64,000 bases of DNA from Bacillus multifaciens (lineage in GTDB: Bacteria; Bacillota; Bacilli; Bacillales; Bacillaceae_G), in NCBI RefSeq assembly GCF_030756675.1, contig NZ_JAVBXD010000017.1, positions 23,545 to 87,544 of the forward strand, given 5' to 3'. Shown here one piece after another: positions 1 to 64,000 of this stretch; position 1 is the first letter of the stretch, and every line of letters begins with the position of its first letter. Made by a program: the position numbers and the translations under genes. The notes under the pieces were generated by a model. The model saw only the letters and a list, made by a program, of their open reading frames with translations, was not told where the DNA came from and searched no databases.

Positions 1-996
1 CCTTTCAATTTCTTTCTCAATAACAGAAAAATAAAATTGGTCTTTTTCATTTGTATGTGTTTCTTTCAAAAGAGTAATGAGTCCTTTAATACCTGTAAGA
101 GGATTACGAATTTCGTGAGCTGTACTTGCAGCGAAGGAACCAACTAATTCTAGTTTTTGTATTTCATTTTGTTTTCTTTCTAATTTTGTTTGTCTTTGTA
201 GAAGAATGTATTTTATAAATAAAAATAAAATGGTCATAAGAAATAATGTTATTAAACAATCCATAAAGACGTTATGACATAAAATGGTTTCTTCAATAGG
301 TAATGGATAAATAGCAACGCTCCACGGCAATCTTGTTAATGGAACAGTAATTTGTTGTGTGTTTGTTGGGGCGAATTTGGGATTATTATCGTGTAAAAAT
401 GTAACTCCATGCTTATCGAGTACTTCAAAATGATATTCTGGTTTGATTGCATTTAAAGACGTTGCAATATAGTCAAACCGCAAGCTTGCTAATAGAAGTC
501 CAGAAATATCTTTGTTTTTATTGAAAACAGGAGTGGCAATCACAATCACTTTATGGCCAGAAGCACGATCTGTAATTGCAGATGAAACCGTCGTCTGTTT
601 ATTTTTAAAAGCTTCTTTTGCGTAAGAACGATCAGTAATATCGATAGAATCTTTTAATTTCGATGATGATAATGTAACTTTCAAATCTGTATTTGCATAA
701 TACAGGCCATCAAATCGTTCGTCAGTTTCATCTGTACTATGTAGCACTTGTTGTATTTCAGTATCATTTTGCGCTTTTGCGCTAATAACCATCGCCAGCA
801 TTTCTAATGCAGATGTTGATTCTCCTAGATAACGATCTAAGTAGTCTCTATATAAAAATACGACTGTATGAGCGGCTTGTTTATTTTCTTTTTCCATTGT
901 ATATTTTTCGTACAAAAATAAGATAGAACTTATACAAAGTGTTGGAAATATAACAAGCAAAATATATAAAAATGTGTTGCGTAGTTTTACATTCAA
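1..996 (-). CDS. kinD: KinD-like sensor histidine kinase, N-terminal part (cut by window edge)
   Basis: This is a membrane sensor kinase whose C-terminal catalytic domain lies outside the window. Reading the minus strand from a TTG at 996 gives a first membrane helix (about residues 8-27), an extracellular Cache-like region of about 210 residues, a second helix (roughly 260-285) and a dimerisation box with the phospho-acceptor histidine in AHEIRNPLTG. The TTG start is chosen because GGAGAAG lies just upstream and no ATG fits. The neighbour, divergently transcribed, is an MhqR-like regulator, the same pair as kinD-ykvE in B. subtilis, where KinD feeds the sporulation phosphorelay. The kinase class is certain; the KinD assignment rests on synteny and domain layout. 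No stop is seen because the gene runs off the edge. Confidence 0.75.
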   Translation of the reverse strand, partial: MNVKLRNTFLYILLVIFPTLCISSILFLYEKYTMEKENKQAAHTVVFLYRDYLDRYLGESTSALEMLAMVISAKAQNDTEIQQVLHSTDETDERFDGLYYANTDLKVTLSSSKLKDSIDITDRSYAKEAFKNKQTTVSSAITDRASGHKVIVIATPVFNKNKDISGLLLASLRFDYIATSLNAIKPEYHFEVLDKHGVTFLHDNNPKFAPTNTQQITVPLTRLPWSVAIYPLPIEETILCHNVFMDCLITLFLMTILFLFIKYILLQRQTKLERKQNEIQKLELVGSFAASTAHEIRNPLTGIKGLITLLKETHTNEKDQFYFSVIEKEIER

Positions 997-1159
997 AATT
1001 GCTTCTCCTTCTGTTTTTAATTTTATTATATAAAAACATTCGGAAATGTGTAGTGTTTTTTTGTGGTTTTTGTTGTAACATGTTGAAATATGACAGTATT
1101 TTTCAAATGAGAAAGAATATCTCTATTTGAAAAGAGATTTAGTAAAGGGTGGGAGTGTT

Positions 1160-1606
1160 ATGACATCTCAGTATGAAGAGGAAGATGTTTCGAAATCATT
1201 AAAAGTATTTATCGCTTTATCACGCGTACACCGCTCTGTTATGGATACTGCCAATAAGTCTATTCAAAGCAATGGATTAAACCCAACTGAGTTTGCCGTA
1301 CTAGAATTGTTATACCATAAGGGAACTCAACCGTTGCAGCAAATTGGGGAAAGAATTTTAATTGCAAGTGGCAGCATTACATATGTTGTTGATAAATTAG
1401 AGAAAAAAGGACTCGTTGAGCGAAAACCTAGCCAAAATGACCGTCGTGTCATTTATGCTCATTTAACAGAACAAGGGATACAATTAATTTCTAGTATCTT
1501 TCCAAACCATGAGGAAGTCATACATGAATCATTACATATGTTATCAAATGATGAAAAAGATCAACTTTTAGTGTTGTTAAAAAAGATAGGGAAATATGAG
1601 AAATAA
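1160..1606 (+). CDS. mhqR: MarR-family regulator, MhqR-like
   Basis: A 148-residue winged-helix repressor of the MarR family. The DNA-binding part is visible as a recognition region around ASGSITYVVDKLEKKGLVER followed by the wing NDRRVIYAHLT. In B. subtilis MhqR controls genes for quinone and electrophile detoxification; no such target is adjacent here, so the regulon is inferred only from similarity and from synteny with kinD. The start at 1160 is preferred over an in-frame codon at 1127 because GGGTGGGAG sits a few bases upstream. A perfect 18-bp inverted repeat follows the stop codon. Confidence 0.8.
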   Translation: MTSQYEEEDVSKSLKVFIALSRVHRSVMDTANKSIQSNGLNPTEFAVLELLYHKGTQPLQQIGERILIASGSITYVVDKLEKKGLVERKPSQNDRRVIYAHLTEQGIQLISSIFPNHEEVIHESLHMLSNDEKDQLLVLLKKIGKYEK

Positions 1607-1644
1607 TAAAAACTTTGAATGTATACTTCAAAGTTTTTATTATT
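1602..1644 (+). terminator. Terminator hairpin after mhqR
   Basis: A perfect 18-bp inverted repeat (1602-1619 with 1627-1644) overlaps the stop codon. Its A-rich and T-rich arms would let it work in both directions. Confidence 0.75.
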
Positions 1645-1673
1645 TCTGCTATCCGTGAGCAGAAAAAACGCTC

Positions 1674-1790
1674 TTTATATAAGTTTAAAAAGCGACATAA
1701 AATCTCTTTTTTTAGAGGGAGACGAGAGGATTTGTCCGCGCATAGAAGCGGTCATGATGTATGTCGGAAAATGAAAATGAATATATAGTA
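1674..1790 (+). repeat. Family A interspersed repeat, copy 1 (internally deleted)
   Basis: Shares with the other copies the blocks GACATAAAA, the TCCGCGCATAGAAGCGGTCA stem-loop region and the end ATGTCGGAAAATGAAAATG. The central part found in full copies (TTTAAAACAAAGAG to GCAGCGACTTA) is missing. GACAT near the start can pair with ATGTC near the end. The 107 bases after it up to the next gene hold only a ribosome binding site. Confidence 0.75.
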
Positions 1791-1897
1791 CTCCCGGCAA
1801 TAAGTAGGATGAAATTTATTAATGAATAAAGGGAATTTACGAAATATATGGAATTATAGTAAGGGAATGTTTTTTAGAAAAGAAAGGGGTTATTTGT

Positions 1898-3592
1898 ATG
1901 TCGTTTGAGAATTATGCATATAAACGTCCGAATATGGATGAAGTGAAAGACAGATTTGCGGAGACTTTACAACAGTTTAAGAGTGCTAAAACAGTGGAAG
2001 AACAAAAAGAAGTAATTGCACAGATTAATGAAATCCGTAATGATTTTAGCACGATGTATAACGTATGTTATATTCGTCATAGTGTCGATACGACGGATGA
2101 ATTTTATAAGGAAGAACAAGATTTCTTTGATGAATATTCACCAATTGTGAAGGGATATGTGACAAAATATTACGAAGCATTAACACAATCTCCATTTCGA
2201 AAACAATTAGAAGAATATTATGGCATACAGTTATTTGCACTTGCAGAGGCTGAAATGAAAACATATTCAGATGAAGTAGTTGCAGATTTACAGTTAGAAA
2301 ACAAATTGTCTTCTGGGTACACACAGTTAATAGCGGCAGCTAAAATTTCATTTGAAGGTGAAGAAAGAACATTATCACAACTTGTTCCGTTTATGGAGAA
2401 CAGAGATCGTAATATGCGTAAACAAGCAAGTGAAGCATATTATGGATTTTTAGCGGAGCATGAAGAAGAGTTAGATCGTATTTATGATGAACTTGTTAAA
2501 GTTAGAACAACGATTGCGAAGAAACTTGGTTTTAACAATTTTGTTGAGCTTGGATATGCAAGAATGTACCGTACAGACTACAATGCAGAGATGGTTGCGA
2601 ATTTCCGCAAACAAGTACTTGATTATATTGTACCTGTTGCAACTGAACTTAGACAAAAACAACAGGCTCGTATTGGAGTGGAGAAGCTTGCTTATTATGA
2701 TGAGAATTTTGAATATCCATCTGGTAATGCAGTGCCAAAAGGTGATGCGGATTGGATTGTGAATCATGGCAAAACGATGTATAGAGAACTATCAGAAGAA
2801 ACAAATACATTTTTTAATTTTATGTTAGAAAATAATTTATTAGATCTTGTTGCGAAAAAAGGAAAAGCTGGCGGAGGCTATTGTACATATATTGAAAATT
2901 ATAAAGCACCGTTTATTTTCTCAAACTTTAACGGGACGTCTGGTGACATTGATGTGTTAACGCATGAAGCAGGGCATGCTTTCCAGGTATATGAAAGCCG
3001 TCACTATGAAATTCCAGAGTATAACTGGCCAACATATGAGGCGTGTGAAATTCATTCAATGAGTATGGAATTTTTCACATGGCCATGGATGAATTTATTC
3101 TTTGAAGAAGATGTAGAGAAATATTATTTCTCACATTTAAGTTCAGCGTTGCTATTTTTACCATATGGTGTATCTGTTGATGAATTCCAGCATTTTGTAT
3201 ATGAACATCCAGAAGCATCACCGGCTGAGCGCAAAGAAGCGTGGCGTAATATTGAAAGAAAGTACTTGCCACATCGTGATTATGAGGAAAATGATTATTT
3301 AGAGCGCGGTGGCTTTTGGCAACGTCAAGCACATATTTATAACTCACCATTTTATTACATTGACTATACGTTAGCACAGATTTGTGCGTTCCAATTTTGG
3401 AAACGTTCAAGAGAGAATCGTCAAGAGGCATGGGAAGATTATGTTCATCTTTGCCGTCAAGGCGGTAGTAAATCATTCTTACAATTAGTTGAAACAGCTA
3501 ATTTAACATCACCATTTGCTGATGGGTGTGTGAAAGGTGTAATCGATGAGATTCACGGTTGGTTAAATGGAGTAGATGACACAGAATTGTAA
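1898..3592 (+). CDS. M3-family oligoendopeptidase
   Basis: A 564-residue cytosolic zinc metallopeptidase that cleaves short peptides. The zinc site is visible as HEAGH (His356, Glu357, His360), with the third ligand in the downstream EIHSMSMEF motif (Glu384). Length fits the group of M3 peptidases that is related to, but separate from, PepF, so I give no symbol. The start is an ATG seven bases after AAAGGGG. The gene is monocistronic, ending in a stem-loop with a T-run. No defects are seen. Confidence 0.9.
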   Translation: MSFENYAYKRPNMDEVKDRFAETLQQFKSAKTVEEQKEVIAQINEIRNDFSTMYNVCYIRHSVDTTDEFYKEEQDFFDEYSPIVKGYVTKYYEALTQSPFRKQLEEYYGIQLFALAEAEMKTYSDEVVADLQLENKLSSGYTQLIAAAKISFEGEERTLSQLVPFMENRDRNMRKQASEAYYGFLAEHEEELDRIYDELVKVRTTIAKKLGFNNFVELGYARMYRTDYNAEMVANFRKQVLDYIVPVATELRQKQQARIGVEKLAYYDENFEYPSGNAVPKGDADWIVNHGKTMYRELSEETNTFFNFMLENNLLDLVAKKGKAGGGYCTYIENYKAPFIFSNFNGTSGDIDVLTHEAGHAFQVYESRHYEIPEYNWPTYEACEIHSMSMEFFTWPWMNLFFEEDVEKYYFSHLSSALLFLPYGVSVDEFQHFVYEHPEASPAERKEAWRNIERKYLPHRDYEENDYLERGGFWQRQAHIYNSPFYYIDYTLAQICAFQFWKRSRENRQEAWEDYVHLCRQGGSKSFLQLVETANLTSPFADGCVKGVIDEIHGWLNGVDDTEL

Positions 3593-3679
3593 AAAATATG
3601 CATTAGTTTTTATGAATTTGCAATCGACAATTATTTGGGAAAATGAGATAATGAAAGAAAATTTAGAATAATAAAACTT

Positions 3680-3713
3680 AAGGGGTGTTTCTTGAAAAGA
3701 AGCGCCTCTTTTT
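3680..3713 (+). terminator. Terminator after the M3 peptidase
   Basis: AGGGGTGTTTCTT pairs with AAGAAGCGCCTCT (three G-U pairs), followed by a T-run. Confidence 0.6.
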
Positions 3714-3735
3714 AACCAAATAAGGGGGGAGAAAT

Positions 3736-4269
3736 ATGATGCAATCATATGCAAATATGAATATGGAAACGTTGTTACGTGGGATGGCGTCTACGAGACA
3801 GAAACTTTTATCAGAAATTGAAATGTTAACTGATACAGAAATTAATATGAAACCGCGCCGTGATAAATGGAGCATTATGCAAGTGTTACATCACCTTCAT
3901 CTTGTTGAACAATCTGTTACATCTGCTATTGTGTATGCGCTTCATAAAACTGAAAGAAAAGTTGTGCCACCAAAAGACCTTCAAGCTACACTCGATCGAA
4001 CAAGAAAGAGAGAAGCCCCTCAACAAATGCAACCAACAGAAACGTTAATGAAAAAAGCACAAATGATACAATTGCTGAAAAGTTCAAGAGAAAAGCTTTT
4101 ACATGTTCTTCATAGCATTGTAAATGAAAAAGAACTATTTGAAAAATCGCTCAAACATCCTGTATTTGATGAGCTTAATTTATATCAATGGGTGCAATTC
4201 TTAGACTTACACGAACAGCGCCATCTTACACAGTTAAAAGAAGCAAAACATGCCATTTTACAAAGGTAA
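3736..4269 (+). CDS. DinB-superfamily protein
   Basis: A 177-residue four-helix protein of the DinB/YfiT type, a superfamily of metal-binding, mostly thiol-dependent enzymes. Features seen are the DKWSIMQVLHHLHLVE segment, which carries the N-terminal His cluster, and the C-terminal LHEQRHLTQL with further candidate metal-binding histidines. The substrate cannot be told from sequence. GGGGGGAGAAAT precedes the ATG. The stop codon TAA at 4267-4269 is also the first three bases of a family B repeat. Confidence 0.8.
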   Translation: MMQSYANMNMETLLRGMASTRQKLLSEIEMLTDTEINMKPRRDKWSIMQVLHHLHLVEQSVTSAIVYALHKTERKVVPPKDLQATLDRTRKREAPQQMQPTETLMKKAQMIQLLKSSREKLLHVLHSIVNEKELFEKSLKHPVFDELNLYQWVQFLDLHEQRHLTQLKEAKHAILQR

Positions 4270-4455
4270 AGTGAAACTTCCATCAGTGGTGTTCTGATGG
4301 TTAGTTGAACCAATCGGGCATTTAGGGGCAGTGATCCTCACCTATCTTCTTTGTTTCTCTCTGAATATTGGTGAGGGTCATACTGCCCGTTACTGCGGGA
4401 TAAAGTGAAACTTCCATCAGTTAATTTGTTAGCTGATGGATTTTTTGTATTTTTA
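4267..4455 (+). repeat. Family B repeat (TAAAGTGAAAC type), compound copy 1
   Basis: Begins at the stop codon of the preceding gene with TAAAGTGAAACTTCCATCAG. It holds a long imperfect inverted repeat (GGGCAGTGATCCTCACC with GGTGAGGGTCATACTGCCC) and a second TAAAGTGAAACTTCCATCAG at 4401, which then forms a hairpin CCATCAG/CTGATGG with a T-run. The last hairpin can terminate transcription of the upstream gene. Confidence 0.75.
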
Positions 4456-4531
4456 GCATCATTCAGTATATGTATATTCCTACTTCATATGTTGGAACAT
4501 ATATAAGGACATCTGAAAAGGAGTTGAAATA

Positions 4532-4648
4532 ATGGGAAATAAAAAACGGGAGCAAGAGAGGCAATGGAGAGCCCGAAAAGAACAGAAGCAGCCGCATGGG
4601 AAAGTGAAGACTTTTGCGGAACTTGTAGATGAAACAAAAAAAACGTGA
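4532..4648 (+). CDS. Small basic protein, 38 aa
   Basis: ATG at 4532 follows AAAGGAGTTGAAATA, a good ribosome binding site. The product is 38 residues, charged and without membrane helix (begins MGNKKREQERQWRARK; contains PHGKVKTFAELVDE). It resembles a short conserved Bacillus protein family (I recall DUF6254) but I cannot confirm that. Its stop codon lies inside the arm of a strong terminator, as expected for a real short gene. Function unknown. Confidence 0.65.
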   Translation: MGNKKREQERQWRARKEQKQPHGKVKTFAELVDETKKT

Positions 4649-4671
4649 TGCGCCTGCATCACGTTTTTTTT
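4641..4671 (+). terminator. Terminator between the 38-aa gene and the KinB-like gene
   Basis: AAACGTGATGC pairs with GCATCACGTTT, then seven T residues. It lies between convergent genes and probably serves both. Confidence 0.8.
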
Positions 4672-5921
4672 GTTAAGGGAAATGTAAGGAGAAAAGTTGT
4701 ACCAATATTTTTCTTACTAGTAATGTCAATTTTACCATTCATTGCTTTTATAATACTAAAGACAACCATCATTCCAAGGCCTGTTCCTTTTTCTTTTGTA
4801 GAGTAGAAAGGGGAACCGAGACGTTTTACTTGTTCGGTACTCATGCCGATTCCGGTATCTTGAATATGTAATTGGATATGTTTATTAGCGGGTGTTACAG
4901 TAAATGTAAGGTCACCGCCGTTTGGCATTGCTTCAATACAGTTTTTTAAAATGTTTAAAAGGCATTGATTGAGCTTTTGTTTTTCTCCCATTATATAAAA
5001 TGTTTTACTTTGTTTCGTATAATGTATACGAACGTTAGAAAGGTTTGCTAATGGTGTCATGAGTGTAATTGCATGAAGTAATTCTTCTTCTAACTGTAAT
5101 AGTTGTACTTTTTCAATACTTGGTTTTGCAAATGTTAAGTAGTCTGTTAATACATGGTTTGCTTGATCGATACCGCCCATAGCGATGTCTAAATATAAAA
5201 GTTTTTCTTGTTCTGAACAGTTTTTTGATTGTAGTAATTGAAGGAATCCTCTTGTTGATGTAAGAGGGTTTCGAATTTCATGTGAAATAGAAGCAGCCAT
5301 CTCACCGATGAGTTGAAATTTTTCGGCGTTTACAAGTTCTTGTGCAAGACGGACTTGTGATTGTAAAACTTCCATTAAATATAAAATTAAAATTGTTCCT
5401 ATAATTGTGCATAACTCATATGTAACAAAATAAGGTGTATAGTCCTTTGGGTTTGGAGCGATAGATAGAAAATAGGGAATCCAGCCACTGCCGTATATAA
5501 GGCTGTAAAAAAAAGCCAAATACATTTTTGTTTTGATTTTCCCTTTTATGTATACTTTGTATGTTGTGATGAGAAAAATGTACAACATAAAAGATGCAAT
5601 AAGAGAAGGGATGAACCCGCTGCCGCCAATAAAAAAACGATAAATGTTCATAACACCTAAAATTGCACCACCTGCGAATGGTCCTCCAGATAATGTGCCG
5701 ACAACAAGCACAATATGTCGGAAGTCAAATTGAAAACCGTATTCAACTTTTGCAGCAAACGACATACAAACAATAGTAGTAAGGCTGCAAGAGAGAATAA
5801 ATACAAATGAATTGAGCCTTGGAGAGCGATTTCCTTTTTCGCTCCAAAACAAATGATAAATTAGCATTGTGACTAAAATAAATAATATATTTATGAAGAG
5901 GTACATAATAAAAAGCTTCAG
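4659..5921 (-). CDS. kinB: KinB-like sporulation sensor histidine kinase
   Basis: A polytopic sensor kinase of about 420 residues. The N-terminal half has about six membrane helices of the 5TMR-LYT type (GGPFAGGAILGVMNIYRF is characteristic). The C-terminal half has the phospho-acceptor box SHEIRNPLTS and ATP-binding N, G1 and G2 boxes (LLNILKNCIEAM, DTGIGM, KGTGLGM). KinB in B. subtilis has this layout and phosphorylates Spo0F. The longest frame from 6041 adds 40 residues encoded by a family A repeat and is rejected. AAGGAGG lies 8 bases before a CTG at 5921, which would give MKLFIMYLF; the first ATG (5906) is too far from it. I favour the CTG start, with the ATG as the alternative. Confidence 0.75.
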   Translation of the reverse strand: MKLFIMYLFINILFILVTMLIYHLFWSEKGNRSPRLNSFVFILSCSLTTIVCMSFAAKVEYGFQFDFRHIVLVVGTLSGGPFAGGAILGVMNIYRFFIGGSGFIPSLIASFMLYIFLITTYKVYIKGKIKTKMYLAFFYSLIYGSGWIPYFLSIAPNPKDYTPYFVTYELCTIIGTILILYLMEVLQSQVRLAQELVNAEKFQLIGEMAASISHEIRNPLTSTRGFLQLLQSKNCSEQEKLLYLDIAMGGIDQANHVLTDYLTFAKPSIEKVQLLQLEEELLHAITLMTPLANLSNVRIHYTKQSKTFYIMGEKQKLNQCLLNILKNCIEAMPNGGDLTFTVTPANKHIQLHIQDTGIGMSTEQVKRLGSPFYSTKEKGTGLGMMVVFSIIKAMNGKIDITSKKNIGTTFLLTFPLTKKT

Positions 5922-5963
5922 CTTTAAAACCTCCTTGTAGCGAGAAATAAAAGGGTTGATATC

Positions 5964-6170
5964 TACATATAAATACAAATTGAAAAAATGACATAAAAAC
6001 CCCTCTCTTTTTAGTGGGGACGAAAGCATCTGGCCATGCATTGAAGCGGTCAGTTCCTTTTCCTACCACGTGCAAAGTTTAAAACAAAGAGAGAAAGCAA
6101 GTAGCGGGCATGTTTTGTTCTGGGGAGCAGCGACTTAGATGTCGGAAAATTAAAATGGATTTATATAAAT
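5964..6170 (+). repeat. Family A interspersed repeat, copy 2 (full length)
   Basis: Runs from TATAAATACAAAT to AAATTAAAATGGATTTATAT. It contains all blocks: GACATAAAAACC, CATCTGGCCATGCATTGAAG, CGGTCAG, AAGTTTAAAACAAAGAGAG and GCAGCGACTTAGATGTCGG. It occupies the upstream region of the divergent kinB-like gene, so that gene's promoter must lie in or beside it. Confidence 0.85.
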
Positions 6171-6235
6171 CATCATACTATTAATATGGAAAAAAATGAA
6201 ATGTTATTTTTAGAAAAGACAGAAAAAATAGACGT

Positions 6236-6270
6236 TTTTCACTCGTATACTCGGTGTGTTACAATGTAAG
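6236..6270 (+). promoter_or_regulatory. Probable promoter of the queCDEF operon
   Basis: A TACAAT at 6260-6265 has a weak -35-like TTTTCA about 17-18 bases upstream. Transcription from it would include the riboswitch that follows. Confidence 0.5.
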
Positions 6271-6290
6271 GTGCAAGTTAAAGAAGACAA

Positions 6291-6381
6291 TCCATGCCTA
6301 GCATGGGAGAGGTTCGCGAACTCCCTCTATAAAAAACTAAGAAGAGAACAATGTCCTTTTTGATATTGTTTTGTTTTTTTT
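6291..6381 (+). promoter_or_regulatory. preQ1-I riboswitch with terminator
   Basis: The aptamer is at 6308-6340: AGAGG pairs with CCTCT around a loop, followed by the conserved A-rich tail ATAAAAAACTAA that forms the preQ1-I pseudoknot. A separate hairpin CCATGC/GCATGG (6292-6306) sits directly before it. Downstream, AACAAT/ATTGTT with a T-run (6347-6381) is the likely terminator. When preQ1 is plentiful the que genes should be turned off. Class and position match the known Bacillus queC leader. Confidence 0.9.
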
Positions 6382-6442
6382 AGTATGACAGTTCAAGAAC
6401 GCTCTTTCTTCTTGTAATCGAAAAAAGAGGAGAATGAGTGAA

Positions 6443-7105
6443 ATGAAAAAGGAAAAAGCGGTTGTTGTTTTTAGCGGTGGTCAAGATAGTACAACATGTT
6501 TATTTTGGGCACTTGAACAGTTTGAAGAAGTAGAAACAGTGACGTTTGATTATAATCAACGTCATAAACTCGAAATTGACTGTGCTGCGGAAATCGCAAA
6601 AGAACTAGGTGTAAAGCATACTGTACTTGATATGAGCTTGTTAAATCAGCTCGCTCCTAATGCATTAACACGTACAGATATGGAAATTACACATGAAGAT
6701 GGCGAGTTGCCGTCGACATTTGTGGATGGACGTAACCTATTGTTTTTATCGTTTGCGGCTGTACTAGCGAAACAAGTAGGGGCACGTCATATCGTAACAG
6801 GTGTGTGTGAAACAGACTTTAGTGGTTATCCAGATTGCCGTGATGTATTTGTGAAATCGTTAAACGTTACATTAAATTTATCGATGGATTATCCATTCGT
6901 TATTCATACACCACTTATGTGGATTGATAAAGCAGAAACGTGGAAACTGGCAGATGAACTTGGAGCTTTTGAATTTGTCCGTGAAAAAACGTTAACGTGC
7001 TATAACGGAATTATTGGTGATGGCTGCGGTGAATGTCCAGCGTGTCAGCTTCGTAAAGCAGGACTTGATAAATATGTACAAGAACGTGAAGGAGCGAAAG
7101 CATAA
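6443..7105 (+). CDS. queC: 7-cyano-7-deazaguanine synthase QueC
   Basis: QueC converts 7-carboxy-7-deazaguanine to preQ0 using ATP and ammonia. The product of 220 residues has the ATP-pyrophosphatase loop SGGQDS (11-16) and four zinc cysteines near the C-terminus (about 186, 195, 198 and 201, in [16 protein letters not shown]). The ATG at 6443 is chosen over one at 6434 because AGAGGAG ends one base before 6434 but about ten before 6443, and the family begins [13 protein letters not shown]. First gene of a four-gene operon under the preQ1 riboswitch; its stop overlaps the next start (TAATG). Confidence 0.97.
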
Positions 7106-7599
7106 TGACACAAGACTTCTTTGGATTTCGCATTGTTGAAAATTTACAAAAAATAGATCAGGATATCGAGCGTAAGCAACTGAAGTATCATAATAAGCGT
7201 GTTATGGTTAGTAAAGAATTTACGTTTGATGCTGCCCATCATCTGCACTGTTATGAAGGGAAATGTAAAAACCTTCATGGACATACGTATAAAGTAATTT
7301 TTGGAATTAGTGGTTATGTCAATGAAATTGGCTTAACGATTGATTTTGGTGATATAAAAGAAATTTGGAAAAATGAAATTGAAATATATTTAGATCATCG
7401 TTACTTAAATGAAACACTTCCAGCTATGAATACAACTGCTGAAAATATGGTTGTATGGATTTTTGAGAAAATGGAAGAGGCACTAACAAAAGGTGATCGA
7501 CAAAATGAATATAAAGGGGCGCGTGTTGAGTTTGTGCGCTTATTTGAAACACCAACAAGCTATGCAGAAGTAAGACGGGAGTGGATGATTGGTGAGTAA
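7105..7599 (+). CDS. queD: 6-carboxy-5,6,7,8-tetrahydropterin synthase QueD
   Basis: QueD makes 6-carboxytetrahydropterin from dihydroneopterin triphosphate, the first committed step of 7-deazaguanine synthesis. The 164-residue protein shows the zinc and catalytic set around DAAHHLHCYEGKCKNLHGH: His45/46, Cys54, His58 and His60. It has a roughly 30-residue N-terminal extension compared with the short E. coli enzyme, which I recall as normal for this Bacillus form. It is translationally coupled to queC by a TAATG overlap. Confidence 0.95.
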   Translation: MTQDFFGFRIVENLQKIDQDIERKQLKYHNKRVMVSKEFTFDAAHHLHCYEGKCKNLHGHTYKVIFGISGYVNEIGLTIDFGDIKEIWKNEIEIYLDHRYLNETLPAMNTTAENMVVWIFEKMEEALTKGDRQNEYKGARVEFVRLFETPTSYAEVRREWMIGE

Positions 7600-8308
7600 C
7601 ATTCCTGTTTTGGAAATATTTGGACCGACAATTCAAGGAGAAGGAATGGTTGTTGGCCAAAAAACAATGTTTGTTCGTACAGCAGGTTGTGATTATAGCT
7701 GTGCATGGTGTGATTCTGCATTTACATGGGATGGTTCTGCGAAAGAGCAAATTCGTCAAATGTCGCCAGAAGAGATTTTTTCTGAACTCGTGCAAATTGG
7801 TGAGGAAAATTTCTCACATGTAACCATTTCTGGTGGAAACCCTGCATTGTTGAAGCATTTAGGAGAATTGATCTCTTTATTAAAAAAGAACGGCATTCGT
7901 ACAGCAATTGAAACGCAAGGAAGTAAATGGCAAGATTGGTTACTTCATATAGATGAGGTGACAATTTCGCCGAAGCCGCCGAGTTCAAAGATGTCAACGA
8001 ATTTTAGTATGTTAGATTCAATTATCGAGCGGTTAGATGGAAAAGAGTTTAGCTTAAAAGTAGTTGTATTTGATGATCAAGATTTTGTATATGCAAAAGA
8101 AGTGCATGAACGTTATCCGCACGTTCCGTTTTTCTTACAAGTTGGAAATGATGATACGAAGACGACGGATGATGTTTCATTAATTCAGCGTCTTCTTATG
8201 AAATATGAGTGGCTTATTGATAAAGCTGTGCAATGTAAGGAAATGAATGATGCAAAAGTATTACCGCAGCTCCACGCTTTAGTGTGGGGAAATAAACGCG
8301 GTGTGTAA
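7592..8308 (+). CDS. queE: 7-carboxy-7-deazaguanine synthase QueE
   Basis: A radical S-adenosylmethionine enzyme that contracts carboxytetrahydropterin to 7-carboxy-7-deazaguanine. The iron-sulfur motif is visible as CDYSCAWC (Cys33, Cys37, Cys40), preceded by GPTIQGEG; TISGGNPA follows as the SAM-binding glycine motif. Start: TTG at 7589 and GTG at 7592 are both possible; GTG gives MSNIPVLEIF, matching the family. It overlaps the end of queD by 8 bases, consistent with coupled translation. Confidence 0.95.
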   Translation: MSNIPVLEIFGPTIQGEGMVVGQKTMFVRTAGCDYSCAWCDSAFTWDGSAKEQIRQMSPEEIFSELVQIGEENFSHVTISGGNPALLKHLGELISLLKKNGIRTAIETQGSKWQDWLLHIDEVTISPKPPSSKMSTNFSMLDSIIERLDGKEFSLKVVVFDDQDFVYAKEVHERYPHVPFFLQVGNDDTKTTDDVSLIQRLLMKYEWLIDKAVQCKEMNDAKVLPQLHALVWGNKRGV

Positions 8309-8326
8309 GTGAAGGGAGATTTTTAG

Positions 8327-8824
8327 ATGACTGGAAGAAAAGATGAAGATTTAAAAGATGTAACATTATTAGGAAATCAAAATACAAAATATTTATTTGA
8401 ATATAGCCCAGAAATTTTAGAGACGTTTGATAATAATCATCCAAATCGTGATTATTTTGTAAAATTTAATTGTCCAGAGTTCACAAGTTTATGTCCGAAA
8501 ACAGGTCAACCAGATTTTGCGACAATTTATATTAGCTATATTCCAGAACAAAAAATGGTAGAGAGTAAATCTTTAAAGTTATATTTATTTAGTTTCCGTA
8601 ACCATGGAGATTTCCATGAAGATTGTATGAATGTCATTATGAATGACTTAATTAAACTGATGGATCCACGCTATATCGAAGTGTGGGGCAAGTTTACACC
8701 GCGTGGTGGTATTTCTATTGATCCATATTGTAACTATGGACGTCCTGGTACAAAATATGAAAAAATGGCTGAATATCGTTTAATGAATCACGATTTATAT
8801 CCAGAAACAGTAGATAATCGTTAA
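8327..8824 (+). CDS. queF: NADPH-dependent 7-cyano-7-deazaguanine reductase QueF
   Basis: QueF reduces preQ0 to preQ1, the base later put into tRNA by the transglycosylase. The 165-residue unimodular form is seen, with the catalytic cysteine in [14 protein letters not shown] (Cys56; Asp63 follows) and the NADPH-side region [10 protein letters not shown]. The ATG follows AAGGGAG. Last gene of the queCDEF operon, ended by a strong hairpin. Confidence 0.96.
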
Positions 8825-8853
8825 GAAAAGAGGGGGCTTGCCCCCTCTTTTCT
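8824..8853 (+). terminator. Terminator between queF and ykvS
   Basis: AGAAAAGAGGGGGC pairs with GCCCCCTCTTTTCT; A-runs and T-runs on both sides make it bidirectional. Confidence 0.85.
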
Positions 8854-8859
8854 AGTATT

Positions 8860-9045
8860 CTATGTATGTTGTGTAATAATAGTATAGTTTTTATGATTGA
8901 CAACAGTAAGAGGTTCCAAATCTAAATCTCTAAAGTTATCCATAATTGTTACATCAACGATAACGGAGTTTGTATTTACTTTTTGAACGCGCCCTTGTAA
9001 ACCGTTTTTAAATTCAATGATATCTCCAGTTTCTGCAATTTTCAT
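8860..9045 (-). CDS. ykvS: YkvS-like small protein
   Basis: A 61-residue protein similar over its whole length to B. subtilis YkvS (DUF2187): the segments EFKNGLQGRVQKVN, NSVIVDVTIMDNF and TVVNHKNYT are diagnostic. It is a small beta-rich domain; its role is not known. The ATG at 9045 has AAGGAGAG six bases upstream; an in-frame TTG two codons earlier is ignored. ykvS lies close to the que genes in B. subtilis too. Confidence 0.85.
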   Translation of the reverse strand: MKIAETGDIIEFKNGLQGRVQKVNTNSVIVDVTIMDNFRDLDLEPLTVVNHKNYTIITQHT

Positions 9046-9256
9046 AAGCAACTCTCCTTGTTACATTTTTACGAAAAAGAGAACAAGTTTCGTTCTTTTT
9101 GTATTTCTTTTTATTTTGAACGATATTTTCTATTTTGTAAATGTTTCCATGATATTTTTTTGAAAAAAATACTAATTTTTCACAATTAATTTATAGTAAG
9201 ATTCTCACATTTATTGTAAGGTGAATATAGGAGTGTTATGAAACGGAGACGATAAA

Positions 9257-9415
9257 ATGGTATTTGAGATTGTGGGGAGCTTTATAGCTATTGTGTTGTT
9301 TTTATTTGCATATACGAAATTAAAAGTGATTCGTGAACATGGAACATACATATACTATGAGGGAGCTGATAGTATTTCTTCTCTTTCTAGTCATGAAGAT
9401 GGAAGTGCTGAATGA
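9257..9415 (+). CDS. Small single-helix membrane protein, 52 aa
   Basis: ATG at 9257 follows ACGGAGACGATAAA. Residues 3-19 form a hydrophobic helix (FEIVGSFIAIVLFLFAY), followed by a short soluble tail rich in Ser, Asp and Glu. I do not recognise the family. It ends just before a shortened family A repeat. Confidence 0.55.
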   Translation: MVFEIVGSFIAIVLFLFAYTKLKVIREHGTYIYYEGADSISSLSSHEDGSAE

Positions 9416-9423
9416 TATAAGTG

Positions 9424-9585
9424 TGTTTCTAGATAAATCTAAATTAAAAAATCGACATAAAAATCCTTTCTTTTTTAGGCAAGGTTTAAAACAAGAGGAG
9501 AAAGCAAGTAGCAGTCATGCTGTATTCTGCATAGCAGAGCTAGACAAAGATGGCGGAAGATTAAAATGGATATATATTAGGAAAA
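9424..9585 (+). repeat. Family A interspersed repeat, copy 3 (internally deleted)
   Basis: Has CGACATAAAAATCC, AGGTTTAAAACAAGAGGAG, GAAAGCAAGTAGCAG, TTCTGCATAGCAG and GATTAAAATGGATATATA. The segment with CATCTGGCCATGC and GCGGTCAG is missing. A long open frame at 9333-9602 runs through it and is not credible. Confidence 0.75.
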
Positions 9586-9607
9586 TATTGAACGGGGAGT
9601 GAGAAAG

Positions 9608-10207
9608 ATGCAAATTTCTTTCATACGTCATGGAAGCTCTAATGTTCAAAAGAAAGCGATTACAGTGCAGGGATTTCAAGGGTGGCAGCAAAGATACGAG
9701 AATGAAGATATTATGAGAGAAATGGAAATTCCAATTAAAACGATGGAAGTCGTTGAATCCTCTAAATTTATCGTATCGAGTGATCAAAAAATAGCTGTTC
9801 AATCAGCCACGATGTTGACTAGCAATGTTATGTTTATACAGAATCCGCTTTTTCGTGAAGCGGCTGTTCCTTCTCTTCTACCTGTTCCGAAATGGGTAAA
9901 GTGTAAACCGGAAGTATGGCTGTTTTTGGGCAGGGCGCTATGGACGATTGGTTATTCGAAGGATGTTGAATCCTATGTAGAAGTACAAAGAAGAGCAAAA
10001 CAAGCGGCCGATGTGTTAGTTGGATATGCAAATGTATATCAGCGGGTTTCCCTTGTTGGGCATAGTTATTTTAATACGATGATCGGGAAAGAGTTACGTA
10101 TGCGGGGGTGGCGCGGACCACTGCTATTTCAAAATAAACCGTGGGGATGTACAATTTATACTTTTCATGAAGTAATGGAAGGAAATGCATTTGTAACATA
10201 TACATAA
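9608..10207 (+). CDS. Histidine phosphatase-fold protein
   Basis: A 199-residue protein with the signature of the phosphoglycerate mutase-like superfamily: FIRHGSS at the N-terminus (phospho-acceptor His in RHG) and the second catalytic histidine in SLVGHSYFN. The substrate is unknown; such proteins range from sugar phosphatases to signalling phosphatases. The ATG at 9608 is preferred over a GTG at 9599 since GGGGAG lies 8 bases upstream. Stands alone, ending in a long bidirectional terminator. Confidence 0.75.
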   Translation: MQISFIRHGSSNVQKKAITVQGFQGWQQRYENEDIMREMEIPIKTMEVVESSKFIVSSDQKIAVQSATMLTSNVMFIQNPLFREAAVPSLLPVPKWVKCKPEVWLFLGRALWTIGYSKDVESYVEVQRRAKQAADVLVGYANVYQRVSLVGHSYFNTMIGKELRMRGWRGPLLFQNKPWGCTIYTFHEVMEGNAFVTYT

Positions 10208-10221
10208 AGGTGTCATACTCT

Positions 10222-10277
10222 ATATATAATACAACGGCACAATTATGAAATAATAATTGTGCCGTTGTATTATATAT
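10222..10277. terminator. Long bidirectional terminator
   Basis: An inverted repeat of about 22-24 bp (10222-10245 with 10254-10277) between two convergent genes; the core is ACAACGGCACAATTA. Confidence 0.85.
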
Positions 10278-10827
10278 GTTTAACTAGATGGGCATATGGT
10301 TCGCCCACAAGCATAAGTGTGTTATCTTGTGTATAGCCGAGTTTTTTATAAAGAGAAAACGCAGGTTTGTTTTCTAAGTTTACTAGCAATGAGATTTTCT
10401 CATGCCCTTCTTCTTGAGCGTATGTTTCAGCTGCAAGAATTAAATTTGAACCGATACCTTGTCCACCATATGTAGATGAAACAGATAGAGTATCAATATA
10501 ATATTCATCTTCTTCTGCTTCTTTTTCTAATATAATAGAAGAATCTTGTTTCATGTCTCGTAACTGTTTTACAATTGGTTCATCTAGTTGAGTTGCTTCA
10601 CTTCCGTGGTAGGCTACAATAATACCAACAGCCTTTCCATCTCGTTCTTCAACAAAACAATTTTCATAACTAAGTCGGTTTTCTTTTTTCGAAAACCAAT
10701 ATTCTAAACCTTCTAAAACTTCCGTTTCATTTGTGCCACCTGTTAATTTTTCAGCAATTTCATGCAGTGCGTTGTACAATAATGGAGATATTGCTTGAGC
10801 ATCTGTTTGTTTTGCTTTCCGAATCAT
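10270..10827 (-). CDS. GNAT-family N-acetyltransferase
   Basis: A 185-residue acetyl-CoA-dependent acyltransferase. Motif A for acetyl-CoA binding is seen as YGGQGIGSNLILAAE, with the upstream strand YIDTLSVSSTYGGQ and a C-terminal NKPAFSLYKKLGY. The substrate cannot be told. The start at 10827 (MIRKAKQTDA) is chosen because AGGAGGG lies 5 bases before it; a longer frame begins 7 codons upstream across the binding site. Confidence 0.85.
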   Translation of the reverse strand: MIRKAKQTDAQAISPLLYNALHEIAEKLTGGTNETEVLEGLEYWFSKKENRLSYENCFVEERDGKAVGIIVAYHGSEATQLDEPIVKQLRDMKQDSSIILEKEAEEDEYYIDTLSVSSTYGGQGIGSNLILAAETYAQEEGHEKISLLVNLENKPAFSLYKKLGYTQDNTLMLVGEPYAHLVKHI

Positions 10828-10940
10828 GTTATCCCTCCTAGTGTCCATTTTATTGTATCATAAGAGTTAGGATGATAAGAAATGATTTGCTATATATAGA
10901 AGTAGTCGTGAACTAAAAATACGACAGAGAGGTGATTAGT

Positions 10941-11135
10941 ATGGATAAACAACAAGTAAATATGATTTTAGATCAGCTGAAAAATAATGAAATACAAGAA
11001 TACATTGTAACAAAAGAAGTGTTTTATACATTTCGTGAAGTTTTAGTAGAGCGAGAAGACTTTAAACATTTTCGAGGTAACGCACAGCATGGCGGGAAAA
11101 TCATTTATACATATATGGAAATGCCGCGCTCGTAA
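10941..11135 (+). CDS. Small conserved-looking protein, 64 aa
   Basis: ATG at 10941 has AGAGAGG upstream. The soluble, charged product begins MDKQQVNMILDQLKNN. It contains FRGNAQHGGKIIYTYM. I do not recognise a function. It lies 65 bases before a YolD-like gene in the same direction and may be cotranscribed with it. Confidence 0.6.
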   Translation: MDKQQVNMILDQLKNNEIQEYIVTKEVFYTFREVLVEREDFKHFRGNAQHGGKIIYTYMEMPRS

Positions 11136-11200
11136 GGAAAAGAATTACCTATTAAAACTGCTTGCGAAAAGTCGGATAATGAGAAGGGAGAGGAGTTTAT

Positions 11201-11518
11201 TTGGGAGAGTTTAAGCAAGGAATACTTCCGCACTGGGACTGTTTTTGGAAAGATGAAAAAGGAAGAAAATTTGTTGGGATGGTTATGTTTCCAGAAAAGC
11301 GAAAGCGAATGAAGGAAATCATAGGGCAATTAAAAAAAGCATATGAACAAGAACGAAGTGTGCTTGTAGTAGCAAGACTTCAAAATTCGATTCAAAAAGT
11401 TAAAGGTACGATTGCGTATTTCGATGAAGAATCACCTGTTTTTACGATGCAATGTAAAGATGAGATTTTCTATCATATATTTTTGAGTGATATCGTGCGC
11501 GTAGAACATCAAGAATAA
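11201..11518 (+). CDS. YolD-like protein (tentative), 105 aa
   Basis: TTG start at 11201, preceded by AGAGGAG at a good distance; no ATG is available until Met27. The protein has a short N-terminal part with MVMFPEKRKRMKEII, then a beta-rich half (SIQKVKGTIAYFDEE, IFYHIFLSDIVRVEHQE). This order resembles YolD-like proteins, which accompany some Y-family polymerases, but no polymerase is adjacent. The assignment is weak; the gene itself is supported by its binding site and terminator. Confidence 0.5.
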   Translation: MGEFKQGILPHWDCFWKDEKGRKFVGMVMFPEKRKRMKEIIGQLKKAYEQERSVLVVARLQNSIQKVKGTIAYFDEESPVFTMQCKDEIFYHIFLSDIVRVEHQE

Positions 11519-11565
11519 GAGTATACATACAAATGAAACGATAGAAAAAATGTGTAACCGGTTTC

Positions 11566-11600
11566 GAACAGTTTCTAATAGGGAAACTGTTCGTTTTTTT
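11566..11600 (+). terminator. Terminator after the YolD-like gene
   Basis: GAACAGTTTC pairs with GAAACTGTTC, followed by seven T residues. Confidence 0.85.
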
Positions 11601-11812
11601 ATGACAAATGATCAATAGTTTTCGCATGTATGTTTCTTTTTTTGACAATTTGATACGATGAACTTTTTTGGAAATGTGGGTAAATCCGTTGACAACTTTT
11701 TTGAAATACACTTTATTGACATGTGTTTTAGAATGTTGTTTCATATTCTTTGTATTGAAAAAAGATCGGCCTTTTTTGTCGAAAAAACAAATTTTTAAAA
11801 AGAAAGAAATTA

Positions 11813-11860
11813 TACATATATCTTGTGTCCTTTTTTAAAAAGTAATACAATATATAGAGA
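11813..11860 (+). promoter_or_regulatory. nrd promoter with two NrdR-like boxes
   Basis: A -35-like TTGTGT (11823-11828) is 17 bases from TACAAT (11846-11851). Two 16-base sites resemble the NrdR box ACACWATATATWGTGT: 11845-11860 (ATACAATATATAGAGA, 13 of 16) and 11813-11828 (TACATATATCTTGTGT, 11 of 16). Their 32-base spacing, three helical turns, is the arrangement known for NrdR. The sites cover the -35 and -10, so NrdR would block transcription when dATP is high. The stretch 11601-11812 shows no gene. Confidence 0.65.
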
Positions 11861-11910
11861 ATTCATCAAGAACGAACATGATGTAAAAAGATGTAAAAGG
11901 AGGGTCGGAG

Positions 11911-12270
11911 ATGTTAATTGCATATGATTCTATGACAGGAAACGTGAAGCGTTTCATTCACAAATTAAATATGCCGGCCGTTCAAATTAATGAAAATCTC
12001 GTATTAGATGAAGAATATGTCCTTATTACGTATACAACAGGTTTTGGAAATGTGCCGGAACGTGTTTTGCAATTTTTAGAGCGTAATCATGAACGCTTGA
12101 AAGGAGTAGCTGCAAGCGGAAATCGCAATTGGGGAGATATGTTTGGAGCAAGTGCAGACAAAATTGCAACGAGATATGAAGTGCCGGTTGTATCAAAATT
12201 TGAGTTATCTGGAACAAATAAAGATGTAGAATTTTTTAAAGAGAGGGTGCTGGAGATTGCGACACATTGA
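11911..12270 (+). CDS. nrdI: NrdI flavodoxin-like protein
   Basis: NrdI is the flavodoxin that supplies the oxidant for assembling the manganese-tyrosyl radical cofactor of NrdF. The 119-residue product has the FMN phosphate loop YDSMTGNVKRF near the N-terminus, TYTTGFGNVP in the middle and ASGNRNWGDMFG, the glycine-rich loop typical of NrdI. It follows AAAAGGAGGG closely and overlaps the start of nrdE by 14 bases. First gene of nrdI-nrdE-nrdF. Confidence 0.95.
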   Translation: MLIAYDSMTGNVKRFIHKLNMPAVQINENLVLDEEYVLITYTTGFGNVPERVLQFLERNHERLKGVAASGNRNWGDMFGASADKIATRYEVPVVSKFELSGTNKDVEFFKERVLEIATH

Positions 12271-14690
12271 ATTGAATAATGAGATCACGCAAATGCAGGA
12301 CGGGTTCTATCAGCTTCACAAAGATAAAGAGGCACTGGCTGTCTTTATGGAAGAGGCGAAAGAGAATACCGTTCGTTTTGATAGCGTGGCAGAACGCATC
12401 GAGTATATGTTAGAGCATGACTACTACTATGATGTGTTAAGCGAATATAAGATGGACGAGGTGGAAGCTGTATACGATATCGCATATGGCGAAAAGTTTG
12501 AGTTTCAATCTTATATGGCAGCATCTAAGTTTTATAAAGATTACGCGTTAAAAACGAATGATCAAAAGCAATACTTAGAAAGTTATCCTGATCGCGTAGC
12601 AATTGTATCGTTATACTTAGGACGAGGAAACGTAGAGAAGGCGAAACAATTCGCAAGCATGATTGTCAAACAAAACTATCAACCAGCGACACCAACCTTT
12701 TTAAATGCAGGTAGAAGCAGAAGAGGAGAAATGGTGTCTTGTTTCTTGTTAGAGATGGACGACAGCTTAAACTCGATTGGGTTTAATATTAATACAGCAA
12801 TGCAGTTATCAAAAATCGGTGGCGGCGTAGCGCTCAGCTTGAGCAAACTACGAGCACGTGGTGAGCAAATTAAAGGTATTGAAAATGCAGCAAGTGGTGT
12901 CGTACCAGTTATGAAATTACTTGAAGATTCGTTTTCGTATGCGAATCAGTTGGGCCAACGAAAAGGTGCCGGCGCTGTATATTTAAATATTTTCCATTGG
13001 GACATTATTGAGTTTTTGGATTAATTGGTAGTCCCTCTATACAGTAATGTATATGAGAAAACCTTGTGAACCTAGCCATTAGGGTGTCGCATTAGCGGCT
13101 AACGGTATCAGTTGAATAAGGAGTAAAGAAAAAGCTCGCGAAGAAGCTGACTAAGAGAGCCTACGGTCCATTATAAGTGGATAGCAGGTAATACCGTGCC
13201 AAGCTTGTTAGAAGTTGTTATCTAGCAAGAAGGTGTAGAGACTATCGAACGCGCGTCAATAGACGAAAGCAAGTAGAGTAGGCTGGAGATAGGCACCAGT
13301 CGAAGTGCAAGGCAGCCAGTTACAGGTTGATGATATAGTCCAACCTTCATAGAAATATGAAGACACGTTGACCAAAAAAATAAATGCCGACGAGAAGAGC
13401 CGTATTCAATCTCTTTCCATCGGAATTATCGTTCCAAGCAAGTTCTTTGAGCTTGCTGAGAAAAACGAACCATTCCATGTTTTCGCGCCTTATACAGTGT
13501 ATAAAGAGTACGGAAAACATTTAGACGATATCGATATTGATGAAATGTATGACGAACTGATGAGCAATCCAAATATCAAAAAGAAACCACTTGATATTAG
13601 TGCGCGCGATATGCTCATTAAAATTGCAATGATTCAGCTTGAGTCTGGCTATCCATACTTAATGTTTAAATCAAATGCGAATAAGCAACATCCGTTAAAG
13701 GGTATTGGAACTGTGAAGATGTCGAATCTTTGTACAGAAATCTTCCAGCTACAAGAAACATCTGAAATAAATGATTATGGTACAGATGACATTATCCGCC
13801 GCGATATTAATTGTAATTTAGGTTCACTAAATATCGTAAACGTGATGGAGAATAAAGAAATACGTGAAGCGGTTCATGCGGGAATGGAAGCTTTAACAGC
13901 TGTTTCTGATATGACAATTATTCCAAATGCACCGACTGTGAAAAAAGCAAATGAGGAGCTTCATTCTGTCGGTCTTGGAGCAATGAACCTACACGGTTAT
14001 TTAGCGAAAAATAAAATCGCTTATGAAAGTGCAGATGCGAAAGAATTCGCTCGTACGTTCTTTATGATGCTGAATTATTACTCCATCGAAAAGAGTATGG
14101 AAATTGCGAAAGAGAAAGGTGAAACCTTTAAAGACTTTGAGAAGTCAGATTATGCAAATGGCACATACTTTGAGAAGTATGAAACAACGGATTATAGTCC
14201 GGTAACTGAGAAAGTACAGCAGTTATTTGAAGGAATCCATGTTCCAACAAAAGAAGATTGGACAAGCTTAAAAGAACAAGTACAGAAACATGGTTTATAT
14301 AATTCATATAGATTAGCAATTGCTCCGACACAATCGATCAGTTACGTGCAGAATGCCACTTCATCTGTGATGCCGATCGTAAGCCAAATTGAATCTAGAA
14401 CGTATGCGAATGCAACGACATATTATCCAATGCCGTATTTATCAAAAGATACGTTCTGGTACTATAAATCTTCTTACGATATGAATCAGTTTAAGCTCAT
14501 TGATTTAATCGCAGAAGTTCAAGAGCATATTGACCAAGGGATTAGTACAATTCTTTATGTAAATAGTGATATTTCTACTCGTGAATTAGCACGTTATTAT
14601 ATTTATGCTCATAAAAAAGGATTAAAGAGCTTGTACTACACAAGAACACGTAAATTAAGTGTGGAAGAGTGTGTAGCCTGCACAGTATAA
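12257..14690 (+). CDS. nrdE: Ribonucleotide reductase class Ib large subunit NrdE, interrupted by a group I intron
   Basis: Reduces ribonucleoside diphosphates to deoxy forms with NrdF. Coding exons are 12257-13021 and 13371-14690; joined they give about 694 residues, the normal length for NrdE. Exon 1 (TTG start at 12257) carries the redox cysteine Cys162 in GEMVSCFLLEM and ends at Asp255. Exon 2 resumes with TKKINADEK, contains the active-site NLCTEIF and ends with the redox tail CVACTV. Reading straight through would meet a TAA immediately after exon 1, so splicing is needed for function. The short N-terminal cone of class Ib (no ATP cone) agrees with control at the level of transcription. 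Confidence 0.95.
13022..13370 (+). other. Group I intron in nrdE (349 nt, no endonuclease)
   Basis: The upstream exon ends in T (13021) and the insert ends in G (13370), as group I splicing requires. Removing 349 bases restores the frame exactly (Asp-Thr-Lys-Lys). Core elements are recognisable: GGTGTAGAGACTATCGAA near 13231 and GATATAGTCC near 13333 form the P7-type pairing (AGACTAT with ATAGTC), and GGATAGCAGGTAATACCGTG precedes. It is too short to code for a homing endonuclease. Introns at nrdE are known in the B. cereus group. Confidence 0.9.
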
Positions 14691-14742
14691 TGCAATCTTT
14701 AGTAGAAGAGCATACAGTTGATAGTTATTATAAAAAACAGGA

Positions 14743-14770
14743 TGAGCAGGGTTTAGAAAAACCCTGCTCA
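14743..14770 (+). other. Perfect hairpin between nrdE and nrdF without T-run
   Basis: TGAGCAGGGTTT pairs perfectly with AAACCCTGCTCA over 12 bp. No U-tract follows, so it is more likely an mRNA-stabilising or processing hairpin than a terminator. Confidence 0.6.
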
Positions 14771-14789
14771 TGCTAAGTGATCAAAGTTA

Positions 14790-14849
14790 CGTTCTAGCGT
14801 GCGGTGAGATTTTCATTATGAAATGGAAGTTTTACCGCACGTTAGAACG
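14790..14849 (+). repeat. Inverted repeat between nrdE and nrdF
   Basis: CGTTCTAGCGTGCGGT and ACCGCACGTTAGAACG are complementary except for one position and are separated by 28 bases. It precedes the ribosome binding site of nrdF. Confidence 0.6.
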
Positions 14850-14878
14850 ATGCAACAATATAATAAAGGGGCGATTCA

Positions 14879-15847
14879 ATGCGCGCGGTAAACTGGAACA
14901 AGAAAGAAGACGATTTTAGTTTAATGTTTTGGAAGCAAAACATCGCTCAGTTTTGGACAGAAGAAGAGATCGCTGTTTCTTCTGACAAAAATACGTGGGT
15001 GCAGTTATCTAAGGAAGAACAAATTGCTTATAAGCGTGTACTTGGGGGGCTAACACTTCTAGATACGAAGCAAGGCGGCGAGGGAATGCCACTCATTCTT
15101 GTGCACCTTGAGAACTTACAAGCAAAAAGTGTGCTTGCGTTCATGGGAGCTATGGAAGAAGTACATGCGAAAAGTTACAGTCATATTTTTACAACACTCG
15201 CAACTGAAGAAGAAATTGATGAAATTTTTGAATGGGTAGATACACATCCGTTACTTCAGAAAAAATCAAGTATCATTACAAATTACTACCGTCGTTTATT
15301 AAAGCCTCAAGTAACGAAAAAAGAGCTATACATGGCAATGGTAGCAAGTGTGTTCTTAGAAAGCTACTTGTTCTATAGTGGATTCTTCTATCCGCTGTAT
15401 TTAGCAGGGCAAGGAAAATTAACGGCGAGTGGAGAAATTATAAATTTAATAATCAGGGACGAGTCCATCCACGGCGTATTCGTCGGTATTTTAGCACAGC
15501 AAGTGTTTACAGAGCTTTCTGCGGAAGAACAACAAGAAGTACAAAAAGAAACGAAAGATCTGTTATTAGAGCTGTATGACATTGAAACAGCGTATACAGA
15601 TGAAATTTATACATCGATTGGTCTTGTAGAAGAGGTAAATCGTTTCGTTCGTTACAATGCGAATAAAGGATTAATGAACTTAGGATTAGAACCGCACTTT
15701 GAAGAAGAAGAAATTAATCCAATCGTATTAAACGGTTTACGTACGGATACAAAAAACCATGACTTTTTCTCTGTAAAAGGAAATGGTTACGTGAAAGCGA
15801 CAAATGTTGAAAAATTATCAGATGATGATTTTGTATTTAACTTTTAA
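14879..15847 (+). CDS. nrdF: Ribonucleotide reductase class Ib small subunit NrdF
   Basis: The radical-bearing subunit: a helical ferritin-like protein of 322 residues. Metal ligands are placed in LLDTKQ (Asp), MEEVHAKSYSHIF (Glu and His; the radical tyrosine is expected in the following SYS) and IIRDESIHGVF (Glu and His). The C-terminal tail ends DDFVFNF, the peptide that docks on NrdE. The ATG follows AAAGGGGCG. The 188-base gap from nrdE holds two hairpins, so nrdF expression may be adjusted separately. Confidence 0.96.
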   Translation: MRAVNWNKKEDDFSLMFWKQNIAQFWTEEEIAVSSDKNTWVQLSKEEQIAYKRVLGGLTLLDTKQGGEGMPLILVHLENLQAKSVLAFMGAMEEVHAKSYSHIFTTLATEEEIDEIFEWVDTHPLLQKKSSIITNYYRRLLKPQVTKKELYMAMVASVFLESYLFYSGFFYPLYLAGQGKLTASGEIINLIIRDESIHGVFVGILAQQVFTELSAEEQQEVQKETKDLLLELYDIETAYTDEIYTSIGLVEEVNRFVRYNANKGLMNLGLEPHFEEEEINPIVLNGLRTDTKNHDFFSVKGNGYVKATNVEKLSDDDFVFNF

Positions 15848-15853
15848 TAAAGT

Positions 15854-15886
15854 GAGTGCTCTATATGTATAGGGCACTCTTTTTTT
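15854..15886 (+). terminator. Terminator of the nrd operon
   Basis: GAGTGCT/GGCACTC stem with T-run shortly after the nrdF stop. Confidence 0.8.
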
Positions 15887-15949
15887 GTGAGAAATAAGTT
15901 TACATAACATGGTTATTTCGTATGATTTTGTTGATGATATATTACGAGG

Positions 15950-16130
15950 AGCAATTATATAAATGCAAATCAAAACCACCTTTCTTTTTAGGTGGGCGAG
16001 AGCATTTGGCCATGCATAGAAACGGTTAGGGATTTTACAAGGTTTAAAACAAAAAGAGAAAGCAAGTAATGGACACGTAGTATTTTGTACGGCAGTGACT
16101 TATATGTTGAGATATTAAAATAGATATATG
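15950..16130 (+). repeat. Family A interspersed repeat, copy 4
   Basis: Carries TTTTTAGGTGGGCGAGAGCA, TTTGGCCATGCATAGAAACG, AAGGTTTAAAACAAAAAGAG, GAAAGCAAGTAA and TATTAAAATAGATATATG. More diverged than copy 2. Confidence 0.8.
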
Positions 16131-16143
16131 TTCCAAATTATTG

Positions 16144-16186
16144 TTTACATTTTTTGTATCATAGTGTACTATTTGATTAGTACACT
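16144..16186 (+). promoter_or_regulatory. Promoter and YtrA-type operator
   Basis: TTTACA (16144-16149) and TACTAT (16167-16172) are 17 bases apart. The perfect inverted repeat AGTGTACT-N8-AGTACACT (16163-16186) covers the -10. It closely resembles the AGTGTA/TACACT operator known for B. subtilis YtrA, so the GntR-type regulator encoded next very likely represses its own operon. Confidence 0.75.
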
Positions 16187-16205
16187 AAAACAATAGGAGG
16201 AAGAA

Positions 16206-16595
16206 ATGAAAATTGAATTTTCTCCCAACATCCCAATTTACATTCAGGTGATGGAATTTATAAAAAAGGAAATTGTAACAGGTCATTTATCGCCTGGTAG
16301 TAAAATTCCCTCTGTACGTGAATTAGCGGGTGAGTTACAAGTGAATCCGAATACAATTCAACGTACATTTCAAGAGCTAGAACGCGAGGGTATCGTTGTG
16401 ACGCGTAGAGGAATGGGAAGATATGTAGCAACTGAAGGAGAGAAAATTATGGAGCTGCGAAAAGATATGGCGAAAGAGTTGCTTCATGCCTTTATAAATG
16501 GAATGAACAACTTAGGGTTTTCAGAAGAGGAAATGTTGTCCATTCTTCATTCTTCATTAGAAGAGAAAAAGGGGGCGGACGAATGCGAGAATTAG
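16206..16595 (+). CDS. GntR-family regulator, YtrA type
   Basis: A 129-residue regulator with an N-terminal winged helix (IPIYIQVMEFIKKEIVTGHL, then PSVRELAGELQVNPNTIQRT and the wing TRRGMGRYVA) and only a short helical dimerisation tail, as in the YtrA subfamily. YtrA-type repressors respond to cell-envelope stress and control ABC transporter genes. It is the first gene of a tight five-gene run and overlaps the next gene by 13 bases. Confidence 0.9.
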   Translation: MKIEFSPNIPIYIQVMEFIKKEIVTGHLSPGSKIPSVRELAGELQVNPNTIQRTFQELEREGIVVTRRGMGRYVATEGEKIMELRKDMAKELLHAFINGMNNLGFSEEEMLSILHSSLEEKKGADECEN

Positions 16596-17281
16596 TAAAA
16601 ATAGAAAATTTATGGAAACGTTACGATTTAAAAGCTGTTATTAGAGATGTAAACATTACAATAACAGAAGGAAAAATTATTGGTCTTGTTGGAGATAATG
16701 GCAGTGGAAAAACGACGCTACTGAAAATGATTGTCGGTTTACAGCATCCTTCTCAAGGAGATATTTTTGTTTCTGGTAAGAAAGTAAGTCGAGAAACGAA
16801 AAAAATTGTTTCATTCATGTCCGACCGTCCTATATTTGAAGAGTGGATGACTGTAAAGGATGCTTTGTTTTTTTATCGTGATTTTTTTGAAGATTTTGAT
16901 ATTCAAAAAGCGGTAGATACAATCGCGAAATTAAAAATTCCATTAGAAGAAAAAATTAATGCTTTATCAAAGGGAATGATAGAAAAACTGCAGCTTATTT
17001 TAACCTTTTCAAGACATGCCAAACTATATGTGTTAGATGAGCCGCTGGGCGGAATCGATCTCGTCTCGCGGGAGCATGTACTGGAATTAATTCTTCAATT
17101 TTACCGTGAAGATTGTACAATTTTAATTTCTACTCATTTAATTGGTGAAATTGAAAACTTGTTCGATGAAGTGATTTTCTTAAAAGACGGGGAGATTGTT
17201 TTATATGAAAATGTAGAAGATCTTCGTTTTCAAAGAGGAAAAGCAATACACGAGTTGTTCAAGGAGGTTTTTGGGCAATGA
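16583..17281 (+). CDS. ABC transporter ATP-binding protein
   Basis: A 232-residue ATPase with Walker A GDNGSGKTT (about 38-46), a signature-like ALSKGMIEKLQ, Walker B LYVLDEPLGG and the switch histidine in STHLIGE. The signature departs from LSGGQ, as is common in the YtrB/BcrA group. It overlaps the regulator upstream and the permease downstream (ATGA), so the three proteins are probably made together. Confidence 0.9.
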   Translation: MRELVKIENLWKRYDLKAVIRDVNITITEGKIIGLVGDNGSGKTTLLKMIVGLQHPSQGDIFVSGKKVSRETKKIVSFMSDRPIFEEWMTVKDALFFYRDFFEDFDIQKAVDTIAKLKIPLEEKINALSKGMIEKLQLILTFSRHAKLYVLDEPLGGIDLVSREHVLELILQFYREDCTILISTHLIGEIENLFDEVIFLKDGEIVLYENVEDLRFQRGKAIHELFKEVFGQ

Positions 17282-18069
17282 ATCCACTTCTTCATTATTT
17301 ATATAACTGTAATAAAAAGAAAATATGGGTTATTTACGTAGGGTTTATTACGATTTCGCTTATTCTTTTATTTAATTTTATGGGTTCTGCTAAGCGCATG
17401 ACTCCAACAAAACAAAATGTAATATTAATTTTGTTTATATTATTATTTAGCATAACAGTATTTTCTATTAGTTTAATAGCCGCCTTATCTTTTCGAAGAA
17501 TGTTAAAAAATTCTATGATTCGATATACAGCAATTCCTGCTAAAAAATATATATGTGCCAACCTATTGTTTTTTACAATAATGGTTGTTTTACTGTCATT
17601 AATAGCTTTAGGATTTGTTCATTTTTTTTCATTAGATATTTACGGGAAAAACACCAATGGAGAGATTCAACGAGCGATGCAATACTTTTATAAATTTGGG
17701 TTGCTTCATCATTTCTTTTCTATCTTTTTATGGATTATAGATTTAACTAGTTTCTTGGCTTCTATATATTTTATAATGGCAATTATAAAACTTTTTAATG
17801 TGAACTCCTTATTAAGTAAGGTATTATTTTTCTTTTTTTGTGTCATCCTTGGGACAATTCAATTCTATATAACTAACTTTTTACAACATATAGATAAGCG
17901 TGTATTTTACGAGAAAAGCATTAGATTGATGGATCAAAATGGTTTTTTTGAAACGTCATTTTATGTTAGTGAAGGGGCAAGTATTTCGTATGTATGCTTT
18001 CTTTTGTTATCGACCGTTCTTTTCATATTCATGACATCTTACATCATCGACAAAAAATTAGAAGTTTAA
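17278..18069 (+). CDS. ABC transporter permease
   Basis: A 263-residue membrane protein with about six predicted hydrophobic helices (for example residues 18-35, 48-68, 95-113, 150-167, 180-198 and 237-256). It has no ATPase motifs. Coupled to the preceding ATPase by a 4-base overlap, it forms the first transporter module. The transported substrate is unknown. Confidence 0.85.
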   Translation: MNPLLHYLYNCNKKKIWVIYVGFITISLILLFNFMGSAKRMTPTKQNVILILFILLFSITVFSISLIAALSFRRMLKNSMIRYTAIPAKKYICANLLFFTIMVVLLSLIALGFVHFFSLDIYGKNTNGEIQRAMQYFYKFGLLHHFFSIFLWIIDLTSFLASIYFIMAIIKLFNVNSLLSKVLFFFFCVILGTIQFYITNFLQHIDKRVFYEKSIRLMDQNGFFETSFYVSEGASISYVCFLLLSTVLFIFMTSYIIDKKLEV

Positions 18070-18083
18070 AGGAGGAATAGGCA

Positions 18084-18986
18084 TTGGGAAATGTAGTAGT
18101 AAAATTAGAAAATGTACACAAAAAAATAGGTAGTGCTGAAATTATTCGGGGGCTTTCTTTTGAAGTACAGGAAGGGGAAGTGTACGGTTTTCTTGGACCA
18201 AATGGGAGCGGGAAGACGACGACAATTCGAATGATGACAGGGCTGATTTCAGTAACAGAAGGCGATATTGCAATTTGTGGTCACAGTATACGTACTGAGC
18301 GTGAAAAAGCGCTAGCGTACATTGGAGCGATTGTAGAGAACCCGGAGCTATATGAATATATGACAGGAATGCAAAATTTAAAGCATTTTGCGAATATGGC
18401 GGTTACACCAATTCGTAAAGAACGCATTGCTGAAATTGTAAAGCTTGTTGAATTAGAACATGCAATTCAAAAAAAGGTAAAAACATATTCACTTGGTATG
18501 AAACAACGTTTAGGGATTGCACAAGCGCTACTACATAATCCGAAAATCTTAATTTTAGATGAGCCGACAAATGGTTTAGATCCAGCAGGAATTCGTGAAA
18601 TTCGCGATTACTTACAGCGTTTAGCAAAAGAAGAAAACATTGCAGTCATTGTATCCAGTCACTTATTAAGTGAAATTGAACTGATGTGTGATCGTGTCGT
18701 TATTATTAAGAATGGACAATTTGTGCAAGAGTATAGTTTACGTGAACAGGTAAAAAGTGATGCCAAGATTATGGTAGCATTTGAAGTGGATCAAGTAGAG
18801 AAAGCGAATGAACTGTTAAAAGGAAACATACAAGAAAACAAAATTATTGCATCTGTCATGAGAGAAGAAATTCCGCAGCTTGTGAAAAAATTAGTGTATG
18901 ATGATGTTCTTGTATACAGTGTAACAGTTCAAAATAAATCATTAGAAGATGAATTCTTAGCAGTTACAGGGGGAGTGAAAGCATAA
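18084..18986 (+). CDS. ABC transporter ATP-binding protein, BcrA-like
   Basis: A 300-residue ATPase: Walker A GPNGSGKTTT, signature YSLGMKQRLGIAQ, Walker B ILILDEPTNGLDP and SSHLLSE. The length, with about 80 residues after the ATPase core, fits the BcrA family of peptide-antibiotic and lantibiotic immunity exporters. TTG start at 18084 follows AAAGGAGG. Second transporter module of the operon. Confidence 0.88.
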   Translation: MGNVVVKLENVHKKIGSAEIIRGLSFEVQEGEVYGFLGPNGSGKTTTIRMMTGLISVTEGDIAICGHSIRTEREKALAYIGAIVENPELYEYMTGMQNLKHFANMAVTPIRKERIAEIVKLVELEHAIQKKVKTYSLGMKQRLGIAQALLHNPKILILDEPTNGLDPAGIREIRDYLQRLAKEENIAVIVSSHLLSEIELMCDRVVIIKNGQFVQEYSLREQVKSDAKIMVAFEVDQVEKANELLKGNIQENKIIASVMREEIPQLVKKLVYDDVLVYSVTVQNKSLEDEFLAVTGGVKA

Positions 18987-19762
18987 TGATAAAATTAATA
19001 CAAAATGAATTTTTAAAGTTACATGCGAAAAAGAGTATGTATATTTTGTTAGTCGTGATAGCAGTATTAGAAAGTGCAGGGGCAGTTATTATCAAAAAAT
19101 GGGCTCCGCCTGAAATCAAAATTGAAGGGTTCATGATGTTTGCAGAGCAAAATATCGGCATGATTGCTACATTTGCAACAATCTTTGGAATTACGCTAGC
19201 ATCCCGAACAATTACAGAGGAATTTCAAAAAGGGACAATTAAACAGTTATTGATTCGACCAAGAAAACGAGTTACGATCTTATTTTCAAAGTATATTACA
19301 GTTCTCTTAGCTATATTATTGGTATGTATTGCTTCTTTACTTACAGCCATGTTAATTGGTCTCATTGCATTTGGCGGGGGCACTGGAGAAATAACTTTTG
19401 CAATTTTGTTAAAACGGTTTGTATATAATATTTTACCGATATTCTTTTATCCAACAGTTGCATTCTTGTTAGCTAATGTTTTTAGAAAATCAGTTTTACC
19501 ATTAGTTATTACACTGTTTTTCTTTTTCTTAGAGGGAATGTTAAAAATGCTAGTATTCCAATTTGCTCAAGGTATAGCAAAATACATTGTAATGTTTCAC
19601 TTGAATTTAAATATGTATGATAGTAATGTGTTGCTCAGTCAAGGGACCAAACCAATATTTACAGAGTTTAACTTTACAACTTCTTTGTTATTTGTGCTAG
19701 CTCATTTTATTATATTGCTCGTTGCTTCCAGTGCATTGTTCCAAAAACGCGATGTGCTATAA
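18986..19762 (+). CDS. ABC-2 type permease
   Basis: A 258-residue permease with about six helices and the ABC-2 signature segment ITEEFQKGTIKQLLIRPRKR. It starts in a TAATG overlap with the ATPase, so it is its partner. Its stop codon lies at the start of a short family B repeat. Confidence 0.85.
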   Translation: MIKLIQNEFLKLHAKKSMYILLVVIAVLESAGAVIIKKWAPPEIKIEGFMMFAEQNIGMIATFATIFGITLASRTITEEFQKGTIKQLLIRPRKRVTILFSKYITVLLAILLVCIASLLTAMLIGLIAFGGGTGEITFAILLKRFVYNILPIFFYPTVAFLLANVFRKSVLPLVITLFFFFLEGMLKMLVFQFAQGIAKYIVMFHLNLNMYDSNVLLSQGTKPIFTEFNFTTSLLFVLAHFIILLVASSALFQKRDVL

Positions 19763-19806
19763 AGTGAAACTTCCATCAGTTGGGTGCTTCATCCCAAGTT
19801 GATGCG
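19760..19806 (+). repeat. Family B repeat, copy 2 (short)
   Basis: TAAAGTGAAACTTCCATCAG begins at the stop codon of the permease; only the end part of the element is present, followed by a separate terminator. Confidence 0.7.
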
Positions 19807-19813
19807 GAATAAA

Positions 19814-19846
19814 AAATAAATCCTCGCTTAAGCGGGGATTTATTTT
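19814..19846 (+). terminator. Terminator of the ABC operon
   Basis: AAATAAATCCTCGCTT pairs with AAGCGGGGATTTATTTT. Confidence 0.8.
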
Positions 19847-19947
19847 GAAGAGTTGTAGGATTATACAAGGCTAAGTTGATAAATAAAGGAAGAAATTACA
19901 GCATATTGATACTATAATATAAATATATCAAGTTGGAGGTGTTTTCT

Positions 19948-20973
19948 ATTAACCTTGCATTTTCTCGTATTCGACTTCGCAGTTTTTTTGGATGGATGAT
20001 TTTAGGTGCGTTCATTGCATATCTTCCACTAGATATGGTAGGTGATGGAAATGATGCGTTCGAATTTGTCTCAGACACTTTAGCCTTCTTTGTTTTTCCA
20101 TTACTTTGGTTGTTTTATAAGATGAAAAAAAATAACGCAGTATTTACCAGTTTTTTTGATAAACCAACATCTATTCCATGGCGACTTATATTAATTGCAA
20201 CGGCCATGGGAATGATTTTTTCATTCGGCGTTTCTTTTGTTCAATTTTACATACTAGCTCAGCTCATTCCTGACTTTCTAGTTGATTTATTAAGTGATGG
20301 AAATGTTATTGATATGAGCACTACTTTTACAAAGATTTTGAGTGTCATTTCAGCTTGTATATTTGCTCCAATTATGGAAGAAGTGATTTTTCGGGGCTTT
20401 TTCTTAAATCGAATGGCGTATAAGTGGGGTGTGAAACGTGCAATTATCATTTCTTCACTGATTTTTGGATTTGGGCATGTTGATATAATCGGTGCTTTTT
20501 TGTTTGGTGTTGTGATGAGTCTTTTATACATAAAGACGAAAAGCCTATGGACAAATATTATCGTGCACGCTTTAAACAATACTGTTGTTAGTATTATTCA
20601 ATTTACTGATAGCAGCGCACAAGAACCAGTAAACATTGCTGAATTGCAAGCACAGAGTAATTTATGGATTGGTCTTATTATCATCGTTATTAGCTTACTG
20701 TGGCTTGTTCCCTTTATTCGTCGTAATTGGCGCACTGTAAAAGAAGTTGGACTGCCATCATTAGGAATCATTCAAGAAGAAAAACAAGATGATATACTTG
20801 CAGAGCAAGCTACATATAGTCAAGTTGTCTTCACAGAGCGTTACATGGCTGTTGAATTACCTGATGAAGCGGTCAATCATTTAGGATTAGAAGAAAGTGA
20901 TTATGTAAAAGTGGAACTGGTGAATGATACGATTGTGATAAAAAAAGCAGATGAAAGAGAAAGGCTCTCCTAA
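19948..20973 (+). CDS. CPBP-family intramembrane metalloprotease with AbrB-like C-terminal domain
   Basis: A membrane protein with about eight helices. The protease motifs are EEVIFRGFFLNRM (Glu-Glu and Arg), FGFGHVDI (His) and VHALNNT (His and Asn), as in CAAX/bacteriocin-processing proteases. After the last helix, about 40 residues (RYMAVELPDEAVNHLGLEES, then YVKVELVNDTIVIKK) look like an AbrB/MazE swapped-hairpin domain. Start is uncertain: TTG at 19933 overlaps the GGAGG itself, while ATT at 19948 lies 8 bases after GGAGG and gives the N-terminus I-N-L-A-F-S. I give the ATT position; 19933 is the alternative. Role unknown. Confidence 0.75.
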   Translation: MNLAFSRIRLRSFFGWMILGAFIAYLPLDMVGDGNDAFEFVSDTLAFFVFPLLWLFYKMKKNNAVFTSFFDKPTSIPWRLILIATAMGMIFSFGVSFVQFYILAQLIPDFLVDLLSDGNVIDMSTTFTKILSVISACIFAPIMEEVIFRGFFLNRMAYKWGVKRAIIISSLIFGFGHVDIIGAFLFGVVMSLLYIKTKSLWTNIIVHALNNTVVSIIQFTDSSAQEPVNIAELQAQSNLWIGLIIIVISLLWLVPFIRRNWRTVKEVGLPSLGIIQEEKQDDILAEQATYSQVVFTERYMAVELPDEAVNHLGLEESDYVKVELVNDTIVIKKADERERLS

Positions 20974-20993
20974 AAAGCATGGAGAGCTTTTTT
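20964..20993 (+). terminator. Terminator after the CPBP gene
   Basis: GCTCTCC pairs with GGAGAGC, then a T-run; the stop codon lies in the loop. Confidence 0.8.
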
Positions 20994-20995
20994 CT

Positions 20996-21178
20996 TTAGT
21001 AAATAAAAATTTCAACATGAAAGTTATTCCCATTTTTTGTATATTTAATGTCTGTTACAGTCCGTACTTTCTTTAAAAGCTCTACTTTCTCACCGATTCG
21101 CGGAATGGTTGGGACGTTATCCCAAATACCGAGTAGATCATTTGTGTTTTTTGTTTTTTCATAAAACCAAATTTTCAC
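20996..21178 (-). CDS. Small hypothetical protein, 60 aa
   Basis: GTG start at 21178 with AAAGGGG upstream. The soluble product (MKIWFYEKTKNTNDLLG...) has alternating beta-type segments ending VEIFIY. Convergent with the CPBP gene, sharing its terminator. Family not recognised. Confidence 0.6.
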   Translation of the reverse strand: MKIWFYEKTKNTNDLLGIWDNVPTIPRIGEKVELLKKVRTVTDIKYTKNGNNFHVEIFIY

Positions 21179-21523
21179 AGTGATGCCCCTTTCTTCGTTT
21201 TGTATTTTAATACATAATAAAACATTTTTATGCTTTATGTAAGAGGTTTTAATGTGTTTTTTTGAATAAACTTAACAAATTTTTTTCATTTAGAGAAGGC
21301 ATGTTCCATATCAGTTGTCATGTATTTTTGAAAAGACAATGTGAAAAACTGTTATCGAATGTTTCAATTACAGCTAGAATTAACATTGTTAGAGGAGAGA
21401 GAAGGAAGAAGTAACTTAGTTTTAATGATTGTTGATGTTATAGTAAAAAATAATTTTATAGAAAAAAATGAGAATATTTTGTATAATTACATTACAATAA
21501 TTTTGAAAGCAGGGTGGCGGCGT
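21179..21523. other. Intergenic region before the sseB-like gene
   Basis: 345 bases, very AT-rich. An open frame at 21341 continues into the next gene but has no ribosome binding site and a poor composition. A -10-like TATAAT occurs at 21482-21487, 37 bases before the gene. Nothing else is visible. Confidence 0.4.
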
Positions 21524-21922
21524 ATGGCACATATTCCAGTAAAAAAACTAGAGACATTATTAGTATTAGCTGATGAAGATAAACAAAAACAAAAAGAATT
21601 TTATGAAACGTTATTAACAACACACGTTTATGTTGCAGGAACAGTTGATATAGAAGAAGGTGATTCACAAGGAACAGTGCATCTACGCTATTTTCAGGGA
21701 GACGGAAGATGGATTTTACCATTTTTTACGCAACTTGAATTTTTACAAGCTGCATTGCCTGAAGATGTACCTGTTATTTCGATTCGTGGAAAAGAGTTAT
21801 TTGAAAGCATTGATGTGGAAGCGACAGCGGTCTTAAATATTGGCACAGATCTTGATAAAACATTTACACCTCCAGAAATTGCTGACATTGCTTCCGGAAG
21901 AATTTTTAACTATTATCAATAA
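21524..21922 (+). CDS. SseB N-terminal-domain-like protein
   Basis: A 132-residue soluble protein resembling the SseB domain (begins MAHIPVKKLETLLVLADEDK; centre RYFQGDGRWILPFFTQLEFL; then VPVISIRGKELFESI). SseB in E. coli is linked to serine sensitivity, but the molecular role of this domain is unclear. The ATG at 21524 is preferred over the frame start at 21341 because AGGGTGG lies upstream and the extra 61 residues look random. Confidence 0.7.
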   Translation: MAHIPVKKLETLLVLADEDKQKQKEFYETLLTTHVYVAGTVDIEEGDSQGTVHLRYFQGDGRWILPFFTQLEFLQAALPEDVPVISIRGKELFESIDVEATAVLNIGTDLDKTFTPPEIADIASGRIFNYYQ

Positions 21923-21990
21923 AGTACCGTTACCATTTTTCCTTTGCGTCATATAGTATTAGTAGCTTGACCAAGGGGGGATGGAGATAT

Positions 21991-22188
21991 ATGGCTGACA
22001 ATAACAATAACAATAACAACTGCTGCTGGGATAACTTATACAATTGGAAAAACCGTAATAACAACAATAACAACAATAATAATAACAATAATGATAATAA
22101 TAACAAAAACAAATACAACTGTTGCTGGAATTATTGGAATTACTGGAATAACAAAAATAACAACAATAACAACAACAAGAATAACTGA
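21991..22188 (+). CDS. Asparagine-rich low-complexity small protein, 65 aa
   Basis: ATG at 21991 follows AAGGGGGGATGGAGATAT. Of 65 residues 40 are asparagine; two similar modules stand out, CCWDNLYNW (11-19) and CCWNYWNYW (44-52), separated by a run of twelve Asn. There is no signal peptide or membrane helix. A perfect 20-bp terminator directly follows the stop, so it is a real transcription unit. Function unknown; a role in a spore or surface layer, or in metal or redox binding through the CC pairs, is only a guess. Confidence 0.65.
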   Translation: MADNNNNNNNCCWDNLYNWKNRNNNNNNNNNNNNDNNNKNKYNCCWNYWNYWNNKNNNNNNNKNN

Positions 22189-22190
22189 AT

Positions 22191-22235
22191 AGAAATAATA
22201 AAGGAGAAGCAAAAAGCTTCTCCTTTATTATTTCT
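22191..22235 (+). terminator. Perfect terminator after the Asn-rich gene
   Basis: A 20-bp perfect inverted repeat (22191-22210 with 22216-22235) with A/T-rich outer arms. Confidence 0.9.
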
Positions 22236-22249
22236 ATTCAAATTTACCT

Positions 22250-22338
22250 CGCATTAATGGGAAATATGAGATTCCCACTTCAAGATTGATAGGTGGAGGA
22301 TGAAGGATTCCTCACTGATGGAAGTTTCACTTTATACC
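22250..22338 (-). repeat. Family B repeat, copy 3
   Basis: On the minus strand it reads ATAAAGTGAAACTTCCATCA from about 22338. The stop codon of the LD-carboxypeptidase gene is the TGA inside AAGTGAAAC, so the element supplies the stop. Confidence 0.7.
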
Positions 22339-23229
22339 AGAAGAGATAGAAAGTGTTTTTTGTTGCCCATTTATTGTAGCAGGGACACCTAGAGGGATTC
22401 CTATATTTGGTTGTATATGGCCAATTGGTAGGTTATACAAAAGGGGAATATGATAAGAGATAATGTAATCATATAAAATTTCAGAAATAGATAAAGCTGG
22501 TTTTGAAGATGTACACTTATGACAACTTGTAAAGATAACGCCTGCACACTGTTCAAGTTTCTTTCCTAAGCGTAATTGGTTTAACATACGATCAACGCGA
22601 TAAGGCTCTTCGCCGATTTCTTCTAATAATAATAATTTATCTTTTGTATCAATTTCATACGGTGTACCAAGAGTACTTGTAATGACAGCTAAATTTCCTC
22701 CGACAAGAGGAGCAGTGATACAACAATTGAAAGAGTGAAGAAATGCTGCTCCTTCTAGAATAATGGAGTGCGGACGAAAAAGTTGTTTGAAAGAGGAAAA
22801 AGAGAGAGTATCGAGCCCTTTGCCGACTTCTTCCATCATAGGACCATGAAAAGTAACGAGCCTTGCCAATTGGCCAAAAGCGATGTGTAAAGCTGTAATA
22901 TCACTATAACCCCAGAAAATTTTTGGGTTATCTCGAATGAGTTCAAAGTTAATAGAAGGTAGAAGTCGACCAGCCCCATATCCTCCTCTAGCACAAAAAA
23001 TCCCTTTCACATATGGATTTGTAAAGGCTTCGTGTAAATCATGAAGACGAACGGCATCATCACCAGCTAAATAGCCTCGTTTTTCATGTACACTCTTTCC
23101 AATGATAACGAATAAGCCCATCTCTTCGAATTTTTGTTTTGCTTGAAGAATGTGCTCTATAGATGGGGGACCTGCTGGAGCGATGATCATAACGGCATCT
23201 CCGTATTGTAACGGTTTTGGGTACTGCAT
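22327..23229 (-). CDS. LD-carboxypeptidase (S66 family, LdcA/MccF-like)
   Basis: A serine peptidase of 300 residues that trims murein peptides (LdcA) or cleaves microcin C-type amides (MccF). The nucleophile elbow is seen as GYSDITALH (Ser), with GGYGAGRLLP before it and a Glu/His pair expected in the LLLEEIGEEPYRVDR and IGHIQPN regions. The ATG at 23229 has AAAGGAGGG upstream; a TTG one codon earlier is ignored. LdcA versus MccF cannot be decided here. Its stop codon falls within a family B repeat. Confidence 0.88.
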   Translation of the reverse strand: MQYPKPLQYGDAVMIIAPAGPPSIEHILQAKQKFEEMGLFVIIGKSVHEKRGYLAGDDAVRLHDLHEAFTNPYVKGIFCARGGYGAGRLLPSINFELIRDNPKIFWGYSDITALHIAFGQLARLVTFHGPMMEEVGKGLDTLSFSSFKQLFRPHSIILEGAAFLHSFNCCITAPLVGGNLAVITSTLGTPYEIDTKDKLLLLEEIGEEPYRVDRMLNQLRLGKKLEQCAGVIFTSCHKCTSSKPALSISEILYDYIISYHIPLLYNLPIGHIQPNIGIPLGVPATINGQQKTLSISSGIK

Positions 23230-23327
23230 CAAATTCCCTCCTTTCTTACACTATATTCTCAATAATTAAGGAAAGAAGGAAATCGTTTTGATGGGCAAGA
23301 AAGTATATAGAGAAAGGGGAGAAAAAG

Positions 23328-24413
23328 ATGTTTTATAGCCGAGTATGTGAGAAGCTGCAAATTACATATCCAATTATTCAGGCCGGCATGGCAGGAACAG
23401 TTGTAACACCAGAGTTAGTAGCCGCTGTGTCTAATAGTGGAGGATTAGGAACATTAGGTGCAGGATATATGAGTTCTGAAGAAATTCGCATTGCCGTGCG
23501 TGCTATTCGTCAGTTAACAGATAAACCGTTTGCAGTGAACTTGTTTATTACAAAAGACATGCAAATGAATGAAAAGCAAGTAGAAGAAGCACACCATTTA
23601 TTACAACCTATTCGTGAACAATTGCAATTGGAGACCGTAAAGCAGACGATACAGTCACCAGAGAGCTATACAGAACAGCTGAAAGTTCTTATCGAGGAGA
23701 ACGTACCGGTTTTTAGTTTTACTTTTGATACACCAAAACAGGAAGAAATAGAGCTGTTAAAAAGGAATGGGATAAAAATAATTGGTACGGCAACAAATGT
23801 GGCAGAAGGGAAAGTATTGGCTCATTTAGGCGTAGATATTATTGTAGGACAAGGAAGTGAGGCAGGAGGACATCGCGGAACATTTCTAGGGAAAGAACAG
23901 GATTCTATGATTGGAACAACTGCATTGATTCCACAGCTTGTTGACGCTATTCCTCATATGCCAATTGTTGCAGCAGGTGGAATTATGGATGGACGGGGCG
24001 TAGTGGCGGCTTATGCACTCGGTGCCGAAGGAGTACAAATGGGAACAGCATTTTTAACTTGCTATGAAAGTGCAGCTCATAAGGAACATAAAGAGGCAAT
24101 TATAAAGAGTGCAGACCAAAGTACGACAATGACACGTGCATTTTCAGGTAAATATGCAAGAGGAATTCAAAATCGTTTTATCGAACAATTAAAAAATAAA
24201 GAAGAGAAATTTCCTGCATATCCAATTCAAAATGCATTAACAACAGAAATTCGCAAAGTAGCAGCAAAACAAAATAATCGTGAGTACATGTCACTTTGGG
24301 CAGGGCAGGCTTCGTCTTTAGCACAAATAGAAGGAGCGCAGCAAACTATCATGCGAGTGATGAAAGAGGCAGAGGAAACACTAACTAGATTACAAAGTAC
24401 GGTTTATAAGTAA
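23328..24413 (+). CDS. Nitronate monooxygenase (2-nitropropane dioxygenase family)
   Basis: An FMN-dependent TIM-barrel enzyme of 361 residues. Motifs: PIIQAGMAG at the N-terminus, VSNSGGLGTLGAG, GQGSEAGGHRG (catalytic His region) and the phosphate-binding VAAGGIMDGRGV with GAEGVQMGTAFLT. Members oxidise nitronates or act as enoyl-ACP reductases (FabK). No fatty-acid genes are adjacent, so nitronate monooxygenase is the better name. Confidence 0.85.
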   Translation: MFYSRVCEKLQITYPIIQAGMAGTVVTPELVAAVSNSGGLGTLGAGYMSSEEIRIAVRAIRQLTDKPFAVNLFITKDMQMNEKQVEEAHHLLQPIREQLQLETVKQTIQSPESYTEQLKVLIEENVPVFSFTFDTPKQEEIELLKRNGIKIIGTATNVAEGKVLAHLGVDIIVGQGSEAGGHRGTFLGKEQDSMIGTTALIPQLVDAIPHMPIVAAGGIMDGRGVVAAYALGAEGVQMGTAFLTCYESAAHKEHKEAIIKSADQSTTMTRAFSGKYARGIQNRFIEQLKNKEEKFPAYPIQNALTTEIRKVAAKQNNREYMSLWAGQASSLAQIEGAQQTIMRVMKEAEETLTRLQSTVYK

Positions 24414-24435
24414 AAAGTAACGACTCAGTTACTCT

Positions 24436-24600
24436 GTAAAAAAGAAAGAAAAGCATTTTTTTAAATGGGCGAGTGGGACTGGCGATGCATAGAAGCGGTC
24501 AGTGCCTTTTCCCGCCACGCGCAAAGTTTTAAAACAAAGAAAGATAGCCAGGTGTAAGTCCATTTTAACCTTCATGGCAGCAATTATCCCCCTTACTAAA
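24436..24600 (+). repeat. Family A interspersed repeat, copy 5 (diverged)
   Basis: Shares ATGGGCGAGTG, GCGATGCATAGAAGCGGTCA, TTCCCGCCACGCGCAAAG and TTTTAAAACAAAGAAAGATAGC. The 3' third is degenerate. It lies between a plus-strand gene and the end of the dlt operon. Confidence 0.7.
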
Positions 24601-24634
24601 CTTCTAAAAGCAATGTATGGCTGAGTAGTTACAG

Positions 24635-24669
24635 TAAAAAAAGAACGCTTGAAAAATTCAAGCGTTCTT
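24635..24669 (-). terminator. Terminator of the dlt operon
   Basis: AAGAACGCTTGAA pairs with TTCAAGCGTTCTT; on the minus strand a run of seven T follows. Confidence 0.9.
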
Positions 24670-24670
24670 C

Positions 24671-25846
24671 CTAGTTACTTTTATAAAACTGTTGAAGTGT
24701 CTCGTCGACGTATACCCAGCCTTTCCAACCTAAATGCATCGTATCTTTTAAGAAATACTTATCATATTCATGGCTCGAAAAGTCTGCAACTGGGAATCCA
24801 GCTTTGGTAATTTGTTCATTAATTTTTTTATAGTATACATCACGGCGTTCTTTCGGGAATCCAGCATAATCGTACCATGGACCATTAACAGGAACAGAAA
24901 TAAACAATGGTTTTGCATGCGATTGTTTTAAAATGTCTAAGACTAATTGGAAATCGTCATACTCTGGTGATTCATTGAATGATTCATTTGATCGGTAGCC
25001 TTTTAGACGTTCTAATTTTTTCTTAATTCCTTTGTTATAGTACGGATCTTCAATGCCAAATGGATTTGTTTTAGATTCTATTTCACCAGTTTTTTCTGCT
25101 CGCTTACGAATTTCTTCCCAAGCAAGCGATTTTAATTCAGGATCTACATGTGTTTTTCGCGGTTTAATATCAAATATTGATGTAACTATGTCTTTGCGGT
25201 CTAAAATATTACGATATACGTATGCAAATGGTTTAGCCGCTGCTGCCTTCACATTATGTTTTGTATCGTCATACACAATTCCTTCTAAAGAAGTTTTTAG
25301 GAGTGTATCTTTACGAACAATTTCAAAGTTTAATAAACGCTCAGCAATTTGCTTTTTCATCTCAGGCTTTAAGTCATTGTTAAAGATAAGATGGTACGCT
25401 TGTTGAGACGAAAAGTTTGGTGCAAAATGCACTTCATCTAAACCTTCTTTTACAAACCATTGTGGTGATAGGACAATGACAATTTTGCGATTTTCTAACT
25501 GATCCATAGAGGAGGCTAGACTTAATACATGAGTAAGACTTTGTGTTCCACCGCGACCGATAAGAAACGGTGTAAATTCTTGATTTTTTACTTTAAAGTA
25601 GTTAGATGGATGGTACACATCCAATCGAGAAAATTCCGATGAACCATACATCGGAAGGAATTTTGGATCTTCTAGCATCTTTTGTTGCATTGCAATGCCT
25701 TGAAACATTTCTTTCTTTAAAGATGTTGCGGCATCGTCGACCTTTTGCTCCCCGATAAGTGGTAAAAGGAAGCGTGATGGAATAAATAACACCACGCAAA
25801 AAAGAGCAAATGCTAGAAGCATCGGGCCAAACGTTGGTTGTTTCAT
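24671..25846 (-). CDS. dltD: D-alanyl-lipoteichoic acid biosynthesis protein DltD
   Basis: Transfers D-alanine onto teichoic acid at the outer face of the membrane. The 391-residue protein has one N-terminal membrane anchor (residues 9-28) and an SGNH-hydrolase-like domain: serine in [11 protein letters not shown], and the C-terminal Asp/His pair in [10 protein letters not shown]. It overlaps dltC by four bases (ATGA). Last gene of the operon. Confidence 0.95.
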
Positions 25847-26082
25847 CGCATATCTTCCAGTTTCTTAATAATCATGTTTGGTGTTGCCCACTCGTCACGG
25901 TCAAAGTCAGAAATAGACACTTCAATGCCTAAGCGTTCTTGGAATTCTACTAATAAGGATACTGTACCGAAAGAATCAAGAATTCCTTCTTCAAATAATT
26001 GTACATCTGTATTTTCCTTTACGATGTCATTTTCACATACTTCCTCTAAAATATCTAATACTTGATCTTTAAATTCAGCCAT
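25843..26082 (-). CDS. dltC: D-alanine carrier protein DltC
   Basis: A 79-residue acyl-carrier-like protein; the serine that carries phosphopantetheine is in [13 protein letters not shown] (Ser37 region). It accepts D-alanine from DltA and passes it to DltB/DltX/DltD. The start follows AAAGGAG. The length is as expected. Confidence 0.96.
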
Positions 26083-26141
26083 TGTTTATTCTCCTTTATA
26101 ATCATAATTTGTAGTTTCTTAGTCTTTATACTAAGAAGTGC

Positions 26142-27383
26142 TTAACTAAAGAATTTGTTTAGGTGACCTGAGAAGATCAGAAGACCAAAACAAACAAAAT
26201 GGAATGTAATAATAATCGCCAGGACGTGTGTGAACTTATTGTTAGGCCAAAACTTATGCTTTTTGTTTTTTCGTTCAAATATATCAAATGAAATAAACAA
26301 AATTGCATGATATAGGCCATAGACAATATAATACCACGTTAGTCCGTGCCAAACTCCCATAATGAAAAAGTTTAAAAAAGCACCGATATAAGAAATTGTA
26401 TAGCGGTTTTTAATTAGTTTTTTCTTTGTCGCAAAAAAGACAAAGCGCATATAGATAAAGTCGCGGAACCAAAATGATAAACTCATGTGCCAACGGTTCC
26501 AAAAGTCTTTAATGTTACGACTTATAAACGGTTTATTAAAGTTTTCAGGTGTTTTAATTCCCATTAAGTAACTTACACCAATTACAAACGCACTATATCC
26601 TGCAAAGTCGAAGAATAAGTAGAAACTATATGCATACATATCAGTCATAGCTGATGCAAATGTAGTTTGTTTCGTTAGTGGTGTATCTAAAAGGTGTTTG
26701 TTAATTAAATAAGCGATAATAAATTTGTAAAGAAAACCTTGGAAAATACGATTGATTCCTGTATAAAGCAATGCTTTATACTCATCCGCTGTTGGTGGTT
26801 TCTCTACATCCTTTTGGAATCGACGATAACGATCGATCGGACCTGTTGAAATTGCTGGGAAGAATAAAAGAAACTCCCAAAACTTAAATAGTGATATTTC
26901 TTTAATCAGACCATCACGAATTTCAAATATCATTTGTACAGCTCTAAATGTTACGTAGGATATACCAAGAAATACAACCAAATTGCTAACAGTAAATGTT
27001 CCATTTGGTACACCAAGAAATACAACCAAATTGCTAACAGGTATATCAAAAAGTACGAGTGATTTTAAAGCTGGTACAGCAGGTATAATTTTTACTAAAA
27101 TAAGCGGTAAAATTGATAAAACAACAGCGGTGCAAAAGATGCTCGTTTTGTTATTACGCTGCCTTAACGTTAAATAACCTTTAACCAAAATAAATTGCCA
27201 AATTACAAATATTGCTAGTGCAACAGCTTGTATTGGTTTATCTGAAAAGATAACAGCCAACATAATAAGTGTTACAACTGCATTATATTTGCGCAGCATT
27301 TTCCCTCGTAACCCAGCAATAATGGTAGGAATAAGCAAAATGCCTACAATAGCGAAAAAATAAAATGATGCATATGGGGTCAT
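26142..27383 (-). CDS. dltB: DltB, MBOAT-family D-alanyl transfer protein, with a 16-residue internal duplication
   Basis: A polytopic MBOAT acyltransferase that moves D-alanine from DltC across the membrane. The catalytic histidine is in GVWHGLTW (His346); WNRWHMS (His299) is a second conserved site. The protein has 413 residues, longer than the usual roughly 390-400. Residues 116-131 and 132-147 both begin VSNLVVFLG: a 48-base unit is repeated in frame (29 identical bases at 26964-26992 and 27012-27040). The insertion is in a hydrophobic segment. The start overlaps the dltA stop (ATGA). Confidence 0.95.
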
Positions 27384-28894
27384 GCTGTAACCTCACTCAA
27401 TAATTTTTTACGATCTACTTTTCCATTTGGTGTCATTGGAATAGAAGATTGATACATGAACTTTCGTGGAATCATGTAATTCGGTAATCGTTCATTGAGT
27501 TCTTTTTTAATCGCAGATGTTAATTTGAATTCTTTTTCAAAAGAATGTTCACCTGGAACAACAACTGCTAATAAGTAATCGTATTTTTCACCTTTTTTAA
27601 TTGGAAGTACAACAGCCGATTCCACATATGAACAAGAACGAAGGTGATGTTCAATTTCTTCTAATTCCATACGATAACCGTGTAGTTTAATTTGGAAATC
27701 AAGACGACCGTTATAGAAAAGAAGTCCGTTTTCTAAATAGCCAGCGTCACCTGTTTTATAAGCGCGTTCGCCGTCAATAACAGTGAATGCTTTTTCTGTT
27801 AATTCAGGGCTTCCTAAGTATCCAACACTTACACTTGGACCAACAATGATAATTTCACCCTTCTCACCATCAGCCGCAATTGTACCATCTTCTTTCATAA
27901 TGATGATGCGGCAATCTGATTTACAGTAACCGACTGGAAGAGATTTATATTTCTCCACTACTTCATTTGTTACATGAATACCAGTCACCGCAACAGTTGC
28001 TTCTGTTGGTCCATATGTATTCATAATCGTAGCTTTCGGGAAACGCTCTAACAGTTTTCTTGCAACATCATTAGATAATACTTCACCGCAGAATAAGAAT
28101 GTTTTCATATTTGGAAGCATACCTTCTGAGAAAGACGGCTCCATTAAACACATTTCTGCAAAGGACGGCGTAGATGTCCAAACTTGTGTATCTGATTGTT
28201 CTAAAGAAGCAAATAAATCTTTTGGACGTGCAATCATATCTTTATCAATTGCCCATAGTGTCCCACCGGTTACTAATGATGGATAAATGTCCATAACAGA
28301 TAGGTCAAATGAGAAAGGTGCTTGGTTCAAGAAGACTTGTCCTGTTTGTAAGTTGAAGTCTTCAACCGTCCATTTTGTAAAGCTTACAAGGCAGTTATAC
28401 GTAATTTGTACACCTTTTGGATTTCCCGTACTACCTGACGTGTAAATGATGTAGAAGTTGTCTTCGTCATTTACTGCATGTTCAGGATTTGGGACATTTC
28501 CTTTATGAGTAAGAAGAATATCTTCTAATTTATTTCCATCAATAATATCAACTGGTAAATCAGCCACTGTAACATCAGTTGGAGATAAAAGCAGCTTTGC
28601 ACCAGAACTTTCCGCAATACGCAATACACGATCAGCTGGAATTGAGACGTCTACTGGAATATACGCATGACCAGCTTTGACACACCCTAGGAAACTGACA
28701 ATCATTTCTGGTTGCATATGTCCGTATACCATAATTGGTGAACGGTCATCTTCATATTGAGAAGAAATCCAATGTGCTAATGCATCAGAGTCTTCTTTTA
28801 ATTGTTTGTACGTAATTTTCGCATCTCGCCAAACGAAAGCAGTTTGGTCAGGCGTTTCAAGCGCCCATTTTTCAATCTGTTCTAATAACTTCAT
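27380..28894 (-). CDS. dltA: D-alanine--D-alanyl carrier protein ligase DltA
   Basis: An adenylate-forming enzyme of 504 residues that activates D-alanine with ATP and loads it on DltC. Core motifs are visible: [55 protein letters not shown] and the C-terminal lysine in [10 protein letters not shown]. Second gene of dltXABCD, directly after dltX. D-alanylation lowers surface negative charge and protects from cationic peptides. Confidence 0.97.
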
Positions 28895-28906
28895 AACGCT
28901 CCCACC

Positions 28907-29053
28907 CTAAAATTCATTGTAAATAAATGTACTTGTATTTGTATCTTGGAATCCATACAACCATAGTAAAGCAAGTAAAATCGCAAGGTAGTAACAAGTT
29001 TTTGCAATCCATTGCGTGAGTGGTTGAGACCATATTTCTTTTAATATTTTCAT
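28907..29053 (-). CDS. dltX: DltX, small membrane protein of the dlt operon
   Basis: A 48-residue protein with one helix (about residues 18-35: KTCYYLAILLALLWLYGF) and a C-terminal motif ending FIYNEF, which matches the DltX tail known to act in D-alanine transfer. ATG at 29053 follows AGAGGGGG; the stop lies 13 bases before dltA. It is the first gene of the operon, its usual place. Confidence 0.9.
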   Translation of the reverse strand: MKILKEIWSQPLTQWIAKTCYYLAILLALLWLYGFQDTNTSTFIYNEF

Positions 29054-29373
29054 GTCTGTCCCCCTCTTTGAAATAGTATCCGTATGTAAGTATCATATCC
29101 TACATCACTTTAAAAAACAAAAAATTTCCACATTTTAGGTAAATGTAAGACGAAAAGGCTCTTTTCTGATAGTAGCACTAAATGTTAAAAAAGAAAATCC
29201 CTAACTTAACAATTATATTACATTCCAGATAGAATTGTAATTCCTTTGCAAAGGAAAGAGACAAGAATATGCCACTTCTAACTAAGATAGTACTGAAACT
29301 CTCATTAAACAAGGGAATACGGTCATTCATGATGGAATAAGATTGTTAAAAATAGAATAGGGAGTTGAAGCGG
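29054..29373. other. Divergent intergenic region of dltX and the M20 gene
   Basis: 320 bases. It contains a perfect 16-bp palindrome TTCCTTTGCAAAGGAA at 29241-29256, a possible operator. No clear promoter pair or gene is visible. Confidence 0.4.
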
Positions 29374-30552
29374 ATGAAAACATCTCAAGTAGATTGGTTA
29401 TCTTACCTTTCTGAAGACAATATTCGAATGTGGCGACGCTATTTGCATCAGCACCCTGAATTGTCATTTCAGGAAAGACATACATCACAGTTTGTATATG
29501 ACACATTGGATTCATTTTCTTATTTTGATCTAACAAGACCAACAGCATGCAGTGTAATGGCGAAGCGAAAAGGAAAAGGTCCAGGTAAGACCATTGCAAT
29601 CCGCGCAGATATAGATGCACTTCCAATTCAAGAGCAAACAATGAAGCCATATGCATCAACTATACCAGGAGTTATGCATGCTTGTGGTCATGATGCACAT
29701 ACAGCAATTTTATTAGGCGCGGCAGAAGCTTTAGCAAATCATGATAATGACTGGGGAGGGGAAATTCGTCTTTTGTTTCAACACGCTGAAGAACAATACC
29801 CTGGTGGAGGACAAGAGATGGTCAAGGCAGGTGTTATGGATGGCGTAGATTATGTGATCGGTTTACATGTCATGTCAGGACTAAATAGTGGACAAATAGG
29901 AATTTCTTATGGACCGATGATGGCATCACCTGATGTATTTACGATTGAAATTAAAGGAAAAGGAGGACATGCTGCTCATCCGAAGCAAACAGTGGATCCA
30001 ATTGTAATTGGTGCACAAATTATTACAAATTTACAGCATCTTGTTTCAAGGCGGACTGATGCATTTGAACAACGAGTGGTCTCGGTTACACAATTTCATG
30101 CTGGAACAGCTGATAATATTATTCCCGAGACAGCAACGATTATAGGAACGGTGCGTTGCTTTGAGAACAGATTAAGGCAAGAATCTGAAGGGATAATTGA
30201 GCAAATTGTAAAAGGAATTACAGCAGCGCATGATGCAGCGTACACATATACGTATCGGTATGGATATAATCCAGTCATAAATGATTCGTATGTGACAAAA
30301 ATAGTAGAAAATAGTGCAATTACATTGTTTGGAAAAGAAAGTATTACCTCACTGTCACCTTCTATGGGGGGAGAGGATTTTTCTGCATATTTACAAAAGG
30401 CTCCGGGCTGTTTTATAAAACTAGGAACAGGGAATAAAAAGAAAGAAACATGCTACCCACATCATCATCCGAAATTTGATGTAGATGAAACAGCGTTAAT
30501 TCGTGGTGCACAATTATTTTTGCAAACGGCGATGGAACTATTGAAAGGATAA
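29374..30552 (+). CDS. M20D-family amidohydrolase (N-acyl-amino-acid hydrolase-like)
   Basis: A 392-residue zinc amidohydrolase/peptidase. Metal-binding residues are visible: HACGHDAHTA (Cys/His/His), HAEEQYPGGG (Glu-Glu), and His in GLHVMSG; PSMGGEDFSAYL is the C-terminal signature. Members hydrolyse N-acetyl amino acids, hippurate or auxin conjugates; specificity cannot be read. The ATG at 29374 is favoured over a TTG at 29365 because ATAGGGAG lies at better distance. Stop codon abuts a family B repeat. Confidence 0.88.
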   Translation: MKTSQVDWLSYLSEDNIRMWRRYLHQHPELSFQERHTSQFVYDTLDSFSYFDLTRPTACSVMAKRKGKGPGKTIAIRADIDALPIQEQTMKPYASTIPGVMHACGHDAHTAILLGAAEALANHDNDWGGEIRLLFQHAEEQYPGGGQEMVKAGVMDGVDYVIGLHVMSGLNSGQIGISYGPMMASPDVFTIEIKGKGGHAAHPKQTVDPIVIGAQIITNLQHLVSRRTDAFEQRVVSVTQFHAGTADNIIPETATIIGTVRCFENRLRQESEGIIEQIVKGITAAHDAAYTYTYRYGYNPVINDSYVTKIVENSAITLFGKESITSLSPSMGGEDFSAYLQKAPGCFIKLGTGNKKKETCYPHHHPKFDVDETALIRGAQLFLQTAMELLKG

Positions 30553-30722
30553 AGTGAAACTTTAATCAGTGGGGGGGTTCTTCATCCCCCACTGATTATT
30601 AGCCCTTACCAATCGGGCTTTTACGGGCAGTTTATCTCCCACTTAACTTCTTTGCTTTTGCCGAATTTTGAGGTGGGAGTATTACTGCCCACGAATAGCG
30701 GGATAAATGGAAGTTTCACTGT
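30550..30722 (+). repeat. Family B repeat, copy 4 (full length)
   Basis: Starts at the stop codon with TAAAGTGAAACTTTAATCAG. It contains a G-run hairpin, the block CAATCGGGCTTTTACGGGCA, the inverted pair CTCCCACTT/GAGGTGGGAG and ACTGCCCACGAATAGCGGGA, and ends ATGGAAGTTTCACT. The two ends are inverted repeats of each other (AGTGAAACTT/AAGTTTCACT). Confidence 0.8.
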
Positions 30723-30736
30723 ATATTCCAGCATAA

Positions 30737-30776
30737 AAAAAGGCAACTGCGATATTCGCAGTTGCTTCTATTTCTT
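30737..30776 (+). terminator. Hairpin, probable terminator
   Basis: GCAACTGCGA and TCGCAGTTGC pair around a 3-base loop, followed by T-rich sequence. Confidence 0.65.
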
Positions 30777-30876
30777 TCCGTTAGAGAGGGTTAAGAAAGA
30801 ACTATGCTCATTTATAGTATATGTATGTCTTCCGGACAAGCTTGTATCTTTTCATCAATTTTTCAAAAATGGTCAT

Positions 30877-30945
30877 TGACTTTGATAATTGTTATCAATT
30901 AATCTAGTAGTGTTATATTTGATAACGGTTATCATTATCATCTGT
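30877..30945 (+). promoter_or_regulatory. Two Fur boxes and promoter region of the flavodoxin gene
   Basis: TGATAATTGTTATCAATT (30883-30900) and GATAACGGTTATCATTATC (30921-30939) both match the Fur box GATAATGATAATCATTATC well. A TATATT at 30914 lies between them and can serve as -10. The flavodoxin downstream should be induced by iron limitation. Confidence 0.8.
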
Positions 30946-31006
30946 CTATTATAAAAGAGTGCAAAAAATAAATAGAATAAGATACATAATAAAGGGAGAG
31001 AGTCTA

Positions 31007-31453
31007 ATGAGTAAGTTAGTAATGATTTTTGCAAGTATGAGTGGAAATACAGAGGAGATGGCAGATCATATTGCCGGGGCGATTCGTGAGGCGGGAAAAG
31101 AAATTGAAGTCATTGATATTATGTCGTCACCGAAAGCGTCTATTCTAAAAGAGTATGATGGAATTGTAATAGGGGCATACACATGGGGAGACGGCGATTT
31201 ACCGGATGATTTCTTAGATTTCTATGATGAAATGGATAAAGTGGATTTAACAGGGAAAATAGCAGCAGTGTTTGGTTCGTGTGATTCTGCATATCCGAAA
31301 TACGGAGCAGCTGTTGACATTTTAATTGAAAAATTACAAGAATGCGGAGCTAAAGTCGTACTCGAAGGGTTAAAGGTGGAATTAACGCCAGAAGATGAAG
31401 ATGTTGAGGTGTGCCTTCGTTTTGGTACAGAGTTTGTACATCACCTTTCTTAA
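31007..31453 (+). CDS. Flavodoxin, Fur-regulated
   Basis: A 148-residue FMN electron carrier that replaces ferredoxin when iron is scarce. The phosphate loop is ASMSGNTEEMA (residues 9-19); the isoalloxazine-binding loops are TWGDGDLPDDF and FGSCDSAYPKYGAA. Similar to B. subtilis YkuN/YkuP, which are Fur-controlled. The start at 31007 has AAGGGAGAG upstream; a longer frame from 30959 is rejected. Two Fur boxes precede it. Confidence 0.92.
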   Translation: MSKLVMIFASMSGNTEEMADHIAGAIREAGKEIEVIDIMSSPKASILKEYDGIVIGAYTWGDGDLPDDFLDFYDEMDKVDLTGKIAAVFGSCDSAYPKYGAAVDILIEKLQECGAKVVLEGLKVELTPEDEDVEVCLRFGTEFVHHLS

Positions 31454-31485
31454 TGGTGAACGCGAGATGAGGAGCATGAACAGGA

Positions 31486-31511
31486 AAAAAGGTGCAAAGA
31501 AGCACCTTTTT
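31486..31511. terminator. Bidirectional terminator
   Basis: AAAAAGGTGC pairs with GCACCTTTTT between convergent genes. Confidence 0.85.
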
Positions 31512-32418
31512 ATTTGTTTAAAATATGTAATAATTGTTGTTTGTTTCTTTCGATTATTTTTTCGTTATTTGTTTCGAAACCATAAATGAGATCATGGAGT
31601 ATAGGGCTGTATTGATAAAAGGAGACAATCCGATCGAAAAAGGTTTTATCCTTGCTCTTCGTTAAGGCAATATAGTTGTTGTAAACTTCTAATGTAAAAT
31701 CATGCCCATAGTCAGCGTATAATCCAGCAAAATCAAATGCAGGATCACCAATTTGTGCGTCTCCTATATCAATGATGCCAGCAATTTTCTTTGTATGAGG
31801 ATGAAATAGAATATGATTATGTGTGAAGTCGGCATGTATAACGGTTTGTAAGGAAGTAAGTGTATATAGTTGTTCTAAAAATGTTTGAAATAGTGTATTC
31901 AATCGATTAGTTTCTTCTATTGTAAATGTGGTAAACAGATAATCTTTTAGTTTTATATATAATTCCTTCCAATATTTAATAGTTTGTTCAACTTGAAATC
32001 CCCATTCTTTTGCAAGTGTAGTAGGAACCGTATGCAAAGCAGCAAGAAATGATGCTAGTTGCGCGGCAATGTGCGCTTTTTCATTGGCTGAGAGATTATG
32101 TAAGTAAGAAGATTTGAATGGTTCACCGTGAATCATTTTATAGTAACTACAAACAGGAATAGAATCTGCTTCGTTTTCATATAAAATATGATAGTTCGGT
32201 ACTTCAATCTGCTTAGCTTGCAGTTTAGAAAATAGTGCTTTGTACAATTGCTTTTCACGGGGAATTTTTTTCGCATATTCAATTTTTCTAGGAAATCGAA
32301 ATAACCATTCATCATTTACGAGAATCGCAACATTATCCCAGCCGCTTTCATCTTTATGAAAGGAATGGATAGGTAAATGGGGGAGTGTTTTTTGAATGTA
32401 GTCCGTATAGTTTATCAC
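31510..32418 (-). CDS. Aminoglycoside/macrolide phosphotransferase-family kinase
   Basis: A 302-residue APH-fold kinase. The catalytic loop is HADFTHNHILFHP (Asp and Asn/His) and the metal-binding motif is GIIDIGDAQIGDPAFDFAG; the nucleotide-binding part VAILVNDEWLFRFPR is at the N-terminus. Such enzymes include antibiotic kinases (aminoglycoside 2''-, macrolide 2'-) and metabolic kinases. I cannot decide which, and resistance should not be assumed. GTG start at 32418 with GAGAGGCG upstream. Confidence 0.8.
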   Translation of the reverse strand: MINYTDYIQKTLPHLPIHSFHKDESGWDNVAILVNDEWLFRFPRKIEYAKKIPREKQLYKALFSKLQAKQIEVPNYHILYENEADSIPVCSYYKMIHGEPFKSSYLHNLSANEKAHIAAQLASFLAALHTVPTTLAKEWGFQVEQTIKYWKELYIKLKDYLFTTFTIEETNRLNTLFQTFLEQLYTLTSLQTVIHADFTHNHILFHPHTKKIAGIIDIGDAQIGDPAFDFAGLYADYGHDFTLEVYNNYIALTKSKDKTFFDRIVSFYQYSPILHDLIYGFETNNEKIIERNKQQLLHILNK

Positions 32419-32449
32419 TTGTTTCGCCTCTCTCGTTCATTAATCATAC

Positions 32450-32480
32450 AAAAGAAGTCCCTAATTTAGGGACTTCTTTT
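32450..32480. terminator. Terminator hairpin
   Basis: AAAAGAAGTCCCT pairs perfectly with AGGGACTTCTTTT just upstream of the APH-like gene; it ends the small minus-strand genes before it. Confidence 0.85.
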
Positions 32481-32491
32481 GCTATTTCGCT

Positions 32492-32641
32492 TTATAAATT
32501 CTCGTTTTGTTGCCCAATCTCCTTTTTAGCCAAAACAAGATTTGCATTTTCGATAGCCCGGTGTTTGTCCAAAGAGTCTCCGGCGTAACCCTTTTGCGTT
32601 TTTACAACTCGTTTGCTTGTACTTGCTCGGTTGTTATCCAT
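32492..32641 (-). CDS. Small basic protein, 49 aa
   Basis: ATG at 32641 directly after AGGAGGAGTAAT, a strong binding site. The product (MDNNRASTSKRVVKTQKGYA..., with SLDKHRAIENANLVLAKKEI) is charged and soluble. A terminator follows its stop at the expected distance, and another small gene precedes it in the same direction. Family not recognised. Confidence 0.65.
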   Translation of the reverse strand: MDNNRASTSKRVVKTQKGYAGDSLDKHRAIENANLVLAKKEIGQQNENL

Positions 32642-32658
32642 ATTACTCCTCCTGTCTT

Positions 32659-32835
32659 TTATCTAAAATATACGAAGGTAATTAGCAATAATAATACAGC
32701 TGCAAATACGACAATCCCTACTAAAAACGTCATATTCGAAAAACGAGAGGGGGGATGTACATCTTGGCGATAACTAGGTGAAATTTCTGGTGCAAACTCT
32801 TCTTGATAAGATTGTTGTTCTTCTGTTTCGTCCAT
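32659..32835 (-). CDS. Small C-terminally anchored membrane protein, 58 aa
   Basis: ATG at 32835 with AAAGGAG nine bases upstream; a longer frame begins 6 codons earlier at a site that overlaps this. An acidic N-terminal part (MDETEEQQSYQEEF) is followed by a proline/charged linker and one C-terminal helix (residues 35-56, MTFLVGIVVFAAVLLLLITFVY). Probably in an operon with the 49-aa gene. Function unknown. Confidence 0.65.
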   Translation of the reverse strand: MDETEEQQSYQEEFAPEISPSYRQDVHPPSRFSNMTFLVGIVVFAAVLLLLITFVYFR

Positions 32836-32853
32836 TGTTGCAACTCCTTTCAC

Positions 32854-33124
32854 TGTATGGATAGGTTACGCGCTATAAGGAAGAAATATACACTAAATAT
32901 GGTAAGGTTTGAATGAAAAGGAAAAAATATTGGAAAAGAGATTGTAGAGAAGGGGGAGTTTAAAAATAAAAGGGAAGTAATGTTTAAATATCCTATTATA
33001 ACGAGTTCTTAATATAGTTTCTAAATGAAGAAAAATGTTCTTTCGTAAGAACCTTTTTCCTCAAAAAAAAGCATTATGTAACTATATATTCATATGAAAC
33101 AGTAATTGCTTTATATGTTGTTGC
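32854..33124. other. Intergenic region
   Basis: 271 AT-rich bases. A small hairpin GTTCTT/AAGAAC at 33037-33052, followed on the minus strand by a T-run, is a likely terminator of the L,D-transpeptidase gene. No gene is seen. Confidence 0.5.
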
Positions 33125-33595
33125 TTATTTGTTTGTAACAATTACAGTTGTATTGACAGGAACGCGGTCAAATAACCAACGCACATCTTCATTATACATG
33201 CGAATACAACCAAGTGTAGTCCATTTTCCAATCGCATTTACGTTATTGGTTCCATGGATGGCATATGTTGTTCCTTTCGTTCCATTTACATCAAGACCGA
33301 GCCAACGATCTCCTAATGGGTTACGTGGATCACCGCCAGGAATGTGTCTTTTGTAGTATGGACGATTCTTAATTTTGTTAACAATCTTGTACGTTCCTAA
33401 TGGCGTTTTTGTACTGCTTTTGCCAGTAGCAACTGTAAACTCTTTAATAAGTTTACCCTTTTCATAATATGCCATCTTATTCGTCGCGACATTGACAGTT
33501 ATCAAATGATCTGGCTGATTTGTCTCTGCGTTGACTGCTTTGATAGGAAGCATAGAAGAAAAGAGTAGTAGTAGTGCAATCATAATTTTCTTCAT
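33125..33595 (-). CDS. Secreted L,D-transpeptidase (YkuD family)
   Basis: A 156-residue exported enzyme that forms 3-3 cross-links or anchors in peptidoglycan. It has a signal peptide (MKKIMIALLLLFSSMLPIKAVNA) followed directly by the catalytic domain; motifs are AIHGTNNVNAIG and TLGCIRMYNEDV with the catalytic cysteine. The usual serine before GC is replaced by Thr-Leu (TTLGC). No LysM domain is present, unlike B. subtilis YkuD. The ATG at 33595 is preferred to a TTG two codons earlier. Confidence 0.9.
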   Translation of the reverse strand: MKKIMIALLLLFSSMLPIKAVNAETNQPDHLITVNVATNKMAYYEKGKLIKEFTVATGKSSTKTPLGTYKIVNKIKNRPYYKRHIPGGDPRNPLGDRWLGLDVNGTKGTTYAIHGTNNVNAIGKWTTLGCIRMYNEDVRWLFDRVPVNTTVIVTNK

Positions 33596-33756
33596 ATTCA
33601 ATTAATCTCCTTTTTAGAAATATCAAAATCTATTATAGCTCTCTTTGATAAGGAATCCTATTCTTTTTTTTAATATTATAGATAAAAATTAATATATTAG
33701 AAAAATAAATGTATGCAAAAAGTAGAGAATTGTTCTTTTTGTATTTTTAAAATGTC

Positions 33757-33781
33757 AAAAAGCCGCTATTTAGCGGCTTCT
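33757..33781 (-). terminator. Terminator of the MATE gene
   Basis: AAGCCGCT/AGCGGCTT stem overlapping the last codons of the MATE gene; on the minus strand it is followed by T-rich sequence. Confidence 0.75.
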
Positions 33782-35128
33782 TATTGTAATATATTTTTCC
33801 TGTACTTGTAATAGACGAGCGAGTAAAAAGATTGCTCCGAAAGCCAATCCTAAAATAAGTCCAATCCAATATCCTTTTGCGGCTAAAGGTGTATAGGTTG
33901 CAAGGATATAACCAAGCGGCAGACCTATGACCCAATAGGCGATGAGCGTCATAATAAGAGCGACATTTACATCTTTATAACCGCGAAGTGCCCCTTGTAC
34001 TGGTGTGGCAACGGCGTCAGAAAATTGGAATAAAATAGCGAATACTAGAAATTGTTTCGTTAAGTCGTGTACAACAGGATCATTTGTATAAATAGAAGCG
34101 ATATTTTCATCAAATACAAATAGTAAGAGCGAATAAACAAATGCAAAAGCTAGTGCCAAGCCAATCCCTATAAAGCTATAGTGCTTAGCGTCTTTATACC
34201 GAGATGCACCCACTTCAAATCCAACAGAAATTGTCATTGCCATAGATAAGCTGAGTGGTGTCATATATAAAAGAGACGCAAAATTTATTGCCGACTGGTG
34301 AGCAGCGATTGTTGTTGTATTATAATTACTCATTAATAACGTAACAGCAGCAAAAATGCTTGTTTCAAAAAAGATTGCAAATCCAATAGGTATTCCGAGT
34401 TTTAATAATTCCTTCCAACTAGATAGAGAGGGACGATATAGACATCGAAAGATACCATAGGGGGAGAACGGTTCTTTCGTGCGAACAATGATAATTGTGA
34501 TTAGCAAAATACACCAGTATGTGGTTGTAGATGCAATCGCAGCTCCGACTCCTCCGAGTTTAGGGAAACCGAAATGACCAAAAATGAGTACATAGTTCAA
34601 CACAATATTAATCGGTAAAGATAGTAAAGTGATAATCATTGTAGTCCGTGTTTTTCCTAAGGCGTCAATAAAACCGCGGAGTACGGTATAAACAAACAGT
34701 GGAATGATACCAAATGCGATAATGCTTAAAAATTGACTAGCAATCTGAGCTACTTGTTGCTCTAAATGCATGGCCTGTAAAATAGGTGAAACTGCAAAAA
34801 AACCAATAAGTATAACGATAAAGCTGACAAAAATCGCTAAATATACAGCTTGTGTCACAACGGGAGCGACTTTTTCTTTTTGTTTGGAACCGATAAGATG
34901 GGCGACAATCGGAGTGGTTGCCATTAAAATACCTGTTAATCCTGTACTAATTGGAATCCATATACTTGTTCCAATTGCAACACCAGCTAAGTCCGTAGCA
35001 CTCGCATGACCTGACATCGTAGTATCGAAAAAACTCATGGAAAATAATGATATTTGTGTAACAAATATAGGGAAAAATAATAAGACAAATTGTTTTATTT
35101 TTTGTGATATCAATGTAGTTTCTTTCAT
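33770..35128 (-). CDS. MATE-family multidrug efflux protein
   Basis: A 452-residue membrane transporter with twelve predicted helices in two similar halves. Family segments: [22 protein letters not shown] near the N-terminus, [11 protein letters not shown] at the helix 2-3 loop and the second-half equivalent [17 protein letters not shown]. Members export cationic drugs by Na+ or H+ antiport. ATG after AAAGGAG. Stands alone. Confidence 0.9.
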
Positions 35129-35310
35129 ATATACTCCTTTCTAACATACAAACAAACCGCTTTAATCATACTATTGAATAAGGATTTAGAAAAGTAATAC
35201 GTATCCATGTATTTAGAATGAATTTGAAAAAAACGATGCGTGTTTTGTAAAGATGAGGTATTATGATAAAGTGTGAATAAAGCATTAAAAGGTATTAAGG
35301 AGGCACGAAT

Positions 35311-36102
35311 GTGGCTGATTGGTTAATTGGATTAATCATGGGTGCTGTTGAAGGATTGACGGAGTTTTTACCTGTATCATCAACAGGACATATGATTTTA
35401 ACAGGGCATTTAATTGGGTTTGAAGGAGATAAGGCAAAAACATTTGAAGTTGTTGTGCAATTAGGGTCCATTTTAGCGGTTGTTGTTGTATTTTGGAAAC
35501 GATTATGGTCACTAGTTGGAATTGGACGGGTAAAGCAAGGGCCATCTTTAAACTTATTACATATTATTATCGGAATGATTCCAGCTGGTTTACTTGGTTT
35601 TTTATTTCATAGCAAAATTAAGGCAGTTTTATTTGGAACAGGACCGGTTGTTATTAGTCTAGTTGCTGGTGGTATTTTAATGATTATTGCTGAGAAGTTT
35701 TCAAAACCAAGCACAGCAAAAACATTGGATGAGATTACCTATAAACAAGCATTCACAATTGGAATGTTCCAATGTTTAGCACTATGGCCAGGGTTTTCAC
35801 GTTCTGGATCTACGATTAGTGGTGGGTTATTAGCTCGTGTATCTCATACAGCAGCTGCTGAATATACATTTATTCTTGCAGTACCAATGATGGTTGCAGC
35901 AACAGGTCTTGATTTAATTAAGAGTTGGAATGAATTAAGTGCAGCAGACCTTCCGTTATTTGCGAGCGGATTTATTACTGCCTTTGTAGTTGCGATGTTA
36001 GCGATTGTTTCATTCTTAAAATTATTATCTCGTGTGAAATTAACACCATTTGCATATTACCGTTTCATTCTTGCTGCGGTGTTTTATTTCTTTGTTTTAT
36101 AA
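35311..36102 (+). CDS. uppP: Undecaprenyl-diphosphatase UppP (BacA)
   Basis: Dephosphorylates undecaprenyl diphosphate for cell-wall lipid carrier recycling; gives tolerance to bacitracin when abundant. 263 residues, about eight helices. Signature motifs: [20 protein letters not shown] (residues 11-30) and [17 protein letters not shown] with the phosphatase Arg-Ser-Gly. GTG start at 35311 follows AAGGAGG by 7-8 bases; the overlapping ATG at 35309 is out of frame. Confidence 0.96.
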
Positions 36103-36104
36103 TG

Positions 36105-36131
36105 AAAAAACTGCCATTTGGCAGTTTTTTA
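36105..36131. terminator. Bidirectional terminator after uppP
   Basis: AAAAAACTGCCA pairs with TGGCAGTTTTTT between convergent genes. Confidence 0.9.
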
Positions 36132-36683
36132 TTTTGCTATTCTTTCTATTATATTTTCCATTACGTGTTCCCAAATTGCTGTGTCAGAAGCTAATGTTTT
36201 ACGGAATTCTGCATACATGTTTTTCTGTTTTTCTTCGAACTCTGGATCTTCCTTATTAGGAAGTGTTGCACGCATAGAGGTAACCAGCTCTTGTACTTTT
36301 GGTGCTCGAGGTCCCCATACGGCTTGTTCATTCCCATCTTGATCGGTAAAAATAAAAATTGGAATTGCACGTGCTGTACCATTTGTTAAATATTGATCCA
36401 TTAACTCTAAATGATCATCACGAATGAGTAAACTCATCTCGATGCCAGCAACTTCGCAAATGCGTTTCATAATTGGTACGCAAAGAAGGGCATCACCGCA
36501 CCAATCTGCGGTTAAAACGATAACCTTTAAATTGTCATTTTGGCGTGTTTCTAAAATTGGAAGAAATTCATTAGGAATTAAGAAGTTATTGTAAATGTGT
36601 AGTAATTCGTACTGGTTTACTGTCATATTATTTACATATGTATCAAAGGACATGCCTTTTTCAAACCATTGTTGTAATGTCAT
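36129..36683 (-). CDS. Thioredoxin-fold protein
   Basis: A 184-residue protein with a thioredoxin fold around VIVLTADWCGDALLCVPIMK. The active-site cysteines are spaced Cys-X5-Cys (CGDALLC) rather than CXXC, so ordinary disulfide exchange is doubtful. A second typical segment ARAIPIFIFTDQDG carries the cis-proline region. ATG at 36683 has AAAGGAG eight bases upstream; a GTG three codons earlier is rejected. Confidence 0.75.
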   Translation of the reverse strand: MTLQQWFEKGMSFDTYVNNMTVNQYELLHIYNNFLIPNEFLPILETRQNDNLKVIVLTADWCGDALLCVPIMKRICEVAGIEMSLLIRDDHLELMDQYLTNGTARAIPIFIFTDQDGNEQAVWGPRAPKVQELVTSMRATLPNKEDPEFEEKQKNMYAEFRKTLASDTAIWEHVMENIIERIAK

Positions 36684-36747
36684 ACATGACACTCCTTTCT
36701 ATATTTTCTCATATTGTATCAAGTTTTTTTGTGGAAAGCTTGTAAAA

Positions 36748-36894
36748 TTACTTTTCCTTTTTATCGGTAAGCCATATTTTATCGAGTGTAAAAAAGAACA
36801 ACACAATTAATAGCTCTGCTGTATTAGAAATAGTAACATCATCTATCCATTCGTCTGCGATATGAAATGTAATCCAGTCTAAAGAAATTTGTAA
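36748..36894 (-). pseudogene. Small membrane-protein remnant, probably cut by a family B repeat
   Basis: A frame of about 49 codons on the minus strand (SLDWITFHIADEWIDDVTIS, then a hydrophobic LLIVLFFFTLDKIWL) reads like the end of a real small protein. Its N-terminus disappears into the family B element at 36895-36952, and no credible start with a binding site is seen. It is either a truncated gene or one that starts inside the repeat. Confidence 0.4.
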
Positions 36895-36952
36895 TAAAGT
36901 GAAACTTTCATCAGTGGGAGGTCTTACTGCCCACGAATAGCGGGATAAAATG
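36895..36952 (+). repeat. Family B repeat, copy 5
   Basis: TAAAGTGAAACTTTCATCAG, then a direct passage to ACTGCCCACGAATAGCGGGA; the middle of the full element is absent. This is the one clear copy not placed at the stop codon of an intact gene. The rest of the gap to 37158 shows nothing definite. Confidence 0.7.
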
Positions 36953-37158
36953 AAAATAGGATGCATAGAAGCACCCTGTTTTCGCGCTGATTCTATTTAC
37001 AGCATTTTTTAAAAGCAACCTTTATCATCTATATCCATACAAAAAAGAAAAGATACATGAATTTCCAAATAAAAGGATGACAAAATGAAAAAAGTACGTT
37101 AATATAGTTCATAATGTTTTTATTTAACTATATTAAATACATAGGGGTGCTGTATAAA

Positions 37159-37578
37159 ATGGTTAACAATCGCGAGTTGCTCATCGAGAATTTGTCGACA
37201 AATTTTTTTGCTATGTTTCGTACAATCCGTAATGATATGAACAAAATTTTTGAGGATTATATTCCGTGGAATGAATTTCTCGTGTTACGTATTTTAAATC
37301 GAAACCAAAAAGAAATGGTCTCTCGTGTTGCGAATGAATTGAATGTATCGAATAGTCATATTACGGCTGTTGCAGAAAAATTAATAAAAAAAGGACTCGT
37401 AACGCGTTCGCGTAGTACATCAGATCGCCGCGTTGTGTATTTGGAGATTATTGATAAAGGAAAAGAGTTAGTAGCTGAGATGGAAAAACAGAACAAGTTG
37501 TATTTGAAAGAACGATTTTCAACTTTATCTGAAGAAGAGATGAAGGTTATGATTGCTATTTCACAAAAATTAATTTAG
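37159..37578 (+). CDS. MarR-family transcriptional regulator
   Basis: A 139-residue winged-helix regulator: VSRVANELNVSNSHITAVAE is the helix-turn-helix, followed by KKGLVTR and the wing SRSTSDRRVVYLEI. The start at 37159 (MVNNRELL) has AGGGGTG upstream; the earlier in-frame ATG at 37114 lies in AT-rich leader sequence. No effector or target is apparent from the context. Confidence 0.88.
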   Translation: MVNNRELLIENLSTNFFAMFRTIRNDMNKIFEDYIPWNEFLVLRILNRNQKEMVSRVANELNVSNSHITAVAEKLIKKGLVTRSRSTSDRRVVYLEIIDKGKELVAEMEKQNKLYLKERFSTLSEEEMKVMIAISQKLI

Positions 37579-37617
37579 GGAAAATCTTTTATGTATCTTG
37601 CATTAGGGAACCGTTAA

Positions 37618-37644
37618 AGCCTTCGCACCCCAGCGAAGGCTTTT
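37618..37644 (+). terminator. Terminator after marR
   Basis: AGCCTTCGC pairs with GCGAAGGCT, then TTT. Confidence 0.85.
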
Positions 37645-37709
37645 CATGTGTATTTTGAATGAAACGAAGCATACTAACAATATTATGATAAAGAAGGGAA
37701 GGAAGTTGT

Positions 37710-37865
37710 ATGACGAATCGTAATGGTAGTAAAGGGAGCGACAATCAAGGAGCGCCTAAAGCCGGCCAATATCAACAGGAATTTGGTACAGAGTTTAGTG
37801 GTGGTGATAATAACAAAGGAAAAGAATATCGTTCGAAAAAAGGAAGCAAATCAAGGAAGGAGTGA
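37710..37865 (+). CDS. Small hydrophilic protein, 51 aa, gamma-SASP-like motif
   Basis: ATG at 37710 follows AAGGGAAGGAAGTTGT. The Gly/Asn/Lys-rich product contains GQYQQEFGTEFSG, reminiscent of the QFGTEFAS repeat of gamma-type small acid-soluble spore proteins, but only once. A spore role is a hypothesis. A family A repeat begins about 25 bases after its stop. Confidence 0.55.
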   Translation: MTNRNGSKGSDNQGAPKAGQYQQEFGTEFSGGDNNKGKEYRSKKGSKSRKE

Positions 37866-37889
37866 AGTACATTCACTTCTTTTTTCTTT

Positions 37890-38082
37890 GTATATATAAA
37901 GAAAAAGTGATCTAAAAACCCTGTTTTTTAGATGGACAAGAGCATCTGGCCGCGCATAGAAACAGTCAGGGCCTTTTCCTACCACATGCAAGATTTAAAA
38001 CACAAAGAGAAGGCAAGTAGCGGTTAGGGTGTATTCTGCTTAACGGGGACTTATTGGTTGGAAATTTCAAATGGATATATAC
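37890..38082 (+). repeat. Family A interspersed repeat, copy 6
   Basis: Nearly complete: GAGCATCTGGCCGCGCATAG, CAGTCAGGGCCTTTTCCTAC, GATTTAAAACACAAAGAG, GGCAAGTAGCGG and AAATTTCAAATGGATATATA. The change GCGC versus ATGC in the loop is shared with copy 1. Confidence 0.85.
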
Positions 38083-38107
38083 GAGAAGGGAATATAAGTA
38101 GTGAAAT

Positions 38108-38140
38108 AAAAAAAAGCCATCTTTATTACAAGATGGCATA
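38108..38140 (+). terminator. Hairpin between family A copy 6 and the ktrB leader
   Basis: GCCATCTT pairs with AAGATGGC around a 6-base loop (38115-38136), flanked by an A-run on the left; no T-run follows, so it could serve the minus strand. Confidence 0.5.
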
Positions 38141-38149
38141 GGAAGGGGG

Positions 38150-38455
38150 ACAATTTATGTCAATTTAAGTTAGGGACAGAAAGCTGTTCGAGACATTGGG
38201 GATGTCTCATTATTAGGGAGGAACAGCTTCGATAGTTATACTATAAAAGACTGATGTGAATTCAATGTGAACTTGGAGTGAAGGAATTAGGAATTTTCTA
38301 TTTTTTTATCATATCTGGCGAGAAGATCCTCACCTCAAGCGTGAAACGGTAGGTGGGGGTAGTTCAATTGGAAATAAAAGTTGAAATTCATAAGAAAAAA
38401 GATTATGCTCAACTATGTTACATATTTTGGAGGACGGATTAAGGGAGTTAGTGCT
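38150..38455 (+). promoter_or_regulatory. Structured leader of ktrB
   Basis: About 300 bases without a gene but with strong pairing: AAGCTGTTC (38181-38189) pairs with GAACAGCTT (38221-38229), enclosing GAGACAT/ATGTCTC (38190-38208). Further on CCTCACCT (38328-38335) pairs with AGGTGGGG (38351-38358). It does not match the c-di-AMP (ydaO) riboswitch consensus as I know it. Confidence 0.55.
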
Positions 38456-39799
38456 ATGAAAATGATAGAAAAACGAGACTTAAACGATCGTTTTATACGA
38501 TTAAGTCCACCGCAAATTTTAGCAATTGGCTTTTTTGCTTTGATTATCGTTGGGGGAATATTGTTGAAATTACCAATTTCAACAAAAACGTCTATTAACT
38601 GGGTAGATGCATTTTTTACAGCGACGTCAGCTGCGACTGTAACTGGCTTAGGTGTAGTAGATGTGAATAGTACATTTACTATATTTGGACAAGTTGTCAT
38701 TATGTTTCTTATACAAACTGGTGGTTTAGGTTTAATGACAATAGCTATTTTAATAGTTTGGGTGTTAGGTAAAAAGATAGGGTTGCGTCATCGCCTTCTT
38801 ATTGGAGAGGCATTAAACCAAACGAACATTGGCGGGCTTGTAAAATTAGTGAAACGTGTGTTTTTCTTCTCGATTTGTATTGAATTAATAGGTGCTGTAT
38901 TTTTATCTATTCGCTTAGTTCCTGAATTTGGACTTGGGAAAGGACTATATTACAGCTTGTTCCATGTCGTGGCTGCTTATAATAATGCTGGATTTGCATT
39001 ATGGCCAGATAATTTAACGAGATATGTTGGCGATCCTATTATTAATATTGGTATTTGTTCGTTAATTGTAACAGGCGGTTTAGGTTTTACCGTACTCATT
39101 GATATATGGTATAGCCGCAGTTTTCGAAAACTAGTGCTTCATTCAAAAATCATGATTATTGGTACGATTGTGTTAATTGCAGCTGCAATGCTTATCATAT
39201 TTGTATTAGAGTATAATAACGCAAAAACATTAGGTTCTTTATCATTTAGTGAGAAGTTGTGGGCATCGTTCTTCCAAGCAATTACACCACGTACAGCTGG
39301 ATTTAATACAATTGATTACGGAAGTATGGGAGAGTCAACGCTATTCTTTACGATGGTGCTCATGTTTATTGGAGCAGGCAGCGTTTCGACTGGAGGCGGT
39401 ATTAAGCTCACCACTTTTGTTATTTTAATTACATCTGTGCTTTCATTTTTCAAGAAAAAAGAAGACTTGGTTTTATTTCGTCGTACGATAAAAATGTCGA
39501 CAGTGACGAGAGCGTTGGCGATTGTCATTGCCAGTCAATTTTTAATTTTTGTGGCAGTATTTATACTAATGCTTACTGAAAATTTTAGTTTTATAGAAGT
39601 CTTATTTGAAACAATTTCAGCATTTGGAACAGTTGGATTAACAATGGGGATTACGGCTAAATTATCAGCATTTGGAAAATGTGTGATTATGTTTGTTATG
39701 TTCTGCGGATTAATTGGGCCGCTAACACTTGTATTTTCACTTGCGCGGCCAGCAAAACAAAAAATTCGCTATCCATCTGAGGATGTATTTACAGGATAA
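38456..39799 (+). CDS. ktrB: Ktr potassium uptake system, membrane subunit KtrB
   Basis: A 447-residue channel-like K+ transporter with four membrane-pore-membrane repeats. Selectivity-filter glycines are visible in ATVTGLGVVD, NAGFALWPDN, TPRTAGFNTID and AFGTVGLTMG. Similarity to B. subtilis KtrB runs to the last residues (RYPSEDVFTG). The cytosolic gating partner KtrA is not adjacent. The start at 38456 has AAGGGAGT upstream; the longer frame from 38381 lies in the structured leader. Confidence 0.92.
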   Translation: MKMIEKRDLNDRFIRLSPPQILAIGFFALIIVGGILLKLPISTKTSINWVDAFFTATSAATVTGLGVVDVNSTFTIFGQVVIMFLIQTGGLGLMTIAILIVWVLGKKIGLRHRLLIGEALNQTNIGGLVKLVKRVFFFSICIELIGAVFLSIRLVPEFGLGKGLYYSLFHVVAAYNNAGFALWPDNLTRYVGDPIINIGICSLIVTGGLGFTVLIDIWYSRSFRKLVLHSKIMIIGTIVLIAAAMLIIFVLEYNNAKTLGSLSFSEKLWASFFQAITPRTAGFNTIDYGSMGESTLFFTMVLMFIGAGSVSTGGGIKLTTFVILITSVLSFFKKKEDLVLFRRTIKMSTVTRALAIVIASQFLIFVAVFILMLTENFSFIEVLFETISAFGTVGLTMGITAKLSAFGKCVIMFVMFCGLIGPLTLVFSLARPAKQKIRYPSEDVFTG

Positions 39800-39829
39800 G
39801 GTATCTTGCATGAGCAAGATACCTTTTAT
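39800..39829. terminator. Terminator after ktrB
   Basis: GGTATCTTGC pairs perfectly with GCAAGATACC, then TTTT; convergent genes. Confidence 0.88.
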
Positions 39830-39834
39830 TGTGT

Positions 39835-40182
39835 TTAAAAAAGAGAGAAGAATAAACCAATCAGAGCTGCTCGGAATATTAATGCGACAATTGCTGCTAT
39901 GCCGCCCATGACTGCAGCGATTCCACCTGTAACAGTAGCGCCGCGGTTATAAGCATAGATACCAACTAGGACAGAAAGAAGCCCAAAGAGTACTGGGAAA
40001 GTGAATAAAGATAAGACGGCAAGAGCAAGTGCGATAAATCCAGCTGTTCCTCCGCCGGCCTTTGTCGTTTCTCGTTCTCTGTCGTCAGTATAAGGCACAC
40101 CGTTCGGTGCAATTTCAGCCGCATATTCTTCTTCGAAATGATCTTCGTTTTCTCTATAACGTTCTTCATGTTTATCAGTCAA
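39835..40182 (-). CDS. Small membrane protein, glycine-rich, 115 aa
   Basis: An acidic N-terminal part (about 40 residues, EERYRENEDHFEEEYAAEIA) followed by two or three hydrophobic helices (GFIALALAVLSLFTFPVLFG; TGGIAAVMGGIAAIVALIF). The best start is the TTG at 40182, eight bases after AAAGGAG; the ATG at 40200 overlaps that site. The helix pair resembles DUF4190-type proteins. Function unknown. Confidence 0.7.
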   Translation of the reverse strand: MTDKHEERYRENEDHFEEEYAAEIAPNGVPYTDDRERETTKAGGGTAGFIALALAVLSLFTFPVLFGLLSVLVGIYAYNRGATVTGGIAAVMGGIAAIVALIFRAALIGLFFSLF

Positions 40183-40411
40183 TGTGATATCTCCTTTCAT
40201 AAAGAGCTACATGCTTAGTATGAGCTACTTCTGTTTTTTTATCCTATTGCTCGCAAACAGTAGGCCATGCTTTTAGCACAAGTAATCTTTTGGAGAAGGA
40301 TGTTCTGCAAGGAAGATTTACTTTCAAAATTATTAAGTTGTAAAAATTGGTATGTCTTTATCGTTTTTGGAAACGATAAAAAGGAATTGAAAGGAAAAAG
40401 AGGTGCTTTCT

Positions 40412-40786
40412 ATGATGCAACATCCAATTGAAAACTTAATGAAAACAGCAATGACAAATTTAAAAGAAATGGTTGATGTGAATACGATTGTCGGTAAGCC
40501 GGTATCAACAGCAGATGGCAGTATTATTTTAACCGTTTCCAAAGTTGCCTTTGGCTTTGGCGCAGGTGGAAGTGATTTTAATGTAAATGAACAAAAAACA
40601 GAGGCACAGAACTTACATCCATTTGGAGGCGGAAGTGGTGCTGGGGTTTCCATTAATCCTGTTGCATTTTTAGTGGTTGGGGAAAAAGGGATCCAAGTAA
40701 TGCACTTACATAGTGGTACACATCTTATAGAAAAAGCATTAGAAACAGTGCCAAGTGCTATGCAGAAATTGGTAAATAAGCTTTAA
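40412..40786 (+). CDS. gerW: Sporulation protein GerW (YtfJ family)
   Basis: A 124-residue protein of the YtfJ family, made in the forespore and needed for normal germination in B. subtilis. Features: VDVNTIVGKPVSTADGSIIL, then the glycine-rich FGFGAGGSDF and FGGGSGAGVSINPVAFLVVG. ATG at 40412 lies eight bases after AAGAGG; a GTG at 40403 is too near. Confidence 0.9.
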   Translation: MMQHPIENLMKTAMTNLKEMVDVNTIVGKPVSTADGSIILTVSKVAFGFGAGGSDFNVNEQKTEAQNLHPFGGGSGAGVSINPVAFLVVGEKGIQVMHLHSGTHLIEKALETVPSAMQKLVNKL

Positions 40787-40913
40787 TAAGATACTTGCAT
40801 TTTAAGGGAATTATGATATAGTAGATGAAGTGTGCTTAAAAATGATATGAATATAAGGTAAATGAAAATATATAGCGAATGATGATTTATGAAGGACTAA
40901 GGGAGAGGTATCA

Positions 40914-41003
40914 ATGATTAACATTAAAAATTTTGTTGTCGGTTTATGTATGTTAGTGAGCGGATTTGTTGTATACGTACTAAAGGAAAAAGCGCAATTT
41001 TAG
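40914..41003 (+). CDS. 29-residue membrane peptide
   Basis: ATG at 40914 with GGGAGAGG upstream, a single hydrophobic helix (NFVVGLCMLVSGFVVYVL) and a charged tail KEKAQF, with a clear terminator right after. Likely a real small membrane protein of unknown role. Confidence 0.55.
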   Translation: MINIKNFVVGLCMLVSGFVVYVLKEKAQF

Positions 41004-41005
41004 CA

Positions 41006-41034
41006 AACAGGCTCATATGTTAGCCTGTTTTTAT
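41006..41034 (+). terminator. Terminator after the 29-aa peptide
   Basis: AACAGGCT pairs with AGCCTGTT, followed by TTTATTTT. Confidence 0.8.
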
Positions 41035-41047
41035 TTTGAAGAAATTG

Positions 41048-41076
41048 TTGACATTGTTATTTTAATGATGTATAAT
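41048..41076 (+). promoter_or_regulatory. Consensus sigma-A promoter
   Basis: TTGACA (41048-41053) and TATAAT (41071-41076) with a 17-base spacer, a perfect consensus. No clearly translated gene follows. Confidence 0.75.
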
Positions 41077-41081
41077 TTATT

Positions 41082-41357
41082 TTCGTGTCTCGGTTACAGC
41101 TAGTATATATTGGTTATTCTTTACTAGTACAAGTCACTGGATTGCTAAAGATCGGGCGATCATGCCAACAACTTTAGTGATTACGAATATGATGGATTGT
41201 ATTTGTAAACTGTATACACATACTAGTGTATCAGGAGCGGTCGTTGGAGCCGTAATGATGGAAGAGAGGTAGGGCTTTCATCCAGTATATGTTACTTTCC
41301 CGTTAGTTAAATATAGAAAAGAAGGCTACTTATTAATAAATGGTAGCCTTCTTTTAA
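41082..41357 (+). other. Transcribed region with unclear content (candidate ncRNA or gene remnant)
   Basis: Between a consensus promoter and a perfect 13-bp terminator (41317-41329 with 41343-41355). An open frame at 41069-41272 encodes protein-like sequence (WLFFTSTSHWIAKDRAIM, KLYTHTSVSGAVVGAVMMEE) but lacks a start codon and binding site near its beginning; the first ATG in frame is 41162. It may be a decayed small gene or a non-coding RNA. Confidence 0.4.
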
Positions 41358-41449
41358 TGTATTTCCGAACGAAGTTCCCATCTTCGAGCATGTGATGGGA
41401 TCGCAAAGTGAAGCTTTCTTTACGGTTCCTTACTCTTTAAGATTTCGCT

Positions 41450-41692
41450 TTATTGAATTCTACTTTCGACTTGTTGACAAATTTCTTCGGTTGTTAATCC
41501 TCTTGCGTCAATAACAGATCCCTTTATTACAGCATTGCTAATCCCCGCTACGTTAGAATCTTGACCAGTTATAACGCAGCAGTCGCATCCTTGCACATCA
41601 TTTTCAGATTGTAATGAGACTACTTCATGCCCTTTTTGCTGCAAGGCTTGTTGTACGTTTGTTAAAGAATTTTCTACGCCAATTTTCGCCAT
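41450..41692 (-). CDS. ykuS: YkuS-like UPF0180 protein
   Basis: An 80-residue protein of the UPF0180 family ([36 protein letters not shown]). The CDCC cluster is notable. The start at 41692 follows AGGAGGTG; the frame's upstream ATG is rejected. Role unknown. Confidence 0.85.
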
Positions 41693-41790
41693 GTTATTCA
41701 CCTCCTGCCATCTAGTAATATGTTCCTTTTTCGGAAGAATATTCACTAAATAGCAGAAGAGTTCACATGTGTGGCAGGAGAAGGAATAAA

Positions 41791-42045
41791 CTAGTCGTTA
41801 TAAACTCCTGTTAACATATCGCATACAAAGCGATCATTTTGCGCATCTTGCATCGTATAATCATTTGATTGTACATCAACAGAAGCGATATACATCGGAT
41901 TTTGTGTCATTTTATGTTGCTCTACATCTGGGAGTAATTCTACATAATCCTCTAATTTACACAGCCCTTTTGTATTCATTAAATCAAATAACTGAAGCAT
42001 TTCCATTACCTCTTGTCTTGTTCCTTTAATTTGTAAACATGCCAT
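41791..42045 (-). CDS. Hypothetical protein, 84 aa
   Basis: ATG at 42045 after AAGGGGGC. Soluble product ([20 protein letters not shown]; later [18 protein letters not shown]). I do not recognise the family; the first half resembles a small ferredoxin-like fold segment but that is only an impression. Confidence 0.6.
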
Positions 42046-42452
42046 ATGATTTAGCCCCCTTAAATTTGTCAAAATGATTTTTGAAAATAGGATTATGAGT
42101 AATAAGGAAAAAATATGAGTGTTATCCTCAAATTTTATTTTTTATTTTTCCACCTCGCTTTATTACTACTATTTTTCGTAAAAAAAGATAGGACGTCCGT
42201 TTATTGAATACAATACATTCGCATCTGTAGACAAAAATCCTTCTCGCTAAAAATTATTTTTTTGTTGAAAAAAATGTCGAAAAATATTTTTTGACATTTT
42301 GTAAACGTTAACAATGTTGATATATCAATATATAACGGGTTGTCCTTAAGTTTAAAGATTTAAAATTTTCAAAAATTTCTTTGATTTATTTGAAAAGGGA
42401 GCGTAAACTAGGAAACAATAAAAATTTCAAGGATACAGGGGGGCGCTTTCAA
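42046..42452. other. Regulatory region upstream of ilvE
   Basis: 407 bases, very AT-rich. A TTGACA at 42291 has no well-spaced -10. A CodY-like box is listed separately. A frame from 42381 is in line with ilvE but is leader sequence. No T-box is seen here. Confidence 0.5.
42364..42378 (+). promoter_or_regulatory. CodY-like box upstream of ilvE
   Basis: AATTTTCAAAAATTT matches the CodY motif AATTTTCWGAAAATT at 13 of 15 positions. CodY represses branched-chain amino acid operons in Bacillus when isoleucine, leucine, valine and GTP are high. Confidence 0.6.
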
Positions 42453-43349
42453 GTGAACGAGCAATGGATTTTCTTAAATGGAGAATTTGTTCCAAAAGAT
42501 GAAGCAAAAGTTTCTGTTTATGATCATGGATATTTATATGGTGATGGGGTATTTGAAGGCATTCGTGTTTATAGCGGGAATGTTTTTCGGTTGAAAGAAC
42601 ACCTCATTCGTTTGTACGAATCAGCAAAATCCATTTTACTAGAAATTCCATATACGTTGGAAGAAGTGACCAATATTGTTGTTGAAACAATAAGGCGTAA
42701 TCAATTATCCAATGGGTATATTCGTCTAGTTGTATCACGCGGGGCTGGAAACCTTGGTTTAGATCCCAATTCGTGTTTAAAGCCAAATGTTGTTGTAATT
42801 GCGGAACAACTCGCACTGTTTCCAGCGGAATATTATGAAAAGGGCATCCCGATTGTGACAGTTGCAACAAGACGGAATCGACCAGACGTATTACCACCAC
42901 AAGTGAAATCATTGAATTACCTCAATAATATTTTAGTTAAAATTGAAGCGAAGCTTGCTGGTGTGCAGGAAGCGCTGATGTTAAATGAGCAAGGGTATGT
43001 TGCAGAAGGTTCAGGTGACAATGTCTTTATTGTAAAAGGAAATAAATTAATTACACCTCCAAGTTCTGCGGGAGCACTGGAAGGAATTACGCGAAACGCG
43101 ATTATGGAAATTGGTGAGAAGCTTGGCTATGACGTAAGGGAAGAATTATTTACTCGCCATGATGTGTATGTAGCGGATGAAGTATTTTTAACAGGTACAG
43201 CAGCTGAAGTTATTGCGGTAACAAAGGTTGACGGAAGAGAAATTGGTGCTGGGAAACCAGGAATTCATACAAATCGTTTATTAGAAGAATTCCGTAAGCT
43301 AGTTGTAGAAGATGGTGAAAAAATTTATGAAGAAAATCAAGTAAGTTGA
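42453..43349 (+). CDS. ilvE: Branched-chain amino acid aminotransferase IlvE
   Basis: A class IV PLP enzyme of 298 residues that interconverts valine, leucine and isoleucine with their keto acids. The PLP lysine is in PQVKSLNYLNNIL; SGDNVFIVK and LTGTAAEV are the other family motifs. GTG at 42453 is chosen (GGGGGGC upstream; family begins MNEQWIFLNGEF). First gene of the ilvE-ilvD pair, separated from ilvD by 14 bases. Confidence 0.95.
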   Translation: MNEQWIFLNGEFVPKDEAKVSVYDHGYLYGDGVFEGIRVYSGNVFRLKEHLIRLYESAKSILLEIPYTLEEVTNIVVETIRRNQLSNGYIRLVVSRGAGNLGLDPNSCLKPNVVVIAEQLALFPAEYYEKGIPIVTVATRRNRPDVLPPQVKSLNYLNNILVKIEAKLAGVQEALMLNEQGYVAEGSGDNVFIVKGNKLITPPSSAGALEGITRNAIMEIGEKLGYDVREELFTRHDVYVADEVFLTGTAAEVIAVTKVDGREIGAGKPGIHTNRLLEEFRKLVVEDGEKIYEENQVS

Positions 43350-43363
43350 TAGGAGAATAACCG

Positions 43364-45031
43364 ATGCGAAGCGATATGATTAAACAAGGTATTGACCGGG
43401 CGCCGCATCGAAGTTTGCTTCATGCGGCAGGCGTTAAAGAAGAAGATTTTCATAAACCATTTATTGCAATTTGTAATTCATATATAGATATTGTTCCAGG
43501 ACATATTCATTTAAGGGAACTTGCTGATGTAGCGAAAGCTGCCATACGCGCGGCAGGAGGTGTCCCTTTTGAATTTAATACCATTGGTGTAGATGATGGA
43601 ATTGCAATGGGTCACATTGGAATGCGGTATTCACTTCCAAGCCGGGAGATCATTGCAGATGCGGCAGAAACTGTAATTCAAGCTCATTGGTTTGATGGAG
43701 TTATGTTTATGCCGAATTGTGACAAAATTACACCGGGAATGTTAATGGCATCTGTTCGGACGAATGTTCCTTCTGTTTTTGTTTCAGGGGGACCGATGGA
43801 AGCTGGAAAAGCAAAAGATGGCACTCCTCTTTCATTAGCATCTGTATTTGAAGGAGTTGGCGCTCATAAATCAGGGAAGTTAAGTTTAGAGCAGCTGATT
43901 GATATGGAAAAATCAGCATGTCCAACGTGTGGTTCTTGTTCAGGGATGTTTACAGCAAATTCTATGAATACCATTATGGAAATGCTCGGTGTTGCACTTC
44001 CTGGAAATGGAACAATTGTCGCTACAAGTGAAGAAAGACATAACTTAATTCGTCAAGCTGCATCTCATTTAATGGATTTAATTAAGCGTGATATAAAGCC
44101 GCGTGACATTATTACGAAAGAAGCAATTGATGATGCCTTTGCATTAGATATGGCGATGGGTGGATCAACAAATACCGTTTTACATATGTTAGCCATCGCG
44201 AATGAAGCAGGAATTAATTATGACTTGCAGCGTATTAATGATATTGCAAAGCGTGTTCCATACTTGGCGAAAATTAGCCCGGCTTCTCATTATTCTATGC
44301 ATGATGTACATGAAGCTGGAGGGGTGGCAGCTATTATTAAAGAGCTATCGCAAATTCCAGGGGCAATTCATTCTGAGCGCATGACAATTACAGGTAAAAG
44401 CATCTATGAAACAGTAGAAGATGGAAAAATTTTAGATGAAAAAGTAATTCGTCCGAAAGAACGGCCTTATCGTAAAACAGGTGGTCTTTCCATTCTCTTT
44501 GGAAATTTAGCACCAGATGGCTCTGTTCTTAAAGTTGGAGCGATTGATGAATCAGTTAGTTCATTTGTTGGGAAAGCAATTTGCTTTGACTCTCATGATG
44601 AAGCTGTTGCTGCGATTCATAGTGGCATTGTGAAAGAAGGGCATATTGTAGTCATCCGCTATGAAGGTCCAAAAGGAGGACCTGGTATGCCGGAAATGTT
44701 AGCTCCAACATCAGCAATCGTTGGGAGAGGACTTGGAACAAAGGTTGCGTTGATTACCGATGGCCGCTTCTCCGGAGCAACAAGGGGGATTGCGATTGGG
44801 CATGTATCGCCTGAAGCGGCTGAAGGAGGACCAATTGCATATGTGAGAGACGGCGATCCGGTCATCATTAATGTAAAAGATGGCAGTATTCATTGGGAAA
44901 TTTCTAACGAAGTATTAGAAGAGCGAAAAAAACAATTTATTTCTCCAGAGCCAAAAGTAAAAACTGGTTATTTAGCACGATATGCAAAGCTTGTTACCTC
45001 GGCAAACACAGGAGGAATTATGAAAGTATAA
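43364..45031 (+). CDS. ilvD: Dihydroxy-acid dehydratase IlvD
   Basis: An iron-sulfur dehydratase of 555 residues that makes the keto-acid precursors of valine and isoleucine. Cluster cysteines lie in [11 protein letters not shown] and [18 protein letters not shown]. The stop codon is the start of a family B repeat end; a T-box follows immediately, so ilvD closes the first part of the operon. Confidence 0.97.
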
Positions 45032-45052
45032 AGTGAAACTTCCGTTCACGGA
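45029..45052 (+). repeat. Family B repeat end, copy 6
   Basis: TAAAGTGAAACTTCCGTTCA at the ilvD stop codon; only the end is present and it runs into the T-box. Confidence 0.55.
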
Positions 45053-45054
45053 TG

Positions 45055-45316
45055 GATAAAGCGTTGATAGGGAGTAGTAGTTGATTGTGAAGCCTCACAG
45101 AGAGTCGGTGGTTGGTGGAAACCGATGGTTCACGTTGACGAACATCGCCCTTGAGTGCCAAACTGAAGCACTTGCCTAGGTTTGGACGGTAGCTCCGTTA
45201 TTAGCTTGATTCTATTAGAGTCACTGAGGCAAGAATCTTTCTTGCAAAGAAGGGTGGTACCACGAGTCTTTCGTCCCTTCAGCACATAGCTGAAGTGTGG
45301 GCGAAAGACTTTTTTA
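45055..45316 (+). promoter_or_regulatory. T-box riboswitch, isoleucine type, before ilvB
   Basis: The T-box sequence AGGGTGGTACCACG is at 45251-45264, and a terminator (GTCTTTCG with CGAAAGAC plus six T) ends at 45315. In stem I, AGGGAGTAG near 45068 faces GAACATCGCCCT; AGGG pairs with CCCT and leaves ATC (45144-45146) as the specifier in the internal loop, followed by G. Uncharged tRNA-Ile should therefore allow transcription of ilvBNC-leuABCD. Confidence 0.9.
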
Positions 45317-45354
45317 TTTATATAGGTATTTTATAAAGGAGGTTTGTAGAAACG

Positions 45355-47049
45355 ATGTCTTCAAAAACGGAAGAGAAAATGGCAACCGGTGCACAGCTGT
45401 TGTTACATGCGCTTAGAAAGGAAAAGGTAGAAGTCATTTTTGGCTATCCAGGAGGAGCTGTTTTGCCGCTATATGATGCACTTTACGATTGTGAAATTCC
45501 TCATATTTTAACTCGGCATGAGCAAGGAGCGATCCATGCGGCAGAAGGGTATGCAAGAATTACTGGAAAGCCTGGTGTTGTAATTGCTACAAGCGGGCCG
45601 GGAGCGACAAATGTCATTACTGGTTTAGCGGATGCGATGATGGATTCTTTACCGCTCGTCGTGTTTACTGGTCAAGTTGCAACAACGCTCATAGGGAGTG
45701 ACGCCTTTCAAGAAGCGGATGTTATCGGACTTACGATGCCTGTCACAAAACATAATTATCAAGTGCGAAATGTATCGGATTTACCAAGAATTATAAAAGA
45801 AGCATTTCATATTGCTGCAACAGGTAGACCAGGTCCGGTCGTCATTGATCTTCCGAAAAATATGGTTGTAGAAACCGGAGAGCGATGTAGCGATGCTGAG
45901 ATGGATTTACCTGGATATCAGCCGAATTATCATCCGAATCAATTACAAATTACAAAGCTAATGCAAGCAATTGAAACGGCAAAGAAACCACTTATTTTAG
46001 CGGGAGCTGGTGTACTGCATGCGAAAGCGGCAAATGAATTAACCGCATTTGCTCGAATGTATCATCTTCCGGTTGTTCATACATTGCTTGGTCTTGGAGG
46101 ATTTCCAGCAGATGATCCATTGTTTTTAGGGATGGGGGGCATGCACGGCTCATACACAGCAAATATGGCTTTGTATGAATGTGATTTGTTAATAAATATA
46201 GGGGCCCGTTTTGATGATCGTCTGACGGGAAATTTAACGTATTTTGCAAAGGAAGCAACGGTAGCCCATATTGATATTGATCCTGCAGAAATTGGAAAGA
46301 ACGTTGTGGCGGAAATTCCAATTGTAGCCAGTGCGAAGTATGCTTTAGAAGCGTTGCTAGCGTGTAAAGGAGAGAAACAAAATCATAAAGAATGGCTACG
46401 ACTTCTGCAAAAAAGAAAGAATCGTTATCCATTTTGTTATGAAGACGATTCACAAATGTTAAAACCGCAAGCTGCAATTCAAATGCTTTATGAAGTTACA
46501 AATGGAAATGCCATTATAACGACGGATGTTGGACAGCATCAAATGTGGGCCGCTCAATATTATAAACTAAAACAACCTGATAAGTGGATCACATCTGGAG
46601 GTCTTGGAACAATGGGGTTTGGCTTGCCAGCTGCGATAGGGGCGCAAATTGCCGAGCCAAATGAACTCGTTGTAGCAATTGTAGGTGATGCCGGCTTTCA
46701 AATGACATTACAAGAATTAAGTGTTTTAAAGGAACATTGCCTTCCTGTGAAAGTGCTTATTTTAAACAATGAAGCACTTGGAATGGTACGGCAATGGCAA
46801 GATGAGTTTTATAATCAGCGTTATTCGCATTCAGTACTTTCTTGTCAACCAGATTTTGTCATGTTAGCCCATGCGTATGGAATAAAAGGGATCCGGATTG
46901 AACATCTATTAACAGCAAAAGAACAATTAAAAGAGGCGATGAATTTACAAGAACCGGTGCTAATTGACTGCCGCGTTTTACAATCAGAAAAAGTTACGCC
47001 TATGGTTGCCCCGGGCAAAGGTGTTCATCAAATGGAGGGGGTGGAATAG
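45355..47049 (+). CDS. ilvB: Acetolactate synthase large subunit IlvB
   Basis: A 564-residue thiamine diphosphate enzyme; makes acetolactate or acetohydroxybutyrate. N-terminal TPP-activating glutamate in [20 protein letters not shown]/central domain [13 protein letters not shown]-binding [12 protein letters not shown] with [12 protein letters not shown]. Biosynthetic form, since the regulatory subunit follows in an overlapping frame. First gene after the T-box. Confidence 0.97.
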
Positions 47050-47564
47050 TGAAACGGATTGTGACAGCGACAGTTCGGAATCAAAGTGGGGTCTTAAATC
47101 GGATTACCGGCGTGATGGCGAGGAGGCAATTTAATATTGAAAGTATTTCAGTAGGCCATACAGAATCGGCCCATATTTCAAGAATGACATTTGTTGTTCA
47201 TGTTGAAAATGCCCAGCAAGTCGAACAGTTGATTAAACAGCTTCATAAACAAATTGATGTATTAAAAGTATCTGATATTACAGAAGAAGCAATGATTGCA
47301 AGAGAACTTGCACTCATTAAAGTGTCTACATCAATTGCTTCAAGATCGGAATTATATAGTTTAATCGAGCCATTTCGCGCTGCTGTTATCGATGTTGGAA
47401 AGGATTCCATTGTTGTTCAAGTAACAGGAACGCAAGATAAAGTAGAAGCGCTTATTGAATTGTTACGTCCATATGGTTTAAAAGAAATTGCAAGAACAGG
47501 AGTAACGGCTTTTACAAGAAGTATGAAAAAGCAAGATAAACAACAAGTAATGTTAATTAACTAA
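47049..47564 (+). CDS. ilvN: Acetolactate synthase small subunit IlvN/IlvH
   Basis: The 171-residue regulatory subunit that confers valine feedback inhibition. It starts with an ACT domain (VTATVRNQSGVLNRITGVMA and RRQFNIESISVGHTE), followed by the second regulatory domain. GTG start overlaps the ilvB stop (TAGTG). Confidence 0.95.
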   Translation: MKRIVTATVRNQSGVLNRITGVMARRQFNIESISVGHTESAHISRMTFVVHVENAQQVEQLIKQLHKQIDVLKVSDITEEAMIARELALIKVSTSIASRSELYSLIEPFRAAVIDVGKDSIVVQVTGTQDKVEALIELLRPYGLKEIARTGVTAFTRSMKKQDKQQVMLIN

Positions 47565-48602
<1,038 letters not shown>

Positions 48603-48603
48603 T

Positions 48604-50127
48604 ATGAAGCAAATTTTGTTCATGGACACAACGCTTCGCGATGGGGAGCAATCACCTGGAGTAAACTTAAATGAACAAGAAAAACTACAAATTGCAAAGC
48701 AATTAGAGAGACTTGGCATTCATGTGATGGAAGCGGGGTTTGCATCCGCTTCCGAAGGTGATTTTCGGTCGGTTAAGCAAATTGCTGAAACCATTCAAAA
48801 TGCTTCTGTTATGAGTCTGGCCCGAGCAAAGGAAAGTGATATTCGTACTGCATATGAAGCGTTAAAAGGAGGTGTATCTCCCCGGTTACATGTCTTTCTC
48901 GCAACGAGTGATATTCATATGAAATATAAGCTCCGTATGTCAAAGGAGGAAGTATTAGATACAATTTATCGCTCAGTAAAACTTGGAAAATCATTATTTC
49001 CAGCGGTGCAGTTTTCAGCAGAAGATGCAACGCGCACAACCTCTTCTTTTTTAGCGGAAGCTGTAGAAGTGGCGATTCGCGCCGGGGCGGATGTCATTAA
49101 TATTCCTGATACAGTAGGATATACAAATCCAGAAGAATATTATTCTCTTTTCCGATATTTGCAAGAACATGTTCTATCTTATGAGAAAGCTCTTTTCTCT
49201 TGTCATTGTCATGATGATCTTGGCATGGCAGTAGCCAATTCATTAGCGGCAATTGAAGGCGGTGCACTTCAAGTAGAAGGAACGATTAATGGCATTGGAG
49301 AACGTGCTGGTAATGCTGCTCTCGAAGAAGTTGCAGTTGCACTTCATATTCGAAATGATTATTACGGGGCGTCATCTTCCATACAATTAAAAGAAATTAA
49401 AAGGGCGAGTACACTTGTAAGTCGATTAACGGGAATGGTTGTTCCAAAAAATAAAGCAATTGTTGGTGCCAATGCGTTTGCCCATGAATCTGGTATTCAT
49501 CAAGATGGAGTTTTAAAGGAAGCATCTACTTACGAGATTATTTCACCTTCTCTTGTAGGAGAAGAACGAAATCAATTTGTACTTGGGAAACACTCTGGAC
49601 GACATGCTTTTACAGAGAAGATGAAAGAGTTAGGATATGATTTTACAGAAGAAGAGAGGGATTTAGCATTTCGTGCATTTAAACGGTTAGCGGATCGAAA
49701 GAAAGAAATTACAGAAGAAGATCTGCGAGCGCTTGTTTTAGGAGAAACTACATTTGCTAAGCAACAGTACGATATTAAACAGTTGCAAGTTCATTTTGTA
49801 TCGAACAGCATTCAAAGTGCAACCGTCTGCTTAGAAGATAGTGAAGGGAATGAGCTAGAGGATGCGGCGACTGGAGCTGGTAGTATTGAAGCTATTTATA
49901 ATGCAATTCAAAGAATTCTTCATTTACGATGTGAGCTTGCTGACTATCGTATTCAATCCATTACGCAAGGACAAGATGCGTTAGCCCATGTTCATGTTGA
50001 ATTGAAAGAAGATGGGCATCAAATTTCTGGTTTTGGCGTAGCGCAAGATGTACTGGAAGCTTCGGCCCGTGCTTACGTATATGCAGCCGGGAAATTAAAA
50101 GCATTGCGATCACTTACAAAATCGTAA
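48604..50127 (+). CDS. leuA: 2-isopropylmalate synthase LeuA
   Basis: Condenses acetyl-CoA and 2-ketoisovalerate, first step of leucine synthesis. 507 residues: TIM barrel with [13 protein letters not shown] and the metal motif [15 protein letters not shown], then a C-terminal allosteric domain ([14 protein letters not shown]) for leucine inhibition. Two bases after ilvC, so coupled. Confidence 0.97.
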
Positions 50128-50141
50128 AGGAGTGCTTGAAG

Positions 50142-51206
50142 ATGGAAAAACGAATTGTATGTTTAGCTGGTGATGGTGTTGGCCCGGAAATTATGACGAG
50201 TGCCAAGCAAGTACTAGAGATGGTAGAAAGATTATATGGTCATCAGTTTTATCTGCAAGATGAATTATTTGGAGGAGCGGCAATCGATGCATTGGGTCAG
50301 CCGCTTCCGTCCCGCACATTAACAGCATGCTTAGCAAGTGACGCGGTATTATTAGGTGCAGTTGGAGGACCATATTGGGATCATGCGAAAGAACGTCCTG
50401 AACAAGGGCTTCTAACTCTGCGAAAAGGCTTAGGTGTATTCGCGAATGTTCGCCCAGTTTCTGTAGAAGAAGCAACAGCGCACTTATCACCGTTAAAAGC
50501 AGCGGAGCAAGTTGATTTTGTTGTCGTTCGGGAATTAACAGGTGGCATCTATTTTTCGTTTCCGAAAGAGCGGACAGAAGAAGTGGCAACAGACACACTT
50601 ACTTATCATCGACGTGAAGTAGAACGAATTGTTTCCTATGCATTTCAATTAGCGAAAAAACGTCGTAAAAAAGTAACTTCTATTGATAAGGCGAATGTTT
50701 TAGAATCTAGTAAACTGTGGAGACAAGTTACAGAAGAAGTAGCAGCTCGTCATCCTGAGGTAGAGCTAGAACATTTATTAGTAGATGCTGCTGCAATGGA
50801 ACTCATTCGTAACCCAAGGCGATTTGATGTGATCGTTACAGAAAATTTATTTGGTGATATTTTAAGTGATGAAGCATCTGTATTAGCAGGTTCATTAGGC
50901 ATGTTACCGTCTGCAAGTCATGCGGAGAATGGCCCATCTCTTTATGAGCCAATTCATGGATCAGCGCCAGATATTGCTGGGAAAAATAAAGTGAATCCAA
51001 TCGCTATGCTTCGCTCAGTCGCAATGATGCTTGGGCAATCATTTGGATTAAGAAAAGAAGGAGAAGCAATTGAAGAAGCTATTTCTACAGTACTTCGTTC
51101 TGGAAAATGTACTGCAGATTTAGGCGGGAATGAAACGACAACTTCGTTTACAAAGTATGTATTACAGGCGATGGAAGAGCAGGCACTAGTGGGGAGATGG
51201 CGATAA
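50142..51206 (+). CDS. leuB: 3-isopropylmalate dehydrogenase LeuB
   Basis: NAD-dependent oxidative decarboxylase of 354 residues. Motifs: [40 protein letters not shown] and [21 protein letters not shown] at 50142 lies at proper distance from AAAGGAG; a TTG at 50136 is too close. Its end meets the leuC start. Confidence 0.96.
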
Positions 51207-52600
51207 TGGGAAAGACACTATTTGATAAACTATGGGAACGGCATATTGTAGCAACAGATGAGAATGGACTGGATTTATTATATATTGACCTTCATCTCGT
51301 TCATGAAGTAACATCACCGCAAGCCTTTGAGGGCTTGCGGCTTGCAAATCGAACTGTACGGCGTCCAGATTTAACGTTTGCGACAATGGATCATAATGTC
51401 CCGACAAAGGATGTATGGAACATTACAGATGAAATCGCAAAACAACAGATGGATACGCTTCGTCATAATTGCGAACAATTCCATGTACAATTAGCGGATA
51501 TGGGAGATGAAGGGCAAGGAATTGTGCATGTGATTGGGCCGGAACTTGGATTAACACAACCGGGAAAAACGATTGTGTGCGGCGATAGTCATACAGCGAC
51601 ACATGGAGCGTTTGGAGCGCTGGCGTTCGGGATTGGTACGAGCGAGGTTGAACATGTATTAGCGACTCAAACTTTGTGGCAGCGAAAGCCGAAAGCGATG
51701 GGAGTAGAATTAAAAGGAACGCTGCCAAATGGTGTATATGCAAAAGATATTATTTTACATTTACTTGCTACATATGGTGTGTCTATTGGGACAGGACATG
51801 TAATAGAGTTCTATGGAGACGCTGTAGAAGAAATGACAATGGAAGAGCGAATGACGCTTTGTAATATGGCGATTGAGGGAGGAGCAAAAGCAGGCATGAT
51901 TGCTCCGGATGAAACGACGTTTACTTATGTAAGAGAGCGCCAATATGCACCGAAAGAATTTGAACAAGCAGTGGAAAACTGGCGTGAATTATACACGGAT
52001 GAAGATGCAGTGTATGACGCAGTCTTTACAATTGATGTGTCAAATTTGGCGCCGTATGTAACATGGGGTACCAATCCAGGAATGGGCCTTCGCATTGACG
52101 AGGTACTTCCGGCACCGAATGATAAAAACGATGAACGTGCCTATGCATATATGGGCCTTCAACCAGGACAACGTGTAACGGATATTCCAATTCAACACGT
52201 GTTTATCGGTTCTTGTACAAATTCCCGTTTGTCTGATTTAGAAATTGCTGCTGTGGTTGTAAGGGGGAGGAAGGTAAAAACGGGCGTGCGAGCTCTTGTT
52301 GTCCCAGGATCAAAACAAGTGAGAGATGCAGCAATGAAAAAAGGATTACACCTTATTTTTGAAGAAGCGGGATTTGAATGGCGAGAACCTGGATGTTCAA
52401 TGTGTCTTGGCATGAATCCAGATCAAGTGCCAGAAGGTGAACATTGTGCTTCTACTTCAAACCGGAATTTTGAAGGAAGGCAAGGAAAAGGAGCAAGAAC
52501 ACATCTCGTTAGCCCAGCTATGGCTGCAGCCGCAGCAATTCATGGTTCTTTTGTTGATGTGAGAAAGGAGAACTACGATGAAGCCATTTCATATTCATAA
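51206..52600 (+). CDS. leuC: 3-isopropylmalate dehydratase large subunit LeuC
   Basis: Aconitase-family subunit of 464 residues carrying the 4Fe-4S cluster: cysteines in [12 protein letters not shown] and [25 protein letters not shown] is the substrate-side motif. ATG at 51206 chosen (GGGGAG ten bases upstream; family begins [10 protein letters not shown]). Ends inside leuD, which starts 23 bases earlier. Confidence 0.96.
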
Positions 52601-53156
52601 AGGGAAAATTGCGGTGTTGATGCATGATAATATTGATACCGATCAAATCATTCCAAAGCAGTATTTAAAACGGATTGAAAGGACAGGGTTTGGAGAGTTT
52701 CTGTTTGATGAATGGCGTTATTTAGATAACCGTCAAGAAAACCTTGCATTTCCGCTGAACGCTCCTGAGCGAAAAGGAGCTACGATTTTAATTACAGGAG
52801 AAAACTTCGGTTGCGGATCTTCTAGAGAACATGCCCCGTGGGCGCTTGCAGATTACGGATTTCGGGTTATTATTTCGGGAAGTTTTGCGGATATTTTTTA
52901 TATGAATTGTACAAAAAATGGAATTCTTCCGATTGTAATGGAAAAGGACATTCGTAAGCAACTTGCATCTATAGCTCCGCAGACAATGATAGAAATAGAT
53001 TTAGAGAATGAAGTAATAATAACTCCTGAGAATCGTTTTTCTTTTTCTATTGAACGCATGTGGAAAGAAAAGTTGCTGAGCGGTTTAGATGATATTGGGG
53101 TTACACTTCAGTATGAGAATGCGATTACTGAATATGAAATGAAAATATGTCGTTAA
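52578..53156 (+). CDS. leuD: 3-isopropylmalate dehydratase small subunit LeuD
   Basis: Swivel-domain partner of LeuC, 192 residues, with [15 protein letters not shown] and [20 protein letters not shown]. Overlaps leuC by 23 bases. Last gene of the ilv-leu run; no clear hairpin terminator is seen before the his promoter. Confidence 0.96.
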
Positions 53157-53210
53157 TGGATAGAATTACAAAATGAATGCCACATTTTGTTGGAAGTTAA
53201 AAGAAAATTA

Positions 53211-53239
53211 TTTACTTTCAGTTTAATTGGTAGTATACT
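53211..53239 (+). promoter_or_regulatory. Promoter of the his leader
   Basis: TTTACT (53211-53216) and TATACT (53234-53239) with a 17-base spacer. It lies directly before the leader peptide gene. Confidence 0.7.
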
Positions 53240-53268
53240 GACCTAAAATTAAGAGGAGAAAGGGAGTA

Positions 53269-53325
53269 ATGACAATGTTTACTTTCCAATCAGTCATTTT
53301 ATTTACACAACATCATCATACGTAA
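53269..53325 (+). CDS. his operon leader peptide, 18 aa with three consecutive His codons
   Basis: ATG at 53269 follows AGAGGAGAAAGGGAGTA, an excellent binding site. The peptide is MTMFTFQSVILFTQHHHT; the three CAT codons (53311-53319) sit just before the stop at 53323-53325. A nest of competing hairpins starts two bases later and ends in a terminator upstream of hisZ. This is the form of a ribosome-mediated attenuator that senses charged tRNA-His. Confidence 0.8.
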   Translation: MTMFTFQSVILFTQHHHT

Positions 53326-53326
53326 A

Positions 53327-53432
53327 CCCTTGAACCTAGCGTGAAAAAACGTGTAGGTACAAGGGTTATTCCTGTTGTACCTACATTCTCCAAAGAGCTA
53401 TGTAGGTATTTTTATCTACATAGCTCTTTTTT
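53327..53432 (+). promoter_or_regulatory. Attenuator of the his operon (alternative hairpins and terminator)
   Basis: Five segments can pair in turn. 1:2 is CCCTTGAACCTA (53327-53338) with TAGGTACAAGGG (53354-53365), one mismatch. 2:3 is GTAGGTACAA (53353-53362) with TTGTACCTAC (53375-53384). 3:4 is TACCTACAT (53378-53386) with ATGTAGGTA (53400-53408). 4:5 is the terminator AGAGCTATGTAG (53394-53405) with CTACATAGCTCT (53416-53427) plus T-run. States 1:2 with 3:4 (readthrough) and 2:3 with 4:5 (termination) exclude each other. Confidence 0.8.
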
Positions 53433-53596
53433 CGTTTTCTAAGCGCTAAGTTATGGATGTATGAGTTATGGTGAAGATGAAACCGCTAGTGAGCGAAGTT
53501 CAAGAAATGAAAAAGGGACATATAAGAGAATCATGTTCAATATGTTATCTTTGTAGATTTTTTAAATACATGTGTTAAGAAAGTGGAGGTGTGATG
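53433..53596. other. Spacer between his attenuator and hisZ
   Basis: 164 bases; no gene, only the hisZ ribosome binding site (GTGGAGGTG) at its end. Confidence 0.5.
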
Positions 53597-54859
53597 ATGA
53601 AAAAATGGAAACGAGCCAATCCAAACGGAACGAGAGATTTTCTGTTTCAAGAATGTACATTAATGGAGGAGACTGAACAAAGGTTAAGGCGTACATTTAT
53701 TGAGAGGGGATACGAAGAAATACGGACACCTATGATCGAATTTTATGATGTATTTGCGTTTCAAAATCGTCCGATTGACGAGGAGAAGATGTATAAGTTT
53801 TTTGATTCTGAGGGACGCATCCTCGTTCTTAGACCTGATATGACAATCCCGCTGGCACGTGTAATTGGAACAAAAAGAATGGAAGCTCCTTTGAAATTAA
53901 CCTATAGTGGAAATGTTTTTAGGGCAAATGAATCTTTAACAGGAAAATATAACGAAATGACACAAACTGGAATTGAGATTATCGGCATCGATAATATACG
54001 TGCTGAAATCGAGTGTATTGTAAGCACAATTGTCGCCTTGCAATCAGTAGGTATTCAATCATTTAAAATTGAAATTGGTCAAGTGGAACTGTATAAGTCC
54101 ATTGTGAAAAAGTTGTCTTTACGAGAAGAAGATGAATATACATTGCGAGAATGTATTGAGAGTAAAAATTATGCTGCTTTGTCTCAGTTTCTCCAAGAAC
54201 AGCAATTAGATATGCAAGATGAAACGGTGCAATTATTACAAAAGTTACCTCGTTTATTTGGTGGATTAGAAGTGGTTGAAGAAGCTGAGAAACTTGCTGT
54301 CAGTCAAGAGATGCAGCGAGCCATTACACGGATCAAAGATATATATGAAAACATGGAACGTCTTGGGTATGGTGGGTATATTTCGATTGATCTGGGGATG
54401 ATTCAACATCTTCATTATTATACGGGTGTGATCTTTCGTGGATATATAAGTGATATTGGAGAAGAGATTGTCAGTGGCGGGAGATATGATGAACTTATTG
54501 GGAATTTTGGAGGGTCTTTATCTGCAGTAGGATTAGCGATACAAGTAAATCAAATTGTTCGGACTTTACAAGAACGGAAGGAAACACCATATCAAAAACA
54601 AATCGACGCTCTCATATATTACTCATTAGATGTGATTTCAGAAGCAGAGAAATTACGTACTTTATTTAGGAAAGATGGTGTGAAAGCAGAACTATCCATG
54701 TTAGACAATTTACAAGATACTTTTCAATTTGCAAGAAAACTCGATGTAAAAACGGTAATTGATGTATCAGGAGATACGTTAACTCAGTATGTATGGAAAG
54801 GGAAATGGATTATGCGGAAAAAAGGAGAATCCTCATGCGTAACATTCAAATTGCGTTAA
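53597..54859 (+). CDS. hisZ: ATP phosphoribosyltransferase regulatory subunit HisZ
   Basis: A histidyl-tRNA-synthetase-like protein (420 residues) that lacks the anticodon domain and activates the short form of HisG. Class II core motifs: [28 protein letters not shown] and [13 protein letters not shown]. The third in-frame start (53597, [14 protein letters not shown]) fits the binding site best. First structural gene of hisZGDBHAFIEJ; overlaps hisG by 25 bases. Confidence 0.95.
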
Positions 54860-55470
54860 CAAAAGGAAGGTTAGAAAAACATGTAATTCCCCTATTTGAA
54901 CGAATTGGTATTGATTGTTCGGAGCTAAAAGATAAAGGAAGGAAGCTCGTCTTTCAAAGTAAGAACGCAAACATTTCATTTATTCTTGTAAAGGCAGTTG
55001 ATGTCGTAACATATGTCGAGCATGGTATAGCTGATATTGGTATTGTTGGGAAAGATATTTTACTTGAATATGAGAATGATATATATGAAATGATTGACTT
55101 AGGAGTAGGCTGTTGTAAAGTTTGTGTTGCTTCCACTTTGTCTTATAATCCAAATGGTTATAACAAAAAAAGGATTGCAACTAAATATCCGAATATTACT
55201 TCTGCATACTTTCGTAAGAAGGGAGAAGATGTAGAGATTATTAAAATAGAAGGTTCTGTTGAGATTGCTCCTTTATTAGGATTAGCAGATGCAATCGTCG
55301 ATATTGTAGAAACAGGACAAACGTTGAAAGAAAACGGCTTAGTCGTATTCGAAGAAATTTGCGGCATTTCAGCACGTTTCATTGTAAATAAAGCATCTTT
55401 AAAAATGAAAAAAGACGAAATATTCAATATTATAAATAAAATAGAGAATGTTGTAGCAGAAAAGAAGTAA
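54835..55470 (+). CDS. hisG: ATP phosphoribosyltransferase HisG (short form)
   Basis: First enzyme of histidine synthesis, 211 residues, the short form that needs HisZ. Seen are the N-terminal [25 protein letters not shown] and the phosphate loop region [14 protein letters not shown]. The ATG at 54835 ([11 protein letters not shown]) lies within the end of hisZ behind AAAGGAG; the longer frame from 54793 is hisZ sequence in another frame. Confidence 0.96.
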
Positions 55471-55484
55471 AGGGGGAAGGAAAG

Positions 55485-56777
55485 ATGGACGTTATATATG
55501 AGGAGTATTCTACTATTTTATGTAAAGTGAAACAGCTTCGCGAACAAGCAAATACAGTAGAAGTAACGATTCAACAAGATGTGAAGGAAATTGTTACAAA
55601 TGTAAAGGAAAAGAAAGATGAAGCGCTTTTTTCGTATACAAAGGCTTTTGACGGAGTAGAGTTGGCTCAATTTCAAGTTTCAGAAGAAGAATTGGAAATC
55701 GCATATAGACGTGTCGACTCAGCATTTTTAGCAGCATTGCAAGAAGCAAAAAAGAATATCATTTCATATCACGAAAAGCAAAAAAGACAGGCATTTATTG
55801 ATACAGAGGAAGAAGGGATAATTCGAGGTCAAGTTGTTAGGCCGCTACAAACCGTTGGCGTGTATGTACCAGGGGGAACGGCAGCATATCCATCATCGGT
55901 TCTAATGAATGTTTTGCCAGCAAAAATTGCGGGCGTCAATAAAATTGTCATGGTAACACCGCCAAACCGTGAAGGAGTAGACCCTCATATTTTAGCAGCC
56001 GCAAAAGTTGCTGGGGTTGATGAGGTGTATACGGCGGGAGGAGCGCAAGCAATTGCTGCGTTAGCATACGGAACGGAATCGATTCCGCGTGTTGATAAGA
56101 TTGTCGGACCAGGAAATATATATGTTGCATTAGCGAAACGTGAAGTATTTGGTTCCGTTCATATCGATATGATTGCTGGTCCTTCTGAAATTGTTGTTAT
56201 TGCTGATGAAACGGGAAATGCGGCATATATTGCGGCTGATTTATTATCACAAGCAGAGCATGATAGACGAGCAACTGCTATTTGCATCACAACTTGTTTG
56301 GAATTAGCACAGGAAGTGAATAGGGAAATAGAAAAACAATTGATGAACCTACCGAGAAGTGAAATAGCTCGTGAATCCATTAATAGAAACGGAGCAATTC
56401 TTGTTGTAGAATCGCTGGAGCAAGCATTTCATCTCTCGAATGAAATCGCGCCGGAACATTTAGAACTGCATATAAAGGAACCAATGACAGCTCTTTCGTC
56501 AATTCAACATGCAGGCTCTATATTTTTAGGTCCATATGCGCCGGAGCCGTTAGGTGACTATATGGCAGGTCCGAATCATGTGTTACCAACGAGCGGAACA
56601 GCAAGATTCTTTTCCCCATTATCTGTTGATGATTTTATGAAAAAATCGAGCTTTTTATTTTATACAAAAGAGGCTCTTGGAAAGGTGCAACATCATATTG
56701 TCAATTTAGCGGAAAAAGAAGGGTTACAAGCCCATGCAAGAGCAATTGAGATTCGTTTTAAGGGAGGAGAAAAGTGA
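55485..56777 (+). CDS. hisD: Histidinol dehydrogenase HisD
   Basis: NAD- and zinc-dependent enzyme (430 residues) performing the last two oxidation steps. Motifs: [33 protein letters not shown] and the zinc-site region AEHD ([12 protein letters not shown]), with APEHLELH and [13 protein letters not shown]. Follows hisG by 14 bases behind AAAGGGGGAAGG. Confidence 0.97.
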
Positions 56778-57361
56778 TGCGCGCTGCAAAACAAACGAGA
56801 AGTACAACAGAAACAAAAATTTCAGTAGCACTGCAATTAGATGGGAATCAAGAAATTTCAATTCAAACAGGAGTTGGTTTTTTTGATCATATGCTGACTT
56901 TATTTGCAAAGCATGGTCGTTTCGGATTGCAAATTGAAGCCGATGGTGATGTATATATTGATGCTCATCATACAGTAGAAGATGTTGGAATTGTTCTGGG
57001 GAATTGTTTAAAAGAAGCACTTGGTGATAAAGCGGGAATTAACCGTTACGGTACAGCTTATGTACCAATGGACGAAGCATTAGGGTTTGTTACGGTTGAT
57101 ATAAGCGGAAGGTCGCATCTGGTATTTGATGGTGAATTTGCAAATCCCAAACTTGGTGACTTTGATACAGAGCTAACAGAAGAATTTTTTCGGGCAGTTG
57201 CTCATGCGGCGAACATCACATTACATGTACGTGTTTTATATGGAAGCAACACGCATCACAAAATTGAAGCGCTCTTTAAAGCATTTGGACGTGCACTCTG
57301 TGAGGCTACTGAGAAAAATGAAAAAATTGCCGGGGTAAATTCTACGAAAGGACTGTTGTAA
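56777..57361 (+). CDS. hisB: Imidazoleglycerol-phosphate dehydratase HisB
   Basis: Manganese enzyme of 194 residues, single-domain (not fused to the phosphatase). Metal-binding motifs [35 protein letters not shown] and [16 protein letters not shown] at 56777 is one codon after a GTG and better spaced from AAGGGAGGAG. Overlaps the hisD stop. Confidence 0.97.
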
Positions 57362-57362
57362 T

Positions 57363-57968
57363 TTGATTGCAATTGTAGATTATGGAATGGGCAATATTCG
57401 AAGTGTCGAGCAAGCATTAAAGCATATTGGTGCAACGTATGTTGTAACAGATGAAGCAGAAAGAATTGTAAATAGCAATGGTGTTATTTTGCCAGGAGTT
57501 GGTGCATTTCCAAGAGCGATGCGCTGTTTACAAGAAAAAGGACTTATTTCTGTTATACAAAAGGTTGCTCAAACAGGAAAACCGCTTTTAGGAATTTGTT
57601 TAGGCATGCAGCTTTTGTTTGAAGAAAGTGAAGAGATTGAGAGAACGAAAGGGTTAGGTTTGCTGCCAGGAAGAGTAAGGAAATTAAATGTGCCGTATAA
57701 AATTCCCCATATGGGATGGAATCAGCTGCAAAAGAAAATGGAACATCCTTTATGGAATGAAATAGAGGAAGAGCCCTTTGTTTATTATGTTCATTCTTAT
57801 TATGTACAATGTCCAATTGAAGTTGTAGTTGGTGGGAGTGAGTACGGTAATTTTGTACCAGGGCTTGTTGCAAAAGAAAATGTATTCGGAGCTCAGTTTC
57901 ACCCTGAAAAAAGTGGAGAAATAGGAATTCAAATGTTACGAAATTTTAAGGAGGTTATCGAGTCATGA
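57363..57968 (+). CDS. hisH: Imidazole glycerol phosphate synthase, glutaminase subunit HisH
   Basis: Class I glutamine amidotransferase of 201 residues that feeds ammonia to HisF. Nucleophile Cys in [13 protein letters not shown], His and Glu in [12 protein letters not shown], and oxyanion region LPGVGAFP. Rare TTG start one base after the hisB stop, so translation is probably coupled. Overlaps hisA by 4 bases. Confidence 0.96.
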
Positions 57969-58684
57969 AGGTCTTCCCAGCTATTGATTTGAAAAATGGG
58001 CGTTGCGTTCGTTTATATCAAGGGAAATTTCAACAAGAAACAGTAATGAATGAAAACCCTGTTGCTCAGGCGTTGTTATTTGAACAACTAGGTGCACGTG
58101 CATTGCACCTTGTCGATTTAGACGGCGCAGTTGCTGGTCGTTCAGAGAACTTTTCTGTCATTGAAGACATTTGCAAAGCAGTGCGCATTCCAGTGCAAGT
58201 TGGAGGAGGGATTCGTTCGCTTGCTGGGATCGAAACACTTTTATCAGTTGGAGTGATGAAAGTAATTCTTGGAACGGCGGCATTGAATGATCGCACATTT
58301 TTAGAAGAGGCAGTTCGTTTATACGGCGACAAAATTATCGTTGGAATTGATGCGAAAAATGGATATGTAGCAACGCGAGGATGGCTAGATATATCTGAAA
58401 CGTCATATGTACAATTAGCAAAGGAAATGGAGGAAGTAGGTGTACAGACACTTGTTTTTACTGACATTTCTAAAGATGGAACACTCGCCGGTCCAAATTT
58501 CGAACAATTACAAAAATTAAAAGATGAGATTTCACTTCAAATTGTTGCTTCTGGTGGTGTGAGTTCTCTTGCTGACGTTGAGAAGTTACAGAATATGAAC
58601 TTGTACGGCGTGATTATAGGGAAAGCACTATATGATAAAAAAGTTATGTTAGAAGAAGCATTGCAGGTGACAGGAGCATGTTAA
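57965..58684 (+). CDS. hisA: HisA, ProFAR isomerase
   Basis: A 239-residue TIM-barrel isomerase. Catalytic Asp in [13 protein letters not shown] (Asp8), phosphate-binding VGGGIRS and [10 protein letters not shown], and the second aspartate region [14 protein letters not shown]. Overlaps hisH (ATGA) and hisF. Confidence 0.97.
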
Positions 58685-59436
58685 CGAAGCGAATTATTCC
58701 GTGTTTAGATGTGAAAAATGGTCGCGTTGTAAAAGGAGTAAATTTTGTAGGATTGCAAGATGTTGGAGATCCTGTTGCAATCGCTGCTGCATACAACGAA
58801 GCGGGTGCGGATGAACTTGTGTTTTTAGATATAACAGCAACACACGAAGATAGGAAAACAATGATTGATGTCGTAGAGCGTACAGCAAATCAAGTATTTA
58901 TTCCTCTTACAGTAGGAGGCGGGATTTCCACTGTTCAAGATATGTATGGATTACTTCGGGCAGGTGCAGATAAAGTTTCATTAAACTCAGCGGCAGTGAA
59001 AAGGCCAGCATTAATTGAAGAAGGTGCAGAGCAATTTGGTTCTCAATGTATAGTTGCTGCAATTGATGCGAAGAAGAGTGGAGAAAACAAATGGAATGTA
59101 TATGTAAATGGCGGCCGCATTGATACAGGAATGGATGTAGTCGAATGGGCAAAGCGCGTGGAACGCCTAGGGGCTGGTGAATTACTGTTAACGAGCATGG
59201 ATGCTGATGGAACAAAAGATGGCTATGATTTATTGTTAACAGAAACAGTTTCAAAAGCGGTTGGTATTCCGGTGATTGCTTCGGGGGGATGTGGATCCAT
59301 TGAACATATTGCAGAGGTTTTTCAGCGAACATCGGCAAATGCCGCGTTAGCAGCTTCCATTTTTCATTACGGCGAGGCAACGATTCAAGAAACGAAACAA
59401 AAGTTGCAAAAAGAACAAATTGAGGTGAGATTGTGA
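58678..59436 (+). CDS. hisF: Imidazole glycerol phosphate synthase, cyclase subunit HisF
   Basis: Cyclase TIM barrel (252 residues), partner of HisH. Catalytic aspartates in [15 protein letters not shown] (Asp11) and [14 protein letters not shown] (Asp130 region); phosphate sites VGGGIS and ASGGCGS. Overlaps hisA by 7 and hisI by 4 bases. Confidence 0.97.
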
Positions 59437-59738
59437 AACCAGATTTTTCAAAAGGATTATTGCCAGCTGTTGTGATTGAAGAGGGTACAAAAGACGTTTT
59501 GATGTTAGCTTATATGAATGAAGAAGCGTATGAGAAAACAGTAGAGACAAAAACGACGTGGTTTTATTCGCGCTCACGAAGAGGTTTGTGGAATAAGGGA
59601 GAAACTTCAGGGCATTTTCAGTATGTTAAATCATTATATTTAGATTGCGATCAAGATGCGATTATGGTAGTTGTCCAGCAGATAGGTGTAGCTTGTCATA
59701 CAGGAGAAAAATCATGTTTTCATAATAAGGTGCTATAA
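59433..59738 (+). CDS. hisI: Phosphoribosyl-AMP cyclohydrolase HisI
   Basis: Zinc enzyme of 101 residues that opens the purine ring. Motifs: [48 protein letters not shown] (metal) and [10 protein letters not shown] (zinc cysteines). GTG start overlapping hisF. It is separate from HisE, whereas B. subtilis has the fused form. Confidence 0.96.
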
Positions 59739-59750
59739 GGGGGCAAGAAA

Positions 59751-60074
59751 ATGAACGATGTGTTGCAACAGTTGTATGAAACGATTGAGCAGAGAAAAGA
59801 TAATCTTGTTTCTGAGTCATATACAAATTACTTATTTACAAAAGGAGAAGATAAAATATTAAAGAAGTTAGGGGAAGAATGTACGGAAGTTATCATTGCA
59901 GCGAAAAATAATACAAAAGACGAGTTGATAAAAGAAGTTGCGGATCTTACGTATCATTGCTTAGTGTTACTCGTAGAAAAAAATGTCTCGTTACAAGAAA
60001 TAACAAAAGAATTACAAAAGCGGCAAGGTCAATTATCAAAAGTGGGCGAACGAAAAGACATTGATGCCTTATAG
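59751..60074 (+). CDS. hisE: Phosphoribosyl-ATP pyrophosphatase HisE
   Basis: All-alpha pyrophosphatase of 107 residues, MazG-like. Metal-binding glutamates are in [15 protein letters not shown] and KEVADLTYH. Follows hisI by 12 bases behind AAGGGGGC. Confidence 0.96.
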
Positions 60075-60086
60075 GAGGGGAGAAAC

Positions 60087-61106
60087 ATGAAAGTAGATTA
60101 TCACCTTCATTTAGAAGAAGGACCGTATTCTATGCGGTGGTTATCTCGTACAAATGAAGCGCTCGAGTATTTTACACCGATTGAGGAAGAGAAACATTCA
60201 ATGGAATGGATATTGAAAGCTGGGGAACGTTTGCAAAAGCGTGTAAAGGAAGGCGCATTTTCACAGGAGTGGATTGATTTATATTTAGAGGAAGCAGTGC
60301 AGAAAGGAATACGAGAAGTTGGAATAGTTGACCACTTATATCGTTTTTGCGAAGCTAAGGAATACTATGAGCGCTATGTCGATATTCGTAATACAGAATT
60401 AGGACAGCTGCAAAAAGAATGGCTAGATCAAGTTAGGGTAGAATCGATTACAAACTTTACAATGGCAATTGAAGAGGCGAAAGAAAGATGGAGCAAACGA
60501 GGCGTGACATTACGGCTTGGGATAGAGGCAGATTATTTCATAGGCGGGGAAGAAGAACTAGCGAAACTATTAACGTTAGGAAATTGGGATTATGTAATAG
60601 GTTCTGTTCATTTTATTAATGGATGGGGATTTGATAATCCAGATACAGATAATTATTTTAGACAGCATGATTTGCATGCGTTATATGAGACATTTTTTCA
60701 AACGTTAGAAAAAGCAATACGTTCTGGCTTATTTGATATTGTTGCACATTTAGATAATATAAAAGTGTTTAATTATCGCATAGATGAAAATGAGCAATTA
60801 CCATATTACGAAAAAATTGCGAAAGCGTTAATTGAAACGAATACAGCTACGGAAGTGAATGCTGGATTATATTATCGATATCCTGTAAGGGAAATGTGCC
60901 CGAGTCCTTTATTTTTACAGCGTTTAGTCCATCATGGTGTTCCGATTACCATCTCGTCAGATGCACATTTTCCGAATGATTTAGGAAGTTACGTACAAGA
61001 AAATATAGAATCGCTTCGTAATCACGGTGTGACGCATATTGCAACATTTGCAAAAAGAATTCGAAGCATGAAACCCCTCGAATATGTAAAAGAGAATGTT
61101 TTATGA
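60087..61106 (+). CDS. hisJ: Histidinol-phosphatase, PHP family (HisJ)
   Basis: Removes phosphate from histidinol phosphate. A 339-residue PHP-domain metalloenzyme: N-terminal metal pair DYHLHLEEG (His-X-His), IVDHLYRF, IGSVHFINGW, IVAHLDNIK and the C-terminal SSDAHFPND. With hisC absent from this cluster, it closes the operon. Twelve bases after hisE behind AGGAGGGG. Its stop TGA is followed directly by a family B repeat. Confidence 0.93.
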   Translation: MKVDYHLHLEEGPYSMRWLSRTNEALEYFTPIEEEKHSMEWILKAGERLQKRVKEGAFSQEWIDLYLEEAVQKGIREVGIVDHLYRFCEAKEYYERYVDIRNTELGQLQKEWLDQVRVESITNFTMAIEEAKERWSKRGVTLRLGIEADYFIGGEEELAKLLTLGNWDYVIGSVHFINGWGFDNPDTDNYFRQHDLHALYETFFQTLEKAIRSGLFDIVAHLDNIKVFNYRIDENEQLPYYEKIAKALIETNTATEVNAGLYYRYPVREMCPSPLFLQRLVHHGVPITISSDAHFPNDLGSYVQENIESLRNHGVTHIATFAKRIRSMKPLEYVKENVL

Positions 61107-61170
61107 TAAAGTGAAACTTTCATCAGAAGTGAAGGCTTTATTCCTTACTGCTCGCGAATAGCAGGATGAA
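61106..61170 (+). repeat. Family B repeat, copy 7
   Basis: TAAAGTGAAACTTTCATCAG directly after the hisJ stop, then ACTGCTCGCGAATAGCAGGA; the middle is deleted as in copy 5. Confidence 0.7.
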
Positions 61171-61217
61171 AACCTCCTTCTTTGTTTACACTAACGTTGA
61201 ATAAAAAAGGAGGTTTT
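61169..61217 (+). promoter_or_regulatory. Inverted repeat that covers a ribosome binding site
   Basis: AAAACCTCCTT (61169-61179) is perfectly complementary to AAGGAGGTTTT (61207-61217), the binding site of the next gene. The hairpin may end transcription of the his operon and would also hide the binding site. Confidence 0.6.
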
Positions 61218-61221
61218 TCTT

Positions 61222-61380
61222 ATGGCAAAACAACAATATAAAGATACTGGGAAGTTAACAAATCAGAGCAATGCCATACAAAAAGATCAGTCAGAGCAAT
61301 CGGTTATACAAGAACAAATTAGTGATACAGTAGCAGAAGGAACAATTGATGTGAAGCTGGGACAAGGAAGAGATAAATAA
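61222..61380 (+). CDS. YozQ-like (DUF4025) small protein, 52 aa
   Basis: ATG at 61222 with AAGGAGG eight bases upstream. The Gln/Lys-rich product ends with QEQISDTVAEGTIDVKLGQG, which resembles the DUF4025/YozQ signature as I recall it. Role unknown. Its stop TAA starts another TAAAGTGAAAC. Confidence 0.65.
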   Translation: MAKQQYKDTGKLTNQSNAIQKDQSEQSVIQEQISDTVAEGTIDVKLGQGRDK

Positions 61381-61396
61381 AGTGAAACAAACTTCT
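61378..61396 (+). repeat. Family B repeat end, copy 8 (fragment)
   Basis: TAAAGTGAAAC at a stop codon, then AAACTTC and directly the start of a family A copy. Confidence 0.45.
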
Positions 61397-61592
61397 ATAT
61401 AAATACAAATTAGACCTAAAAGCCCTATTTCTTTTTAGGTGGGAGAGAGCATCTGGCCATGCATAGAAGCGGTCAGGGCCTTTTTCTGCCACATGCAAGG
61501 TTTATAACAAAAGAAGGAAGCAAGTCGCGGCCATGTTAAATTCTGCATAGCAGCGACTTAAATGTCAAAAATTAAAATGAATATATAGTAGT
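61395..61592 (+). repeat. Family A interspersed repeat, copy 7 (full length)
   Basis: From TATATAAATACAAAT to AAAATTAAAATGAATATATA. Contains GAGAGCATCTGGCCATGC, ATAGAAGCGGTCAGGGCC, AAGGTTTATAACAAAAGAAG and GCAGCGACTTAAATGTC. Confidence 0.85.
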
Positions 61593-61673
61593 GAGGGGCT
61601 GAATAGATTCAGCCTTTTTTTCACGATTTTGTAAAAAAGAGTGATTAGATTAATGATAATGTGATCAAATTCC

Positions 61674-61703
61674 TTGTCTTTTTTCGGCGGAATTTTTTAC
61701 AAT
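61674..61703 (+). promoter_or_regulatory. Possible promoter of the hydroxyacid dehydrogenase gene
   Basis: TTGTCT (61674-61679) and TACAAT (61698-61703), 18-base spacer. Confidence 0.45.
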
Positions 61704-61751
61704 AATATTGAATGAGCATATTTTTATGTGAAAAAGAAAGGATGCTTAAAC

Positions 61752-62723
61752 ATGGCGAAAATTTTAATAGCAGGAAAAATTCCAGAAATCGGACTACAGT
61801 TGTTACGAGATTACGATGTGGAAATGTATGATAAAGAAGAATTGATTGGCACAGAAGAGCTAGTAGCACGTGTAAAAGATAAAGATGCATTATTAAGCTT
61901 ACTTTCAACAAAAGTTCCGAAAGAAGTCATCGATGCAGCACCGCATTTAAAAATTATTGCAAACTACGGAGCTGGATATGACAATATTGATTATAAATAT
62001 GCAGCGGAAAAGGATATAGTGGTCACGAACACACCTAAAGTTTCTACAGAGGCAACAGCAGAGCTAACATTTGCACTTCTGTTAGCGGCAGCGCGCCGTA
62101 TTCCAGAAGGAGATACACTATGTCGTACAGTTGGTTTTAATGGCTGGGCACCGCTCTTTTTCTTAGGGCGTGAAGTATACGGGAAAACGATTGGAATTAT
62201 TGGTCTTGGAGAAATTGGAAAGGCAGTAGCCAAGCGAGCGAAAGCATTTGGGATGAACATTGTGTATACAGGACCAAGTCGTAAATATGAGTCGGAGCAA
62301 GAATTAGGGGCAACATATGTAACGCTAGAAGAACTATTACAAACAGCGGATTTTGTTACGATTAACTGTGCGTATAATCCGAAGTTGCATCACATGATTG
62401 CTGAAGAACAGTTTAGACTAATGAAAAAAACGGCTTATATTATTAATGCGGCACGTGGGCCAATTATGAACGAATCCGCGCTTGCTCATGCTTTAGAAAC
62501 AAAGGAAATTGAAGGAGCAGCGCTGGATGTCTTTGAATTTGAACCGAAAATTACAGAGAGATTGAAAGAATTAACAAATGTTGTGCTAACACCGCATATT
62601 GGAAACGCAACGATTGAGACACGCGATGCAATGGCAGAAATGGCAGTACGCAATATTTTAGCAGTATTAGAAGGAAATGAACCGTTAACGCCAGTGTATA
62701 AAAAAGAACTTGTGACGAAATGA
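61752..62723 (+). CDS. D-isomer-specific 2-hydroxyacid dehydrogenase
   Basis: NAD(P)-dependent reductase of 323 residues (glyoxylate/hydroxypyruvate or related 2-keto acid reductase). NAD-binding GIIGLGEIGKAVAKRAKAFG, the catalytic Arg/Glu/His set in NAARGPIMNE, ALDVFEFEP and LTPHIGNAT. The start at 61752 (MAKILIAGK) has AAAGGATG upstream; the frame start at 61728 adds a basic stretch with no support. Substrate not certain. Confidence 0.9.
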   Translation: MAKILIAGKIPEIGLQLLRDYDVEMYDKEELIGTEELVARVKDKDALLSLLSTKVPKEVIDAAPHLKIIANYGAGYDNIDYKYAAEKDIVVTNTPKVSTEATAELTFALLLAAARRIPEGDTLCRTVGFNGWAPLFFLGREVYGKTIGIIGLGEIGKAVAKRAKAFGMNIVYTGPSRKYESEQELGATYVTLEELLQTADFVTINCAYNPKLHHMIAEEQFRLMKKTAYIINAARGPIMNESALAHALETKEIEGAALDVFEFEPKITERLKELTNVVLTPHIGNATIETRDAMAEMAVRNILAVLEGNEPLTPVYKKELVTK

Positions 62724-62758
62724 AAAAGAAACCTTCCTTATGATTAGGAAGGTTTCTT
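62724..62758. terminator. Bidirectional terminator
   Basis: AAAGAAACCTTCC pairs perfectly with GGAAGGTTTCTTT between convergent genes. Confidence 0.9.
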
Positions 62759-62760
62759 TA

Positions 62761-63465
62761 TTATTCTTTGTTTGCTCGTTTTTTTTGTGTTGGACGTTGT
62801 CTCAGAAATTGTGACAGCATATACAAAATATAAAGCGGAATAGCGATGAATAAAAACACTGAAATATTACCGTAGCTTGTTTTATACAGCGTATAAATGA
62901 CTCCAATTAAAAAGAGTGTCACGATAATACTATATTTTGGAATTGGTACATCTTTCATGCTTGGAATACGAATACGACTAACCATAAGGAAAGCGAATGT
63001 CACGAATACTGTAATGAGTACGATTTTTGGAATCGTATGTGAAAATAAAGTAAGGAAGGCAACAAGGCCACCTGCAGCTGTAATTGGTACACCAGTAAAA
63101 TATTTCATAGATGTTGATGATGGTGTTACATTGAAGCGAGCTAATCTGTATGCTCCAAATAGAGGGAAAAGTCCTGCTATGTATAATCCGATAATACCGT
63201 AATTAGAGAAGGATGTGTAATACATCAATACTGCGGGTGCAGCACCAAATGTAACTACGTCTGCTAATGAATCAAGTTCTTTTCCGAGCTGTGAATCGAC
63301 GCGAAGTAGGCGTGCAATTCTTCCATCGAGGCTATCTAGCATCATTCCGATTAAAACTAAAATTGCCGCTGATTTGTAGTATCCTAATGAAGCGTAGCCG
63401 ATAGATAGAAATCCACTATATAAATTTCCGAGCGTAAATAAGTTTGGAATGGCTGCTCTGTACAA
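62761..63465 (-). CDS. pssA: CDP-diacylglycerol--serine O-phosphatidyltransferase PssA
   Basis: Membrane enzyme that makes phosphatidylserine, precursor of phosphatidylethanolamine. 234 residues, about six to eight helices, with the CDP-alcohol signature MLDSLDGRIARLL then KELDSLADVVTFG. TTG start at 63465 with AAGGGATCAG upstream. No psd gene is next to it in the window, unlike B. subtilis. Confidence 0.92.
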   Translation of the reverse strand: MYRAAIPNLFTLGNLYSGFLSIGYASLGYYKSAAILVLIGMMLDSLDGRIARLLRVDSQLGKELDSLADVVTFGAAPAVLMYYTSFSNYGIIGLYIAGLFPLFGAYRLARFNVTPSSTSMKYFTGVPITAAGGLVAFLTLFSHTIPKIVLITVFVTFAFLMVSRIRIPSMKDVPIPKYSIIVTLFLIGVIYTLYKTSYGNISVFLFIAIPLYILYMLSQFLRQRPTQKKRANKE

Positions 63466-63807
63466 AATCTGATCCCTTGCTTTCTTTTATAGATTCTTGA
63501 TTAGTTTATGAAAGTTTATCTTTTTTATCATAACATAAATTTCCTATGCTCGTCGAAAAAAATCTTCATTTTGAGAAAGATTTTAGCGTATTTTTTCTTT
63601 GTTGTAAGTTTGAAAGCAATAACTGTAATCGATGTATAATTTGTTTCTGATAAGCAAGCTTTAAGCCAAGCGCCTTCCTCTAAAAGTGTAAAAGATTTTG
63701 TATGTTTTAATGGAGAAAATATTGTATGCTGTTACAATGTATAAAGCATACAATACAATTAGTTTATTTAAGAAAATTTGTTTAATTTAAAGCGTATCAT
63801 ATTATAT
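63466..63807. other. Intergenic region upstream of pssA
   Basis: About 340 bases without a gene. An inverted repeat ATTGTATGCT (63721-63730) with AGCATACAAT (63745-63754) around a 14-base spacer could be an operator or hairpin. Otherwise nothing definite. Confidence 0.4.
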
Positions 63808-63990
63808 GTATGAATCCATTTTAATTTTTCGTCATATAAGTCGCTACTATGCGGAATAAAAATGCCATGCACTCGCTTTCTCTTTGTGTTTTAAACCTCG
63901 TATGTGGCAGGAAAAGGAACTGACCGCTGCTTTGCGCGGCCAGATGCTCTTGTCCCTCCTAAAAACATCCATGATTTTGCACTCACATCC
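63808..63990 (-). repeat. Family A interspersed repeat, copy 8 (minus strand)
   Basis: On the minus strand it reads GGAGGGACAAGAGCATCTGG, CCGCGCAAAGCAGCGGTCAG, TTCCTGCCACATACGAGG, TTTAAAACACAAAGAGAAAG, AGCGACTTATATGACG and AAATTAAAATGGATTCATA. The only copy in this orientation; it runs toward the window end. Confidence 0.8.
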
Positions 63991-64000
63991 CTTACATGAA

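What the first reader, a model, noticed from the sequence alone, without database searches (positions are those of the whole stretch)
53211..53432. A histidine leader peptide with a five-segment attenuator in front of a Bacillus his operon
An 18-codon gene with a strong binding site ends QHHHT, and segment 1 of a chain of competing hairpins starts two bases after its stop. Pairings 1:2 plus 3:4 exclude 2:3 plus 4:5, and 4:5 is a terminator with a T-run. A ribosome waiting at the first His codon (A site 53311) should leave segment 1 free, form 1:2, then 3:4, and read through; one that reaches the stop covers segment 1, allowing 2:3 and the terminator. In Firmicutes such genes are more often under T-box or protein control, so a translating-ribosome attenuator here is noteworthy. 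The footprint argument is inference; stalls at the third His could partly cover segment 1.
Basis: partly seen in the sequence, partly recalled or inferred. Interest (0 to 1): 0.8.

Follow-up and report, generated by a model that had tools for sequence, protein, structure and literature searches.

The report
Histidine-sensing attenuator with five competing segments
A short histidine-rich gene and a chain of five mutually competing RNA segments in front of a bacterial histidine operon very probably let ribosomes switch the operon on when histidine runs short; such elements were predicted before in this bacterial group, but here relatives show that the competing pairings are conserved by coordinated changes, that the wiring is the reverse of the textbook case, and that other histidine-related genes carry the same element.

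Summary
An 18-codon gene (53269-53325, MTMFTFQSVILFTQHHHT) is followed by five segments that pair 1:2, 2:3, 3:4 and 4:5; 4:5 is an intrinsic terminator. No dinucleotide shuffle reproduced it (0 of 5000).

It is not a first discovery. Histidine leader peptides before hisZ and hisS* in bacilli were predicted in 2010 (PMC2965389), and before his operons of six Bacillus cereus-group species in 2022 (PMC9413887); parts of both were read. My searches showed no experiment.

Added here: (1) relatives in 18 of 19 genomes of the Ectobacillus family, before hisZ, a hisS*-like gene, an amino-acid permease, a YuiF-like transporter and two other genes; (2) coordinated changes along the chain; (3) first His codon to segment 1 is 14-15 nt in 22 of 24 leaders; (4) ribosome-masked folds hold the terminator's 5' arm upstream more with the first His codon than with the stop codon in the A site, in 24 of 24 leaders, not all independent.

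The wiring is inverted against Listeria Rli60: segment 1 must be free, so an untranslated leader should read through. That is untested, and in the model it holds for most, not all, leaders.

The parts
53211..53239 (+). sigma-A-type promoter-like site, TTTACT-17-TATACT
   Evidence: consensus scan (9 of 12); such sites are not more frequent than in shuffles, so weak
53253..53266 (+). Shine-Dalgarno-like stretch GAGGAGAAAGGGAG before the leader start
   Evidence: sequence
53269..53325 (+). leader peptide gene MTMFTFQSVILFTQHHHT*, His codons at 53311, 53314, 53317
   Evidence: His run near the end of the ORF kept in relatives
53325..53342 (+). segment 1 (must be free for read-through)
53349..53367 (+). 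segment 2, pairs with 1 or 3
53372..53386 (+). segment 3, pairs with 2 or 4
53392..53409 (+). segment 4, pairs with 3 (antiterminator) or 5 (terminator)
53413..53432 (+). segment 5 and T-run; 4:5 is the intrinsic terminator
53591..54859 (+). hisZ (ATP phosphoribosyltransferase regulatory subunit), first gene of the controlled operon; likely start ATG 53594 or 53597
   Evidence: ORF; Pfam tRNA-synt_His PF13393 2.3e-70; the name HisZ rests on operon context and on annotated tblastn hits
54793..61106 (+). rest of the his operon (hisG, D, B, H, A, F, I, E and a hisJ-like phosphatase gene)
   Evidence: ORFs; HisG by annotated tblastn hits; the other names only from reading the translations

Best explanation
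It is a ribosome-mediated transcription attenuator that senses charged tRNA-His. When histidine is short, the leading ribosome stalls with the first His codon (53311) in its A site; its front edge then lies at about 53322, segment 1 (from 53325) is free, 1:2 forms, 2 cannot take 3, 3 takes 4 and the terminator is delayed past the T-run, so hisZ and the operon are transcribed. When histidine is plentiful, the ribosome runs to the stop codon and covers the 5' half of segment 1; 2:3 forms, 4 is left for 5 and transcription ends near 53432. The ribosome at the stop codon is thus the repressor, and a leader without ribosomes should mostly read through. Shown here: the gene, the four helices, their conservation by coordinated changes, the near-fixed His-to-segment-1 spacing, and an equilibrium switch in ribosome-masked folds. 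Inferred: translation of the leader, the footprint edge (recalled, A-site base plus 11), the kinetic outcome and the response to histidine.
For: Masked folds of the window: His1 state, 3:4 is 1.00 from RNA end 53405 to 53421 with 1:2 at 1.00; stop state, 2:3 is 1.00 from 53384 to 53405 and 4:5 is 1.00 at 53421. Relatives: 9 other type-A leaders (L022, L086-L089, L099, L114, L115, L121) and 14 type-B hisZ leaders (L008-L020, L023). One column reads A-T-A-T-A in segments 1-5 of the window and G-C-G-C-G in L086, L087 and L089. On 5 type-A rows (4 distinct), 2:3 plus 4:5: 97.4% of 114 cells paired, 6 pairs changed on both sides (1 of 500 shuffles as high), covariation score reached by 0 of 500; 1:2 plus 3:4: 96.7% of 90 cells, 3 such pairs (58 of 500), score reached by 10 of 500. 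His1-to-segment-1 distance 14-15 nt in 22 of 24; terminator 5' arm paired upstream more in the His1 than in the stop state in 24 of 24; terminator takes over earlier in the stop state in 23 of 24. No HisR (TIGR02531) match in 18 of 19 family genomes, B. subtilis control positive.
Against: No expression data. The folds are equilibrium folds; in the window's stop state 3:4 still reaches 0.61-0.68 for RNA ends 53409-53415, and in the His1 state 4:5 wins once 53425 is out. At the chosen point the stop-state value stays high in L008 (0.99), window and L114 (0.77). Untranslated, the terminator takes over later than in the stop state in 18 of 24 leaders, at the same point in 5 (L086, L089, L115, L008, L009) and earlier in 1 (L121); upstream pairing is 0.86 or more in 21 of 24, but 0.49 in L089, 0.07 in L115 and 0.13 in L121. 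L089 also has only 0.32 in the His1 state. In 1:2 the pair 53337:53355 is C-A in L086, L087 and L089, next to the covarying column, and L088 mismatches the column itself. Covariation inside type-B is weak because the sequences hardly vary (11 distinct of 14). RNAP outruns ribosomes in B. subtilis (PMC9226507, passage), which would push this wiring towards read-through unless RNAP pauses; no pause is shown. L024, a hisS*-like leader with HHH, shows no clear five-segment chain by eye. No other Bacillus cereus-group genome could be compared.
Confidence: 0.76

Rival explanations
1. Conventional wiring: the stalled ribosome covers part of the chain and a ribosome-free leader terminates (superattenuation); the apparent segment 1 has another role, for instance an RNAP pause hairpin that synchronises RNAP and ribosome.
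For: This is how E. coli his/trp (recalled) and Listeria Rli60 (PMC5864092, passages) work; the untranslated state of L115 and L121 models as terminating and that of L086, L089, L008 and L009 takes over as early as the stop state.
Against: In the window, masking segment 1 favours 2:3 and so 4:5; the first His codon sits 14-15 nt before segment 1, just out of reach of a stalled ribosome, in 22 of 24 leaders.
Confidence: 0.14
2. A protein or small molecule, not the ribosome, chooses between the folds (TRAP-like or riboswitch-like); the short gene is incidental or tunes initiation.
For: Some sequence is conserved beyond pairing, e.g. AGCCCTNTTCGTGTT in type-B and GGGTTATTC or GGGCTATTCCTG in the 2-3 loop of many type-A leaders.
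Against: The His run and its spacing to segment 1 are kept while the N-terminal part of the peptide differs between groups; no Rfam family at gathering score; the genes behind it include hisZ, hisS*-like genes and transporters.
Confidence: 0.06
3. Plain terminator of the upstream ilv-leu operon with a chance short ORF.
For: It is the only terminator-like site on the + strand in the scan of 52500-54000, so it may serve that operon too.
Against: Shuffle test; covariation in helices of relatives that lie before different genes.
Confidence: 0.02

Closest known systems
Histidine leader peptides before hisZ and hisS* in bacilli (Naville and Gautheret 2010, PMC2965389; section 10 whole, and passages)
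   Same: Same gene (hisZ), short ORF with a run of His codons and a premature terminator; hisZ and hisS* 5' regions said to be highly similar, as found here (L022, L089).
   Different: In the text read, no segment chain, no wiring, no permease or YuiF targets; figures are not held.
RNA attenuators of the his operon in six Bacillus cereus-group species, five Eubacteriales and six Erysipelotrichales (Ashniev et al. 2022, PMC9413887; passages)
   Same: Leader peptides with three to five His codons in a row, attenuator, terminator and antiterminator hairpins, no HisR in the group. The window is very probably of this class.
   Different: Additional file 6 with the alignments could not be opened, so their segment scheme is unknown to me; the attenuator targets in the table seen are his operons; the word Ectobacillus does not occur in the paper (0 occurrences).
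Listeria Rli60 ilv-leu attenuator (PMC5864092, passages)
   Same: Experimentally supported ribosome-mediated attenuator in a Gram-positive, leader peptide rich in codons of the regulated amino acids.
   Different: Four segments; start-codon and RBS mutants act as superattenuators. The five-segment chain here predicts the opposite.
His operon leader of enterobacteria, Rfam RF00514 (recalled)
   Same: His codons, chain of mutually exclusive hairpins, terminator.
   Different: There the stalled ribosome masks the first segment and an untranslated leader terminates (recalled); no match here.

Membership tests
Ribosome-mediated amino-acid attenuator | Short ORF with Shine-Dalgarno and codons for the amino acid of the downstream pathway | tested here: met
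Ribosome-mediated amino-acid attenuator | Mutually exclusive antiterminator and terminator | tested here: met
Ribosome-mediated amino-acid attenuator | Ribosome position selects the fold in the right sense | tested here: met
   by ribosome-masked equilibrium folding only, not by experiment: upstream pairing of the terminator arm higher in the His1 than in the stop state in 24 of 24 leaders, earlier terminator takeover in the stop state in 23 of 24; several type-B rows are identical, so the 24 are not independent
Ribosome-mediated amino-acid attenuator | Expression rises on starvation for that amino acid | not testable with these tools
   no expression data
Enterobacterial-type His leader (RF00514) | Match to the covariance model | tested here: not met
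   no match at gathering score nor at E up to 10 over 53150-53600
Enterobacterial-type wiring (superattenuation without translation) | Untranslated leader folds into the terminator | tested here: inconclusive
   window: no, 0.97 upstream pairing; 21 of 24 leaders at 0.86 or more, L089 0.49, L115 0.07, L121 0.13; terminator takeover later than in the stop state in 18, equal in 5, earlier in 1
Bacillus cereus-group his attenuator (PMC9413887) | Sequence and fold alignable with the published leaders | not testable with these tools
   supplement not readable; no other B. cereus-group genome turned up in the searches made
T-box (His) | T-box model match before the his operon | tested here: not met
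   the only T-box at gathering score in the window is at 45055-45281, before ilvB

The most novel reading that the evidence does not exclude
A dedicated family of inverted attenuators forms a histidine regulon in the Bacillus cereus/Ectobacillus lineage: one five-segment element, found before hisZ, hisS*-like genes, an amino-acid permease, a YuiF-like transporter and other genes, stands in for the HisR repressor, and in it the ribosome at the stop codon, not the stalled one, does the work, so that uncoupled (runaway) transcription gives read-through rather than termination.
Probability: 0.45. Interest if true: 0.66.

Novelty: new variant of a known kind. Interest (0 to 1): 0.52.

Why it matters
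RNAP outruns the ribosome in B. subtilis (PMC9226507, passage), which should make ribosome-mediated attenuation difficult there (inference). A conserved element whose expected default without a ribosome is read-through makes that question testable with few changes (start codon, His codons) in a reporter. The chain, with one column changing together along the segments, would also make an Rfam family (no gathering match now), and it suggests how a leader-peptide regulon can take over from a repressor.

Tried and rejected
Rfam scans of the region gave nothing at gathering score and only chance-like matches below it. Search for other Bacillus cereus-group copies: no whole genome held for the window; HisZ in genome contigs gave two Ectobacillus loci, and I saw no His leader in the 500 nt before their hisZ; family and order searches gave no hisZ closer than 69% (19 genomes and 397 genomes drawn from a larger group); plasmids, phages and viral contigs gave no relative of the leader and no close hisZ. 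A short pattern search was too noisy (L065 and L066 looked unrelated). Weak R1/R2 matches were judged by eye to be plain terminators: L090-L095, L117, the second G019 match (L122). In one search, 13 of the 27 genomes with a match at E up to 0.01 had only weak matches (best E 2e-6); six of those loci were looked at. L118-L120 were not looked at. R2 also gives weak matches elsewhere in the window, best 10222-10327 minus strand E 3.6e-5, not followed. The G219 hisS*-like gene looked leaderless at first because the leader lies far upstream (L089). Acetoanaerobium noterae (L033) has MNLLILTTVQLHHHY* before hisG and a weak R2 match starting exactly at its first His codon (E 3.7e-4), but its wiring could not be settled. 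A kinetic folding simulation was not done. No structure prediction was run.

Rows dropped: alignment A5, used for the type-A pair counts, leaves out L022, which MAFFT misaligns in segments 1-2 (A4), and L099, L114, L115 and L121, found later (A6, A7). One search used 21 of 24 leaders; repeat it on all 24 (one search stopped with a script error after the 10 type-A rows, whose values it had printed; one search did the 14 type-B rows with another way of finding the stem start).

Full report
WHAT IS THERE. The window carries ilvE, ilvD, a T-box, ilvB, ilvN, ilvC, leuA, leuB, leuC, leuD and then the his operon, led by hisZ (most names from reading the translations). NrdF and DltA of the window match solved proteins almost identically over their whole length (their source organisms are recalled as B. 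cereus group). The window is therefore very probably from that group, species unknown. Between leuD (ends 53156) and hisZ lies the finding.

THE CHAIN. Four helices share five segments: 1:2 (-22.0), 2:3 (-19.1), 3:4 (-14.4) and 4:5 (-23.3 kcal/mol), the last a 17-bp terminator. In 5000 dinucleotide shuffles of the 67 nt before the terminator none had both competing hairpins at the observed stability. The minimum-energy fold of 53240-53435 contains 1:2 and 4:5 together; the antiterminator 3:4 is a state of the growing RNA only.

RIBOSOME POSITIONS. I folded the free RNA downstream of assumed ribosome edges (A-site base plus 11; recalled footprint) for growing transcripts. No ribosome or His1 in the A site: 1:2 is kept (0.72 at the lowest, His1, RNA end 53400) and 3:4 is 0.98-1.00 from 53405 to 53418; at 53421 it is 1.00 (His1) or 0.88 (none). 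Stop codon in the A site: no 1:2, 2:3 is 1.00 from 53384 to 53405; 3:4 then reaches 0.61-0.68 at 53409-53415 before 2:3 plus 4:5 take over (0.95 for 2:3 at 53418; 1.00 for both at 53421). Once RNA to 53425 is out, 4:5 wins in every state, so the choice is between forming the terminator before or after RNAP leaves the T-run.

RELATIVES. No other B. cereus-group genome turned up. A scan of fetched loci for short ORFs with three His codons found leaders in the family of Ectobacillus. Type-B leaders (L008-L020, L023...QHHHPPRV...KHHHRKRD and one HDHH variant) lie before a diverged hisZ, followed by hisG and hisD where I read the genes (L008, L013, L015). They carry the same order of segments: 1:2 of 16 pairs, 2:3, a 3:4 helix of up to 12 pairs and 4:5. 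A covariance model of type-B (R1) run on 377 Bacillales genomes matched 27 at E up to 0.01; 14 are strong (E 5e-12 or better): ten type-B and four others. The four are close relatives of the window's element (type-A): L086 and L087 before a 150-163-aa protein (that of L087 has no Pfam or NCBIfam match; L086 not tested), L088 before an APC-type amino-acid permease (PF13520; no NCBIfam model over its cut-off), L089 before a hisS*-like gene, but about 590 nt after the terminator, so that link is less sure. L022 before another hisS*-like gene (histidine--tRNA ligase by NCBIfam) has the chain too. A model of five type-A rows (R2) matched 18 of 19 genomes of the Ectobacillus family at E 3.5e-8 or better, type-B leaders included (E 2e-9 to 3.5e-8), which ties both types together. 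It gave L099 (Ectobacillus panaciterrae genome G002, similar permease), L114 (G002, before an alpha/beta hydrolase gene), L115 and the G003 copy fetched as L121 (before proteins with PF03553 and PF13726 that I take for YuiF-like histidine permeases; that equation is recalled; in L121 the gene starts about 440 nt after the terminator). In the family of G219 only G219 itself has a convincing match (5 of 15 match at E up to 0.001, four of them weakly).

COVARIATION. Positions 53338 in segment 1, 53354 in 2, 53383 in 3, 53403 in 4 and 53418 in 5 read A, T, A, T, A in the window and G, C, G, C, G in L086, L087 and L089; L088 reads T, T, A, T, G (one 1:2 mismatch, one wobble). The segment-1 end of this series is the weakest: the neighbouring 1:2 pair 53337:53355 is a C-A mismatch in L086, L087 and L089. 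For segments 2 to 5 both mutually exclusive folds are clearly kept. Counts on A5 (5 rows, 4 distinct): 2:3 plus 4:5, 97.4% of 114 cells paired, 6 pairs changed on both sides (shuffle mean 2.3; 1 of 500 as high), slid controls 26-49% paired; 1:2 plus 3:4, 96.7% of 90 cells paired, 3 pairs changed on both sides (shuffle mean 1.6; 58 of 500 as high), slid controls 27-46%. In L022, L114 and L115 a neighbouring column has changed as well: GTAGGTA in segment 4 of the window is GTGGGTA, and TACCTAC in segment 3 is TACCCAC or TACCCGC (read by eye). In type-B the pairs are kept in 98-99% of cells but hardly vary, so they add little.

SPACING AND SWITCH IN ALL LEADERS. The first base of segment 1 lies 14 or 15 nt after the first base of the first His codon in 22 of 24 leaders; the exceptions are L089 (two His codons, 11) and L009 (HDHH, 18). 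That is just beyond the expected front of a ribosome waiting at that codon. I then measured how far the loop-proximal 8 nt of the terminator's 5' arm are paired with anything upstream when three bases of segment 5 are out: higher with the first His codon than with the stop codon in the A site in 24 of 24, and 0.86 or more in the His1 state in 23 of 24 (L089 0.32). The terminator took over at an earlier RNA end in the stop state in 23 of 24, L089 being equal. The margin is small in some (L008 1.00 against 0.99; L114 0.86 against 0.77). Untranslated, 21 of 24 are at 0.86 or more, but L089 is at 0.49, L115 at 0.07 and L121 at 0.13; by the takeover measure the untranslated state is later than the stop state in 18, equal in 5 (L086, L089, L115, L008, L009) and earlier in 1 (L121). 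The 14 type-B rows hold 11 distinct sequences, so these counts are not independent.

HOW IT MOST LIKELY WORKS. A ribosome held at the first His codon leaves segment 1 free and gives read-through; a ribosome at the stop codon covers segment 1 and gives termination. The ribosome at the stop codon is the repressor. This is the reverse of the four-segment Listeria Rli60, where loss of the start codon or RBS lowered ilvD (PMC5864092, passages). RNAP outruns the ribosome in B. subtilis (PMC9226507, passage, citing Johnson 2020, which I did not read); with the present wiring that would mean read-through unless RNAP pauses between segments 2 and 4. I have no evidence for a pause. Because the scan of 52500-54000 shows no other terminator-like site on the + strand, transcripts reading in from leuD would meet the same switch (inference).

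WHAT IS KNOWN. PMC2965389 (2010; section 10 read) reported histidine leader peptides before hisZ and hisS* in bacilli. PMC9413887 (2022; passages) reported attenuators before the his operon in six B. cereus-group species, with leader, antiterminator and terminator, and the absence of HisR there. I find no HisR (TIGR02531) match in 18 of 19 genomes of the Ectobacillus family (G008 has HisR and the element; G001 has neither). The listings of seven searches showed no experimental work on these leaders and no report of the reversed wiring; they cover open-licence PMC papers only and were not built to rule out every precedent. The supplement with the published alignments could not be opened, so the wiring may already be drawn there.

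VERDICT. Observation confirmed, interpretation supported, existence of the element already published as a prediction. New here, as far as those searches reach, are the coordinated changes along the chain, the near-fixed spacing, the reversed wiring and the spread to transporters in a related family.

Noticed in passing
window 13012-13362: nrdE is split into two ORFs (12257-13024 and 13368-14690) by a probable group I intron: RF00028, 45.8 bits, E 1.7e-10, just under the gathering score of 50.
   Followed up: partly
window 45055-45281: T-box leader (RF00230, 139.5 bits) between ilvD and ilvB, so the ilv-leu part has its own tRNA-sensing control.
   Followed up: no
window 6303-6346: PreQ1 riboswitch (RF00522) before a queuosine-type gene cluster at 6434-8824 (gene names from reading the translations).
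   Followed up: no
window 41211-41289: BsrC small RNA match on the minus strand, 43.4 bits against a gathering score of 38.
   Followed up: no
L008-L020, L023 and L033:4207: Conserved stretch AGCCCTNTTCGTGTT (with one variant, TTCGTGTA) inside the type-B attenuators, close to one in the his leader of Acetoanaerobium noterae, a distant Clostridia relative.
   Followed up: partly
L086:1610-2101 (reverse complement) and L087:1610-2101: A 150-163-aa protein sits behind a type-A His attenuator in two genomes; the one of L087 has no Pfam or NCBIfam match, so it may be an unknown histidine-related gene.
   Followed up: partly
L024:1323-1376 (reverse complement): hisS*-like leader MFFIKKLTVNQLHHHKN in G008, followed by a hairpin and a terminator but without a clear five-segment chain.
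   Followed up: partly
G008: The only genome of the 19 with a HisR match (TIGR02531, 141.6 bits); it carries the type-B attenuator as well, perhaps an intermediate stage.
   Followed up: no
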